From: Agrobacterium salinitolerans
Lineage (GTDB): Bacteria; Pseudomonadota; Alphaproteobacteria; Rhizobiales; Rhizobiaceae
Reading direction: 5' to 3'
Assembly (NCBI RefSeq): GCF_002008225.1
Contig: NZ_MRDH01000027.1
Span: forward strand, 186,001-250,000
DNA: 64,000 bases
Under the pieces are notes generated by a model that saw only the letters and a program-made list of their open reading frames with translations, was not told the DNA's origin and did not search any database. This document shows positions 1 to 64,000 of the stretch, piece by piece (the first letter of the stretch is position 1; the number at the start of each line of letters is the position of its first letter). A program made the position numbers and the translations under genes.

Positions 1-102
1 CGCGAAACAAAGGCTATGGGTGATGGCATGAGACTGATCCTGCTTGCGATTTTAGCTTCGCGCCATCAATGCGCAATTTCGGCTGACAATACCATGGGTT
101 AG
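1..102 (+). other. Open frame running in from the window edge, possible gene 3' end
   Basis: Frame 1 is open from the first base to a TAG at 100-102, giving only 33 codons, which include a hydrophobic run (LILLAILA). It may be the last part of a plus-strand gene that begins outside the window, or simply open by chance. Nothing identifies it. Confidence 0.15.
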
Positions 103-124
103 TCGTTCGAATCGTCAACGGAAT

Positions 125-154
125 GAAACGGCCCGGTTTTCACCGGACCGTTTC
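125..154. terminator. Hairpin downstream of exoP
   Basis: A 13-bp inverted repeat (125-137 with 142-154, one mismatch) lies 5 bases past the exoP stop codon. It has a GAAAACC-type loop and a GAAACGG stem. Read on the minus strand, the distal arm runs into TTTCATT. It is probably the end of the exoHKLAMONP transcript. Confidence 0.6.
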
Positions 155-158
155 ACCA

Positions 159-2507
159 TTACGCGTCTTCCTTCACCGGCGGCTTTGCATCGCCGTAATA
201 GGCCGCGAATTTCTCGTGATAATGCTCCGAACCGCCGGGGCCGGCATAACGCTGCAATTCCGTCATGTCGGTCTTGTTGAGCACGATGCCAAGCGTCTTG
301 TTGGCGATCTGCGGTTCGTTGGCCATCAGGTTCTGCACCATCTGGATCGGTGTCTTGCCCCATTCGGTCACGAAGACGAAACCGTCCACCTGCGGCGCAA
401 AGGCCTTGGCGTCGATGACGGGGACGACGGGCGCGAGGTCGACGATGATGTAATCGCAGGCCTCCCGGGCAGATTCGATGAATTTGCGCATGCCGGGGGA
501 GGAGAGCAGCTCGCTCGAATGGGCGAACTGGTTGCTGGTGGAAACCGGCAGGATGCCCATTTTCGTGCGCGTATCCACCTTCACCGCCTGCGTCCACGGG
601 ATTTCATCGAGCACCACTTCCACCAGACCGGCGGATTGCCGTGTGGTCAGCATGCGGCTGAGGCCGGGATTGCGGATATCTGCATCCACGACAAGCGTTC
701 GTTTGCCGGTGGAGGCGATCAGCCCGGCGAGATTGAGCGCCACGACAGACTTGCCCTCGTTCGGCAGGCAGGAAATGACGCCGATGACCCGGCAGGGCCG
801 CTCCTGAATGACGACGTCCGCCGTCAGCTTCACATTGCGGAGCGTTTCCGCAAAGCTGGAACGCGGGCTATCGACGGCAAGGCGCAGCATCTTCTGGAAC
901 GAGACCTGGCCGCTGTCATCAAGCGTGGCGTTCTCGCCGCCGGGGGTGGCGGCGCTGTCGCCGGTCTTGGCGTTTTCCACGCCCCTTTCCCCGATAAAGG
1001 GAAGGTAACCGAGAAAGCGCATGCGCAGATTGTCGCGTACATCGTTGCCGGTGTGGAAAAAGCGATCCCGGAATTCGAGAAGCGCTGCAATGCCGCCGCC
1101 CAGCATCAGGCCGAGAACGACCGAAAGCGCCATGGTCATGGTCTTTTTCGGGCTGGAAGGCGAAGTCGGCAGGCCCGCTTCGGAAATGATGCGCGCCTTG
1201 GCGATGGGCAGCGACTGCTTCTGGGAAGCCTCCTCGAAGCGACCGAGATAGGACTGGTAGAGGGTGCGCAGAGCGGTTGCCCGCTGCTCGAGTTCGCGCA
1301 GCTGGACCATGGTGATATTGGCTTGCGAATTGCGGCCCGCCACCCGGTCGATATTGTCGCGCAACGACTGCACGCGGGAATTGGCGACGTCATATTCGTT
1401 CTTGAAGCTGCCGGTGAGCTGCTGCAATTCCTGGAAGATCTGCTGCGATACTTCTTTCTTCTCGGCCTCAAGCGCGGTCGCCTGCGGATGGTCGGCGCCG
1501 AATTGCTGGATGATACCCCGCTGTCGGTCAGAGATGGTGATGTAGCGCTTTCGCAGATCCTGAATGACCGAATTGTCGGTATCGCGGGCCGAGACAACGG
1601 CGTTATCGACCGCCGTTTCCGGTCCACGGTCGATGATCGACTTATACTGGTTGTAACGGGCGGAGGCCGTCGCGGCATCCGCCTGCGCGGCAATCAGCTG
1701 GCCGTTGAGGTCGGCAAGCTGGCTTTCCGACATCAGTTCGCCGCGCGAGGAGACGATGTTGTTGTCCGACTTGAATTTCTGCACCGCCAGTTCAGCGGCC
1801 TGGGCGCGCTGGTTGAGGTCGGTCATGCGTTCCTGCAACCATACCGAAGCGCGCTCGCTGGCGTCGAAATTGGCGTTAAGCTGTTCGGTAAGATAGGCCT
1901 GTGCATAGGTCTTGGCGATCTGCGCTGCAAGCTGGCGGTCGGTCGAGCGGGTGGAGATGGCGATGACCGAGCTGCGGCCGACACGTTCCACCGTCAGCGA
2001 CTGCTGCAGCACCGCGGCGGCCTTCTCGCGGCGTCCGGCGCGGATTGCGGCTTCGGAAACCGGCGGATCGCCCGGCAGGACGAGATCGAGAATGCCGCGC
2101 ACGGAGGATTTGACGAGCTGGACCGGCGACATCGGCGGATTGACGATGGTGTCGTTCTCATCGAGCTTGGCCTTGTCGACTACGGTCAGCGCCATTTCCT
2201 TGGATTTCAGAATTTCCACGGCGCTGGCGATGCGGTTGTCGACGATCTGGGCTGCGGGCACCGGTGATTCCTCTTCCGCATAGCGGGAAAGGCTTTCATC
2301 CAGGAGCACCTGCGTCATCGCGGTGTAAACGGGGGTCGCAAGCACCAGGTAGAGGCCGGCCAGAACCACGGCGGCGATGACGGAGGCGGCAATGACATTG
2401 GCGCGGCGCACCACGGCGGCCCACAGGCGGTCGAGGTCGATGAACGTGTCGGAATCCTTGCCGGATTCCGGAAAACCGATATTGGATTTAAAGGTCTTGT
2501 GGTGCAT
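159..2507 (-). CDS. exoP: ExoP, succinoglycan chain-length regulator and BY-type tyrosine kinase
   Basis: Inner-membrane protein of 782 residues that sets succinoglycan chain length and works with polymerase and flippase. The ATG at 2507 (MHHKTF) has an AAGGTAGG site just upstream; a longer in-frame extension to 2648 lacks one. Visible parts are a first membrane segment (about 36-57), a long periplasmic coiled Wzz-type region, and the proline-rich PTSPSSPKK motif (447-455) leading into a second membrane segment (about 455-477). A cytoplasmic kinase domain follows, with Walker A PNEGKS (582-587), Walker A' VVDAD (607-611) and Walker B-like IIVD (687-690). The tail carries Tyr754, 763, 770 and 771, the usual autophosphorylation cluster. 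It is the last gene of the exo operon, 106 bp after exoN. The match to rhizobial ExoP (about 786 aa) in length, architecture and gene order is strong. Confidence 0.95.
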   Translation of the reverse strand: MHHKTFKSNIGFPESGKDSDTFIDLDRLWAAVVRRANVIAASVIAAVVLAGLYLVLATPVYTAMTQVLLDESLSRYAEEESPVPAAQIVDNRIASAVEILKSKEMALTVVDKAKLDENDTIVNPPMSPVQLVKSSVRGILDLVLPGDPPVSEAAIRAGRREKAAAVLQQSLTVERVGRSSVIAISTRSTDRQLAAQIAKTYAQAYLTEQLNANFDASERASVWLQERMTDLNQRAQAAELAVQKFKSDNNIVSSRGELMSESQLADLNGQLIAAQADAATASARYNQYKSIIDRGPETAVDNAVVSARDTDNSVIQDLRKRYITISDRQRGIIQQFGADHPQATALEAEKKEVSQQIFQELQQLTGSFKNEYDVANSRVQSLRDNIDRVAGRNSQANITMVQLRELEQRATALRTLYQSYLGRFEEASQKQSLPIAKARIISEAGLPTSPSSPKKTMTMALSVVLGLMLGGGIAALLEFRDRFFHTGNDVRDNLRMRFLGYLPFIGERGVENAKTGDSAATPGGENATLDDSGQVSFQKMLRLAVDSPRSSFAETLRNVKLTADVVIQERPCRVIGVISCLPNEGKSVVALNLAGLIASTGKRTLVVDADIRNPGLSRMLTTRQSAGLVEVVLDEIPWTQAVKVDTRTKMGILPVSTSNQFAHSSELLSSPGMRKFIESAREACDYIIVDLAPVVPVIDAKAFAPQVDGFVFVTEWGKTPIQMVQNLMANEPQIANKTLGIVLNKTDMTELQRYAGPGGSEHYHEKFAAYYGDAKPPVKEDA

Positions 2508-2613
2508 GGACCTACCTTGTGAACTAAAAATGGTACGCGGGAAGCCGAGCAAACTCGCCTTCCCGCCTCCCGTTATTGGTGCGCCGGCCGCCTCCCCGGC
2601 GGCGCGATGAACG

Positions 2614-3519
2614 TCAGGCCGCCTGGACGCGGCTTTCGTGGTTTGCAATCAGTTCCTTCACCGAAGCGAGGACATGGGCTTCCATATCCGCCCGCATCAG
2701 CGAAAAGGCGACGTTGGCGGCAATGAAGCCCTGCTTGCTGCCGCAATCAAAGGTGCGGCCCGAATATTTCTGCGCATGGAAAGACTGCTTTTCGGCGAGC
2801 CGCTTCATGCCGTCGGTCAGCTGGATTTCATTCCCCGCGCCGCGCTCCTGCTTGGCGAGAATATCGAAGATTTCCGGCTGCAGGATGTAACGGCCATTCA
2901 GGTAATAATTCGAAGGCGCCTTGGATGGTTCCGGCTTTTCGACCATCTCGGTGACGGAAAAGCCGTGATTGACCTTCTGGCCGACGCCAACGACGCCATA
3001 GGACGAGACTTCTTCAGGCAGGCATTCCTCGACGCCGAGAATATTGCCGCCGACTTCATCGTAAAGCTCCATCAGCCCGGCGATACAGCCGCGTGCGCCG
3101 TAAGAAACCATGTCCGGCAGAAGCAGGGCGAAAGGCTCCTTGCCTACCAGCTCGCGCGCGCACCAGACGGCGTGGCCGAGACCGAGCGGCACCTGCTGAC
3201 GCGTATAGCTGACGGTGCCGGCAACCGGCAGCATCTTTTCCAGCTGCAGCACCTGCACGGTCTTGCCGGAGCGGGTCAGCGTATTGATGAGTTCCGGCGC
3301 GCTGTCGAAATAGTCTTCGATGGCGGTCTTGTTGCGGCTCGTCACGAAAATAATGTGTTCGATGCCAGCCTGCATGGCCTCATCGACGGCATATTGCACG
3401 ACGGGACGATCCACGATCGTCAGCATTTCCTTCGGCATCGCCTTGGTGGCGGGCAGAAACCGTGTGCCGTTGCCAGCTACGGGAATGACGGCTTTTCTGA
3501 CAGTTTTGTTCAGGTCCAT
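2614..3519 (-). CDS. exoN: ExoN, UTP-glucose-1-phosphate uridylyltransferase
   Basis: Makes UDP-glucose from UTP and glucose-1-phosphate, the precursor for the glucose residues of succinoglycan. The 301-aa protein has the nucleotidyltransferase signature [17 protein letters not shown] at 16-32 with its conserved Arg and Lys residues, then the usual GalU fold to the end. The ATG at 3519 is chosen because AAGGAG lies 6 bases upstream; an in-frame ATG at 3537 is less well placed. It lies between exoO and exoP. In rhizobia exoN is a GalU paralogue dedicated to the polysaccharide, so galU is an acceptable family name. No key residue looks missing. Confidence 0.94.
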
Positions 3520-3586
3520 CGCGTTCTCCTTCATCAAGGTTTGATCTGTCCCCAGTCCCCGCGCAGATTTCGTCCACGCGTCAATT

Positions 3587-4582
3587 TCACGAAATCTGTC
3601 TTTTCACCCCTGTATTCGCCGCGGGCGCAAACATGGCGTCCCGCAACCTCCTCAGCCGCACTGCAATTGGCATTCGCAAATGCCCCAGCACGGCAGGATC
3701 CCTTATCGTGGTCTTCAAGGCGCCGAGTACCGAGCGGCTCTTGATGTTTTCCACCAATGTCAGAAAATTATGCGCCAGCCGCAGGCTGCGGGCTCTCGCC
3801 TGCTGCGCATCCATGGCTGCCGGCAGCAAAGTGTAATGGCTGAGGAACTCCTGATCCGCCCGCATCATCGCTTCGACGTGATGAAGTTCGAGCACACGCG
3901 AAATCGAGCCTTCGCGGATATTGTAGATATAGCCCGGCTTCGGTTCGATGACACAGAGGCCGCCGGCGGCGAGCGCCGAGGCGAGCAGGATATAATCCTC
4001 GCCGATGCGTATATCCTCGCGGAAGCGCAGAGCCTCGCTATTGAGGAAATCGCGCCGGAACATCGGCTTCATGTAGCCGAAATTGAAGGTGGAACGGAAC
4101 AGGATGTTGGAGGAAATGAAGTCCTCGAGCGTGAGGGCAGAGCGTTCCTCCAGAAACTCTTCCGGAAACATCGTCTCCATCGGTCTGCCGTCGGTATAGA
4201 CGACATCGAGATTATCGACAGCGATCTCAGCATTCGCGGCCTCCGCCCGGCACATCATGCAGGCGGAACGCTGCGGACGGATGACGTCGTCGGAATCGAG
4301 CACGGCGATCCAGCGTCCCGTCGCGGCCTCGATGCCGGCATTGCGTGCACCACCCGGACCGCGGTTTTCTTCCAGCGCAAGCAGGCGCACACGTGGGTCA
4401 ATGGCGGCAATCGCCTCAACGAATGGGATAGTGTCATCGGCGGAACGGTCGTCGACGACGATCACTTCCAGCGTCACACCCTGCTGGTCGAGCGCGCTGT
4501 GGATGGCGGCTTCGATTGTATCGGCCGCATTATAGGCGGCGATGATGAAGCTGATATCGGGCGGTGAGGCAAGGTTTTCCAT
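3587..4582 (-). CDS. exoO: ExoO, succinoglycan glycosyltransferase (GT2)
   Basis: Cytoplasmic family-2 glycosyltransferase of 331 aa that adds a glucose to the lipid-linked octasaccharide. In S. meliloti ExoO acts with ExoM in the middle glucosyl steps. The N-terminal nucleotide-binding fold shows YNAADTI (17-23), [10 protein letters not shown] (42-51) and the metal-binding DSDD (96-99). The start is the ATG at 4582, which shares one base with the exoM stop (TGATG), a sign of coupled translation. The open frame extends far upstream (to 5101), but that part lies wholly within exoM. Identity comes mainly from position in the exoMO pair; the exact linkage cannot be read from the sequence. Confidence 0.88.
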
Positions 4583-5526
4583 CAGGTCGCCTCCACCGCG
4601 CCATACTGGCGGATTTCGCGCACGCCGAAAGCGCCACTCATCGAGCCCATATGCAGTGCGCCACGCAGCGCATAACGATTGCGGCGCACGGCGTTGAGAC
4701 CGTTCAAGGCGGCGAAGAGCGCGCAATAAAGCACTTTCGAACCTGCCTTCAGCACCTGCCCCACGCGGCGTATACCGGGTTTCCTGTCCGCCAGCACGCG
4801 GCCGTGGGTCTGGCCGGAGCGGAAGCGGCGTTTGGCAAGCCATAGGAAGCTTGCGCGATTTTCCGGCACGGGTTCGGACAACATGGCATCTTCCGCAAAG
4901 ACAATACGCCCGCCGGCGGCGTGAAGATGCGAGAAGAAATGGGTGTCTTCGCCGCCGCTCTGGCCGAGCGCCAGCGCGAAGCGCCGGCCCTTCACCGAAG
5001 GCGCATCCATCTTGAGCAGCGTGTTGCAGGTATAGCCGGTGATGATCTCGCCATTCACCCAGACCGGAACGGTCGAGTGGAAATCGCCGCGTTTCATCCA
5101 TCCCGGCGCATTGTCCCGGTAAACGGCCGCTACGGGGCCGAGAACCGCTTCCGCACCGGTCTCGCCGGCTTTTTCCAGAAGGGCGGAGAGCCAGTGCGGC
5201 GGGGCGGTTTCGTCATCATCGATGAAGGCGAGGTAATCCGCCTTGCATTCCGACAGGCAGGCATTGCGGGCAATCGAAATATTCGATTTCGGGCAATGGA
5301 CATAGGTGATCTCGAACGGGGCGGTTTCGCGCAGGCGATCGACGCTCGCCTTGGCGCTCGGCTCCTCGTCATTATCGGCGACGATAAGACGAACTTTCAC
5401 GCCTTCCGGCACGTCCAGCTCGAAGAGTGACAGAAGTGTGGCGATAAGTGCCGGGCGTCTGTAGGTGCAAATGCCGATATCGACGGTTTTCGAATCATCT
5501 GGGCGGGTGACGGTGTTGTCGGTCAT
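4582..5526 (-). CDS. exoM: ExoM, succinoglycan glycosyltransferase (GT2)
   Basis: Family-2 glycosyltransferase of 314 aa for a beta-1,4-glucose addition in succinoglycan repeat-unit assembly. Visible motifs are ICTYRRP (19-25) at the start of the nucleotide-binding fold, VADNDEE (49-55) and the metal-site motif IDDDE (102-106). A GGED motif further on fits the catalytic-base region. The ATG at 5526 overlaps the exoA stop by four bases (ATGA), so translation is probably coupled; the longer open frame upstream belongs to exoA. The gene sits between exoA and exoO as in S. meliloti. Confidence 0.88.
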   Translation of the reverse strand: MTDNTVTRPDDSKTVDIGICTYRRPALIATLLSLFELDVPEGVKVRLIVADNDEEPSAKASVDRLRETAPFEITYVHCPKSNISIARNACLSECKADYLAFIDDDETAPPHWLSALLEKAGETGAEAVLGPVAAVYRDNAPGWMKRGDFHSTVPVWVNGEIITGYTCNTLLKMDAPSVKGRRFALALGQSGGEDTHFFSHLHAAGGRIVFAEDAMLSEPVPENRASFLWLAKRRFRSGQTHGRVLADRKPGIRRVGQVLKAGSKVLYCALFAALNGLNAVRRNRYALRGALHMGSMSGAFGVREIRQYGAVEAT

Positions 5527-6521
5527 GAGACAGCCTTTCTTCCCCGGAATTTCAGGAGTTCCAGCCAGAAGCCGGTGGACCAGGCCAGATGCATCACCAT
5601 CGCCGAAAAGGCGGCGAGCGGGCCGTATGGGTTTTTCTGACCTATTGCCATCCACAAGCCATAACCCAAACATGCGGCGATCCAGAGGCCGAGCGGGATA
5701 AGGGCCGCCCAATGCACGAGCGATAGCAGCGCGAAGATGAACACCGGCAAGACGGCGAGCGGGATCATCTGGCGGATTTTCGGGATCGAGCGATGCTTCA
5801 GGAGGTTCTTCGCCCGGCCGCGGCCATAGGCGAGATATTGCCGGAACAGCGGCATGACGCTGGCGCGCGGATAATAGGTCATGCGGGTCTTGTCGGTCAT
5901 CCAGATACGGAAACCGGATTTGCGCAGGCGGAAATCCAGTTCGGCATCCTCATTGTGGCTGAAGCTCTCGTCATAGCCGCCGACCGCGTCGAAGGCGGCA
6001 ATCCGCATCAAGGCGTGATGGCCATGGTCGATCCAGTGGCCTTTGGCACCCTCGCGGTGCTTGGAACCGCCATTGCCGAGCTTGGAATTCTGGGCGACGG
6101 CCGTCGCTTTCTGAAACAGGCCGTGGCCGATGGTGTCCATGGCGACGACGACAGAATCCGCGCCGGTGCGTTCCGCATCTTCGATCAGCCGCTGGCAATA
6201 GTCATCGGGATAATCGCCATGGGCGTCGATGCGGATGAGATAGTCGAAATCCTCGCCGAAGGTGGCAACGGCAAGGTTGATGCCAGCGCTCTGGATGCGC
6301 TTCGCATTGGCGAGAAGTGTGACGCGGTCATCCGTCGCCGCAAAGGCGGAAACGATATCGCGGGTTCCATCCGTGCTGCCGCCATCGGCAACCACGATAC
6401 GGAAGAGACGCCCCTGCATTGCATTGGTGAATTTGACAAGCAGCCCCTCGATTGTCTTTGCCTCATTGAGGCAAGGAATGACGATCAGCGTTCTGATGCC
6501 GGAATGACCAAGACCTTCCAT
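5523..6521 (-). CDS. exoA: ExoA, membrane-anchored succinoglycan glucosyltransferase
   Basis: Family-2 glycosyltransferase of 332 aa that adds an early beta-1,3-linked glucose. The catalytic part has VIPCLNEA (14-21), ADGGSTDGT (45-53), DAHGDYP (99-105) and HNEDAEL (189-195). Three membrane segments (about 252-270, 272-293, 302-323) close the protein and tie it to the inner membrane, as known for ExoA. The start is the ATG at 6521 with AGGGGG 8 bases upstream; a GTG at 6539 is the alternative. It ends in a four-base overlap with exoM and lies 17 bp after the exoL stop codon. Confidence 0.9.
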   Translation of the reverse strand: MEGLGHSGIRTLIVIPCLNEAKTIEGLLVKFTNAMQGRLFRIVVADGGSTDGTRDIVSAFAATDDRVTLLANAKRIQSAGINLAVATFGEDFDYLIRIDAHGDYPDDYCQRLIEDAERTGADSVVVAMDTIGHGLFQKATAVAQNSKLGNGGSKHREGAKGHWIDHGHHALMRIAAFDAVGGYDESFSHNEDAELDFRLRKSGFRIWMTDKTRMTYYPRASVMPLFRQYLAYGRGRAKNLLKHRSIPKIRQMIPLAVLPVFIFALLSLVHWAALIPLGLWIAACLGYGLWMAIGQKNPYGPLAAFSAMVMHLAWSTGFWLELLKFRGRKAVS

Positions 6522-6538
6522 AATTTGCCCCCTACGCA

Positions 6539-7720
6539 CTACACGGTTGAAAACTGCGCTTCACGGGCATGGCCGGAAGCGGATGTGGTGAGCGAGGACA
6601 AGTGCTGGACCAGCCGACGGCAATCGTCGCGGTCCGTCAGCCATTGTTTCCTGTCGATTGCCGAGAGGGTGTCGAAGGCGTTCGCATAGGTTTGCGGCGT
6701 CATTTGGCCGAACAGTGCGGCGAGGTCGTCCGGGCTTGCATTTGCCAAGACAAAGCCGATATCGCGTTTTTCGATGAATCGGGCGGTTTCCGTGCCGGAA
6801 AGCGCAATCGGCAGGGTGCCATAAAGGCCGCCTTCATAAAGCCGATTGGGCAGCAGCCAGCTGGAATTCTGGCCTTCTTCGAAGAAGTCGATCGCCCAGG
6901 TGAACTGCACCTCGTTGTAGATCGCGGCTAGATCCTCGGGGTTTTTGTAAGGTCCGTGGAAGTGCAAATGCGGGGCAGCGGCCACGAAGCCATCGAAATC
7001 GGTAAACTCCGAATAGGCCGGCCGGCCACGCAGGATGATTTCGACCCGGCCTTCCATGCGGCGGGCAAACTCAGCGAGGATTTCTAGCGACCTACGGCAG
7101 CGAAGCGCCCCGAACCAGCCGATTTTCCATGGTTCGCCGGGCTTGGGGGGGCGGGGTTGCGGCGCGGCGGCAACGGTGCTGTCGAGCGCCAGCACCTTGT
7201 TTTCCTGCAAAAGGACGGGAAGGTCGAGGCCCGACACAGGTTTGAAATAATGCTCCACGAATGCCGGAGAACTCGTGACCAGCAGTTTGGCGTCGCGTGC
7301 GAAATAACGTTGCGCAGCATTCAGCAGCTGTCCGGGCCTGCCTTTGTTGAGAAGCAGGCGGTGAATATCGAGACATTCGTAAACCAGTGCTGGCTGGCCG
7401 CTATAGATCGACATGGCCCGCTTTGCCAGAGCCAGCATTTCGAGGTTCCTGGCAAGAATGATGTCGGGTGTCGGGATGCCGCTCAGGACCTTTCCAAGCG
7501 AAAGGCTGGCTTTTGCCACAGCCGCCATGCGTTGCAGAAACTGCCCGTCGGCGGTCTCCCCAAGCACGACGGGCACGACGCCCTCGATTTCCGCCAGCTG
7601 GTTCTGCCCGCGCCGGAAACCTGCCAGCGTGACCCGCGCCCCGCCCGCGAGCAAGGTCAGCACCCGCCGGCGAATGGCGGGGTCCGACAGATCATGCGCG
7701 AGATAGAGAATATGGGTCAT
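6539..7720 (-). CDS. exoL: ExoL, succinoglycan glycosyltransferase
   Basis: Glycosyltransferase of 393 aa thought to add the second sugar (first glucose) onto the lipid-linked galactose. It has the look of a GT-B type enzyme: an N-terminal Rossmann-like start (HILYLAHDLSDPAIRRR) and a C-terminal half with WKIGWFGALRCRRSLE and a late acidic nucleotide-sugar site region, where EEGQNSSWLLPNRLYEGG is the family-type donor loop. There are no membrane segments. The ATG at 7720 opens the frame directly. Placement between exoK and exoA, with similar length to rhizobial ExoL, supports the name; the assignment to a specific step is from the S. meliloti pathway. Confidence 0.87.
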   Translation of the reverse strand: MTHILYLAHDLSDPAIRRRVLTLLAGGARVTLAGFRRGQNQLAEIEGVVPVVLGETADGQFLQRMAAVAKASLSLGKVLSGIPTPDIILARNLEMLALAKRAMSIYSGQPALVYECLDIHRLLLNKGRPGQLLNAAQRYFARDAKLLVTSSPAFVEHYFKPVSGLDLPVLLQENKVLALDSTVAAAPQPRPPKPGEPWKIGWFGALRCRRSLEILAEFARRMEGRVEIILRGRPAYSEFTDFDGFVAAAPHLHFHGPYKNPEDLAAIYNEVQFTWAIDFFEEGQNSSWLLPNRLYEGGLYGTLPIALSGTETARFIEKRDIGFVLANASPDDLAALFGQMTPQTYANAFDTLSAIDRKQWLTDRDDCRRLVQHLSSLTTSASGHAREAQFSTV

Positions 7721-7785
7721 GCAGGGTTCCGGTTGGTTCGCGCGTCAAAGACGTCGCAGCACAGGTTTTGGTTCAAAAAATCCGG

Positions 7786-8577
7786 TCAGTTCAGAGCGCA
7801 GGCGATGCTTTCCGGGAACTGGCACTTGTCGCCGAGGGCAGTGAATGAGAAGCGGTCAACGACCATCTGCGACGGCCCGGCATAAGCAAACTTGCCCATC
7901 CAGTCCTTCAGCGTATCGGTGCCCCACAGGCTGAAGAAAATCTTCTGGGCGTTTTGCGGGATTTTCGTTGCGTCCGTGACTTCATGAACGAGCTTGCCGT
8001 TGACGTAATAACGCAGGCGCTGTGGTTCCCAGACGAAGGCATAGTCGTTGAAACCGGCATCGGCTCCACCTTCCACCGGCACCAGCTTCTCATTGCCGCC
8101 CTTGGCGGAGATATATTGGTTGAGCTGCACCTGGCCGGTATTTTTGCCGAGAACCTCGAAGTCGATTTCGTCGTGCGGTTTCTTGTCGGTCGGGCCAATG
8201 TAGGTGAAGAAGGCGGAGTTCAGTCCGGAGCCGGTGGCGGCCTTCATGCGCGCTTCATAGGTGCCGTAACGATAGCGGCCCTTGGTCTGGATTTCGCCGC
8301 AGGCGAATTTGCGGTCCCCAGCCTTGGCTTCTTCGAAACCGAGTGTGAGTTGGCCGTTTTCCACCGTCGCCAATTTTTTCGACCAGGTGCAGTTTTGATG
8401 CGCGCCGTTGTTCCAGCCGTCTGAAACGTACCAGAAGCTTCTGTCCATCTGGTCGAAATTCTCGGTGAAGGACGCGCCGTTGCCTTCCTGCGCCTGCATC
8501 GGTGTTGCGAAAGCCGTGGCCGAAAGGGCTGCGGCAAGAAGAATGCGTGTCTGAACGCGGGTGACAAATGTTGTCAT
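7786..8577 (-). CDS. exoK: ExoK, secreted endo-beta-glycanase (GH16)
   Basis: Extracellular glycanase that cleaves nascent succinoglycan and so yields low-molecular-weight polymer. The 263-aa precursor starts with a signal peptide (basic start, hydrophobic 11-25, likely cut near AQA-Q/E around 29-31). The GH16 active site EIDFE lies at 137-141, giving Glu137 as nucleophile, Asp139 as helper and Glu141 as acid/base. Conserved aromatic positions such as WGTDTLKDW follow. The C-terminus ends soon after CQFPESIAC, where two Cys could pair. It lies 4 bp after exoH, so it is in the same transcript. Length matches S. meliloti ExoK (about 269 aa). Confidence 0.93.
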   Translation of the reverse strand: MTTFVTRVQTRILLAAALSATAFATPMQAQEGNGASFTENFDQMDRSFWYVSDGWNNGAHQNCTWSKKLATVENGQLTLGFEEAKAGDRKFACGEIQTKGRYRYGTYEARMKAATGSGLNSAFFTYIGPTDKKPHDEIDFEVLGKNTGQVQLNQYISAKGGNEKLVPVEGGADAGFNDYAFVWEPQRLRYYVNGKLVHEVTDATKIPQNAQKIFFSLWGTDTLKDWMGKFAYAGPSQMVVDRFSFTALGDKCQFPESIACALN

Positions 8578-8581
8578 TGGT

Positions 8582-9730
8582 TCACCTCTGTCGTTGCGAA
8601 TAAAGCGTTTCGGATGTGGGCGGGCCGATTATGGAGGCCCGTTTGGTCGGGGAAGCAGTTGCCGTCTTGCGTTTGCCGCTGCGGCTCCCGGTGAGCACGG
8701 AATAGACGGTGGGCAGATATTTGCGTGTCTGCGCGTTGCTGATGATCAGGATGACGAAGGCGGACAATGTCGCGCTGATATAGAAGGCGGGATAAAAGTC
8801 CGGCCCGCCCTTGTTCCAGACCATCCACATGATGACCAGCAGCGGGTAGTGGGCGCAGAATATCCAGAAGCTGAGGCTGCCGGTCTCGGCAAGCCGCTGG
8901 CCAAGCCTGCTGCGGATCAGGATCGATGAAGACACCCAGAAACCAAGCGCGCCGAAGACCGCGAGCAGATTGCGCGACATGTTGAGCCAGAAGGTGAATT
9001 CCGGGCCGGTGAAATAAAGACCCGTAGCAAGAATGGCGGATGCCGTGAAGGTTAGCACCATGATCGGCAGGGCGTAGGGATCAAGCGCCTTGACATCGAC
9101 CCGGTGCAGAGCGAGCGCAATGCCGAGCGAAAAGCTGAAGAGGATCGATTTCTTCTGCACGATGAAGATCGTCAGGTCCGGCATGGCCGTGATGATCAAC
9201 AGGATTGCGAGCGTCGGCAGCGCGAAGCGGCGCATCAGAAATGCGAGCACCGGCGACAGCAGAATGCAGACAAAAAGGTCGCGCAGAAAATAAAGCGGCA
9301 CGTTCACCGGCAGTTCTTCGAGTGCCGTACCATGGCTGAGGATTTCGCGCGGGCTGGCATTCCACAGATCGGGGAAATACCCCACGCCGACATCGAAGAG
9401 CTGGATCAGCAATACGGCGGCAAACAGCGCGCCATTCCACAGAAGGAAGGGCAAAAGCACGGTCTTCGATTTGGAGCGGATTGTTGCCGGATAATTGAAT
9501 TCACTCATGCCGCGGCGAAACAGCAGGTAACCGGAGATGGCGCTGAGGCAGGGCACGCCGATACGGAAGAGCGCATCGCCCAGGAAAACGCGCAGCCAAT
9601 CGAAGAAGCCGTAAAGGCCGAGAAAAGGGCTGGTTTCGGCATCGTGCGGCACATGCACGAACACGATCCCTGAAATCAGCAATATGCGCATCAAATTGAT
9701 ACGGGAGGATAGGTTCTGATCGACAGTCAC
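8582..9730 (-). CDS. exoH: ExoH, succinoglycan O-succinyltransferase (acyltransferase 3)
   Basis: Multi-spanning inner-membrane acyltransferase that puts the succinyl group on succinoglycan; in S. meliloti the succinylated polymer is the one cleaved efficiently by ExoK. The protein, about 382 aa, has the acyltransferase-3 pattern: an early RINLMRILLISGIVFVH segment whose His falls in the first helix, then about ten hydrophobic helices. The frame stays open upstream to 9892, but a GTG at 9730 preceded by AGGGG gives the length expected for ExoH, so that start is preferred. It is the first gene of the exoHKLAMONP run, and exoI, which in S. meliloti stands between exoT and exoH, is absent. Confidence 0.85.
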   Translation of the reverse strand: MTVDQNLSSRINLMRILLISGIVFVHVPHDAETSPFLGLYGFFDWLRVFLGDALFRIGVPCLSAISGYLLFRRGMSEFNYPATIRSKSKTVLLPFLLWNGALFAAVLLIQLFDVGVGYFPDLWNASPREILSHGTALEELPVNVPLYFLRDLFVCILLSPVLAFLMRRFALPTLAILLIITAMPDLTIFIVQKKSILFSFSLGIALALHRVDVKALDPYALPIMVLTFTASAILATGLYFTGPEFTFWLNMSRNLLAVFGALGFWVSSSILIRSRLGQRLAETGSLSFWIFCAHYPLLVIMWMVWNKGGPDFYPAFYISATLSAFVILIISNAQTRKYLPTVYSVLTGSRSGKRKTATASPTKRASIIGPPTSETLYSQRQR

Positions 9731-10102
9731 ATCAGTCACCCCTATTGGGCGGCGTCCACCCACGCCGCGTTGCAACCAGAGCGAACTTAAGCCCGCACTG
9801 GAAAGTCTGGTTTCGACTTTGGGATAAAATGTGGCGACGCGGGAAAAACACAAGCTTAGATTTTGCGGGTGAATGTCTGGCGTTCCAGTCATTCCTGTCG
9901 CTTTAAAAATTCAAACATTTGAAATTATTGTCATTTTTATAAAAATGGCTATCGTTAAAAATCGCCCTAGCGTGTGAAATTGTCATTTGTCGTGATATTG
10001 CGCTGCAAAAAGAACCGCCATACGCCCCTGCCGCGGTGAGGGAAATCACCGCGGAAAAGGCCGGTTAACGGCGGAAATGAGGCGCGTTTTTCTGCGATTG
10101 AA
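9731..10102. promoter_or_regulatory. AT-rich control region upstream of exoH, with two palindromes
   Basis: This 372-bp gap holds no convincing gene. Its middle is much more AT-rich than the surroundings. It contains TTCAAACATTTGAA (9910-9923, 6-bp arms), the perfect palindrome ATTTTTATAAAAAT (9933-9946) and a near-direct repeat GAAATT...GTCATTT (9921-9937 and 9976-9988). It should hold the promoter for exoHKLAMONP. Which regulator binds is not readable; MucR/Ros or ChvI types are candidates from known rhizobial exo control. Confidence 0.5.
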
Positions 10103-11581
10103 CTAACCTTGGGTTGCATTGCTCTGCATGCGCCGCGATTTGACCATTCCGAGAATTTTCCCGAGCAGCGCCCGTTCAGTCAGCAGGATCAGCACCGCAT
10201 AGATGACGCCACCCACGGCAGCGCCGATGAGAACCTGAAGCGTGGCATTGGGAACGCGCTCAGCCAGAACGTGAAGCAGATAACGCACCGCACCGGCCAT
10301 GATCAGCGCCGCGATCATCGGCCGGCTGCTGACATAAAGGCCGCGGAAGAAGGGTGTATCGCTTGCCTTGAACACCGCCCAGGAATAGGCGACCAGCGTT
10401 ACCGCATTGACGATGCAGAGCCAAACCATCGCGTCGATTAGGGTGCCATAAAGCGCGGCAAGCCAGACCGCGACGGTGGTGACGATGGCGCGGATCGTCG
10501 CCGACCAGAACAGCACGCGGCCGTAACCTGCTCCCTTCAAATACGGGATGAAGGTGCTGCACGGCGTCAGAATGGCCTTCGACAGGGCGAGCAGGCCGAG
10601 AACGGGCCAGGCATAGGCCCAGTTCTGCCCGAAGATGACAAGCATGGCCGGCTCCGCCACGGCCCAGAGGCCGAACATCATCGGTGCCAAAAGCACGGTC
10701 AGCACCTGCGTACTGAACATCAGCGCATCGCGCCGGCGCTGCGGATCGTCCATCATGCGGCTGAAGGCGGGAAACAGGACACCCATGACAGCCGACAGAA
10801 CCACCTGGTTGGGAATGCTGGCAAAGCGGTTGGAGGCGGAATAGGCGCCGGCATCCGCCAGCCCAAGATGCCGGGCAATGACCACCATCGGTGACTGGAA
10901 GGTAACGAAATTGGCGATTTCCGAGCCCATCAGCCCCGAACTGAAGCCGAGAAGCGGCACCAGTCGGCGCGGTTTCATGACGAAGCGCGGGCAATAGCGG
11001 GAAACGGCATAAAGCCCGACAAGCCGGATGAGGGCTGCGGCAAAAAGCTGGATGATCAGCGCCCAGACGCCGAAACCCATGAAAGCAAGTGCGACCGCGA
11101 CAATGGCCGCGATGCTTTCCGATGCCATGCTCCACAGCGCGTCCTTGCTGAAATTCATCCGTCGCGCCAGCAGCGAATAGGCGACATCACCGGCAAGCTG
11201 CAGCGGGATGAGAAATGCCATGATGCGCAGCAGATAGGCGCTTTCCACCGCACCCAGCAGTTCGCCGAAAAATTCCGCGAAGATGTAGAGGACGGCGGCC
11301 ATTGTGCAGGAGATGGCGAGATTGGCCCAGAAGACGGTATGGATCGTTTCCATATCCTCTTCCTTCTCGACGATAAGGGCGGACGTCAGGCCCGCCCCGG
11401 CGATCATGGTCAGGAACTGTACAACCGTAAGTCCTACCGCCACCACCCCGAATTCTTCCGGCGTGAGGAGACGAGCGAGAATTGGGACCGTGACAAATTT
11501 AAGCCCGAATGTCCCTGTTTTTGATAAAACGCTCCAGCCGACATTCGTGGTGATGGTCTTTACATTTGGCGCTGGGGGCAT
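10103..11581 (-). CDS. exoT: ExoT, Wzx-type succinoglycan flippase
   Basis: Polysaccharide transporter of the MOP superfamily, 492 aa, which carries the undecaprenyl-linked octasaccharide across the inner membrane. It shows about 12-14 hydrophobic helices and the family's amphipathic start with GWSVLSKTGTFGLKFVTVPI, then LARLLTPEEFG, typical of this group. The ATG at 11581 (MPPAP) has AGGA 7 bases upstream. A longer frame to 12004 would run into the divergent exoW gene and is rejected; an ATG at 11632 is a weaker alternative. It is transcribed away from exoW and is separated from exoH by 372 bp. Confidence 0.9.
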   Translation of the reverse strand: MPPAPNVKTITTNVGWSVLSKTGTFGLKFVTVPILARLLTPEEFGVVAVGLTVVQFLTMIAGAGLTSALIVEKEEDMETIHTVFWANLAISCTMAAVLYIFAEFFGELLGAVESAYLLRIMAFLIPLQLAGDVAYSLLARRMNFSKDALWSMASESIAAIVAVALAFMGFGVWALIIQLFAAALIRLVGLYAVSRYCPRFVMKPRRLVPLLGFSSGLMGSEIANFVTFQSPMVVIARHLGLADAGAYSASNRFASIPNQVVLSAVMGVLFPAFSRMMDDPQRRRDALMFSTQVLTVLLAPMMFGLWAVAEPAMLVIFGQNWAYAWPVLGLLALSKAILTPCSTFIPYLKGAGYGRVLFWSATIRAIVTTVAVWLAALYGTLIDAMVWLCIVNAVTLVAYSWAVFKASDTPFFRGLYVSSRPMIAALIMAGAVRYLLHVLAERVPNATLQVLIGAAVGGVIYAVLILLTERALLGKILGMVKSRRMQSNATQG

Positions 11582-11698
11582 ACAAGCATCCTGTTTCTGG
11601 AGGCCGGCGGGAGGAAGCCGGTTGGGAGTTGCCGATACCATCGGGGCCGCTTTTAGGATCGGGCCCGACACTTCTTGATCAACGCAAGGGGCGAAACA
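11582..11698. promoter_or_regulatory. Divergent exoT / exoW promoter region
   Basis: 117 bp lie between the exoT and exoW starts, which face away from each other, so promoters for both should be here. Each gene has a visible ribosome site (AGGA for exoT, AAGGGGCG for exoW at about 11686). No clear -35/-10 pair or operator palindrome is seen. Confidence 0.45.
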
Positions 11699-12664
11699 AT
11701 GGCAAGGTTTACTGTCGTCATTCCCTACTACCAAAAGCAGCACGGTGTCTTGGGACGTGCACTCGCATCGGTTTTTGCGCAGACCTACCAGGACTTCGAT
11801 CTTGTCATCGTCGATGACGAATCGCCATACCCGATCGATCAGGAACTTGCGGAACTTTCGCAGGGTGAGAAAGACCGGATTCTTGTCATTAAGCAGGCCA
11901 ATGCCGGCCCGGGCGGCGCGCGTAACACCGGTCTCGACCATGTGCCTGGCGGCACCGACTACGTTGCCTTTCTCGATTCCGACGATATCTGGACGCCAGA
12001 TCATCTGCAGAATGCGGCCTTCGCACTAGAGACTTACGACGGCGATTGCTACTGGGCATCGATGCAGGCAAGTGACGAATTTTATTATCATTTTGCCATT
12101 TCCGAGTTGGAGAAAAATGAGGGCGCGGCACGGCTTTCCGAGAAGCCTCTGGTGATCGAGCTGCCGGATCTCGCAAGTGTGATGCTACGCAACTGGAGCT
12201 TCCTGCATCTCTCCTGCATGGTAATCGGCCGTCCTCTTTTTGAGAAAATCCGCTTCGATCCGGCGCTCAGACTGGCGGCGGAAGACGTGCTGTTTTTCTG
12301 CGATTCCATCCTCGCATCGAAGCGGACGCTGCTCTGTGACGATGCCGGTGCGATGCGCGGAATGGGCGTCAATATCTTCCACAGCATCGACAATACCTCG
12401 CCGGAATTCCTGCGCCAGCAGTTCAATACCTGGGTGGCGCTCGATACGCTGGAGGGGCGTTTTTCACGCCGGCCGGACGATGTCGCCTCCATTGCGTCCT
12501 ATAAAAACACGGCGCGCAAACAGGCGCTGTGGAGCCAGGCGGGCAACTTGAAACGGCGAAAGGCGCCCGAATTCGGACTGTTGTTGAAGTGGGCGATGCG
12601 TGATCCGGCACTGCTGCGTGCTGCTTTCGAACTCGGCGCCGGAAAAATCGTCCGCCCGCGATGA
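11699..12664 (+). CDS. exoW: ExoW, succinoglycan glucosyltransferase (GT2)
   Basis: Family-2 glycosyltransferase of 321 aa, assigned in S. meliloti to a late beta-1,3 glucose addition. Motifs seen are VVIPYYQK (6-13), VIVDDES (36-42), NAGPGGARN (68-76) and the metal-binding DSDD (93-96). The start is the ATG at 11699 with AAGGGGCG ahead of it; a frame start at 11675 lacks such a site. It is followed after 51 bp by exoV on the same strand. The ExoW name rests on gene order (exoT divergent, exoV downstream) and length (about 319 aa in S. meliloti). Confidence 0.88.
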   Translation: MARFTVVIPYYQKQHGVLGRALASVFAQTYQDFDLVIVDDESPYPIDQELAELSQGEKDRILVIKQANAGPGGARNTGLDHVPGGTDYVAFLDSDDIWTPDHLQNAAFALETYDGDCYWASMQASDEFYYHFAISELEKNEGAARLSEKPLVIELPDLASVMLRNWSFLHLSCMVIGRPLFEKIRFDPALRLAAEDVLFFCDSILASKRTLLCDDAGAMRGMGVNIFHSIDNTSPEFLRQQFNTWVALDTLEGRFSRRPDDVASIASYKNTARKQALWSQAGNLKRRKAPEFGLLLKWAMRDPALLRAAFELGAGKIVRPR

Positions 12665-12715
12665 GCGAATTCTCGCCCGCAAGAATTTATATGTTTTTCA
12701 CCCAGGAGTGACCTC

Positions 12716-13684
12716 ATGAAACCTTACCACTGGGAATCTCATCACGGAAATTTCGGTGACGATCTCAATCTGTGGCTGTGGGACTTTTTGCTTCCGGGCC
12801 TGCGCGATGTGCATGACGATGTCATGCTCGTCGGAGTCGGCACTGTCCTGAACGATGTTCTTTTGCCGGGAAAACAGCGCAAGCTGGTGATCGGCAGCGG
12901 TTATGGTTACGGCGCGGTGCCGGATACCAGCACCGAATTCTGGGACATTCGCTGCGTGCGCGGCGAAAAAACTGCCGCCAAGCTCGGGCTCGCGCCCGAA
13001 AAAGGCATTGTCGATCCCGCCGTCATGGTCACCGAGATGCCCGATTTCAAAGACCTGCCGAAACTTTACAAGAAGACCTTTGTTCCGCACTGGGAATCGG
13101 CGGAATTCGGCATGTGGGAAACGGTCTGCGAGCCGGCAGGCCTCACCTATCTCGACCCGCGCGGCGAGGCGAAAGCTGTCATCCGCGCCATTGCCCAATC
13201 GGAATTCATCGTGGCTGAATCCATGCATGGTGCAATCCTTGCCGATGCCTTCCGCGTGCCGTGGGTCGCGGTCAGCACCTCGCCGTCGATCAACAGCTTC
13301 AAATGGAGCGATTGGGCCGGCAGCGTCGGTGTCGACTATCAGCCGCGCTATGTGCCGGTTTCGACCCGCGCCGAGGCGGCGAAAAAGGGCTCGCGCTTCT
13401 GGGGTATGAGCTTCCCGCCGCCGCCCGGCCCCGCCATTGCCGAGGCCGGTTCCGTTCCGGTGCATGAAGGTCCGGCGCATGAGGGTGACGTGCTGGTCCG
13501 GCCGCAGGAAACGCAGTCCCGGTCATTGCGCAAATTGGCCAAGCAGGTGCTGGCCGCGCCTTCCACGCTGGCGCTCTGGCAGGCAAGCCGCGCGGAGCCG
13601 CGTCTCAGCCCGGATGGCCGGCTGGAAGAGCGCAAGGAGCGTTTCGCCGCCGTTCTGGAAACGGTGAAGCGGGATTATCTCTGA
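12716..13684 (+). CDS. exoV: ExoV, succinoglycan ketal pyruvyltransferase
   Basis: Polysaccharide pyruvyltransferase of 322 aa that adds the pyruvyl ketal to the terminal glucose of the repeat unit, using phosphoenolpyruvate; pyruvylation is needed before polymerisation. The family signature is present: WESHHGNFGDDLN near the N-terminus, GVGTVLND, and the basic-loop region IAESMHGAILADAFRVPWV. The start has CAGGAG nine bases upstream. After residue about 240 the tail is less conserved and rich in Ala and Arg. It is the second gene of the exoWV pair and converges with exoU across a RIME-like repeat. Confidence 0.92.
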   Translation: MKPYHWESHHGNFGDDLNLWLWDFLLPGLRDVHDDVMLVGVGTVLNDVLLPGKQRKLVIGSGYGYGAVPDTSTEFWDIRCVRGEKTAAKLGLAPEKGIVDPAVMVTEMPDFKDLPKLYKKTFVPHWESAEFGMWETVCEPAGLTYLDPRGEAKAVIRAIAQSEFIVAESMHGAILADAFRVPWVAVSTSPSINSFKWSDWAGSVGVDYQPRYVPVSTRAEAAKKGSRFWGMSFPPPPGPAIAEAGSVPVHEGPAHEGDVLVRPQETQSRSLRKLAKQVLAAPSTLALWQASRAEPRLSPDGRLEERKERFAAVLETVKRDYL

Positions 13685-13757
13685 GGGCGAAGAGTGGATG
13701 CGGCAGGGAGTTTTCTGCCGCCTTCGCATGAGGATGCCATCCTCTAGGGTCTCTATC

Positions 13758-13843
13758 GTCATGCTCGGTCCTGTCCCGAGCATCTGCAACCGACCGATCA
13801 TACGATACGTGAGTAGATCCTCGGGGCAAGCCCGAGGATGACG
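13758..13843. repeat. RIME-like intergenic palindromic repeat, copy 1
   Basis: Two hairpins stand side by side: ATGCTCGG/CCGAGCAT (13761-13768 with 13776-13783) and ATCCTCGGG/CCCGAGGAT (13817-13825 with 13831-13839), joined by a spacer with CGATACGT. The same layout and much of the sequence recur at 26678-26765. This matches the rhizobial intergenic mosaic element (RIME) type of repeat. It lies between the convergent exoV and exoU genes and may also help end transcription. Confidence 0.8.
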
Positions 13844-13873
13844 GCGAGAAATTGGCGGAGGTCGCCTTTTCCC

Positions 13874-14863
13874 TTACGAAACCGGCGTGCCGTCCAGCAG
13901 ATAACGCACATCACGCACCGGTGGCGATTTGCGGAAGCGGGCAGTCTTGTCGCTCCAGATGCCGCGCGTGATGGCGGGCAGGGCGGGGAGGCGCGCAAGG
14001 GCGTGGCTTAACGCGCCGCCCATGCCTTTCTGCTTTTTCGTATCGAGAAAATGGCGAAGCTCGAATTTGGCGCGGATATGTTTTTCATGTTCGCGCAGGA
14101 TCGCTGTTTCCTCTGCCGAAAGCCGGCAACCAGCGAGAATGGCTTTGTCCGCCTCGTATAAGCGGCGAAGATCTTCGGTGCGATGGCGGCCGCTCAGCGA
14201 GTTGCCGCGCACGATCGCGCCGTAACCGCAATGGTGGATGACCTTGTAGCGCGCGCCGGCGGCCAGCGCCCGCACGTAAAGCTCGTAATCTTCGCCAAGC
14301 CTCAGAGCCTCGTCATAACGCAGCGCATGTTTGTCGAGAAAAGAGCGGCGTATCACCGGTTTCAGAAATCCGGTTTCTCCGCGCTCCACGCCGGGCCTGG
14401 AAATATTGCCCTCGACGAATTCCGTGAGCGATAAAAACCGCGCCTGCGGCTCGAAACGGGCCGGCTGCATGGAGGAAGCGCCGGAAACCGATTGCTGGAT
14501 GAAAGCGATATTGTCAGCTACGAGATCCCAGTCGTCATCGGTCAGCATGGCAGTGAAGCGACCCCTGAAGAAGAAGTCGTCCGCATCGAGAATGCTGATG
14601 AGCGGGGCAGATGAAATCGAAATCGCGTGGTTGCGCGCGGCCGAAGGACCGCGATTCACATCGAACCGCACGACCCGCAAACGGCCTGTGCCATCATCCG
14701 CCGCATGCGCCACGTCGCTTGTCGTGTCGGTGGAGCCATCGTCGATAACCACGACTTCCCCGACCTCGGGCTCCGCAAGGGCGGAGCGAATGGCGATATC
14801 GATGGTTTCAGATGCGTTTTTCGCAGCGATGATGACGCAAATGGGCTGTGAACCGCTCACCAT
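13874..14863 (-). CDS. exoU: ExoU, succinoglycan glucosyltransferase (GT2)
   Basis: Family-2 glycosyltransferase of 329 aa, in S. meliloti responsible for adding the first side-chain beta-1,6 glucose. Motifs are IIAAKNASETI (11-21), VVIDDGSTD (38-46), RGPSAARNHA (71-80) and DADD (93-96). The ATG at 14863 has AGAAGGA upstream at good spacing; an ATG at 14887 is possible but has no site. It is convergent with exoV and lies 109 bp downstream of exoX, as in S. meliloti, where exoX and exoU are also neighbours. Confidence 0.85.
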   Translation of the reverse strand: MVSGSQPICVIIAAKNASETIDIAIRSALAEPEVGEVVVIDDGSTDTTSDVAHAADDGTGRLRVVRFDVNRGPSAARNHAISISSAPLISILDADDFFFRGRFTAMLTDDDWDLVADNIAFIQQSVSGASSMQPARFEPQARFLSLTEFVEGNISRPGVERGETGFLKPVIRRSFLDKHALRYDEALRLGEDYELYVRALAAGARYKVIHHCGYGAIVRGNSLSGRHRTEDLRRLYEADKAILAGCRLSAEETAILREHEKHIRAKFELRHFLDTKKQKGMGGALSHALARLPALPAITRGIWSDKTARFRKSPPVRDVRYLLDGTPVS

Positions 14864-14972
14864 GTGGTGTCCTTCTGCTTTGATCAACCGTCAGGATTTG
14901 GCCAGCAGAAAGTGTCAGGCGTATGGATGCAAGCGATTTTTTGCGGCGCAATAAAAGAAGCTGCGTAAAAGC

Positions 14973-15251
14973 TTACATATCGGTGAGTTTGGCGCCGTGC
15001 GGCGGGGCGCTTTTTGCCGGTTCCGCCGCCATGGTCTCGGCGCTGCGATCACGCGAAAAGGTTTCCCGCATCCGCCGTTTTTCTCGGGCGACGAGAACCA
15101 GAATTCCAATAAAATAGCCGATTTGCAGAATGACTGCACAGATGAGCGTCTGGATGAATGCGGTATAGAATGATCCGTGGATGAAATACGTGCCAACCGC
15201 AAAGGCAAGCAATGCACCGATCATGCTGAAAAAGACACGAGGTGCATACAT
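14973..15251 (-). CDS. exoX: ExoX-type small membrane repressor of exopolysaccharide synthesis
   Basis: Small inner-membrane protein of 92 aa. It has two hydrophobic segments (about 6-24 and 30-55) followed by a basic stretch (REKRRMRE) and a polar tail. The ATG at 15251 has a strong GGAGGAGAG site; a frame extension to 15317 has none. Its position next to exoU and its size and two-helix build fit ExoX, which lowers succinoglycan output post-translationally, probably by acting on ExoY or its complex. ExoY itself, the usual divergent neighbour, is not in this window. Some annotations would call it an exopolysaccharide production repressor of the ExoX/Psi type. Confidence 0.75.
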   Translation of the reverse strand: MYAPRVFFSMIGALLAFAVGTYFIHGSFYTAFIQTLICAVILQIGYFIGILVLVAREKRRMRETFSRDRSAETMAAEPAKSAPPHGAKLTDM

Positions 15252-15592
15252 GGTGCTCTCCTCCCGAGAACGATTTCTCCATTTTTGGCTGCGCTGCGGC
15301 ATTTTTTTTCTTTGCAAGAAATATACGATGAGACCGGTGCTGTTTCAACACACATATATAGTTCTTCTAACGGTTGCGGCATGAAATTTCGGTAATCTGG
15401 ATTGGTAAATTCCTCCATAACTGCCGATTCGCGCCGATCAGGCCTGCCTGACGACACCGGCTCCTGCGTCTGGAAGCGCCAGAACTGTGCTGCGGGCGGC
15501 CCTTGCGGGTTGTCTGTCACGCTCTGCAGACTTCGTTAACCATCTCGCCTTTAAAAAGTCGGTATTGATTCCTCGAAGAGCAGGGTGCCCGC
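15252..15592. promoter_or_regulatory. Intergenic region upstream of exoX
   Basis: 341 bp between the divergent exoX and the small gene at 15593. An AT-rich part (about 15300-15380) contains TTTCAACACACATATATAG and should carry the exoX promoter. No clean operator, RNA or gene is recognised. Confidence 0.35.
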
Positions 15593-15859
15593 GTGACGAC
15601 GAGTTCAGAAGTAATCGCCTTTCCGGCAAAGAACCGCATTGCCGACGTAAAACGATGTGCAACCATGCTCGACCGGCTGCATGGTGTGGAGGCGAATGAT
15701 TTCTGGCGCAGGGAGTGCCGTGAACTGGCCGCCCGTTTGACGGCGCTTGGCTATGAGGACGCCGCCATGCGGCGCGAGGTCATGGAATTTCAAAACGCCG
15801 TGCAGGCTGAATTGTGGGCGGGGGACGCCACGCCCGAGGCACGCCGCGACAGCCATTGA
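15593..15859 (+). CDS. Small conserved rhizobial protein of unknown function
   Basis: 88 residues starting at a GTG (MTTSSEVIAFPAKNR). The remainder is helical and charged: DVKRCATMLDRLHG, then FWRRECRELAARLTALGY, and a MRREVMEFQNAVQAEL helix near the end. There is no signal peptide or membrane segment. The pattern FPAxxR followed by short helices is typical of small rhizobial proteins (DUF6074-like by look only). It stands alone, with a strong terminator 20 bp after its stop. Confidence 0.6.
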   Translation: MTTSSEVIAFPAKNRIADVKRCATMLDRLHGVEANDFWRRECRELAARLTALGYEDAAMRREVMEFQNAVQAELWAGDATPEARRDSH

Positions 15860-15878
15860 TGGTTCTTTTTCTTCAATA

Positions 15879-15913
15879 AAAAAGCCGGCGGGTTATAAAC
15901 CAGCCGGCTTTTT
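15879..15913. terminator. Bidirectional rho-independent terminator
   Basis: The stem AAAAAGCCGGC-GGTT pairs with AACC-GCCGGCTTTTT (15879-15894 with 15898-15913) around a 3-base loop. It has a T run on either strand. It serves both the plus-strand small gene and the minus-strand TPR lipoprotein gene, whose stop codons face it. Confidence 0.9.
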
Positions 15914-15929
15914 GTTGGTTCCGTACGCC

Positions 15930-16829
15930 TCAGGAGGCGCTAGCGGCGCCGCGCGTGCGGGCAACGCCATCCAGTGCGGGCTTGTATTTAGGATCGAGTC
16001 GCGCCGCATGCGCATAGGACTTGGCAGCCTTGGCCATCTCACCGCGGCGCTCATAGACCAGCGCCTGGTTGGCCCAGGATTCCGCCACATTACCATCAAG
16101 CGAAATCGCGTGGTTGAAATCGGCGAAGGCGTTTTCATCGTCGTTCAGCGCGACATAAGAAAGGCCGCGGCCATTATAGGGCTCGGGCGACGTCGATGAC
16201 AGCGAGATCGCCTTGGAGAAGTCCTCGATGGCCTGGGCATGCTGGTTGCGCAGCTGGTAGATCAGGCCACGATTGTGCCAGGCGCGCCCGTCGGTTGTTT
16301 CCAGCTCGATGGCGCGGGAGAAATCGTTGAAGGCTTCGTTCACGCGGCCGGACTGGCGGTAAAGATTGCCACGGCCGATGAGCGCCACATCGTAGCTCGG
16401 ATTGATCTGCAGGGCAGCGTTGTAGTCCTGAAGGGCCTGTTGCTGCTGGCCGCTATTGCGGTAAACCAGCGCGCGGTTGGCATAGGCCTGGTAAAAGCGC
16501 GGGTTCAGCTGCAGCGCCTTGTTGAAATCCTCGATGGCGCGGCGCGAATCGCCGGCGCGGCCGTAGGCCGAACCGCGAACATTGTAACCTTCAGGGTCCT
16601 GCGGATTGGCGTTGATGACCGAGGTGAGCGAGGCGATGTTTTCCTGCGAGCCCTGGGCGCGGTCGATCCGGAACACATCTTCCGTCTGGTTGGATGTCGC
16701 ACAGCCGGAAAGACCGGCAAGGATGGTGCAGACGACCAGAGAAGCGCGGAACCCTCTGTTGTTTTTCAGTGGCAACCGGCGCGCAGAGGCATCGGCGTTT
16801 TTCACAACACAGGCGTCGACAGCGATCAT
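15930..16829 (-). CDS. TPR-repeat lipoprotein
   Basis: 299-aa predicted lipoprotein. The ATG at 16829 gives an N-terminus with basic residues, a hydrophobic run (SLVVCTILAG) and a lipobox LSGC with the lipidated Cys at 43; the frame could start as far out as 16937. The rest is a chain of about six tetratricopeptide repeats of 34 residues, for example AYANRALVYRNSGQQQQALQDYNAAL and its close copies, with the usual W/L-G-Y-A-F-A-P spacing. It would sit on the periplasmic face of an envelope membrane as a protein-protein scaffold. The architecture recalls NlpI, but the function is unknown. It is 133 bp from rpsU, on the same strand. Confidence 0.85.
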   Translation of the reverse strand: MIAVDACVVKNADASARRLPLKNNRGFRASLVVCTILAGLSGCATSNQTEDVFRIDRAQGSQENIASLTSVINANPQDPEGYNVRGSAYGRAGDSRRAIEDFNKALQLNPRFYQAYANRALVYRNSGQQQQALQDYNAALQINPSYDVALIGRGNLYRQSGRVNEAFNDFSRAIELETTDGRAWHNRGLIYQLRNQHAQAIEDFSKAISLSSTSPEPYNGRGLSYVALNDDENAFADFNHAISLDGNVAESWANQALVYERRGEMAKAAKSYAHAARLDPKYKPALDGVARTRGAASAS

Positions 16830-16962
16830 TCGGTGTGGGTTCCCTCGCAGGCCGGTCTCACGATCGTTCTCAAGAACATTCTCCGGCCACAAACACAAAA
16901 AGCGGCGGCGAATTGATCGCCCCCGCCCAACAAGCATTCAAAAACGTCCAAAAGACGGCCTA

Positions 16963-17190
16963 TTAACGGCCTGCGCGGGGGCCTGCAACCAGACCTTCGC
17001 GCTGTGCACGCTTGCGTGCCAGCTTGCGAACGCGGCGAACGGCTTCAGCCTTTTCGCGGGCGCGCTTCTGGGAGGGCTTTTCGTAATAATCGCGCATTTT
17101 CATTTCACGGAAAATGCCTTCGCGCTGCATCTTTTTCTTGAGGGCGCGAAGCGCCTGATCAACGTTATTGTCGCGGACTAGTACCTGCAC
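16963..17190 (-). CDS. rpsU: 30S ribosomal protein S21
   Basis: 75-aa basic protein of the small ribosomal subunit, near the anti-Shine-Dalgarno end of 16S rRNA. The family core [18 protein letters not shown], then [19 protein letters not shown], is plain. It starts with GTG at 17190, preceded by AAGGAACGG. It has a long basic alphaproteobacterial tail ([17 protein letters not shown]). It stands alone on the minus strand, divergent from soxB across 317 bp. Confidence 0.97.
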
Positions 17191-17507
17191 GTTAAACCCG
17201 TTCCTTTAGTTTGGTTATCTTGCTGTGAGAATAAAGGCATTCGCACGCAAACGAAAAATGGTTCGTCCGGCTGTCCAGCTGGGCGATTGGTGACGTGCAA
17301 TAACAGATCATTTGCGCCAAGTCCAGCCGGTAGCGCATAATCCGCCTGCAAAATACGGGCTGTCCCGCGTTCGTCCCGCAATGTCGAAACAAAATCATTG
17401 CGACGTCGCAAAATGAATATTGCCTCCCCTCCCGATTTGCCATGTGTATGATATGGGCCGGGACTATCTTTACGGCCTCTGGCCGGTTCTTGAGGAGCAG
17501 ATTGCGA
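17191..17507. promoter_or_regulatory. Divergent rpsU / soxB intergenic region
   Basis: 317 bp without a supported gene. It must hold the promoters of rpsU (minus) and the sox operon (plus). A GAGGAG ribosome site for soxB lies at about 17492. I see no riboswitch fold or strong palindrome. Confidence 0.35.
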
Positions 17508-18761
17508 ATGCGCAAATATTCCGTTTTTGCCGTGGCGCGTGAGGCGCTCAGGGGTCATAAGGGGTGGGATGCGCAATGGGCCTCGCCCGAACCGCGCAAG
17601 GACTATGATGTCATCATCATCGGTGGTGGCGGACATGGTCTCGGAGCGGCCTATTACCTTGCCAAGGAACACGGCATTACCAATGTCGCAGTTTTGGAAA
17701 AAGGCTGGCTTGGCGGCGGCAATACGGGCCGCAACACCACCATCATCCGCTCCAACTATCTCTATGAAGAGAGCATGGATATTTACGAGCATTCCCTGAA
17801 ACTGTGGGAAGGCCTGAGCCAGGATCTCAATTACAACGTCATGTATTCGGCGCGCGGCGTGATGATGCTGTCGCACAATATTCACGACCGGCAGTCCTTC
17901 AGCCGCCATATCAATGCCAACCGACTTTATGGCATCGACAATGAATGGCTGACGCCGGAGCAGGCGAAAGCCTATTGCCCGCCGCTCGATATCTCAGGCA
18001 ATGCGCGGTATCCGATCAATGGCGCAGCGCTCCAGCGCCGCGGCGGCACGGCTCGCCACGATGCGGTGGCCTGGGGTTATGCCCGTGCGGCCTCCGACCG
18101 CGGCGTGCACATCATCCAGAACTGCGAGGTCACGGGTATTCGCCGTGGGCCGGACGGAGCGGTGACGGGTGTGGAGACCAATCGCGGTTTCATCGGCGCG
18201 AAAAAAATCGGGGTTTCCGCCGCCGGCCACTCCTCCGTCATCATGAAAATGGCTGATGTCCGCGTTCCCCTGCATTCCAATCCGTTACAGGCACTGGTGT
18301 CGGAGCCGCTGAAGCCGATCTTCCCCTGCGTGGTCATGTCCAACACGGTGCACGCCTATATTTCGCAGTCCGACAAGGGCGAGCTGGTGATCGGTGCTGG
18401 CACCGACCAGTATAATTCCTATTCGCAGACCGGTGGTTTGCAGATCATCACCCATACGCTCGACGCCATCTGCGAACTCTTCCCGATTTTCCGCCGTGTG
18501 AAGATGATGCGCCAATGGGGCGGCATCACCGACAACACACCCGACCGCTCCGCCATCCAGAGCGTGACGCCGGTGCAAAACCTCTTCGTCAATTGCGGTT
18601 GGGGCACGGGTGGCTTCAAGGCGACGCCGGGTTCGGCCAATCTCTTCGCGCATCTCATCGCCCGCGGTGAACCGCATCGCCTGGCGGCCGGGCTGACGCT
18701 CGACCGGTTCCGTACCGGCCGCCTGATCGATGAGGCTGCCGCTGCCGCGGTGGCGCATTGA
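17508..18761 (+). CDS. soxB: Sarcosine oxidase beta subunit
   Basis: Catalytic subunit (417 aa) of heterotetrameric sarcosine oxidase, which turns sarcosine, tetrahydrofolate and O2 into glycine, methylene-THF and H2O2. The FAD-binding motif VIIIGGGGHGLGAAYYLA is at 35-52. His184 in RRGGTARHDAV is in the position of the histidine that carries covalent FMN in this family. The ATG at 17508 has GAGGAGCAG upstream. It is the first gene of the operon soxB-unknown-soxD-soxA-soxG. Its stop overlaps the next start (TGATG). Confidence 0.96.
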   Translation: MRKYSVFAVAREALRGHKGWDAQWASPEPRKDYDVIIIGGGGHGLGAAYYLAKEHGITNVAVLEKGWLGGGNTGRNTTIIRSNYLYEESMDIYEHSLKLWEGLSQDLNYNVMYSARGVMMLSHNIHDRQSFSRHINANRLYGIDNEWLTPEQAKAYCPPLDISGNARYPINGAALQRRGGTARHDAVAWGYARAASDRGVHIIQNCEVTGIRRGPDGAVTGVETNRGFIGAKKIGVSAAGHSSVIMKMADVRVPLHSNPLQALVSEPLKPIFPCVVMSNTVHAYISQSDKGELVIGAGTDQYNSYSQTGGLQIITHTLDAICELFPIFRRVKMMRQWGGITDNTPDRSAIQSVTPVQNLFVNCGWGTGGFKATPGSANLFAHLIARGEPHRLAAGLTLDRFRTGRLIDEAAAAAVAH

Positions 18762-19171
18762 TGCTGGCGGCGGCCATGCTTGCGATCAACATATCAGGCG
18801 CGGTTGCGGCCGTGCCCGCCGGCAGCGCCATTCCCGAGGCCAGGGATTTTCGCAGTCAGAAGATTGCGAAGATGCAGGGCGAGAAAGACTGGCCGTTCGC
18901 GGCGGAAAAAGGCCTGCTTCTCTGTGCTCCCAGTCTCGCAAACAAGATGGTTTATTTTGTCGGCGAGAAGGAGGATGGCGAGCAGGATTACCCTTTCGCG
19001 ATCGATACCGACATGATGGCGGTCGCCATCGTCAATATGGGCCGGGCCTCGGCGCTGCGTCCCTTCGATAATTTCGAGCAGCTTTTAAAGCGGCTTTCCC
19101 CTTTCGTAGCCATGGGAAAGCGGCTGTGTGACCAACCCGCCGGAACCATACTTCCGGAAAACTCTCTCTAG
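18761..19171 (+). CDS. Small exported protein inserted in the sox operon (DUF2511/YebY-like by look)
   Basis: 136 aa with a signal peptide (MLAAAMLAINISGAVA, likely cleaved near AVA/AVP around 16-20). The mature part has WPFAAEKGLLLC, a pattern seen in YebY/DUF2511 proteins, then two more Cys-containing or polar stretches ending in LCDQPAGTILP. The pair of Cys could form a disulphide. It starts by TGATG overlap with soxB and ends 11 bp before soxD, so it is co-transcribed. It is not part of the canonical sox operon and its substrate or partner is unknown. A TTG three bases earlier is an alternative start. Confidence 0.75.
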   Translation: MLAAAMLAINISGAVAAVPAGSAIPEARDFRSQKIAKMQGEKDWPFAAEKGLLLCAPSLANKMVYFVGEKEDGEQDYPFAIDTDMMAVAIVNMGRASALRPFDNFEQLLKRLSPFVAMGKRLCDQPAGTILPENSL

Positions 19172-19182
19172 GTGGAGCGACG

Positions 19183-19497
19183 ATGCTTCTGATCCATTGC
19201 CCCTATTGTGGGGAAGACCGTTCCGAACTGGAATTCCGCTGGTCGGGCGAAGCCCATATCGCGCGTCCGACAAACATTGCCGATATCTCCGATGAGGCCT
19301 TCGCGGGATATTTCTTCATTCGCGACAATGACAAGGGCCTTGTTTTCGAGCGCTGGCGTCACATTCACGGCTGCGGCCGCTTCTTCAACGCCGCCCGCGA
19401 TTCAGTCAGCGACAAGTTCTTGATGACCTACAGGGCGGGCGAACCGAAACCGGATACTGAGACGGTCCTTTCCGCAGAAAAGGGAGCCGGGCAATGA
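19183..19497 (+). CDS. soxD: Sarcosine oxidase delta subunit
   Basis: 104-aa zinc-binding subunit of heterotetrameric sarcosine oxidase. Cys6 and Cys9 (CPYCG) with the HGCGRFF motif near residue 60 give the expected zinc site. FRWSGEAHIARP is the family core. The start follows GTGGAGCGACG closely. It ends in a four-base overlap (ATGA) with soxA, so the two are translationally coupled. Confidence 0.95.
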   Translation: MLLIHCPYCGEDRSELEFRWSGEAHIARPTNIADISDEAFAGYFFIRDNDKGLVFERWRHIHGCGRFFNAARDSVSDKFLMTYRAGEPKPDTETVLSAEKGAGQ

Positions 19498-22454
19498 GCG
19501 GCGATTATCGTATAAAGGGTGCCGGCCGGCTGACCCCGGCCAGAACCGCCCGTTTCACCTTCGACGGCAAGATCTATCCGGCGTTGGAAGGCGATACCGT
19601 CGCGTCGGCGTTGCTGGCCAATGGCGTGCATCTGATTGGCCGCTCGTTCAAATATCACCGCCCGCGTGGTTTCCTGTCCGCCGGGCCGGAGGAACCGAAT
19701 GCGCTGATCGACGTCTCCCGCGACAGCCTGCGCAAGCAACCCAACGTGCGCGCCACGGTGCAGGAAGTCTTCGACGGCGCGATCATCGCCTCGCAGAACC
19801 GTTTCCCGTCGCTCTCCTTCGATCTGAGCGCCGTCAACGATCTTCTCTCGCCGATGTTCGCAGCGGGCTTTTATTATAAGACCTTCATGTGGCCGAAGGC
19901 CGCCTGGCATAAGATTTACGAACCGCTGATCCGCCGCGCCGCTGGTCTCGGAAAAGCGCCGAGCGAGCCGGATGCGGATCATTATTCCGGCCGTTATGCC
20001 CATTGCGACGTGCTGGTGGCCGGCGCCGGCGTCGCCGGCCTGACGGCGGCGCTTGCCGCGGCAAAAACCGGTGCCAGCGTCATTCTGGTGGATGAAAATG
20101 CCGAAGTCGGCGGCGCGCTGCGCTTCGACACCGGTGCGGTGATCGACGGCCTGCCCGGCTATGAGTGGGCGCAGAAGGTTCTTGCCGAACTGCAATCCAT
20201 GCCCAACGTCCGGGTTCTGACCCGCACGACGGCCTTCGGTTACTACAACCACAATTTCGTGGCGCTGGCGCAGCGCGTCACCGACCATCTCGCCACGCCC
20301 GCCAGACACCAGCCGCGTGAGCGGCTGTGGCAGGTGCGCGCCAAGAAGGTCGTGCTCGCGGCAGGCGCGATCGAGCGCCACATGGTTTTCGCCAATAATG
20401 ACCGCCCCGGCATCATGCTGGCTTCGGCGGCCCGCACCTATCTCAACCAGTACGGCGTCGCCGTCGGTCACAATGTCGGTGTCTACACTGCGCATGATTC
20501 GGCCTATGAGACGGCCTTCGACCTGAAGAAGGCGGGCGTGAAGATCGCCGCCATCGTCGATTGCCGCGAAAATCCGGACCAGCGTCTGCTGGACGAGGCC
20601 CGGGCGCTCGGCATCGAGGTGCTGGCGGGCCACAGCGTCTACAACACCGCCGGCCGCCTGCGCGTCTCTTCCATGACCGTTGGCCGCAATGGCGTCTCCA
20701 ACAAGCGCAAGATCGCCATCGATGCGCTTGTCGTTTCCGCCGGCTGGACACCGTCGGTGCATCTCTTCTCGCAATCGCGCGGCAAGCTGAAGTTTGACGC
20801 GGCTAATCAGCGTTTCCTGCCTGATATCCATGTGCAGAACTGCGTCTCCATCGGCGCCTGCAACGGCACGGACGATCTTTCCGCGATCATTGCCGAAGCG
20901 GCAGCTGCTGGGGGCGGTTCGGTGGAATTCTCCGGCGAAAATGCCCGGGCATGGACGGGCGGCATGATCGGTGCGGCCGAAGGCGCGGGTGAGGGCACCG
21001 GCGTCAAGGCCTTCATCGATTTCCAGCACGATGTCTGCGCCAAGGATATCCGCCTTGCCGTGCGCGAGGGCATGCATTCCGTCGAACACATCAAGCGCTT
21101 CACCACCAATGGCATGGCGTCCGATCAGGGCAAGATGTCGAACATGCATGGCCTCGCCATCGCATCGGAAGCGCTCGGCCGGGATTTGCCCAAGGTCGGT
21201 CTCACCACCTTCCGCCAGCCCTATACGCCGGTCACCTTCGGCACGCTCATCAACCATTCGCGCGGTGCGCTGTTTGACCCCACCCGCAAGACGCCGATGC
21301 ACGAGGAAGAGCTGGCGGCGGGTGCGGTGTTCGAAGATGTCGGCAACTGGAAACGCGCGTGGTTCTTCCCGCGTGCGGGTGAGGACATGCATGAGGCGAT
21401 CAACCGCGAATGCAAGACGGTGCGGACAAGCGTGGGCGTGTTCGATGCCTCCACACTCGGCAAGATCGAGGTGGTCGGCCCGGATGCGGCGAAATTCCTG
21501 AACCTCATCTACACCAATGCTTGGGATACGCTGAAACCCGGCCGGTGCCGTTATGGTATCATGACGCGCGAAGACGGCTTCGTTTACGATGACGGCGTCG
21601 TCGGGCGTCTGGCCGAGGACCGTTTCCATGTCACGACGACGACGGGCGGCGCGCCGCGCGTTCTCCAGCATATGGAAGATTATCTTCAGACCGAATTCCC
21701 CGATCTCAATGTCTGGCTCACCTCGGCCACCGAGCAATGGGCTGTCATTGCCGTGCAGGGGCCGAAGGCGCGCGAGGTTATCGCGCCCTTCGTCGAGGGC
21801 ATCGACCTGTCGCCCGAAGCCTTCCCGCATATGGCGGTGGCCGAGGGCAAGTTCTGCGGCGTGCCGACGCGGCTTTTCCGCGTCTCCTTCACCGGCGAAC
21901 TCGGTTTCGAAATCAATGTGCCTGCCGATTATGGCGCAGCCGTCTGGTCCGCGATCCGCGACAGGGCGGAAGCCGTTGGCGGTTGCCTTTATGGCACCGA
22001 GACCATGCATATCCTGCGTGCGGAAAAGGGCTATATCATCGTCGGTCAGGACACGGACGGTACGGTGACCCCTGACGATGCCGGGCTTGCCTGGGCCGTT
22101 TCCAAGAAGAAGACGGATTTCGTCGGCATTCGCGGCCTGAAACGCATTGACCTGACGCGCACCGGCCGCAAGCAGCTCGTCGGTCTGAAGACGAAAGACC
22201 GACTGACCGTGCCTGACGAAGGCGGACAGATCGTTGCCGATCCGAACCAGCCGAAGCCGATGACCATGCTCGGCCATGTCACTTCGGCCTACTGGTCGGA
22301 AAATCTCGGCCATTCCATCGCTTTTGCGCTGGTGGCGGATGGCAGGGCGCGCATGGGTGAAACGCTTTATATTCCGCTTGCCGATAAAACCATTGCCGTC
22401 GAAGTGACCGACATGGTCTTCCTCGACAAGGAAGGAGCCCGTCTCAATGGCTGA
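19494..22454 (+). CDS. soxA: Sarcosine oxidase alpha subunit
   Basis: 986-aa subunit that binds NAD and tetrahydrofolate. Domains in order: a 2Fe-2S-ferredoxin-like N-terminal fold without a cluster (GDTVASALLANGVHLIGRSFKYHRPRG as the recognisable core), a pyridine-nucleotide disulphide-oxidoreductase-like domain with VLVAGAGVAGLTAAL at about 171-185, and a C-terminal aminomethyltransferase (GcvT-like) domain from about 600 onward. The last domain transfers the one-carbon unit to folate. The length is normal. It overlaps soxD by four bases and soxG by eight. Confidence 0.96.
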   Translation: MSGDYRIKGAGRLTPARTARFTFDGKIYPALEGDTVASALLANGVHLIGRSFKYHRPRGFLSAGPEEPNALIDVSRDSLRKQPNVRATVQEVFDGAIIASQNRFPSLSFDLSAVNDLLSPMFAAGFYYKTFMWPKAAWHKIYEPLIRRAAGLGKAPSEPDADHYSGRYAHCDVLVAGAGVAGLTAALAAAKTGASVILVDENAEVGGALRFDTGAVIDGLPGYEWAQKVLAELQSMPNVRVLTRTTAFGYYNHNFVALAQRVTDHLATPARHQPRERLWQVRAKKVVLAAGAIERHMVFANNDRPGIMLASAARTYLNQYGVAVGHNVGVYTAHDSAYETAFDLKKAGVKIAAIVDCRENPDQRLLDEARALGIEVLAGHSVYNTAGRLRVSSMTVGRNGVSNKRKIAIDALVVSAGWTPSVHLFSQSRGKLKFDAANQRFLPDIHVQNCVSIGACNGTDDLSAIIAEAAAAGGGSVEFSGENARAWTGGMIGAAEGAGEGTGVKAFIDFQHDVCAKDIRLAVREGMHSVEHIKRFTTNGMASDQGKMSNMHGLAIASEALGRDLPKVGLTTFRQPYTPVTFGTLINHSRGALFDPTRKTPMHEEELAAGAVFEDVGNWKRAWFFPRAGEDMHEAINRECKTVRTSVGVFDASTLGKIEVVGPDAAKFLNLIYTNAWDTLKPGRCRYGIMTREDGFVYDDGVVGRLAEDRFHVTTTTGGAPRVLQHMEDYLQTEFPDLNVWLTSATEQWAVIAVQGPKAREVIAPFVEGIDLSPEAFPHMAVAEGKFCGVPTRLFRVSFTGELGFEINVPADYGAAVWSAIRDRAEAVGGCLYGTETMHILRAEKGYIIVGQDTDGTVTPDDAGLAWAVSKKKTDFVGIRGLKRIDLTRTGRKQLVGLKTKDRLTVPDEGGQIVADPNQPKPMTMLGHVTSAYWSENLGHSIAFALVADGRARMGETLYIPLADKTIAVEVTDMVFLDKEGARLNG

Positions 22455-23001
22455 CATGCTGCACGCAAAACGCAAATCCGTGCTTGAGGATTTTCACGGC
22501 GGCTCGCCTTTCGTTTCGCTGAAAACCGCCGCCTCCGCCTCGCGGCTGTCTCTGCGGGCGCGGGAAAGTGCCGTACCGGCGCTCTCGGAGGCACTCGGCC
22601 TTGCTCTGCCCACCAACCCGAAAGGCTCCGTCACGTCGGGTCTGCGCTCGGCTCTATGGCTTGGCCCGGATGAATGGCTGGTGATCGATCAGGGTGAAAG
22701 CGACCTGATGGCTGCGCTTGCCGGCGTCTCCGGGCTGTTTTCCGCAACCGATGTTTCCCACCGCAACACGGCCGTCATCGTCTCCGGCCCAGGCGCGGAA
22801 GCAGCACTCAATGCCGGCTGCCCGCAGGACCTGTCTCCGGCACAGTTCCCGGTGGGCGCCTGCTCACGCACGGTTTTCGGTAAGGCGGAAGTGGTGCTGC
22901 TGCGCACGGCGGACGATACGTTCCGGGTGGAATGCTGGCGTTCCTTTGCCGAATATGTCGGCGGGCTGTTGCAGGAGGCGGCCGGGGACGTGGCGGTTTA
23001 A
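22447..23001 (+). CDS. soxG: Sarcosine oxidase gamma subunit
   Basis: 184-aa subunit of sarcosine oxidase with a GcvT-like fold. LWLGPDEWLVI and TDVSHRNTAVIVSGP are family-typical. The gene starts within the last codons of soxA and ends the operon; its stop overlaps that of the opposite-strand DUF2332 gene by four bases, so there is no intergenic terminator. Confidence 0.94.
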   Translation: MADMLHAKRKSVLEDFHGGSPFVSLKTAASASRLSLRARESAVPALSEALGLALPTNPKGSVTSGLRSALWLGPDEWLVIDQGESDLMAALAGVSGLFSATDVSHRNTAVIVSGPGAEAALNAGCPQDLSPAQFPVGACSRTVFGKAEVVLLRTADDTFRVECWRSFAEYVGGLLQEAAGDVAV

Positions 23002-24041
23002 CCCGCCATCCAGCCTCGCCATTCCACCCATCGCCCATGGAAATCGGCCCGGCCGATTTCCTGCTTCTCGCCGGTCGGCCAGATCTGAAGGGTAATGGCG
23101 GCGCTGCCCGGCGTCGCGTCTGCCTCCATTTGCAGCCGGGCAAGCGGGGCATCCGGCGTAGCGCGGGTTCCAGCTTCGCTAATTACAGCCTCGCCGGCCT
23201 CCTTCAACGCATCGGGCAGATATTGCCAGGCGACTGAGTGATAGACGACGTGGACAGCACCCGGATATTGCCTGGCAAGGCGGCGTTTCAGCCAGTCGAC
23301 CGCGTCCGCCTTCTCGACATGCAGACCATGTTCTACGGCTATCCGCAGGGCGGCGGCGGTTCGCTGCAGCCTGTCTGTCTGATCGGCCCAGACATAGGAC
23401 ATCAGCCGCAGGCGATCTTCGGCGGAAGACGGGTCGAGCGGGTTGAGATCGCAGCCGGCGCGCTCGATAACCTCGATCCGGCCATCCGGCGGGGTGTTGC
23501 CGCGCCATTCCGGAGACAGGAAGACATCGGATTGTTCGCCCCAGGTGAGGCCGCCGAGGCGATATCGGTAACGGTCGAATTGCAGGTTGAGCCCGGCGCT
23601 CGCTCCCACCTCCGACAGCACGAGCGGCTTGCCGGTCAGCGCCGCTATCGAAAGAAAGCCCGGCAGCAGAACGGCGGAACGGCGAACCTCGTTGGTCTGC
23701 GGCGGTGATTTCAACCTTGCGAGGATGAAGGGCGAATGAAAACGAAGGGCGCTGGCGCAGGCCTGCCAGAGCGCTTCTTCGTCTTCCGGCGCAATATCGG
23801 CAAGCGGCGCGATCTTTTCCTCGATGGCGAGCGCATGCAGGGCGCCCGCCAGCCGCAGGGGAACGGAATCACCGGAGGGGCCGACATCGCCGGGCCAGGA
23901 CAGGATTGTCTCCCCCACTTCCGTCTGGCGGTCGAGCCTTGCGGCCACGGCGCGACAAAGCCGTGCGGTAAAGGGAGAGCCGAGGCTGTCGCAGGCCTTT
24001 GCCTGCACGAGAAACGCGTTCCTTACGGCTTCGTCATGCAT
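22998..24041 (-). CDS. DUF2332 family protein
   Basis: 347-aa soluble protein of the DUF2332 family. Typical features are an N-terminal helix (FLVQAKACDSLGSPFTARLCRAVAARL), the core SEVGASAGLNLQFDRYRY and a later region resembling a Rossmann-like methyltransferase fold (VVYHSVAWQYLP). The family has no established function. The gene lies convergent to soxG with overlapping stops. It is 21 bp downstream of the MaoC gene and could share its transcript. Confidence 0.85.
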   Translation of the reverse strand: MHDEAVRNAFLVQAKACDSLGSPFTARLCRAVAARLDRQTEVGETILSWPGDVGPSGDSVPLRLAGALHALAIEEKIAPLADIAPEDEEALWQACASALRFHSPFILARLKSPPQTNEVRRSAVLLPGFLSIAALTGKPLVLSEVGASAGLNLQFDRYRYRLGGLTWGEQSDVFLSPEWRGNTPPDGRIEVIERAGCDLNPLDPSSAEDRLRLMSYVWADQTDRLQRTAAALRIAVEHGLHVEKADAVDWLKRRLARQYPGAVHVVYHSVAWQYLPDALKEAGEAVISEAGTRATPDAPLARLQMEADATPGSAAITLQIWPTGEKQEIGRADFHGRWVEWRGWMAG

Positions 24042-24062
24042 GCGGTCTCTCCCTTTTTGCGT

Positions 24063-24551
24063 TCAGGCGTCTTCCGGCCTGTCTTCCGGGTTGAACTGGC
24101 TGATGGTGGTCCAGCGGGCGGTAAGCGCCGGCTTTTTTTCGTTTTCGATTTCCACCGTCACGTCATAGGTTGTCATCAGCATGGCCGCACCGCGAAAACG
24201 CGCTTCCGCCAGCGTGAAACGGCCGCGCACCCGCGCACCGCTTTTGACCGGCGTCACGAAACGGACGGTATCGAAGCCGTAATTGATGCCCATGGTCTGT
24301 TCGCGAATACGGGGCAGGGCGTCGTAATTCAGCGCCGAAAGCAGCGACAGCGTCAGGAAACCATGGGCGATGGTGCCGCCAAAAGGGCTTTCAGCACGGG
24401 CGCGCTCGGGGTCCATGTGGATGAACTGTTCATCCAGTGTCGCTTTCCCGAAGGCGTTTATCATCGTCTGGTCGACGGTGATCCAGTCGGAAACGCCCAT
24501 TTCCGTGCCGACGCGGTCCTTCATGTCGGCCAGCGCAATTTCTTTTGTCAT
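24063..24551 (-). CDS. MaoC-like (R)-specific enoyl-CoA hydratase / NodN-type dehydratase
   Basis: 162-aa hot-dog fold protein. The hydratase motif is present: the catalytic Asp and His region D-x(4)-H in DEQFIHMDPERARAESPFGGTIAHGF (about 40-66). Family members hydrate 2-enoyl-CoA; NodN belongs to the same group. It is the first gene on this strand after glgX; the adjacent DUF2332 gene follows it. The substrate cannot be told. Confidence 0.88.
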   Translation of the reverse strand: MTKEIALADMKDRVGTEMGVSDWITVDQTMINAFGKATLDEQFIHMDPERARAESPFGGTIAHGFLTLSLLSALNYDALPRIREQTMGINYGFDTVRFVTPVKSGARVRGRFTLAEARFRGAAMLMTTYDVTVEIENEKKPALTARWTTISQFNPEDRPEDA

Positions 24552-24605
24552 GTTACCTCGTCCGCATTGTTTCCAGGGACTTATACGGCTGGCGACGCGA
24601 AGGGA

Positions 24606-26561
24606 TCAACTGCGCAGATAAAACACCACGGAACGGGCGGGCAGGAAGGCGGGATTGCCGAAATCCGTGCCGATCGCATGCCAGCCATCGCCGGGCAGCG
24701 TGAAAGGAACGACCTCGCGACCGCGATTGATGAGAACCGCAAGCTCGACCTCGTCGCCCGTTTCCCGGTCCGACGTTGAAAGCACCATGGCGAAGGCGGG
24801 TCCATTCGGGCTTTCCCAGTCCGCAATCGTCATGGGCTCCCCGCCCGGAGCAAGCCATGTCACATCGCCGCTGCCGGAAAAGAAGCCGGTCTCGGAAAAG
24901 ACGCCGAAGCGTTTGCGAAGCGCTGCGAGAAATGCCGTGTGATCGATCAGTTCGGGGACAAGCGAAGACCAGTCGACCCAGGTGATGTCATTATCCTGAC
25001 AATAGGCGTTGTTGTTGCCATGCTGGCTGCGGCCGCCCTCATCGCCGGCGGTCAGCATCAAGACGCCGCGGCTGACGAACAGGGTGGAAAGCAGCGCCTT
25101 CACATCCGCAATGCGGGCGGCGACAATGGCAGGGTCATCCGTCAGGCCTTCGAAACCATTGTTCCAGGAGTGGTTTTCATTGTGGCCGTCGCGATTGTTC
25201 TCGCCGTTTTTCTCATTGTGCTTGTGTTCGTGGCTGACGAGATCGAACAGGGTGAAACCATCATGGGCGGCAAGGAAATTGACGCTGCGGCTTTTCAGGC
25301 GGCCATGGCGGGAAAAGATCGGCGAGGAGCCGGACAGGGCATTGGCCAGCGCCCCCGTCGTGCCAGCATCTCCACGCCAGAAACGGCGCATGTCATCGCG
25401 GGCGCGGTCGTTCCATTCCAGGAAACTTTCTGGGAAATTGCCGAGCTGATAACCGCCGGGGCCGATATCCCAGGGTTCGGCGATCAGCAGGCGGTCGTAA
25501 AGCACCGGGTCCGAATGCATCGCGGCCAGCGTCTCGCTCGCCATGTCGAAACCCGCGGCCGTCCTCCCGAGCACCGGCGCAAGATCGAAACGGAAGCCAT
25601 CCACGCCGGCATTGAGAACGAAATGCCGCAGCGAATCGATGATGAGCTGGCGAACATAGGGGTGGTCGCAGGCAACCGTGTTGCCGGTGCCGGTATCGTT
25701 GACCAGCACGCCCGGCTTTCCCGGCGGGTGGCGGAAGGCGGTGAGATTATCGAGACCCCGCAGCGACAGGATCGAGCCTTCGATATCGCTTTCGCCGGTA
25801 TGGTTGAAGACCAGGTCGAGAACGACGCCGATGCCTTGCGCATGCAGTGCCGCAATCGTGTCGCGCAATTCCCGCACGCCGCCAGGGCAGAGGCGCGGAT
25901 CGAGTGCCATGAAACCGACGGGATTATAACCCCAGGCATTGGAAAGGCCGAGCGGCGGAAGGTGGCGCTCATCGATCCATGCGGTGATCGGCATCAACTC
26001 CACCGCATCGACGCCGATTTTTTTCAGGTGCGCGACAATGGCGGGATGCGCAAGTGCGGCAACGGTGCCCCTGATCTCTTCCGGCACTTCAGGATGCAGC
26101 CGGGTGAAGGATTTGACGGCGAGTTCGTAAATCAGCCCGCCTTCGGCAAAAAGCGGCGGTTGACGCCTGACCGGCTCATATTGCGAAAGGATCGCTTTCG
26201 GCATGATCCCGCCGGTTTCCGCACCAAAGGCGTAAAGCGCGGGGTCGTGCCGGAAGGGGCGGTCGATCTCCGTGGCATAGGGGTCGAGCAGCAGTTTCGC
26301 AGGATCGAACCAGAGGCCGTGTTCAGGGGCGTAAATGCCGTGAGTGCGAAAGCCGTATCGCGTGCCGGGGCCCGCGTCGGAGACGGTTAACCGGTGAACG
26401 TCATCTTCACCGCGCGCCATCGGTAAACGCGCCGTTTCTTTTTCGCCCTTCGTATCGAAAAGGCAGAGATCGATCTGCGAGGCGTGCCGGGAGTAGACCG
26501 TGAATTCCGTTCCGTTTTCCGTCTGGATTGCGCCTTTGGGGAAAACGGAAGGTGTCTGCAT
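24606..26561 (-). CDS. glgX: Glycogen debranching enzyme
   Basis: 651-aa GH13 enzyme that removes the short alpha-1,6 branches left by glycogen phosphorylase. It has an N-terminal carbohydrate-binding (CBM48) domain and the GH13 barrel. The nucleophile region is GVDGFRFDLAPVLG, the acid/base region LIAEPWDIG and the third acid lies at AAHDGFTLFDL. The length is close to E. coli GlgX (657 aa). It is on the same strand as glgP-pgm but is separated from pgm by 310 bp holding a repeat, so it may have its own promoter. Confidence 0.95.
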   Translation of the reverse strand: MQTPSVFPKGAIQTENGTEFTVYSRHASQIDLCLFDTKGEKETARLPMARGEDDVHRLTVSDAGPGTRYGFRTHGIYAPEHGLWFDPAKLLLDPYATEIDRPFRHDPALYAFGAETGGIMPKAILSQYEPVRRQPPLFAEGGLIYELAVKSFTRLHPEVPEEIRGTVAALAHPAIVAHLKKIGVDAVELMPITAWIDERHLPPLGLSNAWGYNPVGFMALDPRLCPGGVRELRDTIAALHAQGIGVVLDLVFNHTGESDIEGSILSLRGLDNLTAFRHPPGKPGVLVNDTGTGNTVACDHPYVRQLIIDSLRHFVLNAGVDGFRFDLAPVLGRTAAGFDMASETLAAMHSDPVLYDRLLIAEPWDIGPGGYQLGNFPESFLEWNDRARDDMRRFWRGDAGTTGALANALSGSSPIFSRHGRLKSRSVNFLAAHDGFTLFDLVSHEHKHNEKNGENNRDGHNENHSWNNGFEGLTDDPAIVAARIADVKALLSTLFVSRGVLMLTAGDEGGRSQHGNNNAYCQDNDITWVDWSSLVPELIDHTAFLAALRKRFGVFSETGFFSGSGDVTWLAPGGEPMTIADWESPNGPAFAMVLSTSDRETGDEVELAVLINRGREVVPFTLPGDGWHAIGTDFGNPAFLPARSVVFYLRS

Positions 26562-26871
26562 GGTCGGTCTCTCCGAGGGATAGTTGTTTCTTCTTTGTAA
26601 CGCTAGAAGGTGGCCGGTAGTGGAAGGCGGGTATGCGTCCGCCTATGATCGATGGCGAAACGAAAACCACTCCTCCGTCATGCTCGGGCCTGTCCCGAGC
26701 ATCTGCTACGCATTGATTGGACGATACGTTGGCAGATCCTCGGCACAAGGCCGAGGATGACGTCGAGTTTGGAGAGTGGTCTGTTACTACTCTCAGACGG
26801 CCTTGTGGCCGCCTCCCGTCTTTTCGATTCCGCGCCTCTCCAGCAACCGCTGATGCAACTGGACAAAGCTC
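26562..26871. other. Gap between pgm and glgX, mostly RIME-like repeat
   Basis: 310 bp with no supported gene. It contains the RIME-like element at 26678-26765. Near the glgX end is a TCTCCGAGGGA ribosome-site region. Small open frames here run through the palindromes and are not credible. Confidence 0.6.
26678..26765. repeat. RIME-like intergenic palindromic repeat, copy 2
   Basis: The same two-hairpin layout as at 13758-13843: ATGCTCGGG/CCCGAGCAT (26680-26688 with 26694-26702) and ATCCTCGG/CCGAGGAT (26736-26743 with 26751-26758). The spacer shares CGATACGT with copy 1. Its position between pgm and glgX could affect read-through or mRNA stability. Confidence 0.82.
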
Positions 26872-29947
<3,076 letters not shown>

Positions 29948-29952
29948 GGGCT

Positions 29953-31215
29953 CTACAGGTCCAGCTTGTCGATCATCGATTGGGTGATAAGGCAAATGCC
30001 GTTTTCAGTGCGGCGGAAACGTTTGGCATCCAGTTCTGGGTCTTCTCCTACAATCAGTCCTTCCGGAATGACCACGCCATGGTCGATGACGACATTGCTG
30101 AGCTGGGCGTGACGCCCGATCTTCACACTTGGCAGTACTACGGCATTCTCAAGGCGGGAATATGAATTAGCCCGCACACCCGTAAAGAGGAGGCTGCGGT
30201 TGAGGGCGGCGCCGGAAATGATGCAATCGCCGGAGACGACCGAAGACACGGCCGAGCCGCGGCGGTTCTCGTCATCGTGCACAAATTTCGCCGGCGGTGT
30301 GATTTCCGCATAGGTCCAGATCGGCCAGGATTTGTCGTATATATCGAGGTCCGGCACCACATCCGTCAGGTCGATATTGGCCTGCCAATAGGCATCGATG
30401 GTGCCGACGTCGCGCCAGTAGGGGCCATGCTCGAAATCGGAGCGCACGCAGGAATCCGCGAAGCGATGGGCGACGGCTTTGCCGTGCTCGACGATATAGG
30501 GAATGATGTCTTTGCCGAAGTCTCGGCTGGAGCTCGGATCGGCGGCGTCGCGGCGCAGCGCTTCCATCAGGAATTTCGTGTGAAAGACGTAGATGCCCAT
30601 CGAGGCGAGCGCGAAGCCTTCATTGCCGGGAATGCCCGGCGGATCGGCCGGTTTTTCGATGAAATCAATGATCTCGTCTTTTTCATTCACATGCATCACG
30701 CCGAAGCCGGTCGCTTCCATGCGCGGCACTTCAAGGCAGCCGATCGTTACATCGGCGCCGGAATCGACATGCTGCTGCAGCATGTATTCGTAATCCATTT
30801 TGTAGATATGGTCGCCGGCGAGAATGACCATATATTCCGGCGCATAGGGCTCAATGATGTCGATGTTCTGGTAGACGGCGTCGGCCGTGCCTTCATACCA
30901 TTGCGTTTCGGAAACGCGCTGGGAGGCCGGCAGAATATCGAAGCTTTCGTTACGCTCGGGACGGAAGAAGTCCCAGCCGCGCTGCAGGTGGCGGATGAGC
31001 GAGTGCGCCTTGTATTGCGTGGCGACGCCGATGCGGCGAATGCCGGAATTGAGCGCGTTGGAGAGCGCGAAATCGATGATGCGCGCCTTGCCGCCGAAAT
31101 AGACGGCGGGTTTTGCCCGGCGGTCCGTCAGCTCCTTCAGGCGGCTTCCTCTGCCGCCTGCGAGGACATAGGCCATTGCATCGCGTGCCAAAGGCTGAAC
31201 TCTTTTTTCCGACAT
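29953..31215 (-). CDS. glgC: Glucose-1-phosphate adenylyltransferase
   Basis: 420-aa ADP-glucose pyrophosphorylase, the committed and allosterically regulated step of glycogen synthesis. It has [21 protein letters not shown] near the N-terminus with the effector-site Arg/Lys residues, then [13 protein letters not shown] and the left-handed beta-helix tail. Agrobacterium-type enzymes respond to fructose-6-phosphate and pyruvate. It stands between glgB (21 bp upstream) and glgA. Confidence 0.97.
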
Positions 31216-31236
31216 GGTGTCCTCCCTCTGTGTCTG

Positions 31237-35906
<4,670 letters not shown>

Positions 35907-36390
35907 TGGTCGGTCAGCACCTTGGTGGGAGGAGAGGGTCTGAGAGGTCGATCCGTGTTGCCTTTGCTGATGCCAGTTTATGCATCGATATGGAGGTGTG
36001 GCAACAGCAATTTTCGCGGAAAGTTGAGCGGCTTAGGATTATGAAAAATAAGACCTTTTCTTCCGCATCCCAAGGATCGCGCAAGGCATTGCCGGCCCTT
36101 TATCCGCCGTTACCGAAAAGGTTTGCGTGGTCATTGCGATGCCGGGCATCGTTCAAAAAAGGGAAAGAGGCTGCAACACTTTTAAATGGTTCACCGGTCC
36201 TGAAATCTGTTTCGCTCAATGTATCCTGTTTTAAACACCGGGCCGAAAACCGCTTAGCGGGTTCGGTCTGATACTTAGGATCACACACTAGCCTTCGCGG
36301 CTGTAACAATTCAATGAAAATAAATCGGCCTTCGCCGCAGCCGCACCTGTTGCCGGTGGCGGCGGCGTGAACCGGGCGATATCGCCGTGT
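35907..36390. promoter_or_regulatory. Region upstream of glgP
   Basis: 484 bp with lower GC in the middle and no convincing gene; short open frames (for example 35906-36271 plus) show no recognisable protein features. It should hold the glgP operon promoter. A palindrome at its left end is listed on its own. Confidence 0.45.
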
Positions 36391-36394
36391 TCAC
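36367..36394. repeat. 28-bp near-perfect palindrome over a stop codon
   Basis: GTGAAC, two bases, GGCGATATCGCC, two bases, GTTCAC: only the two spacer pairs break the symmetry. It includes the TGA of the amidotransferase gene (36391-36393). It could form a terminator-like hairpin without a T run, or be a protein site. Confidence 0.7.
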
Positions 36395-37161
36395 CCGAGG
36401 CAAAAAGGCCGCGTCATCATTTCCCCGGCGCGGATCGTTACGCAGGTATTGGGTGGAACGGCGCACCATGGGGTGCAATCAAACGAAAAGGGCTCTGAAC
36501 TCAGCGCAATACCCTCTTCCAACCCACGCCAGTAGAGCGTCGGTGGTTTGTCATCGCTAGACCAGCGGAAGGCATGCACGCAATCGCCGTCCATCAGCAC
36601 GGCGCTGAAGCGCAGGGCGGAGGAGACGCCCGCTGCGATCATCTTTTCCTGACAGAGGCGAAGCGCGGTGGAAATGGCGCGTACCGGATCGGCATCAAGG
36701 CCGAGGCCGGCGGCGATGAGGAAAATAGCTTCGCTGTCGCCGGTGCCGCGCCGGGATGCATAGATATCATCGGGAATAAGGGAGTCGATATCGCGCCTTA
36801 TCTGCTCGTAACCGCCGATCTGGCCGTTATGCATGAAGAGATATTGCCCATGCGCAAATGGGTGGCAATTGGCGCGGGATACTTCGCCCGACGTGGCGGA
36901 GCGGACATGGGCCATGAACATGCCCGAACGAAGCTGGTGACAGAGTGCCGCGAGGTTGGCATCCGACCAGGCGGGTCTGGTATCGCGAAAGACGCCGGGC
37001 GTTCCGCGTTCGCCATACCAGCCAAGGCCGCAACCATCGCCATTGACGACGGTTTTCGCTTCCCTTGCGGCCATGGACTGGCTGACCAGCGATGCTTCCG
37101 GCTCGATCAGCAGGCTGTCGAGCCAGACGGGTTTACCGGAATAGGCAAAGAGGCGGCACAT
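36391..37161 (-). CDS. Class II glutamine amidotransferase
   Basis: 256-aa N-terminal-nucleophile amidotransferase. After Met removal Cys2 (MCRLFAYSG) would be the nucleophile. Further family motifs are GDGCGLGWYG, HVRSATSGEVSRANCHPF and FMHNGQI. It resembles YafJ/EgtC; there is no neighbouring egt gene, so an ergothioneine role is not supported. It is directly adjacent (gap 0) to the racemase gene on the same strand. Confidence 0.88.
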   Translation of the reverse strand: MCRLFAYSGKPVWLDSLLIEPEASLVSQSMAAREAKTVVNGDGCGLGWYGERGTPGVFRDTRPAWSDANLAALCHQLRSGMFMAHVRSATSGEVSRANCHPFAHGQYLFMHNGQIGGYEQIRRDIDSLIPDDIYASRRGTGDSEAIFLIAAGLGLDADPVRAISTALRLCQEKMIAAGVSSALRFSAVLMDGDCVHAFRWSSDDKPPTLYWRGLEEGIALSSEPFSFDCTPWCAVPPNTCVTIRAGEMMTRPFCLG

Positions 37162-37875
37162 TCATGCGGCTCTGTTCAGGGCCTTGTTTCCGAGCGCGAA
37201 GCCAACGGCGGCCTTCGCGTGAATTGCGGTCGAATCGTAACCCGGCAGCGGCAGGGCATCGGGATCGATCAGCAGCGAAATCTCGGTGCAGCCAAGAATG
37301 ACGGAATCGACGCCAAGTGCGCGGGCCTTCTCGATGACCGCGAGATAGCGCTCGCGCGAGCAGGACTTGATTTCGCCCCGGCAGAGTTCGCCGAAGATGA
37401 TGTCGTGGATCGCAGCCCGGTCTTCCGCATCGGGCACGATCACTTCGACGCCATGGCGGCGCATGCGCTCGGTGTAAAAACCATGTTCCATCGTGTAGCG
37501 GGTGGCGAGCAGAAGCGGCTTGCGGCGTCCGTCCGCTTTCAGGGCAGCGGCGGTTTCGTCTATGATATCGATAAGCGCCACGCCGGACATTTTCGCTACG
37601 GTTTCAGCGACAAGATGCATGGTGTTGGTGCAGATCAGCACGCAATCGGCGCCCGCATTGGCAAGGCGCGCACCGGCAGCACCCAGAAGTGCGCCTGCCT
37701 CATCCCAGCGATCGGCCTTTTGAAGGGCGACGACCTCGGAAAAATCGAGCGAATGCATGACGATGTCGGCCGAAACCAGCCCGCCGCGGCTGTCGCGCAC
37801 GGCCTCATTGATCATGCGGTAATAGGTTGCGGTGGATTCCCAGCTCATGCCGCCGATCAGGCCGATCCGTTTCAT
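37162..37875 (-). CDS. Aspartate/glutamate racemase family protein
   Basis: 237 aa with both catalytic Cys regions of the Asp/Glu racemase superfamily: LICTNTMHLVA and ILGCTEISLL. The start GGMSWESTATYY and the CTNTMH form match the YgeA-type broad-specificity amino-acid racemase. The ATG at 37875 has AAGGGAACTC ahead of it. It is divergent from an Lrp/AsnC-type regulator across 167 bp, which suggests local amino-acid-dependent control. Confidence 0.88.
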   Translation of the reverse strand: MKRIGLIGGMSWESTATYYRMINEAVRDSRGGLVSADIVMHSLDFSEVVALQKADRWDEAGALLGAAGARLANAGADCVLICTNTMHLVAETVAKMSGVALIDIIDETAAALKADGRRKPLLLATRYTMEHGFYTERMRRHGVEVIVPDAEDRAAIHDIIFGELCRGEIKSCSRERYLAVIEKARALGVDSVILGCTEISLLIDPDALPLPGYDSTAIHAKAAVGFALGNKALNRAA

Positions 37876-38042
37876 AAGAGTTCCCTTATCGAGTTTGATT
37901 GAAAATAAGAATGCCATCGTCGGGGCGAAAACGGCATGCGTTTTTGCAAGGATTTCACGATATATATGCAAAATCAGGGCGTTCTTTCTATGAAGATCGC
38001 AAATTTATTGCGCTATTGCGTTAACCTGTGCATTCTTTAACG

Positions 38043-38504
38043 ATGATTGATGATCGCGACCGCCGAATCCTTGCGATTCTCCAGGAAAATGCAGAAACGC
38101 CGCTCGCCGACATTGCGGAGGAAGTGGCGCTGTCGCTATCCGCCTGTTCGCGGCGCATCACGCGGCTGCGGGCGGAAGGTTATGTGACGGGTACGATGGC
38201 GCTTCTCGACCGTCGCAAGATCAACTTGCCGACCACGGTTTTCCTGCTGGTCAGAACCGGCCTGCATGCGGAGGACTGGCTGGACCGGTTCCATGCCGCC
38301 GTCAGCACCATACCCGAAATTGTCGAGGTTCACCGGCTGACCGGCAATTTCGACTATATTCTGAAACTGGTGCTGCCGAATGTCGAATATTACGACACGA
38401 TCTACAAACAGATCCTGCGCCGCGTCGAGCTTTACGACATGTCCGCCTATATCTCCATGGAGACGGTGAAGCTGTCGTCTTCGCTGCCGACGACACATAT
38501 CTGA
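38043..38504 (+). CDS. Lrp/AsnC family transcriptional regulator
   Basis: 153-aa regulator. The N-terminal helix-turn-helix is [47 protein letters not shown] ligand-binding domain follows, with [22 protein letters not shown] at 38028 in frame is another possible start. It is divergent from the racemase gene, so that gene is the likely target, with an amino acid as effector. It is convergent with the aldose-epimerase gene with only 18 bp between stops. Confidence 0.92.
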
Positions 38505-38522
38505 GTGTTCGTCGGGCCTTGA

Positions 38523-39506
38523 TCAGCGCGCCGCCTTAAAACGGACGCCAAAGCGAAAGCTTCGCGTCTCGCCGGCTTGCAGCGTAATCGCATCCGCGAG
38601 TTCCGGTTGGTTGAAGGCGTTGGTCGGCGTTTCCACCGGTTCGAGCGCGATGGATTGCCGCCTGCCGCGTGCAAGCGTATCGCCGGTGAAGACATGCATG
38701 TGCCCGCGCTCCTGCCAAACCGTCAGGCTCGAACCGTCGTGGTGGTTTTCCAGCCTCGTCTCGTAAAGCCCGTTTTCGGATGCGATGAGATCGGTGAAGC
38801 AGACATCGAGTACATGGCCGGACAGCGGTGCGTAAAGAAAGCGGGTGTCGTCCCGTTTGACCATCCCGCCCTGTGCGCCGCGAAGGGGGATCAGGTCCTC
38901 GTCTGTTTCAATCGCCGTTCGCGAGGGCAGCGTGAGGAGAAGATCGTCGATAGACGTCGTGCCGGGCAGGCGGAAATAGGGATGCCACCCGGCGGCGAAA
39001 GGCAGGGGCCGGTCATCGCGATTGATGCCGCGTATGTCGATGGTGACCTCATGGCCGGCGAAACGATATTCCACCTCGATGGCGAGACGGTAGGGATAAC
39101 CCTCAAAATCCGCAGGCGCTATTTCGGCGCGGAAGACGAGAGTGTGAGCGCCGTGTTCCTCGAAAGACTGCGTAAGCGCGAAGGGCAGGGCTCTGGCAAA
39201 TCCGTGGAAGACGAGGTCTTCATGGGCAAGCACCGGTTCAATGCGGTGCGCTTGTCCGTCAAAACTGAACTGGCCATCCGGGATGCGATTGGTGAAGGGT
39301 GCGAGAATGCCATTTCTCACGCCATTGTGCGATTGCATTTCGGCAGGCGTCGAATAGCCGTCGACAAGATTTTCGCCTTCGCCGCCATCGGTAGAGACCG
39401 GCCGCCAGCTTAGAAGCGTCGCGCCCTCATAAGCGACTTCGGCTGTGAAACCGTTTCCAGAAACGGTCACACCGGCAATCCCCGTGCCTGTCGTGGGGGT
39501 AGTCAT
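38523..39506 (-). CDS. Aldose 1-epimerase family protein
   Basis: 327 aa of the galactose-mutarotase fold. It has GVRNGILAPFTNRIPDGQF with the conserved Asn-Arg, the catalytic-His region ELVFHGFARALPF-like (DLVFHGF) and AAGWHPYFRLPG. The ATG at 39506 is used; GTG/ATG options up to 39533 exist. It lies on the same strand downstream of the idnO-like and dehydrogenase genes, which suggests a sugar or sugar-acid catabolic unit. The sugar is unknown. Confidence 0.88.
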   Translation of the reverse strand: MTTPTTGTGIAGVTVSGNGFTAEVAYEGATLLSWRPVSTDGGEGENLVDGYSTPAEMQSHNGVRNGILAPFTNRIPDGQFSFDGQAHRIEPVLAHEDLVFHGFARALPFALTQSFEEHGAHTLVFRAEIAPADFEGYPYRLAIEVEYRFAGHEVTIDIRGINRDDRPLPFAAGWHPYFRLPGTTSIDDLLLTLPSRTAIETDEDLIPLRGAQGGMVKRDDTRFLYAPLSGHVLDVCFTDLIASENGLYETRLENHHDGSSLTVWQERGHMHVFTGDTLARGRRQSIALEPVETPTNAFNQPELADAITLQAGETRSFRFGVRFKAAR

Positions 39507-39663
39507 CGGGAATTGTCCTTTGCATACATGCATCTGCGGTCATCGGGGCGACTGCCGTGCCGATTCGCCCGATCATCTTCGCTGACGGACAATTTCGCAA
39601 TGGCCGTTAAGGGCCCGCAAGGGCCGTATCAATAGGCTCCGCCATTCCGGGTCCGCCGTGCAG

Positions 39664-40557
39664 TCAGTCCGGAAAAGTGCGTTTCGCGCCGCTGAAATAT
39701 TCCATCAGCGCGGCCTGATCCTCCCCACCCAGCCCGGCCGCCGTCAGCATGCGGTGCACCTCGGCGCAAACGGCTGTCAGCGGCATGGCCGTGTTGGTGC
39801 GCCGGGCGAGATCCTGCGCGCCGTTCAGGTCTTTCACCATATTGTCGATGCGTCCGGTGCGGCGGTAATCTTTCGCCACATAACGCGGCATGTATTCCTG
39901 CAGGATGGCGCTGTCGGCGCGGCCGCCCTTCAGCGCCTGCGGTATCTTGGCGGCATCGACGCCGGCATCCAGCGCAAGCTGCGTTGCTTCCGCCACAGCA
40001 AGGAAATTCAACCCGCACAGAACCTGGTTGATGAGTTTCGTCGTCTGCCCTGCGCCACAGGGACCCATATGGGTGTAGTTGCTGGCCACATGCCGCAGCA
40101 CGCGATGCGCATCGGCCACATCCTTGTCGCTGCCGCCGGCCATCAGCGTCAATTGCCCGATGAGCGCCTTGGGTGCACCGCCGGAAAGGGGGCTGTCCAC
40201 CCAGCGCAGGCCTTTTCCCGCAGCGTCGGCCGCCAGTTCCTTCGTCGCTTCCGGATCGATGGAGGACATGTCGATGATCAGCGTGCCGGGTTTCGCCCCC
40301 GCCGCGACGCCATCCTTGCCAAAGACGGCGATGCGAACGATTTTCGGTGAATTGAGGCTGAGGATGACCACATCGGAAACCGAAGCCGCTTCCGCAGCCG
40401 TCCCCGCGCTCTGCGCGCCAAGGCTCGTCAGCGCCGCCACCTTTTCCGCATCCAGATCGAAAACCGTCAGCTGATTTCCGGTCTCGATGAGCCGTGTGCC
40501 GATCGCCCCGCCCATGGCGCCGGCGCCGATCAGGGCGACTTTGTTCTTCTCGGTCAT
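39664..40557 (-). CDS. NAD(P)-dependent 3-hydroxyacid dehydrogenase (3-hydroxyisobutyrate dehydrogenase-like)
   Basis: 297-aa beta-hydroxyacid dehydrogenase. The Rossmann motif is IGAGAMGGAIGTRL near the start. The substrate loop SPLSGGAPKALIGQLTLMAGG and the catalytic-Lys region GAGQTTKLINQ are intact. Tartronate-semialdehyde reductase (GarR/GlxR) and 3-hydroxyisobutyrate dehydrogenase share this fold. Being 87 bp downstream of the idnO-like gene favours a sugar-acid role. The start is the ATG at 40557, with GGAGG 11 bases upstream. Confidence 0.88.
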   Translation of the reverse strand: MTEKNKVALIGAGAMGGAIGTRLIETGNQLTVFDLDAEKVAALTSLGAQSAGTAAEAASVSDVVILSLNSPKIVRIAVFGKDGVAAGAKPGTLIIDMSSIDPEATKELAADAAGKGLRWVDSPLSGGAPKALIGQLTLMAGGSDKDVADAHRVLRHVASNYTHMGPCGAGQTTKLINQVLCGLNFLAVAEATQLALDAGVDAAKIPQALKGGRADSAILQEYMPRYVAKDYRRTGRIDNMVKDLNGAQDLARRTNTAMPLTAVCAEVHRMLTAAGLGGEDQAALMEYFSGAKRTFPD

Positions 40558-40644
40558 GGTGTTCACGGCCTCCTCCCAAAGTGTCGTGGTGTCGTCGGTT
40601 CAAAACCGGATGGCGGCCGCAGCCGCCGGTCCGGTTTCGGTGTT

Positions 40645-41400
40645 TTAAAGCGAAGCGGTGATGCCGCCGTCGACATAGAGAATATGTCCGTTCACGAAGG
40701 ACGAGGCATCGGACGACAGGAAGATGCAGGCGCCGACAAGCTCTTCGACCTTGCCCCAGCGACCGGCGGGCGTGCGCTTTTCAAGCCATGCCGAGAAGGT
40801 TTCGTCCGCCACCAGGGCCGCGTTGAGCGGCGTGTCGAAATAGCCGGGTGCGATGGCGTTGCATTGCAGGCCGTATTTGGCCCAGTCCGTCGCCATGCCT
40901 TTCGTCAGGTTGCCGACGGCCCCCTTGGTGGCGGTGTAGGGCGCGATGCCGGGGCGGGCAAGGGCGGTCTGCACGCTGGCGATGTTGATGATCTTGCCAC
41001 GGCCACGGCCGATCATGTGGCGCGCGGCAGCCTGCCCGGCGTGGAACACCGAGGCGATGTTGGTCTGCAGCAGGCGCTCGAAGGCATCGGCTGGAAAATC
41101 CTCCAGCGGGGTGCGGTGCTGCATGCCGGCATTGTTGACCAGAATATCGATGGGGCCGACCTCCGCCTCGAAACCGTCGATGGCCTTGCGCACCGCTTCG
41201 TGATCGGTGGCGTCGAAGGCGAGTGTTTTCGCACCCTTGATGCCGGCGGCGGCGGCTTTCAACTTCGCCTCGTCACGCCCGTTCAGCACCACTTCCGCGC
41301 CCGCTTCAGAAAGCCCTTGCGCCAGCGCAAAGCCAATGCCCTGGGACGAACCCGTGATCAGGGCGCGGCGGCCGGAAAGATCGAACAAATTAAGGCCCAC
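40645..41400 (-). CDS. idnO: SDR oxidoreductase, gluconate 5-dehydrogenase (IdnO)-like
   Basis: 251-aa short-chain dehydrogenase: NAD(P) motif TGSSQGIGFALAQ (15-27), NNAG, catalytic Ser in NIASVQTA and YTATKGA with the Tyr-Lys pair. It resembles gluconate 5-dehydrogenase, which reduces 5-ketogluconate. The preferred start is a GTG at 41400 with GGAGGAAAC directly upstream. 40 bp further up is the palindrome ATGTTATCGATAACAT, which is of the GntR/IdnR operator type. The divergent neighbour looks like IdnD. The enzyme name is by family and context. Confidence 0.8.
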   Translation of the reverse strand: MGLNLFDLSGRRALITGSSQGIGFALAQGLSEAGAEVVLNGRDEAKLKAAAAGIKGAKTLAFDATDHEAVRKAIDGFEAEVGPIDILVNNAGMQHRTPLEDFPADAFERLLQTNIASVFHAGQAAARHMIGRGRGKIINIASVQTALARPGIAPYTATKGAVGNLTKGMATDWAKYGLQCNAIAPGYFDTPLNAALVADETFSAWLEKRTPAGRWGKVEELVGACIFLSSDASSFVNGHILYVDGGITASL

Positions 41401-41440
41401 TGTTTCCTCCAGTCTCTCGACATTGCATTCGTACAGAATT

Positions 41441-41456
41441 ATGTTATCGATAACAT
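41441..41456. promoter_or_regulatory. GntR/IdnR-type operator palindrome
   Basis: ATGTTATCGATAACAT is a perfect 16-bp palindrome in the idnO/idnD divergent region. E. coli GntR and IdnR (LacI family) bind near-identical ATGTTA-(4)-TAACAT sites. It is 41 bp upstream of the idnO start, a good place for repression of idnO-dehydrogenase-epimerase, and 164 bp from idnD. The cognate regulator is not in the window. Confidence 0.75.
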
Positions 41457-41619
41457 TCATCCCTTTCGGGCGTGGATGTCAAGGCTTAAACGCCCGCTCT
41501 CGGTACGGGCCGGGCGCGCGGGGAGGCCGCACGACGTGTAAATGCGCGGCAGGCGGCGGTGACAGGGATGCGGATTATTCGTCGCGCCATTCAGGCGCGA
41601 TGTCGAGCGGGAGATATTT

Positions 41620-42651
41620 ATGAGAGCGATTGTCGCCCATGGGGCAAAGGATGTGCGCATCGAGGAGCGGCCCGAGGAAGCGCCGGGGCCGGGAGAGGTG
41701 CGGCTTCGTCTGGTCCGGGGCGGAATTTGCGGCAGCGATCTGCACTATTACAACCATGGCGGCTTCGGCGCGGTGCGGCTTCGTGAACCCATGGTGCTCG
41801 GCCATGAGGTCTCCGCTGTCGTCGAAGAACTGGGCGAGGGCGTGGAAGGGCTGAAGGTCGGCGGTCTGGTTGCCGTTTCGCCGTCCCGCCCGTGCCGAAC
41901 CTGCCGCTTTTGCCAGGAAGGCCTGCACAACCAGTGCCTCAACATGCGGTTTTATGGCAGCGCCATGCCTTTTCCGCATATTCAGGGCGCTTTCCGTGAG
42001 GTTCTGGTGGCCGACGCCCTGCAATGCGTGCCGGCCGATGGCCTGAGCGCTGGCGAGGCCGCCATGGCGGAGCCGCTGGCGGTGACGCTTCACGCCACGC
42101 GCCGCGCCGGCGATTTGCTGGGGAAACGCGTGCTTGTCACGGGTTGTGGACCCATCGGCATCCTGTCCATTCTGGCTGCGCGCCGGGCGGGTGCGGCGGA
42201 AATCGTCGCCACCGACCTTTCCGATTTCACGCTTGCCAAGGCGCGTGAGGCGGGTGCGGATCGTGTCATCAATAGCAAGGATGAGCCCGACGCACTTGCC
42301 GCTTATGGTTCGAACAAGGGAACTTTCGATGTTCTCTATGAATGCTCTGGCGCAGCCGTCGCACTTTCCGGCGGCATTACCGCGCTTCGTCCGCGCGGCA
42401 TCATCGTCCAGCTCGGGCTTGGCGGCGATATGAGTCTGCCGATGATGGCGATCACCGCCAAGGAACTGGATCTGCGCGGCTCTTTCCGCTTCCACGAAGA
42501 ATTTGCCACCGGCGTTGAATTGATGCGTAAGGGCCTGATCGACGTCAAACCGTTCATCACCCAGACCGTCGATCTCGCCGACGCCATCTCGGCTTTCCAA
42601 TTCGCCTCGGATCGAAGCCGCGCCATGAAGGTGCAGATCGCTTTTTCGTAA
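41620..42651 (+). CDS. idnD: Zinc-dependent alcohol dehydrogenase, L-idonate 5-dehydrogenase (IdnD)-like
   Basis: 343-aa medium-chain dehydrogenase. Catalytic zinc ligands are seen in GGICGSDLHYYNHGG and GHE; the structural-zinc Cys set is CRTCRFCQEGLHNQC. The NAD motif GCGPIGIL follows. It fits L-idonate 5-dehydrogenase, which gives 5-ketogluconate, the substrate of the divergent IdnO-like enzyme. Other polyol dehydrogenases are not ruled out. A GAGCGGGAGA site lies before the start. A hairpin follows the stop. Confidence 0.83.
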   Translation: MRAIVAHGAKDVRIEERPEEAPGPGEVRLRLVRGGICGSDLHYYNHGGFGAVRLREPMVLGHEVSAVVEELGEGVEGLKVGGLVAVSPSRPCRTCRFCQEGLHNQCLNMRFYGSAMPFPHIQGAFREVLVADALQCVPADGLSAGEAAMAEPLAVTLHATRRAGDLLGKRVLVTGCGPIGILSILAARRAGAAEIVATDLSDFTLAKAREAGADRVINSKDEPDALAAYGSNKGTFDVLYECSGAAVALSGGITALRPRGIIVQLGLGGDMSLPMMAITAKELDLRGSFRFHEEFATGVELMRKGLIDVKPFITQTVDLADAISAFQFASDRSRAMKVQIAFS

Positions 42652-42689
42652 GCGCGTTTCCCCGAAATAGCGGGCTGGCTTATTGAGTC

Positions 42690-42710
42690 GGTGGCGGAGC
42701 CTCCGCCACC
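42690..42710 (+). terminator. Terminator after idnD
   Basis: The inverted repeat GGTGGCGGA/TCCGCCACC with a 3-base loop is followed by AATTTCTTA. It lies 39 bp after the idnD stop. The T tract is weak. Confidence 0.65.
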
Positions 42711-42824
42711 AATTTCTTATTTGCCATCGTGGATCGCGTCATTCCGCCCTGAATGTTATCGGTATCATGGGCGTTCGCTGGGTTGTTGATGCTTCCTCGC
42801 CTCATTGTACGGCTGGTTTGCACA

Positions 42825-42842
42825 TTTTGACGCAAGTCAAAA
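42825..42842. promoter_or_regulatory. FNR/FixK-type anaerobox upstream of the cyd operon
   Basis: TTTTGACGCAAGTCAAAA has perfect 7-bp arms and a 4-base gap. The core TTGAC-GCAA-GTCAA is one base pair away from the TTGAT-N4-ATCAA consensus of FNR, FnrN and FixK. It is 74 bp ahead of the regulator gene that begins the cyd transcript, which fits activation under low oxygen. Confidence 0.8.
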
Positions 42843-42880
42843 ACGTGATTTGCCGCCTGCCGCTATTTGCGTTATCGAAG

Positions 42881-42898
42881 TTTCAGAAATTACTGAAA
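42881..42898. promoter_or_regulatory. Palindrome at the regulator promoter, likely operator
   Basis: TTTCAGAAATTACTGAAA (arms TTTCAG/CTGAAA) lies 18 bp upstream of the regulator ATG, with a further TTCAG half-site just after it (42900-42905). Its position over the expected start of transcription or leader suggests binding by the adjacent GbsR/MarR-type regulator as a self-control site. Confidence 0.55.
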
Positions 42899-42915
42899 AT
42901 TCAGGAAACGAAGAA

Positions 42916-43494
42916 ATGCCGACCAACCTCTCGCCGCTCGTTCAGTCCTTCGTGCTGCATTTCGGTGAGATGGGCAGCCGTTGGGGCATCAACCGCACGG
43001 TCGGCCAAGTCTATGCTTTGCTCTATATTTCGCCGCAGCCGCTGTGTGCGGACGATATTGTGGAGGCCCTCGGTATTTCCCGTTCCAACGTGTCGATGAG
43101 CCTGAAGGAGTTACAGGCGTGGAACCTTGCAATTCTCAAGCATTTTCCCGGCGACCGGCGCGATTTTTTCACAACGCCTGACGATGTCTGGCAAATTCTC
43201 CGCACGCTTGCAGAAGAGCGCAAGAAACGCGAGATCGATCCCACGCTCAGCGTGCTGCGCGAAATTCTGATGGAAACGCCCGAAAACGAAGACGAGCGGC
43301 ATGCGCAACAGCGCATCGATGAGATGAAAACGCTGATCGAGCAGCTGACCGACTGGTATGACGATGTGAAGCGGCTGGAGACGGAACGGCTGGCTTCGCT
43401 TCTCGCGCTCGGTTCGAAGGTCACGAAGTTTCTGGAGGCCAAGGACAAGATCGTCTCCCTCGCCAGACCCCGCGGCGCGAAGAAGGACGGGTGA
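42916..43494 (+). CDS. GbsR/MarR-type winged-helix transcriptional regulator
   Basis: 192-aa regulator with a winged helix-turn-helix (DDIVEALGISRSNVSMSLKELQAW at about 44-67) and a C-terminal helical dimerisation part, the GbsR/MarR layout. The ATG at 42916 sits after GGAAACGAAGAA. It ends at the cydD start: its TGA overlaps a GTG and the likely cydD start is 12 bp on, so it is the first gene of the cyd operon. It is a likely cyd regulator, possibly sensing a redox or metabolite signal. Confidence 0.85.
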   Translation: MPTNLSPLVQSFVLHFGEMGSRWGINRTVGQVYALLYISPQPLCADDIVEALGISRSNVSMSLKELQAWNLAILKHFPGDRRDFFTTPDDVWQILRTLAEERKKREIDPTLSVLREILMETPENEDERHAQQRIDEMKTLIEQLTDWYDDVKRLETERLASLLALGSKVTKFLEAKDKIVSLARPRGAKKDG

Positions 43495-43505
43495 GGAGAT
43501 CGGCC

Positions 43506-45299
43506 GTGAGCATATCAGTGGAAATTCGCCAGGGGTCCGATGGTGACGGGGCAGTCTGTCCCGTTCCGGCTGCAGTCTCGCCCGATACGATGGGGCGGCG
43601 CAAAGCCAACCGCAAAACCTTTCGCGACAGAGCTGACGGGCGGGCGAAAATGACAGGCGCGCCGGTGGTGGGGAAATTCGTTGCCCTGCCGCATGTGCTG
43701 GCGGCGCTGCTCTGGTTGCCGCAGGCAGGTTTGCTTGCCTTTTCAGTCGGAAGAATTGCCGACGGCGCGCCGATGATGGCGATCGTGCCCGCCGCGGCTG
43801 CGGTTCTCATCCTCGGCCTCATCAAGGCATGGCTGGAAAAGATGGCGGCGCGTCTGTCGTTTCGTGCCGCCCGTGCGGCGCTGTCGCAACGGCGGCTGGA
43901 AGCGCTGAAGGCCGTGGCGAAGGTTTCCCCGCTCGATCTGTCACGCACCGCCTCCGGTGAGGCGGCAGGCGTCGTGGCCGAGGCGGCGGAAGCGCTGGTG
44001 CCCTATCTTTCCCGTTTCCAGCCGGCGCGGATGAAGGCGACCTTCGTGCCGCTGGTTTTCGTGCTGGCGATCCTGCCATTCACCTGGATTGCGGCGCTGG
44101 TGCTGCTGCTCGCCATGCCAACCATCCCGCTTTTCATGGCGCTCATCGGCTGGCAGGCGAAGGCTGCCAGTGAAAAGCAGCTTGTTGAGACGGGCAATAT
44201 GAATGCCTTCCTGCTTGATCGCCTGCGCGGGCTGGAAACGATCCGCACGCTTAAAGCCGTCGATCTGACTGCAAAGCGTCTTAGCGCCGATGCGCAGAAC
44301 CTGAAGAAGCGGACGATGGCAGTGCTCAGGATCGCCTTTCTCTCCTCGGCGGTGCTGGAGCTTTTCGCAGCGCTCGGCGTTGCCATGACCGCCGTCTATA
44401 TCGGTTTTCATCTGCTCGGTTTTCTCAATTTCGGCGCCTGGGGCCACAAGTTGACACTCGCCGAAGGTCTTTTCATCCTGCTTCTGGCGCCGGCCTTTTT
44501 CGAGCCGCTGCGGGAACTCTCCGCCGTCTGGCACGACCGCGCAGCCGGCGAAGCGGCGCTTGATGCGCTCGGCAAATTGACGGCCGGCGGCGCGGCTATT
44601 ACGGGCGAGGGCGCGGATGTGGCGTCTATCCCATCCCCGATGCCCGGCCTGGTGGAGATCAATAATCTCTCTTTCGCTTATCCGAGCGCCCCACCTGTCA
44701 TCCAAAATCTCAACCTGACGGTTCAGCGGGGTGAGAGAGTTGCGATCCTTGGGCCTTCCGGTTGTGGCAAATCCACTGTACTCTCCTTGATTGCCGGGTT
44801 GGCCGAGGCTGGAGAGGGCTCGATCAGGGTCGGCGGCGTCAAGCTCGATAATGCGACGGCGGATGGGCTGCGCAGGACGATCGGCTGGGTCGGCCAGAAG
44901 CCGTTCTATTTTGCCGGTTCGCTGAAGGCGAATATTCGCTTCGGCCGTTCGGCTGTCAGTGACGGCATGGTGGAAGAGACGCTGCGCCGCACCGGGCTCG
45001 ACGGCTTGTCGCATGCACGCCGGCGCCTGCAGATCGGCGATGGCGGATATGGAATCTCGGGTGGGGAGGCGGTGCGGCTTGCCATTGCGCGTGCTTTCGC
45101 AGACCCCGCAACGCAGCTAGTTCTGGCCGACGAGCCGACAGCCCATCTCGACCGGGAAACGGCTGCTCTCGTCACGGATAACCTGCTGCAACTGGCAAAT
45201 GGCAGGACATTGATCGTCGCGACCCATGATCCGGTGCTTGCGGCGCGCATGGACAGGATCGTGGATATGACGGCGATCCATTCGAGGGGGCAGCCATGA
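43506..45299 (+). CDS. cydD: Heterodimeric ABC exporter subunit CydD
   Basis: 597-aa half transporter with six N-terminal membrane helices and a C-terminal ATPase. Together with CydC it exports glutathione/cysteine (or handles heme) for bd-oxidase assembly. The ATPase has Walker A GPSGCGKST (about 416-424), signature ISGGE (about 517-521) and Walker B VLADEP with the catalytic Glu. The start is the GTG at 43506 with GAGGAG upstream; GTG 43491 is possible. The residues before about 50 are basic and polar. It overlaps cydC by four bases. Confidence 0.93.
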   Translation: MSISVEIRQGSDGDGAVCPVPAAVSPDTMGRRKANRKTFRDRADGRAKMTGAPVVGKFVALPHVLAALLWLPQAGLLAFSVGRIADGAPMMAIVPAAAAVLILGLIKAWLEKMAARLSFRAARAALSQRRLEALKAVAKVSPLDLSRTASGEAAGVVAEAAEALVPYLSRFQPARMKATFVPLVFVLAILPFTWIAALVLLLAMPTIPLFMALIGWQAKAASEKQLVETGNMNAFLLDRLRGLETIRTLKAVDLTAKRLSADAQNLKKRTMAVLRIAFLSSAVLELFAALGVAMTAVYIGFHLLGFLNFGAWGHKLTLAEGLFILLLAPAFFEPLRELSAVWHDRAAGEAALDALGKLTAGGAAITGEGADVASIPSPMPGLVEINNLSFAYPSAPPVIQNLNLTVQRGERVAILGPSGCGKSTVLSLIAGLAEAGEGSIRVGGVKLDNATADGLRRTIGWVGQKPFYFAGSLKANIRFGRSAVSDGMVEETLRRTGLDGLSHARRRLQIGDGGYGISGGEAVRLAIARAFADPATQLVLADEPTAHLDRETAALVTDNLLQLANGRTLIVATHDPVLAARMDRIVDMTAIHSRGQP

Positions 45300-46987
45300 T
45301 CGCGCATTTTGCGATATTGAGACCCATTATTGGCCTGTTCTGGTCGACGCGGCGCGGCATGCTGCTGGCGGGTGCGGCTCTGGCGGTAACGACGGTGCTG
45401 GCGGGCATCGGCCTTCTCGGCGTTTCCGGCTGGTTCATCACCGCTACGGCGATTGCCGGCCTTCTGCCGGCAACGGCCTATGCTTTCGATGTCTTTGCGC
45501 CTTCGGCCGCCATTCGTCTTCTGGCGCTGGCGCGCACCGCCGCCCGTTACGGCGAACGCATGACGACCCATGACGCCACGCTTTCCGTGCTTGCAGCACT
45601 TCGGGAAAAGCTGTTTCGTGGCTTTGCCGCGCCGCAGGCTGCGAAATCCCTGGAGGCGAGGCCTGCGCGCCTGCTGAACCGGCTGACGGCGGATATCGAC
45701 GCGCTGGATTCGCTTTATCTGCGCGTGCTGGTTCCCGCCGCCGTGGCGATCCTTGCCGCAATCGCGACAGGCCTCGGGCTTGCTTTTCTCCATCCTCTGG
45801 CGGGCATTCTGGCGGCGGTTTTCCTCATCGCGGCGGGGCTTGGAATTTCGGTGCGCGCCGCCTTGCGGGCGGAAACATTCTCGCGCCGCCGGGCAGTCGG
45901 GCTGGAAGCCCTTCGCGCCCGCACGGCCGATCTCGTGAACGGGCAGACGGAGTTCTTGACCGCCGGCCGCCTCTCCGCGCAGGTCACGGCGGTGAAACGG
46001 GCGGATGATTACCTCTCTGCCTGCGATGATACCCTGAACCGCATCGAGACCGGTGCCGGTTTTTCCTTCGGGGTTTCAGCGGCCGTTATTTTGAGCGCGG
46101 CCCTTCTCGGCATGGCCTGGCTTGCCGAACGGGGGGCGGTCACCGCGCCGACGGCGGCGCTCGGGCTGCTGGTCTGTTTTGCCGCGCTGGAGCCTTTCAC
46201 GGCGCTGCGCCGCGGGGCGATGGAGCTTGGGCGCACGCTGTTTTCCGCAAGGCGCATCGCGCCGCGTCTCTCGGGAACGGTTGAGGGTCGCTGTCCCGTC
46301 TTGCCGGCCAGCGGGATGGCGGCAAAACTCGAAGATGTGCATCTAGAGCGGGAGGGGAACGACAATCCTGTCCTGACGAATATCAACCTTGCAATCGCTG
46401 CCGGGGAACGGGTTGCGATCGTCGGCCCGAGCGGCGCGGGCAAGACAAGTCTCATCCAGCTTCTGGGGGGTGAATTGCAGCCGGTTGCAGGCACGGTCAG
46501 CGCCCTGCCGTCCACTCTTATGACGCAGCGAAGCCAGCTTTTCCGCGACAGTATCGCAGACAATCTGCGGCTCGCGAAACCCGCCGCAACCGGGACCGAG
46601 CTATGGGACGCGCTTGAGGCGGCAGGCCTTGCCGAACACGTCAAAACCTTGGCCGCCGGGCTGGAGACAAGGCTTGGCGAGGCGGGCCAAGGGCTTTCCG
46701 GCGGCCAGTCGCGCCGGCTGGCGCTCGCCCGTTTCCTGCTCGCCGACCGGCCGCTCTGGCTTCTCGACGAGGTGACGGAAGGGCTGGACGGCGAGACAGC
46801 CCGCGACGTGCTCACCCGGCTGTTTGCGAGGGCGGAGGGAAAGACTGTCGTGATGATCACCCATAATCGCCGCGAGGCGGAATTTGCCGATCGCATCATC
46901 GTGCTGAAAGACGGGCGCCAACTTGATCAATGTCAAAGCGGCACCCCGGAATACGGCGTAGTGCTTGAGACACTACGCCCGGACTGA
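45296..46987 (+). CDS. cydC: Heterodimeric ABC exporter subunit CydC
   Basis: 563-aa partner of CydD with six membrane helices (LLGVSGWFITATAIAGL is typical of CydC) and an ATPase with Walker A GPSGAGKTS (from about 377), signature LSGGQ and Walker B LLDEV. The catalytic Glu is kept. The gene overlaps cydD by four bases and is 66 bp from cydA. Confidence 0.94.
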   Translation: MIAHFAILRPIIGLFWSTRRGMLLAGAALAVTTVLAGIGLLGVSGWFITATAIAGLLPATAYAFDVFAPSAAIRLLALARTAARYGERMTTHDATLSVLAALREKLFRGFAAPQAAKSLEARPARLLNRLTADIDALDSLYLRVLVPAAVAILAAIATGLGLAFLHPLAGILAAVFLIAAGLGISVRAALRAETFSRRRAVGLEALRARTADLVNGQTEFLTAGRLSAQVTAVKRADDYLSACDDTLNRIETGAGFSFGVSAAVILSAALLGMAWLAERGAVTAPTAALGLLVCFAALEPFTALRRGAMELGRTLFSARRIAPRLSGTVEGRCPVLPASGMAAKLEDVHLEREGNDNPVLTNINLAIAAGERVAIVGPSGAGKTSLIQLLGGELQPVAGTVSALPSTLMTQRSQLFRDSIADNLRLAKPAATGTELWDALEAAGLAEHVKTLAAGLETRLGEAGQGLSGGQSRRLALARFLLADRPLWLLDEVTEGLDGETARDVLTRLFARAEGKTVVMITHNRREAEFADRIIVLKDGRQLDQCQSGTPEYGVVLETLRPD

Positions 46988-47053
46988 GATTTTTGAGAGC
47001 CGGCGTCGTCTTTGAAATGGAAGGCCGGTCTTCCGGAAAAGGTGGGTAAGACT

Positions 47054-48631
47054 ATGGAACTCGACATAGTGGCGCTGTCGCGCCTGCAATTTGCAGTGAC
47101 GGCTTTATATCACTTTCTGTTCGTTCCCCTGACGATTGGGCTGTCGGTGGTGATCGCCATCATGGAAACGGTCTATGTCATGACCGGCCGCACGGTCTGG
47201 CGGCAGATGACGAAATTCTGGGGCACGCTGTTCGGCATCAATTTCGTGCTGGGTGTTTCCACCGGCATCGTGATGGAATTCCAGTTCGGCATGAACTGGA
47301 GTTATTACAGCCATTATGTCGGCGATATCTTCGGTGCGCCGCTGGCCATCGAGGGTATGATGGCCTTCTTCCTGGAAGCCACCTTCGTCGGCCTGTTCTT
47401 TTTCGGCTGGGACAAGTTGTCGAAACTCGGCCATCTCGTCGCGACATGGTGCGTGGCGCTCGGTTCGAATTTTTCGGCGCTGTGGATATTGATCGCAAAT
47501 GGCTGGATGCAGAACCCGACGGGCTCCGCCTTCAACCCCCAGACCATGCGGATGGAGGTGACTGACTTCTTCGAGGTTCTGTTCAACCCGGTGGCACAGG
47601 CGAAGTTCGTTCACACGGTTTCTGCGGGTTACGTGACGGCCTCCATCTTCGTGCTCGGCGTTTCGGCCTGGTATGTGCTGAAAGGCCGCCATGTCGATCT
47701 CGCCAAGCGTTCGATGACGGTTGCCGCTTCCTTCGGTCTGGCGTCCGCGCTGTCGGTCGTCGTGCTGGGGGATGAAAGCGGTTATCTCTCCACCGAACAC
47801 CAGAAGATGAAGCTCGCCTCCATCGAGGCCATGTGGGAAACGGAGCCGGCGCCTGCCCCCTTCACGGCCATCGGTTTTCCTGATCAGGAAGCACGCGAAA
47901 CGCATTTCGCGGTGAAGATCCCGTGGGTGATGGGCCTCATCGGCACCCGCTCGCTCGACACGCAAATTCCGGGCATCAACGATCTGGTGGAGCAGGCGAA
48001 GAGCCGCATCCGCGACGGCATCAAGGCCTATGATGCGCTGATGCAGATACGCGCCACCGGCAAAGGTGCGCAACTGCCGGAAGAGGTGCGCGGCACCTTT
48101 GCGGAACTCGGCCATGAGCTTGGTTATGCCCTGCTGCTGAAACGCTACGTCGATGATCCGCGTCAGGCGAGCGAAGAGCAGATCGCCAAGGCGGCTGCCG
48201 ATACGATCCCCCATGTGCCGACGCTGTTCTGGTCGTTCCGTATCATGGTCGGCCTCGGTATGTTCTTCATTCTGCTGACGGCGACGTTCTTTTATCTCTC
48301 GGCCCGCCGGCGGCTGGATCATTATCCACTGCTGCTGAAAGTGGCGGTCTTTGCCATTCCGCTGCCGTGGATCGCGGCGGAAATGGGCTGGATCGTGGCC
48401 GAATTCGGCCGCCAGCCATGGATCATCGAGGGCGTGCTGCCCACGGCGGCCGCCGTCTCCAGCCTCAGTGCCTCCACCGTCCTCATCACGCTCCTGTGTT
48501 TCATCGCCATCTACACGGTGCTGTTCATCGTCGAAATGGGGCTGATGCTGAAGGCGATCCGCAAGGGCCCCGAGCCTGACCATGAGCCGGAAGCGCCGCT
48601 CGTTCCTGAAAAACTCGTCGCTGCGGAGTAA
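47054..48631 (+). CDS. cydA: Cytochrome bd ubiquinol oxidase subunit I
   Basis: 525-aa heme-carrying subunit of the bd oxidase, which reduces O2 with quinol at high affinity and does not pump protons. His19 (ALYHF) is the heme ligand of the family. The GRQPW motif (EFGRQPWIIEGVLPT) is present. The size and the stretch between about 255 and 400 point to the long quinol-loop form. The start is the ATG at 47054; an in-frame start at 47012 is less likely. Confidence 0.96.
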   Translation: MELDIVALSRLQFAVTALYHFLFVPLTIGLSVVIAIMETVYVMTGRTVWRQMTKFWGTLFGINFVLGVSTGIVMEFQFGMNWSYYSHYVGDIFGAPLAIEGMMAFFLEATFVGLFFFGWDKLSKLGHLVATWCVALGSNFSALWILIANGWMQNPTGSAFNPQTMRMEVTDFFEVLFNPVAQAKFVHTVSAGYVTASIFVLGVSAWYVLKGRHVDLAKRSMTVAASFGLASALSVVVLGDESGYLSTEHQKMKLASIEAMWETEPAPAPFTAIGFPDQEARETHFAVKIPWVMGLIGTRSLDTQIPGINDLVEQAKSRIRDGIKAYDALMQIRATGKGAQLPEEVRGTFAELGHELGYALLLKRYVDDPRQASEEQIAKAAADTIPHVPTLFWSFRIMVGLGMFFILLTATFFYLSARRRLDHYPLLLKVAVFAIPLPWIAAEMGWIVAEFGRQPWIIEGVLPTAAAVSSLSASTVLITLLCFIAIYTVLFIVEMGLMLKAIRKGPEPDHEPEAPLVPEKLVAAE

Positions 48632-48637
48632 ACGATC

Positions 48638-49795
48638 ATGATATTGCACCAACTCATCGACTATGAAATCCTCCGCGTTATCTGGTGGCTGCTGCTCGGC
48701 GTGGTGCTGATCGGTTTTGCCGTGACCGGCGGTTTCGATCTCGGCACCGGCGCGCTCCTGCCCTTCGTGGCGAAAACGGACATCGAGCGCCGTGTCGTCA
48801 TCAATTCCATCGGCCCCGTCTGGGAAGGCAATCAGGTGTGGCTCATCCTTGGCGGTGGCGCGATCTTCGCCGCCTGGCCGCCGCTTTATGCGGTGTCGTT
48901 TTCAGGGTTTTACCTGGCGATGTTCGCCACCCTGTTTGCGCTGATCCTGCGGCCGGTCGGTTTCAAATATCGCTCCAAGCGTGAAAGCACCGCGTGGCGC
49001 AGCGCCTGGGATTGGGCGCTCTTCATCGGCGGCTTCGTTCCCGCGCTGATCTTCGGCGTGGCGATCGGCAATGTGCTGCAGGGCGTTCCCTTCCACCTCA
49101 ATGACGACCTCAGGATTTTCTATGATGGCACGACGCTGTTCGAGCTTCTGAACCCCTACGCCATCCTTTGCGGCCTCGTTTCCGTCGCCATGCTCGTCAT
49201 GCACGGTGCCGCATGGCTGGTACTGAAAACGGATGGTCCGGTAGCCGCTCGCGCTCGCGGTTTCGGCAGCATCGCGGCGCTTGCCACCACCGTTCTTTTC
49301 GCGCTCGGCGGCGTCTTTCTGTGGCTCGGTATCGATGGCTATCGCTTTACCTCGGAGGTCGTGACCGACGGTCCGTCCAATCCCCTCTCGAAGACGGTCG
49401 AGGTTGCGGGCGGTGTCTGGTTTGCCAATTATGCGGCGCATCCCTGGATGATGCTGGCGCCAGCGCTCGGTCTTGTCTTCCCGCTCGTCGCTTTCGTCTT
49501 GCTCCGGGCCCGCAGGGAAGTGCTGGCGCTGCTTTCCAGCTCGCTTGCCATTTTCGGCGTCATCTCAACGGTGGGGCTGACGATGTTTCCCTTCATCCTG
49601 CCGTCTTCGGTCGATCCGAAATCGAGCCTGACAGTGTGGGATGCATCTTCCAGCCATATGACGCTGTTCATCATGCTGGTCGTCGCCCTCATCTTCATCC
49701 CGATCATCGTCGCCTATACATCATGGGTCTACCGCGTGCTGTGGGGCAAGGTGGATGAAAAGGCGATCCGCGACGACAGCGGTCATGCCTACTGA
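48638..49795 (+). CDS. cydB: Cytochrome bd ubiquinol oxidase subunit II
   Basis: 385-aa membrane subunit pairing with CydA. The family start LLGVVLIGFAVTGGFDLGTGALLPF, with acidic residues near the heme edge, is evident, and the C-terminus ends in two helices. It is 6 bp after cydA, so the two are co-expressed. Confidence 0.96.
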   Translation: MILHQLIDYEILRVIWWLLLGVVLIGFAVTGGFDLGTGALLPFVAKTDIERRVVINSIGPVWEGNQVWLILGGGAIFAAWPPLYAVSFSGFYLAMFATLFALILRPVGFKYRSKRESTAWRSAWDWALFIGGFVPALIFGVAIGNVLQGVPFHLNDDLRIFYDGTTLFELLNPYAILCGLVSVAMLVMHGAAWLVLKTDGPVAARARGFGSIAALATTVLFALGGVFLWLGIDGYRFTSEVVTDGPSNPLSKTVEVAGGVWFANYAAHPWMMLAPALGLVFPLVAFVLLRARREVLALLSSSLAIFGVISTVGLTMFPFILPSSVDPKSSLTVWDASSSHMTLFIMLVVALIFIPIIVAYTSWVYRVLWGKVDEKAIRDDSGHAY

Positions 49796-49820
49796 GACAC
49801 AAGAAAGAAGGAGATCGAAC

Positions 49821-49943
49821 ATGTGGTATTTCGCCTGGCTGCTCGGCCTGCCTCTCGCCGCCATCTTCGCCGTCATGAACGCGATGTGGTATGAGCTGAT
49901 GGAAGAAAACGCGAAAAAGGCGCAAGCGAAGCTGGATAAATAA
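49821..49943 (+). CDS. cydX: Cytochrome bd oxidase small subunit CydX
   Basis: 40-aa single-helix protein (MWYFAWLLGLPLAAIFAVMN, then YELMEE). The pattern MWYFAW-LG is the CydX/YbgT hallmark, needed for a stable bd oxidase. The ATG at 49821 has AAGGAG upstream. It ends the cyd operon, 25 bp after cydB. Confidence 0.92.
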   Translation: MWYFAWLLGLPLAAIFAVMNAMWYELMEENAKKAQAKLDK

Positions 49944-49964
49944 AGCTTCGAGGTCCGTGGCATA

Positions 49965-50001
49965 AAAAGGGGGCGGCATCCGGTTGGGATGACGCCCCTT
50001 T
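49965..50001. terminator. Terminator after cydX
   Basis: A long inverted repeat, AAAGGGGGCGGCATCC against GGGATGACGCCCCTTT, stands 22 bp past cydX. The cydX stop and the stop of the opposite-strand gene at 50034 face it, so it may act both ways. Confidence 0.7.
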
Positions 50002-50033
50002 GTGGACAGCAGCCGTGCCTGCGATGCGCGGCT

Positions 50034-50222
50034 TCAGTGGATCGCGATGCCGCGCTTGTCCGCTTCTTCCTTGATGATGTCTTCGACGATGGCCCTCTTG
50101 AGATTTGGATTTCCCAGAAGATAGTCGTCGGCGATCTCGAAGATCGACTTCGGATTCTCGGTCCGGTGCAGGGTGTCGAGGTCTTGGCCGATCTGCTCTC
50201 GAAGGCTGGAATAGTCGTCCAT
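50034..50222 (-). CDS. Small hypothetical protein
   Basis: 62-aa acidic protein, all soluble and probably helical (SSLREQIGQDLDTLHRT, then KRAIVEDIIKEEADKRGI). No family is recognised. It is 19 bp from the DUF3597 gene on the same strand, probably one transcript with it and the GlsB-like gene. Confidence 0.6.
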   Translation of the reverse strand: MDDYSSLREQIGQDLDTLHRTENPKSIFEIADDYLLGNPNLKRAIVEDIIKEEADKRGIAIH

Positions 50223-50241
50223 CGCGGCGCTCCCGTTTATC

Positions 50242-50658
50242 TCAATCCAGAAGGTCGGCCGGAACCTTGCCGCCGTTTTCGGAAAGTTTCTTGATGACGG
50301 CCTTGTGCAGCCAGATGTTCATCGTCGCCGAATCCGAGGTATCGCCGGTATAGCCGAGCTCGCTGGCGAGCTCCTTTCTGGCGCTCAGGCTGCTGTCGAG
50401 GTCGAGAGCCTTGAGAAGATCGACGATGGAATGTTTCCAGTCGAGCTTCTGCCCGTTTTTCTTGACAGCCTCATCCAGAATGGACGCGACATCGACATTG
50501 CCGGTCGGCGCCGGAGCCGCCGTTGTCGGGGCTGGTGCTGCCGGGCTTGCTGCGGTCGGGCTGGCCGTAGTCGGCGGTGTTCCGGCCGGAGCGGATGTCT
50601 GCGGCGCAGCCTCGGCCTTGCCGAAAATCGCGTTCTTGATCTTGTTGAAAAAGCTCAT
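50242..50658 (-). CDS. DUF3597 domain protein
   Basis: 138 aa. A short basic start (MSFFNKIKNAIFGK) is followed by a low-complexity Ala-Pro-Thr linker (about 20-52). Then comes a compact C-terminal domain with DVASILDEAV, LDWKHSIVDLLKALDLDSSL, ARKELASELGY and a final NIWLHKAVIKKL, which is the DUF3597 pattern. There is no membrane helix. The function is unknown; the family often sits beside stress genes, as it does here. Confidence 0.85.
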   Translation of the reverse strand: MSFFNKIKNAIFGKAEAAPQTSAPAGTPPTTASPTAASPAAPAPTTAAPAPTGNVDVASILDEAVKKNGQKLDWKHSIVDLLKALDLDSSLSARKELASELGYTGDTSDSATMNIWLHKAVIKKLSENGGKVPADLLD

Positions 50659-50670
50659 TCTGTCCTCCCC

Positions 50671-50922
50671 TTATCTGCGAAATGCGCGCCCGACGGCGAT
50701 GAGAATGCAGGCACCGATGAAACCGGCGATGAGATAGCCAATCCAGCCTCCGAGCGAGACGCCGATGAGCCCCAGAAGGAAATTGGCGACGATAGCGCCA
50801 ACAATGCCGAGGATAATGTTCATGAAAACACCCATATTGCTTTTCATGAACTGTTCGGCGAGCCAACCGGCTACGCCGCCGATGATGATTGCTGCAATCC
50901 AGCCAACTTGTGCGTCTTCCAT
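50671..50922 (-). CDS. GlsB/YeaQ/YmgE family membrane protein
   Basis: 83-aa small inner-membrane protein with three hydrophobic glycine-rich helices: IAAIIIGGVAGWLAE, NIILGIVGAIVANFLLG and IGYLIAGFIGACILIAVG. This is the transglycosylase-associated (GlsB/YeaQ) family, often induced by stress. It is 12 bp upstream of the DUF3597 gene and first in the three-gene unit. Confidence 0.9.
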   Translation of the reverse strand: MEDAQVGWIAAIIIGGVAGWLAEQFMKSNMGVFMNIILGIVGAIVANFLLGLIGVSLGGWIGYLIAGFIGACILIAVGRAFRR

Positions 50923-51067
50923 AACAGGCCTTTCCTTTCTAGAGAGAGGTCAGAGGCATATGGACCCGCATTTTTTGCGCACGTCCCCCCGCCTTGAATT
51001 GACCCCAGGCGATTATTAACGAAGAGGCGGAAGTTTTGTTCCGCAAGACGTGTGGGTTATCGCAAAT

Positions 51068-51925
51068 TCAACCTTGGCTCTCAAAGTCCAGCCCGATATC
51101 GAGGACAGGCGCACTATGGGTGATCCAGCCGATGGAGATGAGATCGACGCCGGTGGCGGCGATGGCTGCCGCTGTCTGCGGATTGATACGGCCCGAGGCT
51201 TCGGTGATGGCGCGACCGGCAACGATCTCCACCGCCTCACGCAGCTGTTCCGGCGTCATGTTATCGAGAAGAACCGCATCCACGCCCTCTTCCATGGCCT
51301 CGTGCAGCTGGATGAGCGTATCGACTTCCGCCTCGATCTTGACGAGATGTCCGACACCCTGCCTTGCACGACGTATGGCTTCACGCACGCTGCCGGCAAC
51401 CGCGACATGGTTGTCCTTGATGAGAACCGCGTCATATAGCGCAAAACGGTGGTTCATGCCGCCGCCGGCGCGCACGGCATATTTTTCCAGTGCCCGTAGC
51501 CCTGGCGTCGTCTTGCGGGTGCAGGCGACCGACGCTTTTGTGCCGGCAATGGCGGTAACGATTTTTGCGGTGACGGAGGCGATTCCCGAGAGATGGCCTA
51601 GGAAATTCAGCGCCGTGCGCTCCGCCGTCAGAAGGCCGCGCGAGGGGCCTTCGATTGTTGCGATGATATCGCCGGGCGCCACGGTGGCTCCGTCCTGCAC
51701 ATGCCGTTTCATCACGATGGCCGGCTCCACGAGCTGGAAAGCCAGTTCCGCCGCGTCGAGACCGGCAATAACGCCCGGTTCGCGCGCGGCCATGACGACG
51801 ACCGAGCGATGATCGGCGGGAATGACGGCGGCGGACGTGATGTCGCCCGCCAGGCCAAGGTCTTCCAGAAGGGCGTTGCGTACAAGCGGTTCGATGATGA
51901 GGCGTGGCAGGGGAGAAAGGGTCAT
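51068..51925 (-). CDS. nadC: Nicotinate-nucleotide pyrophosphorylase (quinolinate phosphoribosyltransferase)
   Basis: 285-aa enzyme joining quinolinate and PRPP to give nicotinate mononucleotide. TRKTTPGLRALEKYAVRAGGG holds the substrate-binding Arg and Lys residues, and LIKDNH is the family motif. The ATG at 51925 is one base past the nadB stop, with GGAGCG upstream. It is the last gene of nadA-nadB-nadC. Confidence 0.95.
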   Translation of the reverse strand: MTLSPLPRLIIEPLVRNALLEDLGLAGDITSAAVIPADHRSVVVMAAREPGVIAGLDAAELAFQLVEPAIVMKRHVQDGATVAPGDIIATIEGPSRGLLTAERTALNFLGHLSGIASVTAKIVTAIAGTKASVACTRKTTPGLRALEKYAVRAGGGMNHRFALYDAVLIKDNHVAVAGSVREAIRRARQGVGHLVKIEAEVDTLIQLHEAMEEGVDAVLLDNMTPEQLREAVEIVAGRAITEASGRINPQTAAAIAATGVDLISIGWITHSAPVLDIGLDFESQG

Positions 51926-51926
51926 G

Positions 51927-53495
51927 TCAGGCGCTCCGCGCAAGGCTGGCCGAAGAATGGCTGGAGGAGGAAAATTCGTGGGCGATGGCGAGGACGTCGC
52001 TGAGGCTCAGTCTGCGCCTAGTGGTCGTCGCATCCTTTTCGGGAAAATCATCGCGGAAATGTGCGCCGCGCGATTCCGTGCGCAGCGCCGCGAAGACTGC
52101 GATGGCAAGGGCAACAAGGGCGGGATCGGATGCCGGGCCGTTCCGCTCGGTCAGTGGGAGAAGATCGCGGATTGCGCCCTTCAGCCCTTCCGCCTGTCTT
52201 ACGATGCCGAGATGGCGGGAAACGATGGGCCGCACGGAAGAGAGGTCGACTGCCGGGAAGTCAGGTGCGGGGAGTGTTGCGATTTCAGCTGGCTTTTTTC
52301 CAGGATAAGTGCGCCTGCCAGCAATATCTTCTGCCGCGTGCATGCCCATGGCGGCCGCTTCCAGCAGGGAATTGCTGGCAAGCCTGTTTGCGCCGTGCAG
52401 CCCCGTGCAGGCGGTTTCGCCGGCAACCCAAAGACCCGGCACCGAGCTTCGGCCTTTGCCATCGGTGGCGACGCCACCCATATGGTAATGCACCGCCGGG
52501 CGCACCGGAACGAGCTCTCGGGCGGGGTCTATCCCGGCTTCGCGGCAGAGCAGGTCGATGGAGGGGAAGCGGGTGGAAAAGCCCGTGCCGAGCGCCTTGC
52601 GGGCATCAAGAAAAACCCTGCCGCCACGCAATATTTCGCGGTCGATGGCGCGGGCGACAATATCGCGCGAGGCAAGTTCCGCACCCGGAACTCCCGCCAT
52701 GAAACGTTCGCCGTTTTCGTTGAGAAGCAGCGCGCCTTCGCCCCGCACCGCCTCGCTCACCAGCGCCAGCGGCCGTCGGGGCGAGGAAAGCGCGGTTGGG
52801 TGGAATTGCACGAATTCCATGTCGGCGAGGATGGCGCCGGCGCGGGCGGCGAGCATGATGCCCTGCCCGAAGTTGCCGGAGGGATTGGTCGTCGCCTCAT
52901 AAAGCCCGCCGAGGCCTCCGGTGGCGAGAACGACCTGTGTAGCCGGTAAAGTGAAGCAGCCCTTTGGCCCAATGCAGGCGAGACCGGCGATGACGCCGTC
53001 CTCGGTCAGCAGGCGGCGCACTTCCGTGCCTTCCAGCATGGTGATGGACGGCGTGCGAAGAACGGCGGCTGCAAGCGCCCTGACGATCGTCGCACCCGAC
53101 CCGTCGCCTTCTGCATGGAGAATGCGCCGCCGGCTATGGGCGGCTTCCAGCCCGAAGACATAGTTGCCTGAGGCGTCCCGGTCGAACCTGACGCCCGCCC
53201 CCTCCAGTGCATCGATGACGGCGGGGGTCGCGGATATAATCTCAACGGCCAGATCTTCATCGCAAAGGCCATCGCCCGCAGCGAGCGTATCGGCAAGATG
53301 CAGGGTCGCGCGGTCATCAGGGCCGAGACTTGCCGCGATGCCGCCCTGAGCCCAGGCGCTGGAGGTCTCGCCGCCGAGCGCGCCGCGTGTCAGAAGCAGC
53401 ACGGGCTGCGGCGCAAGCGTTAGCGCCGCCATCAGGCCCGCAATGCCGCTGCCGACGATGACTGTCCAGTTCCGCTGCGGCGAAAATGCGCTCAT
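51927..53495 (-). CDS. nadB: L-aspartate oxidase
   Basis: 522-aa FAD enzyme that turns aspartate into iminoaspartate. [14 protein letters not shown] near residue 13 is the FAD fold. [24 protein letters not shown] and the succinate-dehydrogenase-like active-site region with [10 protein letters not shown] are plain. It overlaps nadA by four bases. Confidence 0.95.
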
Positions 53496-54463
53496 ACTTC
53501 CAACATCCTTTCCACGGCGCGGCGGGCGGCGACAGCGATGGCCGGATCGACCGTCACTTCGTGGCGGTTTTCCTCAAGGGCCGCGCGGATATTGCCAAGC
53601 GTGATGCGCTTCATATGCGGGCAGAGATTGCAGGGGCGGATGAATTCGACATCCGGGTGATGTACGGCGACATTGTCGCTCATCGAGCATTCCGTCAGAA
53701 GCACCACGCGGGCGGGGCGCTCGCGGCCGACATAGTCAGACATGACGGCGGTGGAGCCGGAAAAATCCGCAGCCTCGACGACATCGGGCGGACATTCCGG
53801 ATGCGCCAGCACCACGACGCCGGGATGGCTCTCTCTCAATTCCCTGATGTCATCGGCGGTGAAAAGCTCGTGCACCTCGCAATGGCCGCGCCAGGCGATC
53901 AGCTCGACATTGGTTTCCTTGGCCACGTTCTTCGCCAGATATTCATCCGGCAACATCAGCACGCGCGGCACGCCGAGCGATTCCACCACCTGGCGGGCAT
54001 TGCCCGAAGTGCAGCAGATATCCGAAGCGGCCTTCACCGCCGCTGATGTGTTTACATAGGTGACGACGGGAACGCCGGGATAGGCCTTGCGCAGAAGTGC
54101 GATGTCTTCGGGCGTGATGGAATCGGCGAGCGAGCAGCCGGCGGCCATATCCGGAATGAGCACGGTTTTTTCCGGATTGAGCAGCTTTGCCGTCTCGGCC
54201 ATGAAATGCACGCCGGCCAGAACGATGACATCCGCTTCCACCTCCATTGCCTTGCGGGCAAGGGCAAGGCTGTCCCCGACGATATCGGCGACGCCGTGGA
54301 AGATTTCCGGTGTCTGGTAATTATGGGCGAGGATGACGGCGTTGCGCTGGCGCTTTAGCGCCAGGATCGCCTCCACATCGTCCTGAAAGCCCATCCATTC
54401 GGCCTTGGGGATGACGCGGGCGACGCGATCATAAAGGCTGGCGGCGGAAATCTGCTCGTTCAC
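53492..54463 (-). CDS. nadA: Quinolinate synthase A
   Basis: 323-aa [4Fe-4S] enzyme that condenses iminoaspartate with dihydroxyacetone phosphate. The cluster Cys residues lie in [19 protein letters not shown] and [10 protein letters not shown]. It starts with GTG at 54463, preceded by GGGAGAG. It is the first gene of nadABC. Two palindromes lie just upstream. Confidence 0.95.
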
Positions 54464-54477
54464 GGTGCTCTCCCATT

Positions 54478-54496
54478 TATACTCTTATTGAGTATA
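54478..54496. promoter_or_regulatory. NAD-regulator operator 1 upstream of nadA
   Basis: TATACTCTTATTGAGTATA has perfect 7-bp arms and a 5-base gap. It is 15 bp upstream of the nadA GTG, where a bound repressor would block the promoter or start of transcription. Confidence 0.75.
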
Positions 54497-54509
54497 TCTA
54501 AAACAAAGA

Positions 54510-54532
54510 CATATTCTCATTGTGAGCATATG
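54510..54532. promoter_or_regulatory. NAD-regulator operator 2 upstream of nadA
   Basis: The arms CATATTCTCA and TGAGCATATG (9 of 10 pairs match) flank TTG. The CTCA...TGAG core is shared with the site at 54478-54496. It ends exactly at the stop codon of the regulator gene. Confidence 0.75.
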
Positions 54533-55480
54533 TCAATTGCGGGAGAGTGGCAGTTTCGTTCCGGAAAGGGCGCGTTCATCGAGAACAGTCTGGCGGAAGC
54601 GGAAGAGCTTTGCCGGGCGGCCGCCGGTTTCGGTCGCTATCTCACCGGTTTCTTCCACCAGCTGCTGCTGTTCGATCAGCCGGCGGAAATTCTGTTTGTG
54701 CAGCGTCAGGCCGGCCAGCGCCTCGACGGCGCGCTGCAGCTGGAGGAGCGTGAAGGCGTCGGCCATCAGTTCGAACACCACGGGGCGATATTTGATCTTG
54801 GCCCGCAGACGGGCGATGCCGGTCGCAAGGATACGGCGGTGATCGGCAAACATCGGCCTGCCGAAATTGATCCGCGGTTCGCCCTGCGCTTCCGCGACCA
54901 GCCCGGCCTCATAAAGCAGCTCATAACGTTGCAGGGTCAATTCCTCGTTCCAGCCGCCGCCATCCAGCCCGAAGGTGAAATCGGCCCGCAAATGGCGCTG
55001 GTTTTTCGCGGCGGGATCGGAATCCGCCCAGGCGCGCAGCCTGTCGATGATGCTTTCCAGAACGTCCGGGCGTCCCTGACGGTGATCCTCCCAGGGGAAA
55101 TATTCGTACCAGCCGTGCCAGAGCGGGCGTTTGCCGCCGGAGGCTTCCTGTTCGCGAACCAGCCCGAGATAACCGATGGAGATGGTTCTGCCGCCTAAAA
55201 TGTCGTTATTGCGGTCGCGATCGGCGAAAGTATAGAGCTGCTCGAGGTAGCCCACGGGGTGATGGGTCTGTTCGTGGATCCATTCCCGCAGTCCGCTCTG
55301 GAGGGTTCTGTGCCCGAATTCGAACGGTCCCGACGGAAGCGCTGCACCTTCCCGAACGGTCATGACCCGCGGCTCATCCGTGGTGATGGCGGTGACGACG
55401 GCGATGAGTTCGGCATGGGCAAGGCCGATGGTCACGGCGGCTCCTCTGGTCGTTGGCGCAAGATCAATCTTCTTTGGCAC
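54533..55480 (-). CDS. nadQ: NUDIX-like / winged-helix NAD regulator (NadQ/NrtR type)
   Basis: About 315 aa. The N-terminal half has a NUDIX-like layout (LAHAELIAVVTAITTDEPRVM, then REWIHEQTHHPVGYLEQLYTF) without a clear catalytic Nudix box. The C-terminal part is a winged helix (FTLLQLQRAVEALAGL, then HKQNFRRLIEQQQLVEETG). The rhizobial NAD regulator is of this type. Placed directly upstream of nadABC with two palindromes in between, it is a likely repressor sensing an NAD-related nucleotide. The start is uncertain: the GTG at 55480 is used, and the frame opens to 55561. Confidence 0.82.
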   Translation of the reverse strand: MPKKIDLAPTTRGAAVTIGLAHAELIAVVTAITTDEPRVMTVREGAALPSGPFEFGHRTLQSGLREWIHEQTHHPVGYLEQLYTFADRDRNNDILGGRTISIGYLGLVREQEASGGKRPLWHGWYEYFPWEDHRQGRPDVLESIIDRLRAWADSDPAAKNQRHLRADFTFGLDGGGWNEELTLQRYELLYEAGLVAEAQGEPRINFGRPMFADHRRILATGIARLRAKIKYRPVVFELMADAFTLLQLQRAVEALAGLTLHKQNFRRLIEQQQLVEETGEIATETGGRPAKLFRFRQTVLDERALSGTKLPLSRN

Positions 55481-55641
55481 AAGAAGGTTGCTTCGCCAAC
55501 ATGACGGCCAAAAAGGGCTGTCGATAAGTAGTCTTACTGAAAAAGGGACGCCATCAGACAAAAAGATGAATTCTTGTAGTTAGTCGTCCGCCGTCTGATA
55601 TGGTACAGAGCCGCACGAGCATTTCAGACTGTAGAAGGCCG

Positions 55642-56016
55642 ATGCTGAAAAACATATCTCTCGAAGAGACACTTGTGGGTTACTACACCTGGAATGTCGG
55701 GCAAAATCTGGTTTACCTGGATGCCGTGGCCGCCCGCCTGCGGGAATTTTCGCCGGAAGATGCCGCCTGCGGCATCCCGGTCGAAGATTTCATCGCGCAG
55801 ATCGAAAGCGGCTCGCGGGAGCGTGTCGCCAAGGCGGTTTATAATTCGCTGACAAACGGCGTGTTTTATGATCAGGAATACCGCATTATGCTTAAATCCG
55901 GCGGTTTCCGCTGGCTGCGGACAACGGGAAGAGTGATCCTGGATGGCGATCGGATCCCGATCATGGCCATGGGCACGGTGCGGGATGTCAGTGCCAGCAA
56001 GGTTTTATTGATGTGA
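55642..56016 (+). CDS. PAS domain protein
   Basis: 124-aa stand-alone PAS fold (PAS_3-like): TLVGYYTWNVGQNLVYLDAVAARL, then FYDQEYRIMLKSGGFRWLRTTGRVILDGD and GTVRDVS at the end. It has no output domain and no membrane segment. The ATG at 55642 follows GAAGG. It may sense a small ligand or serve as an adaptor, but no partner is adjacent. It is divergent from the NAD regulator. Confidence 0.82.
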   Translation: MLKNISLEETLVGYYTWNVGQNLVYLDAVAARLREFSPEDAACGIPVEDFIAQIESGSRERVAKAVYNSLTNGVFYDQEYRIMLKSGGFRWLRTTGRVILDGDRIPIMAMGTVRDVSASKVLLM

Positions 56017-56089
56017 TAAGCGGCGAACCTCCTCGCGAGGCGGCGGCCGATCGATTTTAGTTCGTTCATCGTTTTGATGTTGCGGTGGA

Positions 56090-56593
56090 ATGGTCCGGCA
56101 GATCGCAATTTTGCTGTTTCAGATCGTCTTGGCCATTGGCCTCGGCATAGCCGGCATCCGCATCGCCTCGCTTATCAATGGTGAGGCGACGTCGGCGCCA
56201 GCGGGCCTTGCGGCCAATACGGAACTGCTATGGACAACCTCGCCGGTGCGGGTCGATCCGCGTAGCCAAAATTACGAGCGCATTCCGCCGCCTCCCGATC
56301 TTTATCCGCTGAAAATGCATGCGGACCAGCGCCTGCGCGTCATCTCCAGCAGCCGCTTCACTTTCAACGGCCAGGAATTCCAGCTCGCTGGTGTGGAGGA
56401 GGTCGAACGCGACCGCGTCTGCACCGGCCCCGACGGTCGCCGTTACGCCTGCGGCCTCAATGCCTTCAAGGCGCTGCAGAACCGTCTGCACGGCAGATCT
56501 CTCGAATGTCGGACGGTGGGTGAGCAGGGCAGTGCGCCCCGGTCTGTGGAGTGCCGGATCAACGGCCAGGATGTGCGGGCGTTGTTGCAATAA
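56090..56593 (+). CDS. Exported thermonuclease-like (SNase-fold) protein
   Basis: 167 aa. The N-terminal hydrophobic segment (IAILLFQIVLAIGLGIAGIRI) is a signal anchor or signal peptide. The mature part has FTFNGQEFQLAGVEEVERDRVC and YACGLNAFKALQNRLHGRSLEC, the pattern of SNase-like domains. The full set of catalytic Arg and Asp residues is not seen, so activity is doubtful. Several Cys could pair in the periplasm. A role is unknown; it is not the missing exoI on sequence grounds I can show. Confidence 0.72.
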   Translation: MVRQIAILLFQIVLAIGLGIAGIRIASLINGEATSAPAGLAANTELLWTTSPVRVDPRSQNYERIPPPPDLYPLKMHADQRLRVISSSRFTFNGQEFQLAGVEEVERDRVCTGPDGRRYACGLNAFKALQNRLHGRSLECRTVGEQGSAPRSVECRINGQDVRALLQ

Positions 56594-56665
56594 CGATTGC
56601 TTCAGGCGGTGCCGCACAACGATAAACTGGTTAGCCGAATGCGAGATATTTTCGTCTTGGAAATT

Positions 56666-56741
<76 letters not shown>

Positions 56742-56840
56742 ATAAGGGTTCCGGCATTTCTTCCGGTTCCGGGAACCGAAGCGGTTGTTGTTCCGTTCGG
56801 TGGCGGCTTACTACTGCGGCTTTCCGGCGAGTGCAAGCAT

Positions 56841-56878
56841 AAAAAACGGCCCGGCGTCATTTTTTTGTCGTCGGGCCG
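56841..56878 (-). terminator. Terminator after the TIGR02300 gene
   Basis: On the minus strand CGGCCCGACG pairs with CGCCGGGCCG (9 of 10) and is followed by TTTTTT. It begins 16 bp after the stop of the acidic protein gene and separates it from tRNA-Ala. Confidence 0.88.
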
Positions 56879-56893
56879 AATTATCAAGTAAAA

Positions 56894-57280
56894 TCAAGCT
56901 TCTTCGTCGTCGCCGGGTACGCCGATGATCCCGGACATATCGTCGTCGTCATCTTCGTCGTCGGTTTCGAGGAAGGTGTCGTCGTCGTCATCGATTTCGA
57001 CGTCGTCGTCGTCACCCAGATCAGGGATATCGTCGCCGCTGTTGTCGCCGTCGGCATCTTCCAGCGAGACGAGTTCGACTTCCGTGTTTTCGGTATCGAC
57101 TTCCGCCACTTCCTCTTCTTCAGCCTGTTCCATCTTGGCCTGGGCGGTGCTTTCCTCGAAGAAGGAGAGCGGCCAGGACTTGCCGGTGTAGGGAGAAACG
57201 ACCGGATCGCGGTTCAGATCGTAGAACTTCTTGCCGGTATCGGGGTCTGTGCGCTTGGTACCAAGTTCCGCTTTTGCCAC
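56894..57280 (-). CDS. TIGR02300 family acidic protein
   Basis: 128 aa. The start AKAELGTKRTDPDTGKKFYD, then NRDPVVSPYTGKSWP, is the TIGR02300 signature. The rest is strongly acidic, with runs of Asp and Glu (about 70-125), giving a highly charged disordered tail. It occurs across alphaproteobacteria beside aroA/cmk. The function is unknown. It is divergent from cmk. Confidence 0.9.
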   Translation of the reverse strand: MAKAELGTKRTDPDTGKKFYDLNRDPVVSPYTGKSWPLSFFEESTAQAKMEQAEEEEVAEVDTENTEVELVSLEDADGDNSGDDIPDLGDDDDVEIDDDDDTFLETDDEDDDDDMSGIIGVPGDDEEA

Positions 57281-57506
57281 TGTCTAAGCCTCAAATTGTC
57301 GAATGAGTTTCGGTGTGTACGCCGTAAAACCGGCATAGACGGTAAAATTTATAGCCGGTCCCCTTAATCGTTGCGCTCTTTCGTGTCAAAGACAAACTTC
57401 GGGTGCGGCCTCCGCTGGCGCAAGCCCTATGCGTCAATGCTGATGTAATAGGAGAGGCTTTGCACACTTTATTATAATGACGACGAATGCACGGACGGAA
57501 CGCTTC

Positions 57507-58139
57507 ATGACCTTTACGATTGCCATAGACGGGCCGGCTGCGGCGGGCAAAGGAACGCTTTCGCGGAAGATCGCGGAGACCTATGGCTTTCATCATCTCG
57601 ATACCGGGCTGACCTACAGGGCAACGGCCAAAGCGCTTCTGGATGCCGGCCTGCCGCTCGATAATGAAGCGGTCGCGGAAAAAATGGCGCTGGAACTCGA
57701 TCTTGCCGGGCTAGACCGCGCCGTTCTTTCCCGGCACGAGATTGGCGAGGCGGCGTCGAAAATCGCTGTCATGACGCCGGTGAGGCGGGCGCTCGTCAAG
57801 GCCCAGCAGCTTTTTGCCTTGAGAGAGCCGGGCACGGTGCTTGACGGCCGCGATATCGGCACGGTTGTCTGCCCTGAGGCGCCGGTGAAGCTCTATGTCA
57901 CGGCCTCTGCCGATGTACGGGCGCGGCGCCGTTATGACGAAATTCTGGCCAATGGCGGCAATGGCGATTATGATGCCATTTTCGCCGAGGTGAAACAGCG
58001 CGACGAGCGCGATATGGGCCGCGCCGACAGCCCGTTGAGGCCGGCTGAAGACGCGCACTTGCTAGATACGTCGGAAATGAGTATAGAGGCGGCGTTTCAG
58101 GCCGCGCGCACGATTATCGACGCCGCCCTGAAGAGATAG
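57507..58139 (+). CDS. cmk: Cytidylate kinase
   Basis: 210-aa nucleoside monophosphate kinase for CMP and dCMP. The P-loop is [17 protein letters not shown] near the start, with [20 protein letters not shown] and RRRYDEIL as further family motifs. The ATG at 57507 is preferred (an in-frame start at 57477 is possible). Most relatives have aroA directly upstream; here the TIGR02300 gene is there without it. rpsA follows, as usual. Confidence 0.95.
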
Positions 58140-58308
58140 GTTTTTCGCGGAACGGCTTGCCGCCCTCTGCGTTTAGTCCGGAATTGCCTGAAGACATGTC
58201 CTTGCGCCGGAAAGCCTTTTGAAAAGGCGGGCATGGGTTCGGGTATCAACAACACTAGCCCACCGGCGCTTTGTATTCGCGCTCACGCGGATGCATTCAG
58301 GAGATTTC

Positions 58309-60009
58309 ATGTCAGTATCTACCCCCACGCGCGACGATTTCGCAGCGCTTCTCGAAGAATCCTTTGCCTCGAACGATCTTGCCGAAGGCTATGTTGCCAA
58401 GGGTATCGTAACGGCAATCGAGAAGGACGTCGCGATCGTTGACGTCGGTCTCAAGGTCGAAGGTCGCGTTCCGCTCAAGGAATTCGGCGCGAAGTCCAAG
58501 GACGGCACGCTGAAGGTCGGCGACGAAGTCGAAGTTTACGTCGAGCGCATCGAAAACGCTCTCGGCGAAGCTGTTCTGTCGCGTGAGAAGGCTCGCCGCG
58601 AAGAAAGCTGGGTCAAGCTCGAAGCCAAGTTCGAAGCTGGCGAGCGCGTCGAAGGCGTCATCTTCAACCAGGTCAAGGGTGGTTTCACCGTCGATCTGGA
58701 CGGCGCTGTTGCGTTTCTGCCGCGTTCGCAGGTCGACATTCGTCCGATCCGCGACGTTACCCCGCTGATGCACAACCCGCAGCCCTTCGAAATCCTCAAG
58801 ATGGACAAGCGTCGCGGCAACATCGTTGTTTCGCGTCGTACGGTTCTCGAAGAGTCGCGCGCCGAGCAGCGTTCTGAAATCGTTCAGAACCTCGAAGAAG
58901 GCCAGGTTGTTGACGGCGTCGTCAAGAACATCACCGATTACGGTGCGTTCGTTGACCTCGGCGGCATCGACGGCCTGCTGCACGTTACCGACATGGCATG
59001 GCGCCGCGTCAACCATCCTTCGGAAATCCTCAACATTGGCCAGCAGGTCAAGGTTCAGATCATCCGCATCAACCAGGAAACCCACCGTATCTCGCTCGGC
59101 ATGAAGCAGCTCGAGTCCGATCCGTGGGATGGCATCTCCGCCAAGTACCCGGTTGGCAAGAAGATCTCCGGTACGGTCACGAACATCACCGACTACGGTG
59201 CATTCGTTGAGCTGGAGCCGGGCATCGAAGGCCTGATCCACATTTCCGAAATGTCCTGGACCAAGAAGAACGTACACCCCGGCAAGATCCTGTCCACGAG
59301 CCAGGAAGTTGACGTTGTCGTTCTCGAAGTCGATCCGTCCAAGCGCCGTATCTCGCTCGGTCTCAAGCAGACGCTTGAAAACCCGTGGCAGGCATTCGCT
59401 TACAGCCATCCGGCTGGCACGGAAGTCGAAGGCGAAGTCAAGAACAAGACCGAATTCGGCCTGTTCATTGGCCTCGAAGGCGATGTCGACGGCATGGTTC
59501 ACCTGTCGGACCTCGACTGGAACCGTCCGGGCGAGCAGGTCATCGAAGAGTACAACAAGGGTGACGTCGTTAAGGCTGTCGTTCTCGACGTTGACGTTGA
59601 GAAGGAACGCATCTCGCTCGGCATCAAGCAGCTCGGCAAGGACGCTGTTGGCGAAGCCGCTTCTTCCGGCGACCTGCGCAAGAACGCAGTCGTTTCCGCT
59701 GAAGTCACCGCGGTCAACGATGGCGGCATCGAAGTGAAGCTCGTCAACCACGAAGACCTCACCTCGTTCATCCGTCGCGCGGACCTTTCCCGTGATCGTG
59801 ACGAGCAGCGCCCTGAGCGCTTCTCGGTTGGCCAGGTTGTCGACGCCCGCGTCGTCAACTTCTCGAAGAAGGACCGCAAGGTCATGCTTTCGATCAAGGC
59901 TCTGGAAATCGCTGAAGAGAAGGAAGCCGTCGCACAGTTCGGTTCTTCCGACTCGGGCGCTTCGCTCGGCGACATCCTCGGCGCGGCTCTGAAGAACCGC
60001 GGCGAATAA
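58309..60009 (+). CDS. rpsA: 30S ribosomal protein S1
   Basis: 566-aa mRNA-binding ribosomal protein with six S1 (OB-fold) repeats; repeats 3 to 6 show plain ITDYGAFV, LLHVTDMAW / LIHISEMSW and RISLGMKQL / RISLGLKQT motifs. The ATG at 58309 has CAGGAGA upstream. Codon use differs from the neighbours (more GTT, GAA, AAG and a narrow codon set), as expected for a highly expressed gene. A strong terminator follows. Confidence 0.97.
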   Translation: MSVSTPTRDDFAALLEESFASNDLAEGYVAKGIVTAIEKDVAIVDVGLKVEGRVPLKEFGAKSKDGTLKVGDEVEVYVERIENALGEAVLSREKARREESWVKLEAKFEAGERVEGVIFNQVKGGFTVDLDGAVAFLPRSQVDIRPIRDVTPLMHNPQPFEILKMDKRRGNIVVSRRTVLEESRAEQRSEIVQNLEEGQVVDGVVKNITDYGAFVDLGGIDGLLHVTDMAWRRVNHPSEILNIGQQVKVQIIRINQETHRISLGMKQLESDPWDGISAKYPVGKKISGTVTNITDYGAFVELEPGIEGLIHISEMSWTKKNVHPGKILSTSQEVDVVVLEVDPSKRRISLGLKQTLENPWQAFAYSHPAGTEVEGEVKNKTEFGLFIGLEGDVDGMVHLSDLDWNRPGEQVIEEYNKGDVVKAVVLDVDVEKERISLGIKQLGKDAVGEAASSGDLRKNAVVSAEVTAVNDGGIEVKLVNHEDLTSFIRRADLSRDRDEQRPERFSVGQVVDARVVNFSKKDRKVMLSIKALEIAEEKEAVAQFGSSDSGASLGDILGAALKNRGE

Positions 60010-60032
60010 TCGCTCCGATCTTTGAAATGAAG

Positions 60033-60063
60033 AACCCGCCGGAATTTTCCGGCGGGTTTTTTG
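60033..60063 (+). terminator. Rho-independent terminator of rpsA
   Basis: AACCCGCCGGAA pairs with TTCCGGCGGGTT (60033-60044 with 60047-60058) and runs into TTTT. It lies 23 bp after the rpsA stop. Confidence 0.95.
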
Positions 60064-60107
60064 TTGCTTCCAGGTCGCGCCGGTGGGCGGGCAATGGCCC
60101 CCGCTTG

Positions 60108-61655
60108 TCAGAGCATGCCGCTCATCTTGAGATAATAATTTTCTGCGTTGTCGTCGGAAGCCGCTGCAGGCGTGCTTTCCTGCTCGTCGGTCGGGTCATT
60201 GGCAGCAATGCGTTCTTCCGTATCATCCTGACCATCGGAATTTTCAGCCTCGGTCTCGGCCTCACCTTCCGCCTCATCCTCGGAAAAGGGACCGCCTCCG
60301 CGTGGCGGTGTTTCCGATTCATAGTCTTCGTCCGCCGGCGGATAGGCGATGAGCGGCAGCGGCGTGCCGTCTTTTACCAGGGCGGCGGCGATCAATGACT
60401 GCGAAGCCGATTGCTCCAGCATCGCCATTCTCGCTTCCGGGTCCAGTGTGGCGCGCGACAGGGGCTGGGCTTCTGGACGATGGGTCGCCGTCTCCGTTTC
60501 TTCACCCGAGGGGCGGGCGGCGGCCGTTGCGACGGTGGCTTTTTCAGCGGCCTGGTCGTCGGGCGGTTGCTGTGCGCCACTTTGCGGCGTGGGCAGAGGC
60601 TGCTGTGTACCGGCTGCCTTGGCAGGAAGCTTGCCGGCTGTGGCGGCAAGCAGCAGGGTGTTCATGGTCTCGGCGTCGTCCGCGAGCGGACCGGATGGCG
60701 GGGTAAATCCCGTGCGGATTTCTTTCTGCTCCGGCTTCATCGTCTCCCGATGCGGAAGGGCGGGGCGGGCTTCGCCCGTTTCGGCGCGGGGCGGATTTGC
60801 CGGGCGGACCTCGGCCGATACTTCCTTCGTCACGCTGCCGGTTTGTGGCGGAAGCGGACGTGCCGCGTTTTCGGCTCTTCCATCCGGCTTTGCGGCATTG
60901 GTCGGCATCTCAAGTGTGTCGGCAGGCGGAGTGGAAGGCGCAGGCCGGGGGTCCAGTTGCGCCGTTAGCGCCGCCACCGTTGCTTTCATTGCTGCGCCGC
61001 TGAGGGCGAGCGGCCCGATGAGCAGCGGCAGGAGCCGGCTGACGGTGGCGGAATTTGCCGCCTGCGCTGTCGCGGCCGGAGACGGGCGAGCTTCCGCATT
61101 CTGGCTCTGCGCGTTCTGCTGTTTCGGCTGGGCCGATTGCGCGGGCGCGGGATTGGAGGAATTGTTCTGCTGATAGGAGGAAATCACCGCCTTCGCCGCA
61201 AGATCCATTCCCCTGTAACGGGAAAGCTCGACCAGTAGCGCGAGGCGGGCGGCATCCGGTCCGGTCGGCTGTTTCAGGATTTCGGCGAGCATCGAAAGGG
61301 TCAGACCCTGCAGGGCCTTGCCGACCTGCTGTTCCAACGCCAGGCGTTGTGACGCCGGCAGGGTGCGGAGCGCTTCCGTCAGCCGCGTCACATAGGTCTC
61401 TATGGCCTCGCCATCCCGCCGGGGCAGGTTCATCAGCTTGCCGAGTGCTTCCGCGAGAATCGCGGTGCTGCGCGAGAGCTGAAACTCACTGGTAAGGGAG
61501 GCGATTGCCGCACGGGCAAAAAGGCTGCTGTTTTCAGGGGCGGGGGTGCTCGGCAATGGCGGTGCGATCTCTTTCACCTGCTCGCGCGGTGTCAGTGAAA
61601 CCGTGGCTCCATAGGCGGCGTCGGTTGCCGCAATTTTCGCGACAGGCGGTAACAT
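60108..61655 (-). CDS. Unrecognised 515-aa protein with a disordered middle and a DDN...Y tail
   Basis: No family is recognised. The start is at 61655 with GGAGCG upstream. An ordered helical part runs to about 180 (SEFQLSRSTAILAEALGKLMNLP, ETYVTRLTEALRTLPASQRLAL, EILKQPTGPDAARLALLVELSRYRGMDLAAKAV). A long Ala/Pro/Thr/Glu-rich region follows to about 420, then an acidic stretch. The last residues are SDDNAENYYLKMSGML. There is no signal peptide or membrane helix. Domain layout resembles hook-length or secretion-substrate proteins, but only in composition. Its tail matches those of the next two genes on this strand. Confidence 0.75.
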   Translation of the reverse strand: MLPPVAKIAATDAAYGATVSLTPREQVKEIAPPLPSTPAPENSSLFARAAIASLTSEFQLSRSTAILAEALGKLMNLPRRDGEAIETYVTRLTEALRTLPASQRLALEQQVGKALQGLTLSMLAEILKQPTGPDAARLALLVELSRYRGMDLAAKAVISSYQQNNSSNPAPAQSAQPKQQNAQSQNAEARPSPAATAQAANSATVSRLLPLLIGPLALSGAAMKATVAALTAQLDPRPAPSTPPADTLEMPTNAAKPDGRAENAARPLPPQTGSVTKEVSAEVRPANPPRAETGEARPALPHRETMKPEQKEIRTGFTPPSGPLADDAETMNTLLLAATAGKLPAKAAGTQQPLPTPQSGAQQPPDDQAAEKATVATAAARPSGEETETATHRPEAQPLSRATLDPEARMAMLEQSASQSLIAAALVKDGTPLPLIAYPPADEDYESETPPRGGGPFSEDEAEGEAETEAENSDGQDDTEERIAANDPTDEQESTPAAASDDNAENYYLKMSGML

Positions 61656-61784
61656 GCTGCGCTCCGTTTCTATCGGTGACCGCCGCTGGCGGCGAAAGGG
61701 CCAATCCCCATTGGCTCTGTGATCCGCATCTGGCTTGAATGTTGAAAAAATCGCCGCGCCGGTGATGGACAGGTGTCATCTCGC

Positions 61785-61842
61785 CCGCTCATGCGGGAGC
61801 GCCGTATACGCCTCTGCCCGCAATGCGGGCGGCAGCGCATAC
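61785..61842. repeat. Complex palindrome between two unknown genes
   Basis: Two hairpins: CCCGC-TCAT-GCGGG (about 61783-61797) and a larger imperfect one, 61804-61821 with 61825-61842, whose core is GCCCGC-AAT-GCGGGC. It lies in the 253-bp gap between the genes at 60108 and 61909 and could end or stabilise the mRNA. It is different from the RIME-like copies. Confidence 0.7.
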
Positions 61843-61908
61843 AGAATCATCAAGCTCAATCTTGGCTTGCAGATATTAAGATTTGGCTAACCAACGAATT
61901 GGCGTCCG

Positions 61909-62217
61909 TTAGGGAGAAACGCCGATGAACATCCGGTAAAGGCCGTTATCGTCGGAATTGACCGAGGAAATATGGTCGGGATCGCTGGGTGCCGTCTCAA
62001 AAGCTTCCGGCGGCATGGCGTCGAGCCAGCTTGCCTTGGGAAGTCTTCTTTCGGGTTGAGCGTTCGCGGGGTCGATGGGGCTGGCTTCGTCAGCGGGCGC
62101 GGTGAAGGCCGCATCATCGGGGACGAGCGGCGGGGCGGCCATGGATAGCAGCGCCTGCGCGGCATTGGGTTCTGTGTCGTAAGCGGCGCTGCCAGCCAGG
62201 CCGGAAATATCGGTCAT
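61909..62217 (-). CDS. Unrecognised small protein with a DDNGLY tail
   Basis: 102 aa (ATG at 62217; a GTG at 62229 is the other option). Composition is acidic and Ala/Pro-rich, likely disordered (AQALLSMAAPPLVPDDAAF). It ends SDDNGLYRMFIGVSP. The DDNGLY hexamer is shared exactly with the protein at 62267. No function is known. It lies 49 bp downstream of that gene, likely one transcript. Confidence 0.65.
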   Translation of the reverse strand: MTDISGLAGSAAYDTEPNAAQALLSMAAPPLVPDDAAFTAPADEASPIDPANAQPERRLPKASWLDAMPPEAFETAPSDPDHISSVNSDDNGLYRMFIGVSP

Positions 62218-62266
62218 GTCTGAACTCACATCATGTTTTGTTCAAGGGAATGATCGGGAGCGGCAA

Positions 62267-63493
62267 TCATGCCGCCTTCTTCTTCAGCAGTTCATAAAGG
62301 CCATTGTCGTCGATCGAGATCGGCAAAATGGCTCTGCGGGCGTCTTCGACAAGCGCCTGCGCATCGAGCAGTTTTTGGCCGTCCGTTTCCGTCTCGGCCC
62401 GATTGCGGCCGGTGTCTGTCTCCGCGGGCACATTTTCGGTTTCCGCCGGGGCGGCCTGCTCAGCGGGCGCAGCTGCAAGTACGGAGATCAGTGTCGTTTC
62501 CGATGACGTGTCGGCCGGCGCCTGCGGGTCGTCGCCTGCCGTTTTTTCGTCGCCGGAAGCATCGATATGCTCCTTCACGACGTCCTGGAGCTCTTTAACG
62601 TCGTCAAGCTTGCCCTGCGCATTGCGGGCCTGAATATCCTGTTTCCTTTCGGCCTTCACTTCGGCATCGTTGATTTCGCCGATGCGTTCTTCACCACGTT
62701 CGGCCTGCAACTCTTCCTTGGTTTTGGGATCGGCGACGTCTTCCAGACGCTGGATGACCTTCAGGGTTTCACGCGTCATGAAACTGGCGCTCTGCGTCTG
62801 GTGGTTCAGCGCGTCCTTAACGGCGCGCGCCTCATCGCCATAGGGATTGGCGATGGCGGCGATCATCTGCCGGGCGGAGACGCCGAGTTGTTTGATGCCG
62901 GTCGATTCTTCCAGATCGTCGACGTTTTTCGGCAGGGTCGCGCGCGCCGCCATGATGGCATTCGACATCTGCTCGCCGAAATCCTCTTCCGTGCCGGTCA
63001 GGCCTGCGCCCTTCGCAATGCGGGCGGCAAGCGCGGCCATGGGGGCGGTCTTGGCGTTGGCGCCGTTGTTCAGCACATCCACGACCTGCGCTTCCGAAAC
63101 GCCAAAGGATATCAGGGAAATCTTCCTGGCATTTCCCAGTGCGTCGGATTTTTCGAACTGGGTCAGCGTAAGCGCGTCCTGGAGCCGGCTTGCGAAGGCA
63201 AAGCTCGATTCGTTTGCTTCCTGCGTGACGCCAAGCGCAGAAACAAACCGGGAGATGAGGGACAAGAAAGCGTCAGGATCGAGTTTCATGGCGCCGAAGA
63301 GATAGGCGCTTATCTTCTCGTTGGCGGCGCGCTGGCTTTCGTCCGGGAGCGGGTTTGTCTTGACCGCATCGTTCTTTTTGGTGCCGTTGGCCTTTTCCTG
63401 CTCTTCGCGCTGGCGTTCTTCGATAGTTTCAACCATCGAGCGCATGAGGTCGCTGACTGCAATGCCCGCCGTCCGCTGTAACGGAGTAATCAT
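62267..63493 (-). CDS. Unrecognised 408-aa protein with a DDNGLY tail
   Basis: The ATG at 63493 (MITPLQRTAG) is preferred over 63538. It is predicted mostly helical: MRSMVETIEERQREEQEK, ISAYLFGAMKLDPDAFLSLI, and a charged coiled stretch ELQAERGEERIGEINDAEVKAERKQD. A Glu/Ala/Pro/Thr-rich linker leads to DGQKLLDAQALVEDARRAILPISIDDNGLYELLKKKAA in the window's pattern. No membrane part. It opens the three-gene set after the rnd gene. Function unknown. Confidence 0.72.
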   Translation of the reverse strand: MITPLQRTAGIAVSDLMRSMVETIEERQREEQEKANGTKKNDAVKTNPLPDESQRAANEKISAYLFGAMKLDPDAFLSLISRFVSALGVTQEANESSFAFASRLQDALTLTQFEKSDALGNARKISLISFGVSEAQVVDVLNNGANAKTAPMAALAARIAKGAGLTGTEEDFGEQMSNAIMAARATLPKNVDDLEESTGIKQLGVSARQMIAAIANPYGDEARAVKDALNHQTQSASFMTRETLKVIQRLEDVADPKTKEELQAERGEERIGEINDAEVKAERKQDIQARNAQGKLDDVKELQDVVKEHIDASGDEKTAGDDPQAPADTSSETTLISVLAAAPAEQAAPAETENVPAETDTGRNRAETETDGQKLLDAQALVEDARRAILPISIDDNGLYELLKKKAA

Positions 63494-63576
63494 CTGGAAA
63501 ATCCCCGGCCGCCCAAAGTTGCGGCCGAGAATAGGCAATTCTGGTAAATCAGTGCTTAAACGAAGCGGCAGAAGGC

Positions 63577-64000
63577 TCAGCTATGGGCGAAAATATCGGT
63601 TTCTTCCCAGCCGAGGAGATCGAGCTTCGCGCGGGTCGGCAGAAAGGCGAAACAGGCGTCGGCATGGTCGAGGCGGCCGTCACGCACGAGACGCCCCGTC
63701 AGCTTGTCGCGCAGCGCGTGCAGGTGCAGCACGTCGGAGGCTGCATATTCGAGCTGGGCCGGCGACAGGGTCTCGGCAGCCCAGTCGGAAGATTGCTGGG
63801 CCTTGGAAATATCGACTTCCAGCATTTCCTTGAGATTATCCTTCAGCCCGTGCCGGTCGGTATAGGTGCGGGTCAGCCGCGAGGCGATCTTGGTGCAGAA
63901 GACCGGCGTGGTCGTCACGCCGAAGGTGTGGAACAAAACAGCGATATCGAAACGGCCATAGTGAAAGATCTTCTGGCGGGCGGGGTCGGCAAGCATCCGC
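63577..64000 (-). CDS. rnd: Ribonuclease D, C-terminal part (runs past the window edge)
   Basis: The last part of a DEDD-family 3'-5' exoribonuclease. QKIFHYGRFDIAVL is the third-motif region with a catalytic Asp. SWAAETLSPAQLEYAASDVLHLHALRDKL carries the last conserved Tyr and Asp (DEDDy type). The start is beyond 64000. It lies 84 bp upstream of the 408-aa unknown gene on the same strand. The short rhizobial form without HRDC domains is suggested by the early stop. Confidence 0.9.
   Translation of the reverse strand, partial: RMLADPARQKIFHYGRFDIAVLFHTFGVTTTPVFCTKIASRLTRTYTDRHGLKDNLKEMLEVDISKAQQSSDWAAETLSPAQLEYAASDVLHLHALRDKLTGRLVRDGRLDHADACFAFLPTRAKLDLLGWEETDIFAHS

Follow-up and report, generated by a model that had tools for sequence, protein, structure and literature searches.

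Three open reading frames, which we call P3, P2 and P1, lie on the minus strand of the 64-kb window of the Agrobacterium salinitolerans genome analyzed here, at the positions assigned to them in the original prediction. P3 (408 aa, 62267..63493) consists of a helix, two tandem helical repeats, further long helices, an acidic and alanine-rich linker and a C-terminal tail with a final Ala-Ala. P2 (102 aa, 61909..62217) lacks the helical domain and carries a conserved LDA block, mostly WLDA, and a tail. P1 (515 aa, 60108..61655) combines one helical domain with a long Pro/Ala linker, a block resembling G-x-P-L-P-x-V-x-Y-P, an acidic stretch and a tail of its own. The Ala/Pro/Glu-rich parts noticed originally are present as linkers.

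These are genuine genes under selection, and their order, rnd > P3 > P2 > P1 >< rpsA, is conserved. Synteny with rnd and rpsA and co-occurrence of the genes had been proposed as checks, and both were found. The arrangement rnd-[P3]-[P2]-P1-rpsA was present in 88 of the 95 loci fetched for holding P1 or P3, and no other order of these genes was seen among the 95; the loci are drawn from two collections, and some genomes are counted twice. The remaining seven loci do not show the full rnd, P1 and rpsA set: two (L094 and L154) stop at a contig end, rnd was not detected in L108 and L212, neither rnd nor rpsA was detected in L106, and P1 and rpsA were not detected in L160 and L176. P2 and P3 are both present in the same 22 of 37 genomes of the genus and both missing from the other 15, which may represent one lineage. 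Many P3 loci have no P2 and six P2 loci have no P3, so neither gene requires the other.

The three proteins had been described as unlike apart from their tails, and this does not hold for P1 and P3, which share a homologous helical domain (profile comparison E 2.4e-8). The domain of P1 spans residues of about 44-165 (61161..61526, minus strand), and its profile matches P3 in the same genome (E 3.1e-4). In P3 it covers residues of about 70-240 (62774..63286, minus strand) and occurs twice in tandem (repeat 1, 70-146; repeat 2, 147-240), the repeats aligning in hhalign at 97.7% probability and E 2e-12 compared with E 0.04 and 0.08 for two control pairs. AlphaFold gives block means of pLDDT of 93-97 across P3 residues 81-230, and dN/dS over approximately the columns of the P1 domain is 0.07-0.16. 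A single copy is found in P1 and also in small proteins of about 185 aa encoded at unrelated loci, which match P1 at E 3e-9 and P3 at E 1.9e-20 in profile comparisons. A tree places P1 on one side of a branch (99/98) and P3 with the small members on the other; on the evidence of these comparisons, P1 and P3 are ancient paralogues. Since the P2 profile aligns with those of P1, P3 and the small members at the tail alone, P2 is not filed as a member of this family.

The P3 model matched 57 of 297 genomes, all within one bacterial family in the samples searched, and going by the named records the family was found here only within Rhizobiaceae. Matches to the P2 profile were obtained in 16 of the 297 genomes, two of them at E near 0.008, one of which (G116) lies inside a P3 gene. 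Pfam returned no family for P1-P3 at E up to 1, while NCBIfam and PHROGs returned one weak match each, at E 0.009 (far under cut-off) and 0.023. For ten relatives, Pfam and NCBIfam matches all fell below curated cut-offs, the best being DUF4129 at E 4.6e-4. Two sequence searches against solved structures gave a best E of 0.47 and no match, respectively, and a fold search of viral and PDB libraries with the P3 model gave no match at E 0.001 or better. Matches in plasmid records fell at places that carry no annotation. The idea that the tail is a phage feature was discarded, as tblastn with P3 found nothing in phages and the P3 alignment found no relatives among 302 pattern stretches in viral contigs.

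The tails of P3 (IDDNGLYELLKKKAA, 62270..62314, minus strand) and P2 (SDDNGLYRMFIGVSP, 61912..61956, minus strand) share the motif D-x-x-G-x-[YF]. After merging of identical proteins (79 P1, 25 P2 and 60 P3), it occurs within the last 25 residues of 59 of 60 P3 and 25 of 25 P2 homologues; the one P3 scored as tail-less is a second copy (locus L213), in which DEIGIY sits slightly further in. The small members have the same D-x-x-G-x-Y tail in 13 of 14 cases, a non-random sample picked from profile matches in 20 fetched regions. P3-like proteins with the domain but no tail are found at loci L211 and L218. The tails quoted in the original prediction exist, although four or five further residues follow them (SGML, IGVSP, KKKAA). 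Its claim that all three genes carry alike tails is borne out for P2 and P3 and fails for P1, in which D-x-x-G-x-[YF] was found in the last 25 residues of none of 79 homologues. The P1 tail (DDNAENYYLKMSGML, 60111..60155, minus strand) has a form of its own, A-x-x-[LY]-Y-x-[RK]-M-x-G, with Y-x(0-2)-[RK]-[MLI] in 77 of 79 homologues. The literal DDN close to the end occurs in only one of the 79 fetched homologues and in the P1 of the window itself. P1 was therefore ruled out as a bearer of the P2/P3 tail.

Enrichment of the motif at protein ends, a further check proposed at the outset, was also observed. Among 218 genes called in the 20 fetched regions, which were chosen for containing family matches, the D-x-x-G-x-[YF] end is present in 20, all of P3, small-family or P2 type. 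When the whole A. salinitolerans genome was scanned with a DNA pattern encoding D-[DE]-x-G-[hydrophobic]-Y, 17 places matched vs 4 with the reversed pattern, and three of the 17 are in frame and at most 20 codons from a stop: P2, P3 and FliK. Going by these counts, the shared motif of P2 and P3 is real and exceeds chance. Their profiles match over a 20-column end (E 5.4e-5), and the P2 tail matches that of the small family at E 2.9e-5. As the original prediction required, the tail is kept in orthologues, dN/dS over the last 18 residues being 0.03 in P2 and 0.10 in P3. Elsewhere it is 0.11-0.31 in the remainder of P2 and 0.23-0.41 in the P3 linker preceding the tail; the P3 tail is not below the P3 domain in this respect. 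In two AlphaFold models the pLDDT of the tail stays below 50 next to domains that reach 89-97, and the tail so looks disordered; such low values may also stem from shallow alignments (49 and 14 sequences).

The CtrA box of Agrobacterium is given as TTAAN6GTTAAC (PMC7003649). Upstream of P3, a box (TTAAGCACTGATTTAC, 63544..63559, minus strand) starts 66 bp before the gene and matches only 8 of 10 consensus bases. Upstream of P1, a 9/10 match read on the opposite strand (61876..61891, listed on the minus strand) starts as far as 236 bp before the start codon. The likeness of these genes to the CtrA regulon of Agrobacterium consists in such sequence matches, and related loci are not independent in the following counts of them. 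At least 8 of 10 bases were matched within 110 bp before P3 in 55 of 60 cases vs 9 of 209 control upstreams, and within 260 bp before P1 in 68 of 78 vs 22 of 132, the controls being defined with a home-made gene caller as intergenic over at least 60% of the same 110 or 260 bp. The P3 box is also kept in an alignment of 12 distinct rnd-P3 gaps from the Agrobacterium group. We therefore predict P3(-P2) and P1 to be CtrA targets. The prediction does not extend to the family as a whole, since among the small members 7 of 16 have an 8/10 match in the 260 bp before the gene.

We propose, with a probability of about 0.38, that these are adaptor or scaffold proteins under CtrA control whose C-terminus is a flexible docking peptide, with P2 as a tail-only companion. 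Members of the family combine a small helical domain with flexible linkers and end in a free peptide. As the models do not show the tail packing against the domain of the same protein, it is more likely read by another molecule, and could be a short docking peptide recognized by one common partner. If so, these proteins would be adaptors or scaffolds timed to the cell cycle, and P2 might share, compete for or prime the same partner. ClpXP-type proteolysis could clear P3 after use by way of its terminal Ala-Ala. A bolder version, which we hold to be doubtful, is that rhizobia have CtrA-timed adaptors with a new tag, D-x-x-G-[hydrophobic]-Y, and a single undiscovered receptor, with P2 as tag-only competitor or primer and the Ala-Ala of P3 timing its removal. 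If such a receptor exists, it would mean that Agrobacterium and rhizobia, a group that grows from the cell poles, have a new pathway of recognition, and P2, as a natural tag-only protein, may prove a ready-made probe for it. What were three "hypothetical" genes can now be treated as a defined protein family, one whose end tag can be tested, whose synteny is conserved and for which control by the cell cycle is predicted.

One alternative is that the tail is a C-terminal degron, the proteins being synthesized under CtrA timing and then removed by ClpXP or Lon reading the free C-terminus. Ala-Ala ends 53 of 60 P3 proteins and LAA 19 of 60, and this near-constant end fits regulated proteolysis. 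The tmRNA tag of A. tumefaciens, ANDNNAKEYALAA, likewise has D-N, an aromatic residue and AA (PMC12493166), and the Lon-dependent degradation of Caulobacter FliK is described as requiring its five terminal residues, LDIRI (PMC8545394). However, terminal AA is specific to P3 (0/25 P2, 0/79 P1), and both P2 and the small members (alignment A5) retain D..G.Y without it. The conserved portion also lies well ahead of the final residues. Near relatives show the acidic-Asn and aromatic pattern of the ssrA tag, but P3 tails frequently read DEIG or DDIG, with G and Y as the kept residues. Identity with the tmRNA tag was discarded because DN is not kept beyond near relatives, and the degron reading as a whole appears unlikely.

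Another possibility, to which we give still less credence, is that the tail has no separate function: P3 and the small members would have it by descent and P2 by partial duplication, with the sequence kept for the fold or an oligomer interface. The homology of P3 and the small members and the position of P2 next to P3, with its matching end, agree with this. The low confidence of the tail in both models argues against it, as does the retention of the tail in P2, where the domain is missing and constraint on the tail is strong.

It is improbable that the family is part of flagellar type III export, the tail serving as a signal for export or switching as the FliK end does. Besides P2 and P3, FliK (...SDDNGVYL) is the only protein found in the genome to end in D-[DE]-x-G-[hydrophobic]-Y, and the small members start with N-S-x-A-L-x-I-L, loosely resembling starts that we take to be those of flagellin. 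Yet no family member lies in the 60 kb examined that include part of the flagellar cluster (best E 0.04-0.5), and DUF1217 (PF06748), a flagellar-locus protein considered as a possible relative, gives no match; this kinship was rejected at hhalign probabilities of 0.3% and 0.2% (one DUF1217 sequence against two family profiles). FliK/MotD proteins (PF02120) resemble P1-P3 in their long low-complexity parts and conserved free end. They differ in that Flg_hook, confirmed in the FliK of this genome at 57.1 bits, is absent from P1, P2 and P3 (Pfam, E up to 1). D..G.[YF] is found near the end of 1 of 58 FliK proteins from the same bacterial family, that of this genome, with ADNG in three relatives of the genus, and the FliK tail was accordingly discarded as proof of a flagellar role. 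What FliK keeps, right at its C-terminus, is instead [VLIM]-Y-[LIMV] (52 of 58), with G one or two residues earlier in 43 of 58 and no conserved D; one residue follows the Tyr in those 52, whereas 6-18 follow it in P2 and P3.

P3 (408 aa, 62267-63493), P2 (102 aa, 61909-62217) and P1 (515 aa, 60108-61655) are neighbouring minus-strand proteins without a family name, encoded downstream of the rnd end (63577-64000, minus strand, cut by the window edge), with P1 convergent with rpsA and gaps of 49 bp between P3 and P2 and 253 bp between P2 and P1. No Pfam matches were obtained for the three proteins, and NCBIfam and PHROGs gave a single weak match in each. They are genuine genes. Among 61 relatives' genomes P1 was detected in 37, which are all 37 of the genus, while P2 and P3 occur in the same 22 and none of the three was found in any of the 24 genomes from other families. 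Genomes of the genus have either both P2 and P3 or neither, which may reflect one event. In the wider family, a sequence search recovered P1 in 34 of 297 genomes and the P2 profile, at E 0.01, gave 16 matching genomes of 297, of which two are doubtful. Pooled dN/dS, obtained by simple counting on 14 genus sequences per protein, was 0.07-0.16 across the approximate P1 domain, 0.11-0.25 across that of P3 and 0.23-0.58 across most linkers; for the last 18 residues it was 0.03 in P2, 0.10 in P3 and 0.11 in P1.

P1 and P3 had been described as unlike in sequence, which does not hold for their N-terminal domains, since these are joined by profile comparison (95.3%, E 2.4e-8). The P1-domain profile found P1 (E 5e-49) and P3 (E 3e-4) in the whole own genome and nothing besides at E 0.001. 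P3 carries the domain in two copies: aligning residues 70-146 to 147-240 gave 97.7% and E 2e-12, and two control pairs reached E 0.04 and 0.08. The comparison drew on 30 of 49 rows, the remainder lacking most of the residue 70-240 stretch. The P3 profile matched 57 of 297 family genomes in 37 of 109 genera, and many of these matches are proteins of about 185 aa at unrelated places, in two genomes as two or three in tandem. Profiles link these small members to P3 with E 1.9e-20 and to P1 with E 3e-9. In order-wide samples of 297 genomes the small-family profile found three genomes and the P1-domain profile six, every one of them from the own family. In a tree of 115 domains, built on few columns and with some forks open, a branch (99/98) parts P1 from P3 and the small members. 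Plasmid-borne relatives occur in R. tropici CIAT 899, where the tail is worn, two Rhizobium strains and A. pusense. Three small members lie in tandem at L202 (4855-6632), in a genome 66% complete in which FliK was not found. At L203 a 141-aa protein (6562-6987, MKVDTAASYMV...) without Pfam match at E 0.01 adjoins a small member, and a second small-family match (L224; G106 C31 13427-13588, E 2.7e-5) covers the N-terminal part only.

A C-terminal tail common to all three proteins was the core of the original prediction, and P1 has to be removed from it. The motif D-x-x-G-x-[YF] lies within the last 25 residues in 59/60 P3 and 25/25 P2 (distinct proteins) and 13/14 small members, and in 0/79 P1; the apparent match in the window's P1 came from a DDN that recurs in one of the 79 fetched P1, and P1 ends instead in Y-x(0-2)-[RK]-[MLI] (77/79). 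Outside the last 25 residues the motif occurs three times in the P3 set, never in P2, once in small members and three times in P1. The small-family and P2 tails match each other (E 2.9e-5), and the 20 of 218 called genes in 20 fetched regions that end in the motif are all P3-type, small-family or P2-type. P3-like proteins without the tail are encoded at L211 (5824-6909) and L218 (5165-6280), the latter preceded by a gene for RNase D, from which a single short ORF called on the opposite strand separates it.

AlphaFold models of P3 (pLDDT 93-97 for residues 81-230, below 50 for the last 20) and of a small member (89-93 for residues 71-150, end below 50) both reached pTM 0.49, and a fold search with the P3 model found no relatives at E 0.001 or better. 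Most simply, sequence and models together would make the tail a docking peptide for a putative shared partner, because the end is flexible and is strongly conserved both on a domain protein and on a mini-protein without the domain. A pattern search of the own genome found FliK as the sole further protein with such an end. The resemblance is weak: 52 of 58 own-family FliK finish in [VLIM]-Y-[LIMV], 43 with G one or two residues earlier, and D..G.[YF] occurs in one of 58, that of the own genome. The case is of interest since Caulobacter FliK reportedly needs its last five residues for Lon-dependent degradation and for overexpression effects (PMC8545394). By analogy, the terminal AA of P3 (53/60) suggests timed removal.

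Timed synthesis is suggested by predicted CtrA-type boxes in the upstream DNA. With the Agrobacterium consensus reported as TTAAN6GTTAAC (PMC7003649), at least 8 of 10 consensus bases were present in 110-bp upstreams of 55/60 P3 against 9/209 controls, and in 260-bp upstreams of 68/78 P1 against 22/132; in the window the predicted boxes lie at -66 of P3 (8/10) and -236 of P1 (9/10). The looser TTAAN7TTAA, allowing no more than one mismatch within 260 bp, was found for 48/60 P3 and 65/79 P1, against 16/177 control upstreams and 0/31 within the window, and for 5/25 P2, whose upstream is mostly coding. Seven of 16 small members have at least 8/10 bases within 260 bp; CtrA may or may not control the whole family. 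CtrA of S. meliloti reportedly regulates motility, cell-cycle and hypothetical genes, and the words rnd and rpsA are absent from the main text of that report (PMC4433202). An inverted repeat, CGGCCG...CGGCCG (63506-63527), lies in the rnd-P3 gap downstream of the box and is kept in most of 12 aligned Agrobacterium-group gaps.

The setting beside rnd and rpsA, for which the original prediction had proposed a synteny check, is conserved. Among 95 fetched loci, picked for holding P1 or P3 and with some genomes twice, rnd, P1 and rpsA occur together in 88, and a deviating order of rnd, P3, P2, P1 and rpsA was found in none. The arrangements were rnd-P3-P1-rpsA (35), rnd-P3-P2-P1-rpsA (28), rnd-P1-rpsA (17), rnd-P2-P1-rpsA (5) and two P3 copies (3); in the remaining seven the contig ends (2) or at least one neighbour was undetected (L106, L108, L160, L176, L212). 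Named hosts include Agrobacterium, Neorhizobium, Pararhizobium, Pseudorhizobium, Mycoplana and Rhizobium, and also Shinella from the plasmid collection. Nine loci (L092, L093, L094, L098, L099, L101, L103, L106, L109) have an opposite-strand gene of about 470 aa between P2 and P1, presumably resembling nicotinate/nicotinamide phosphoribosyltransferase, and at L220 a gene of the same type lies, in the same orientation, ahead of a P2-type gene. At L090 a 294-aa membrane-like protein (5436-6320) is encoded between rnd and P3.
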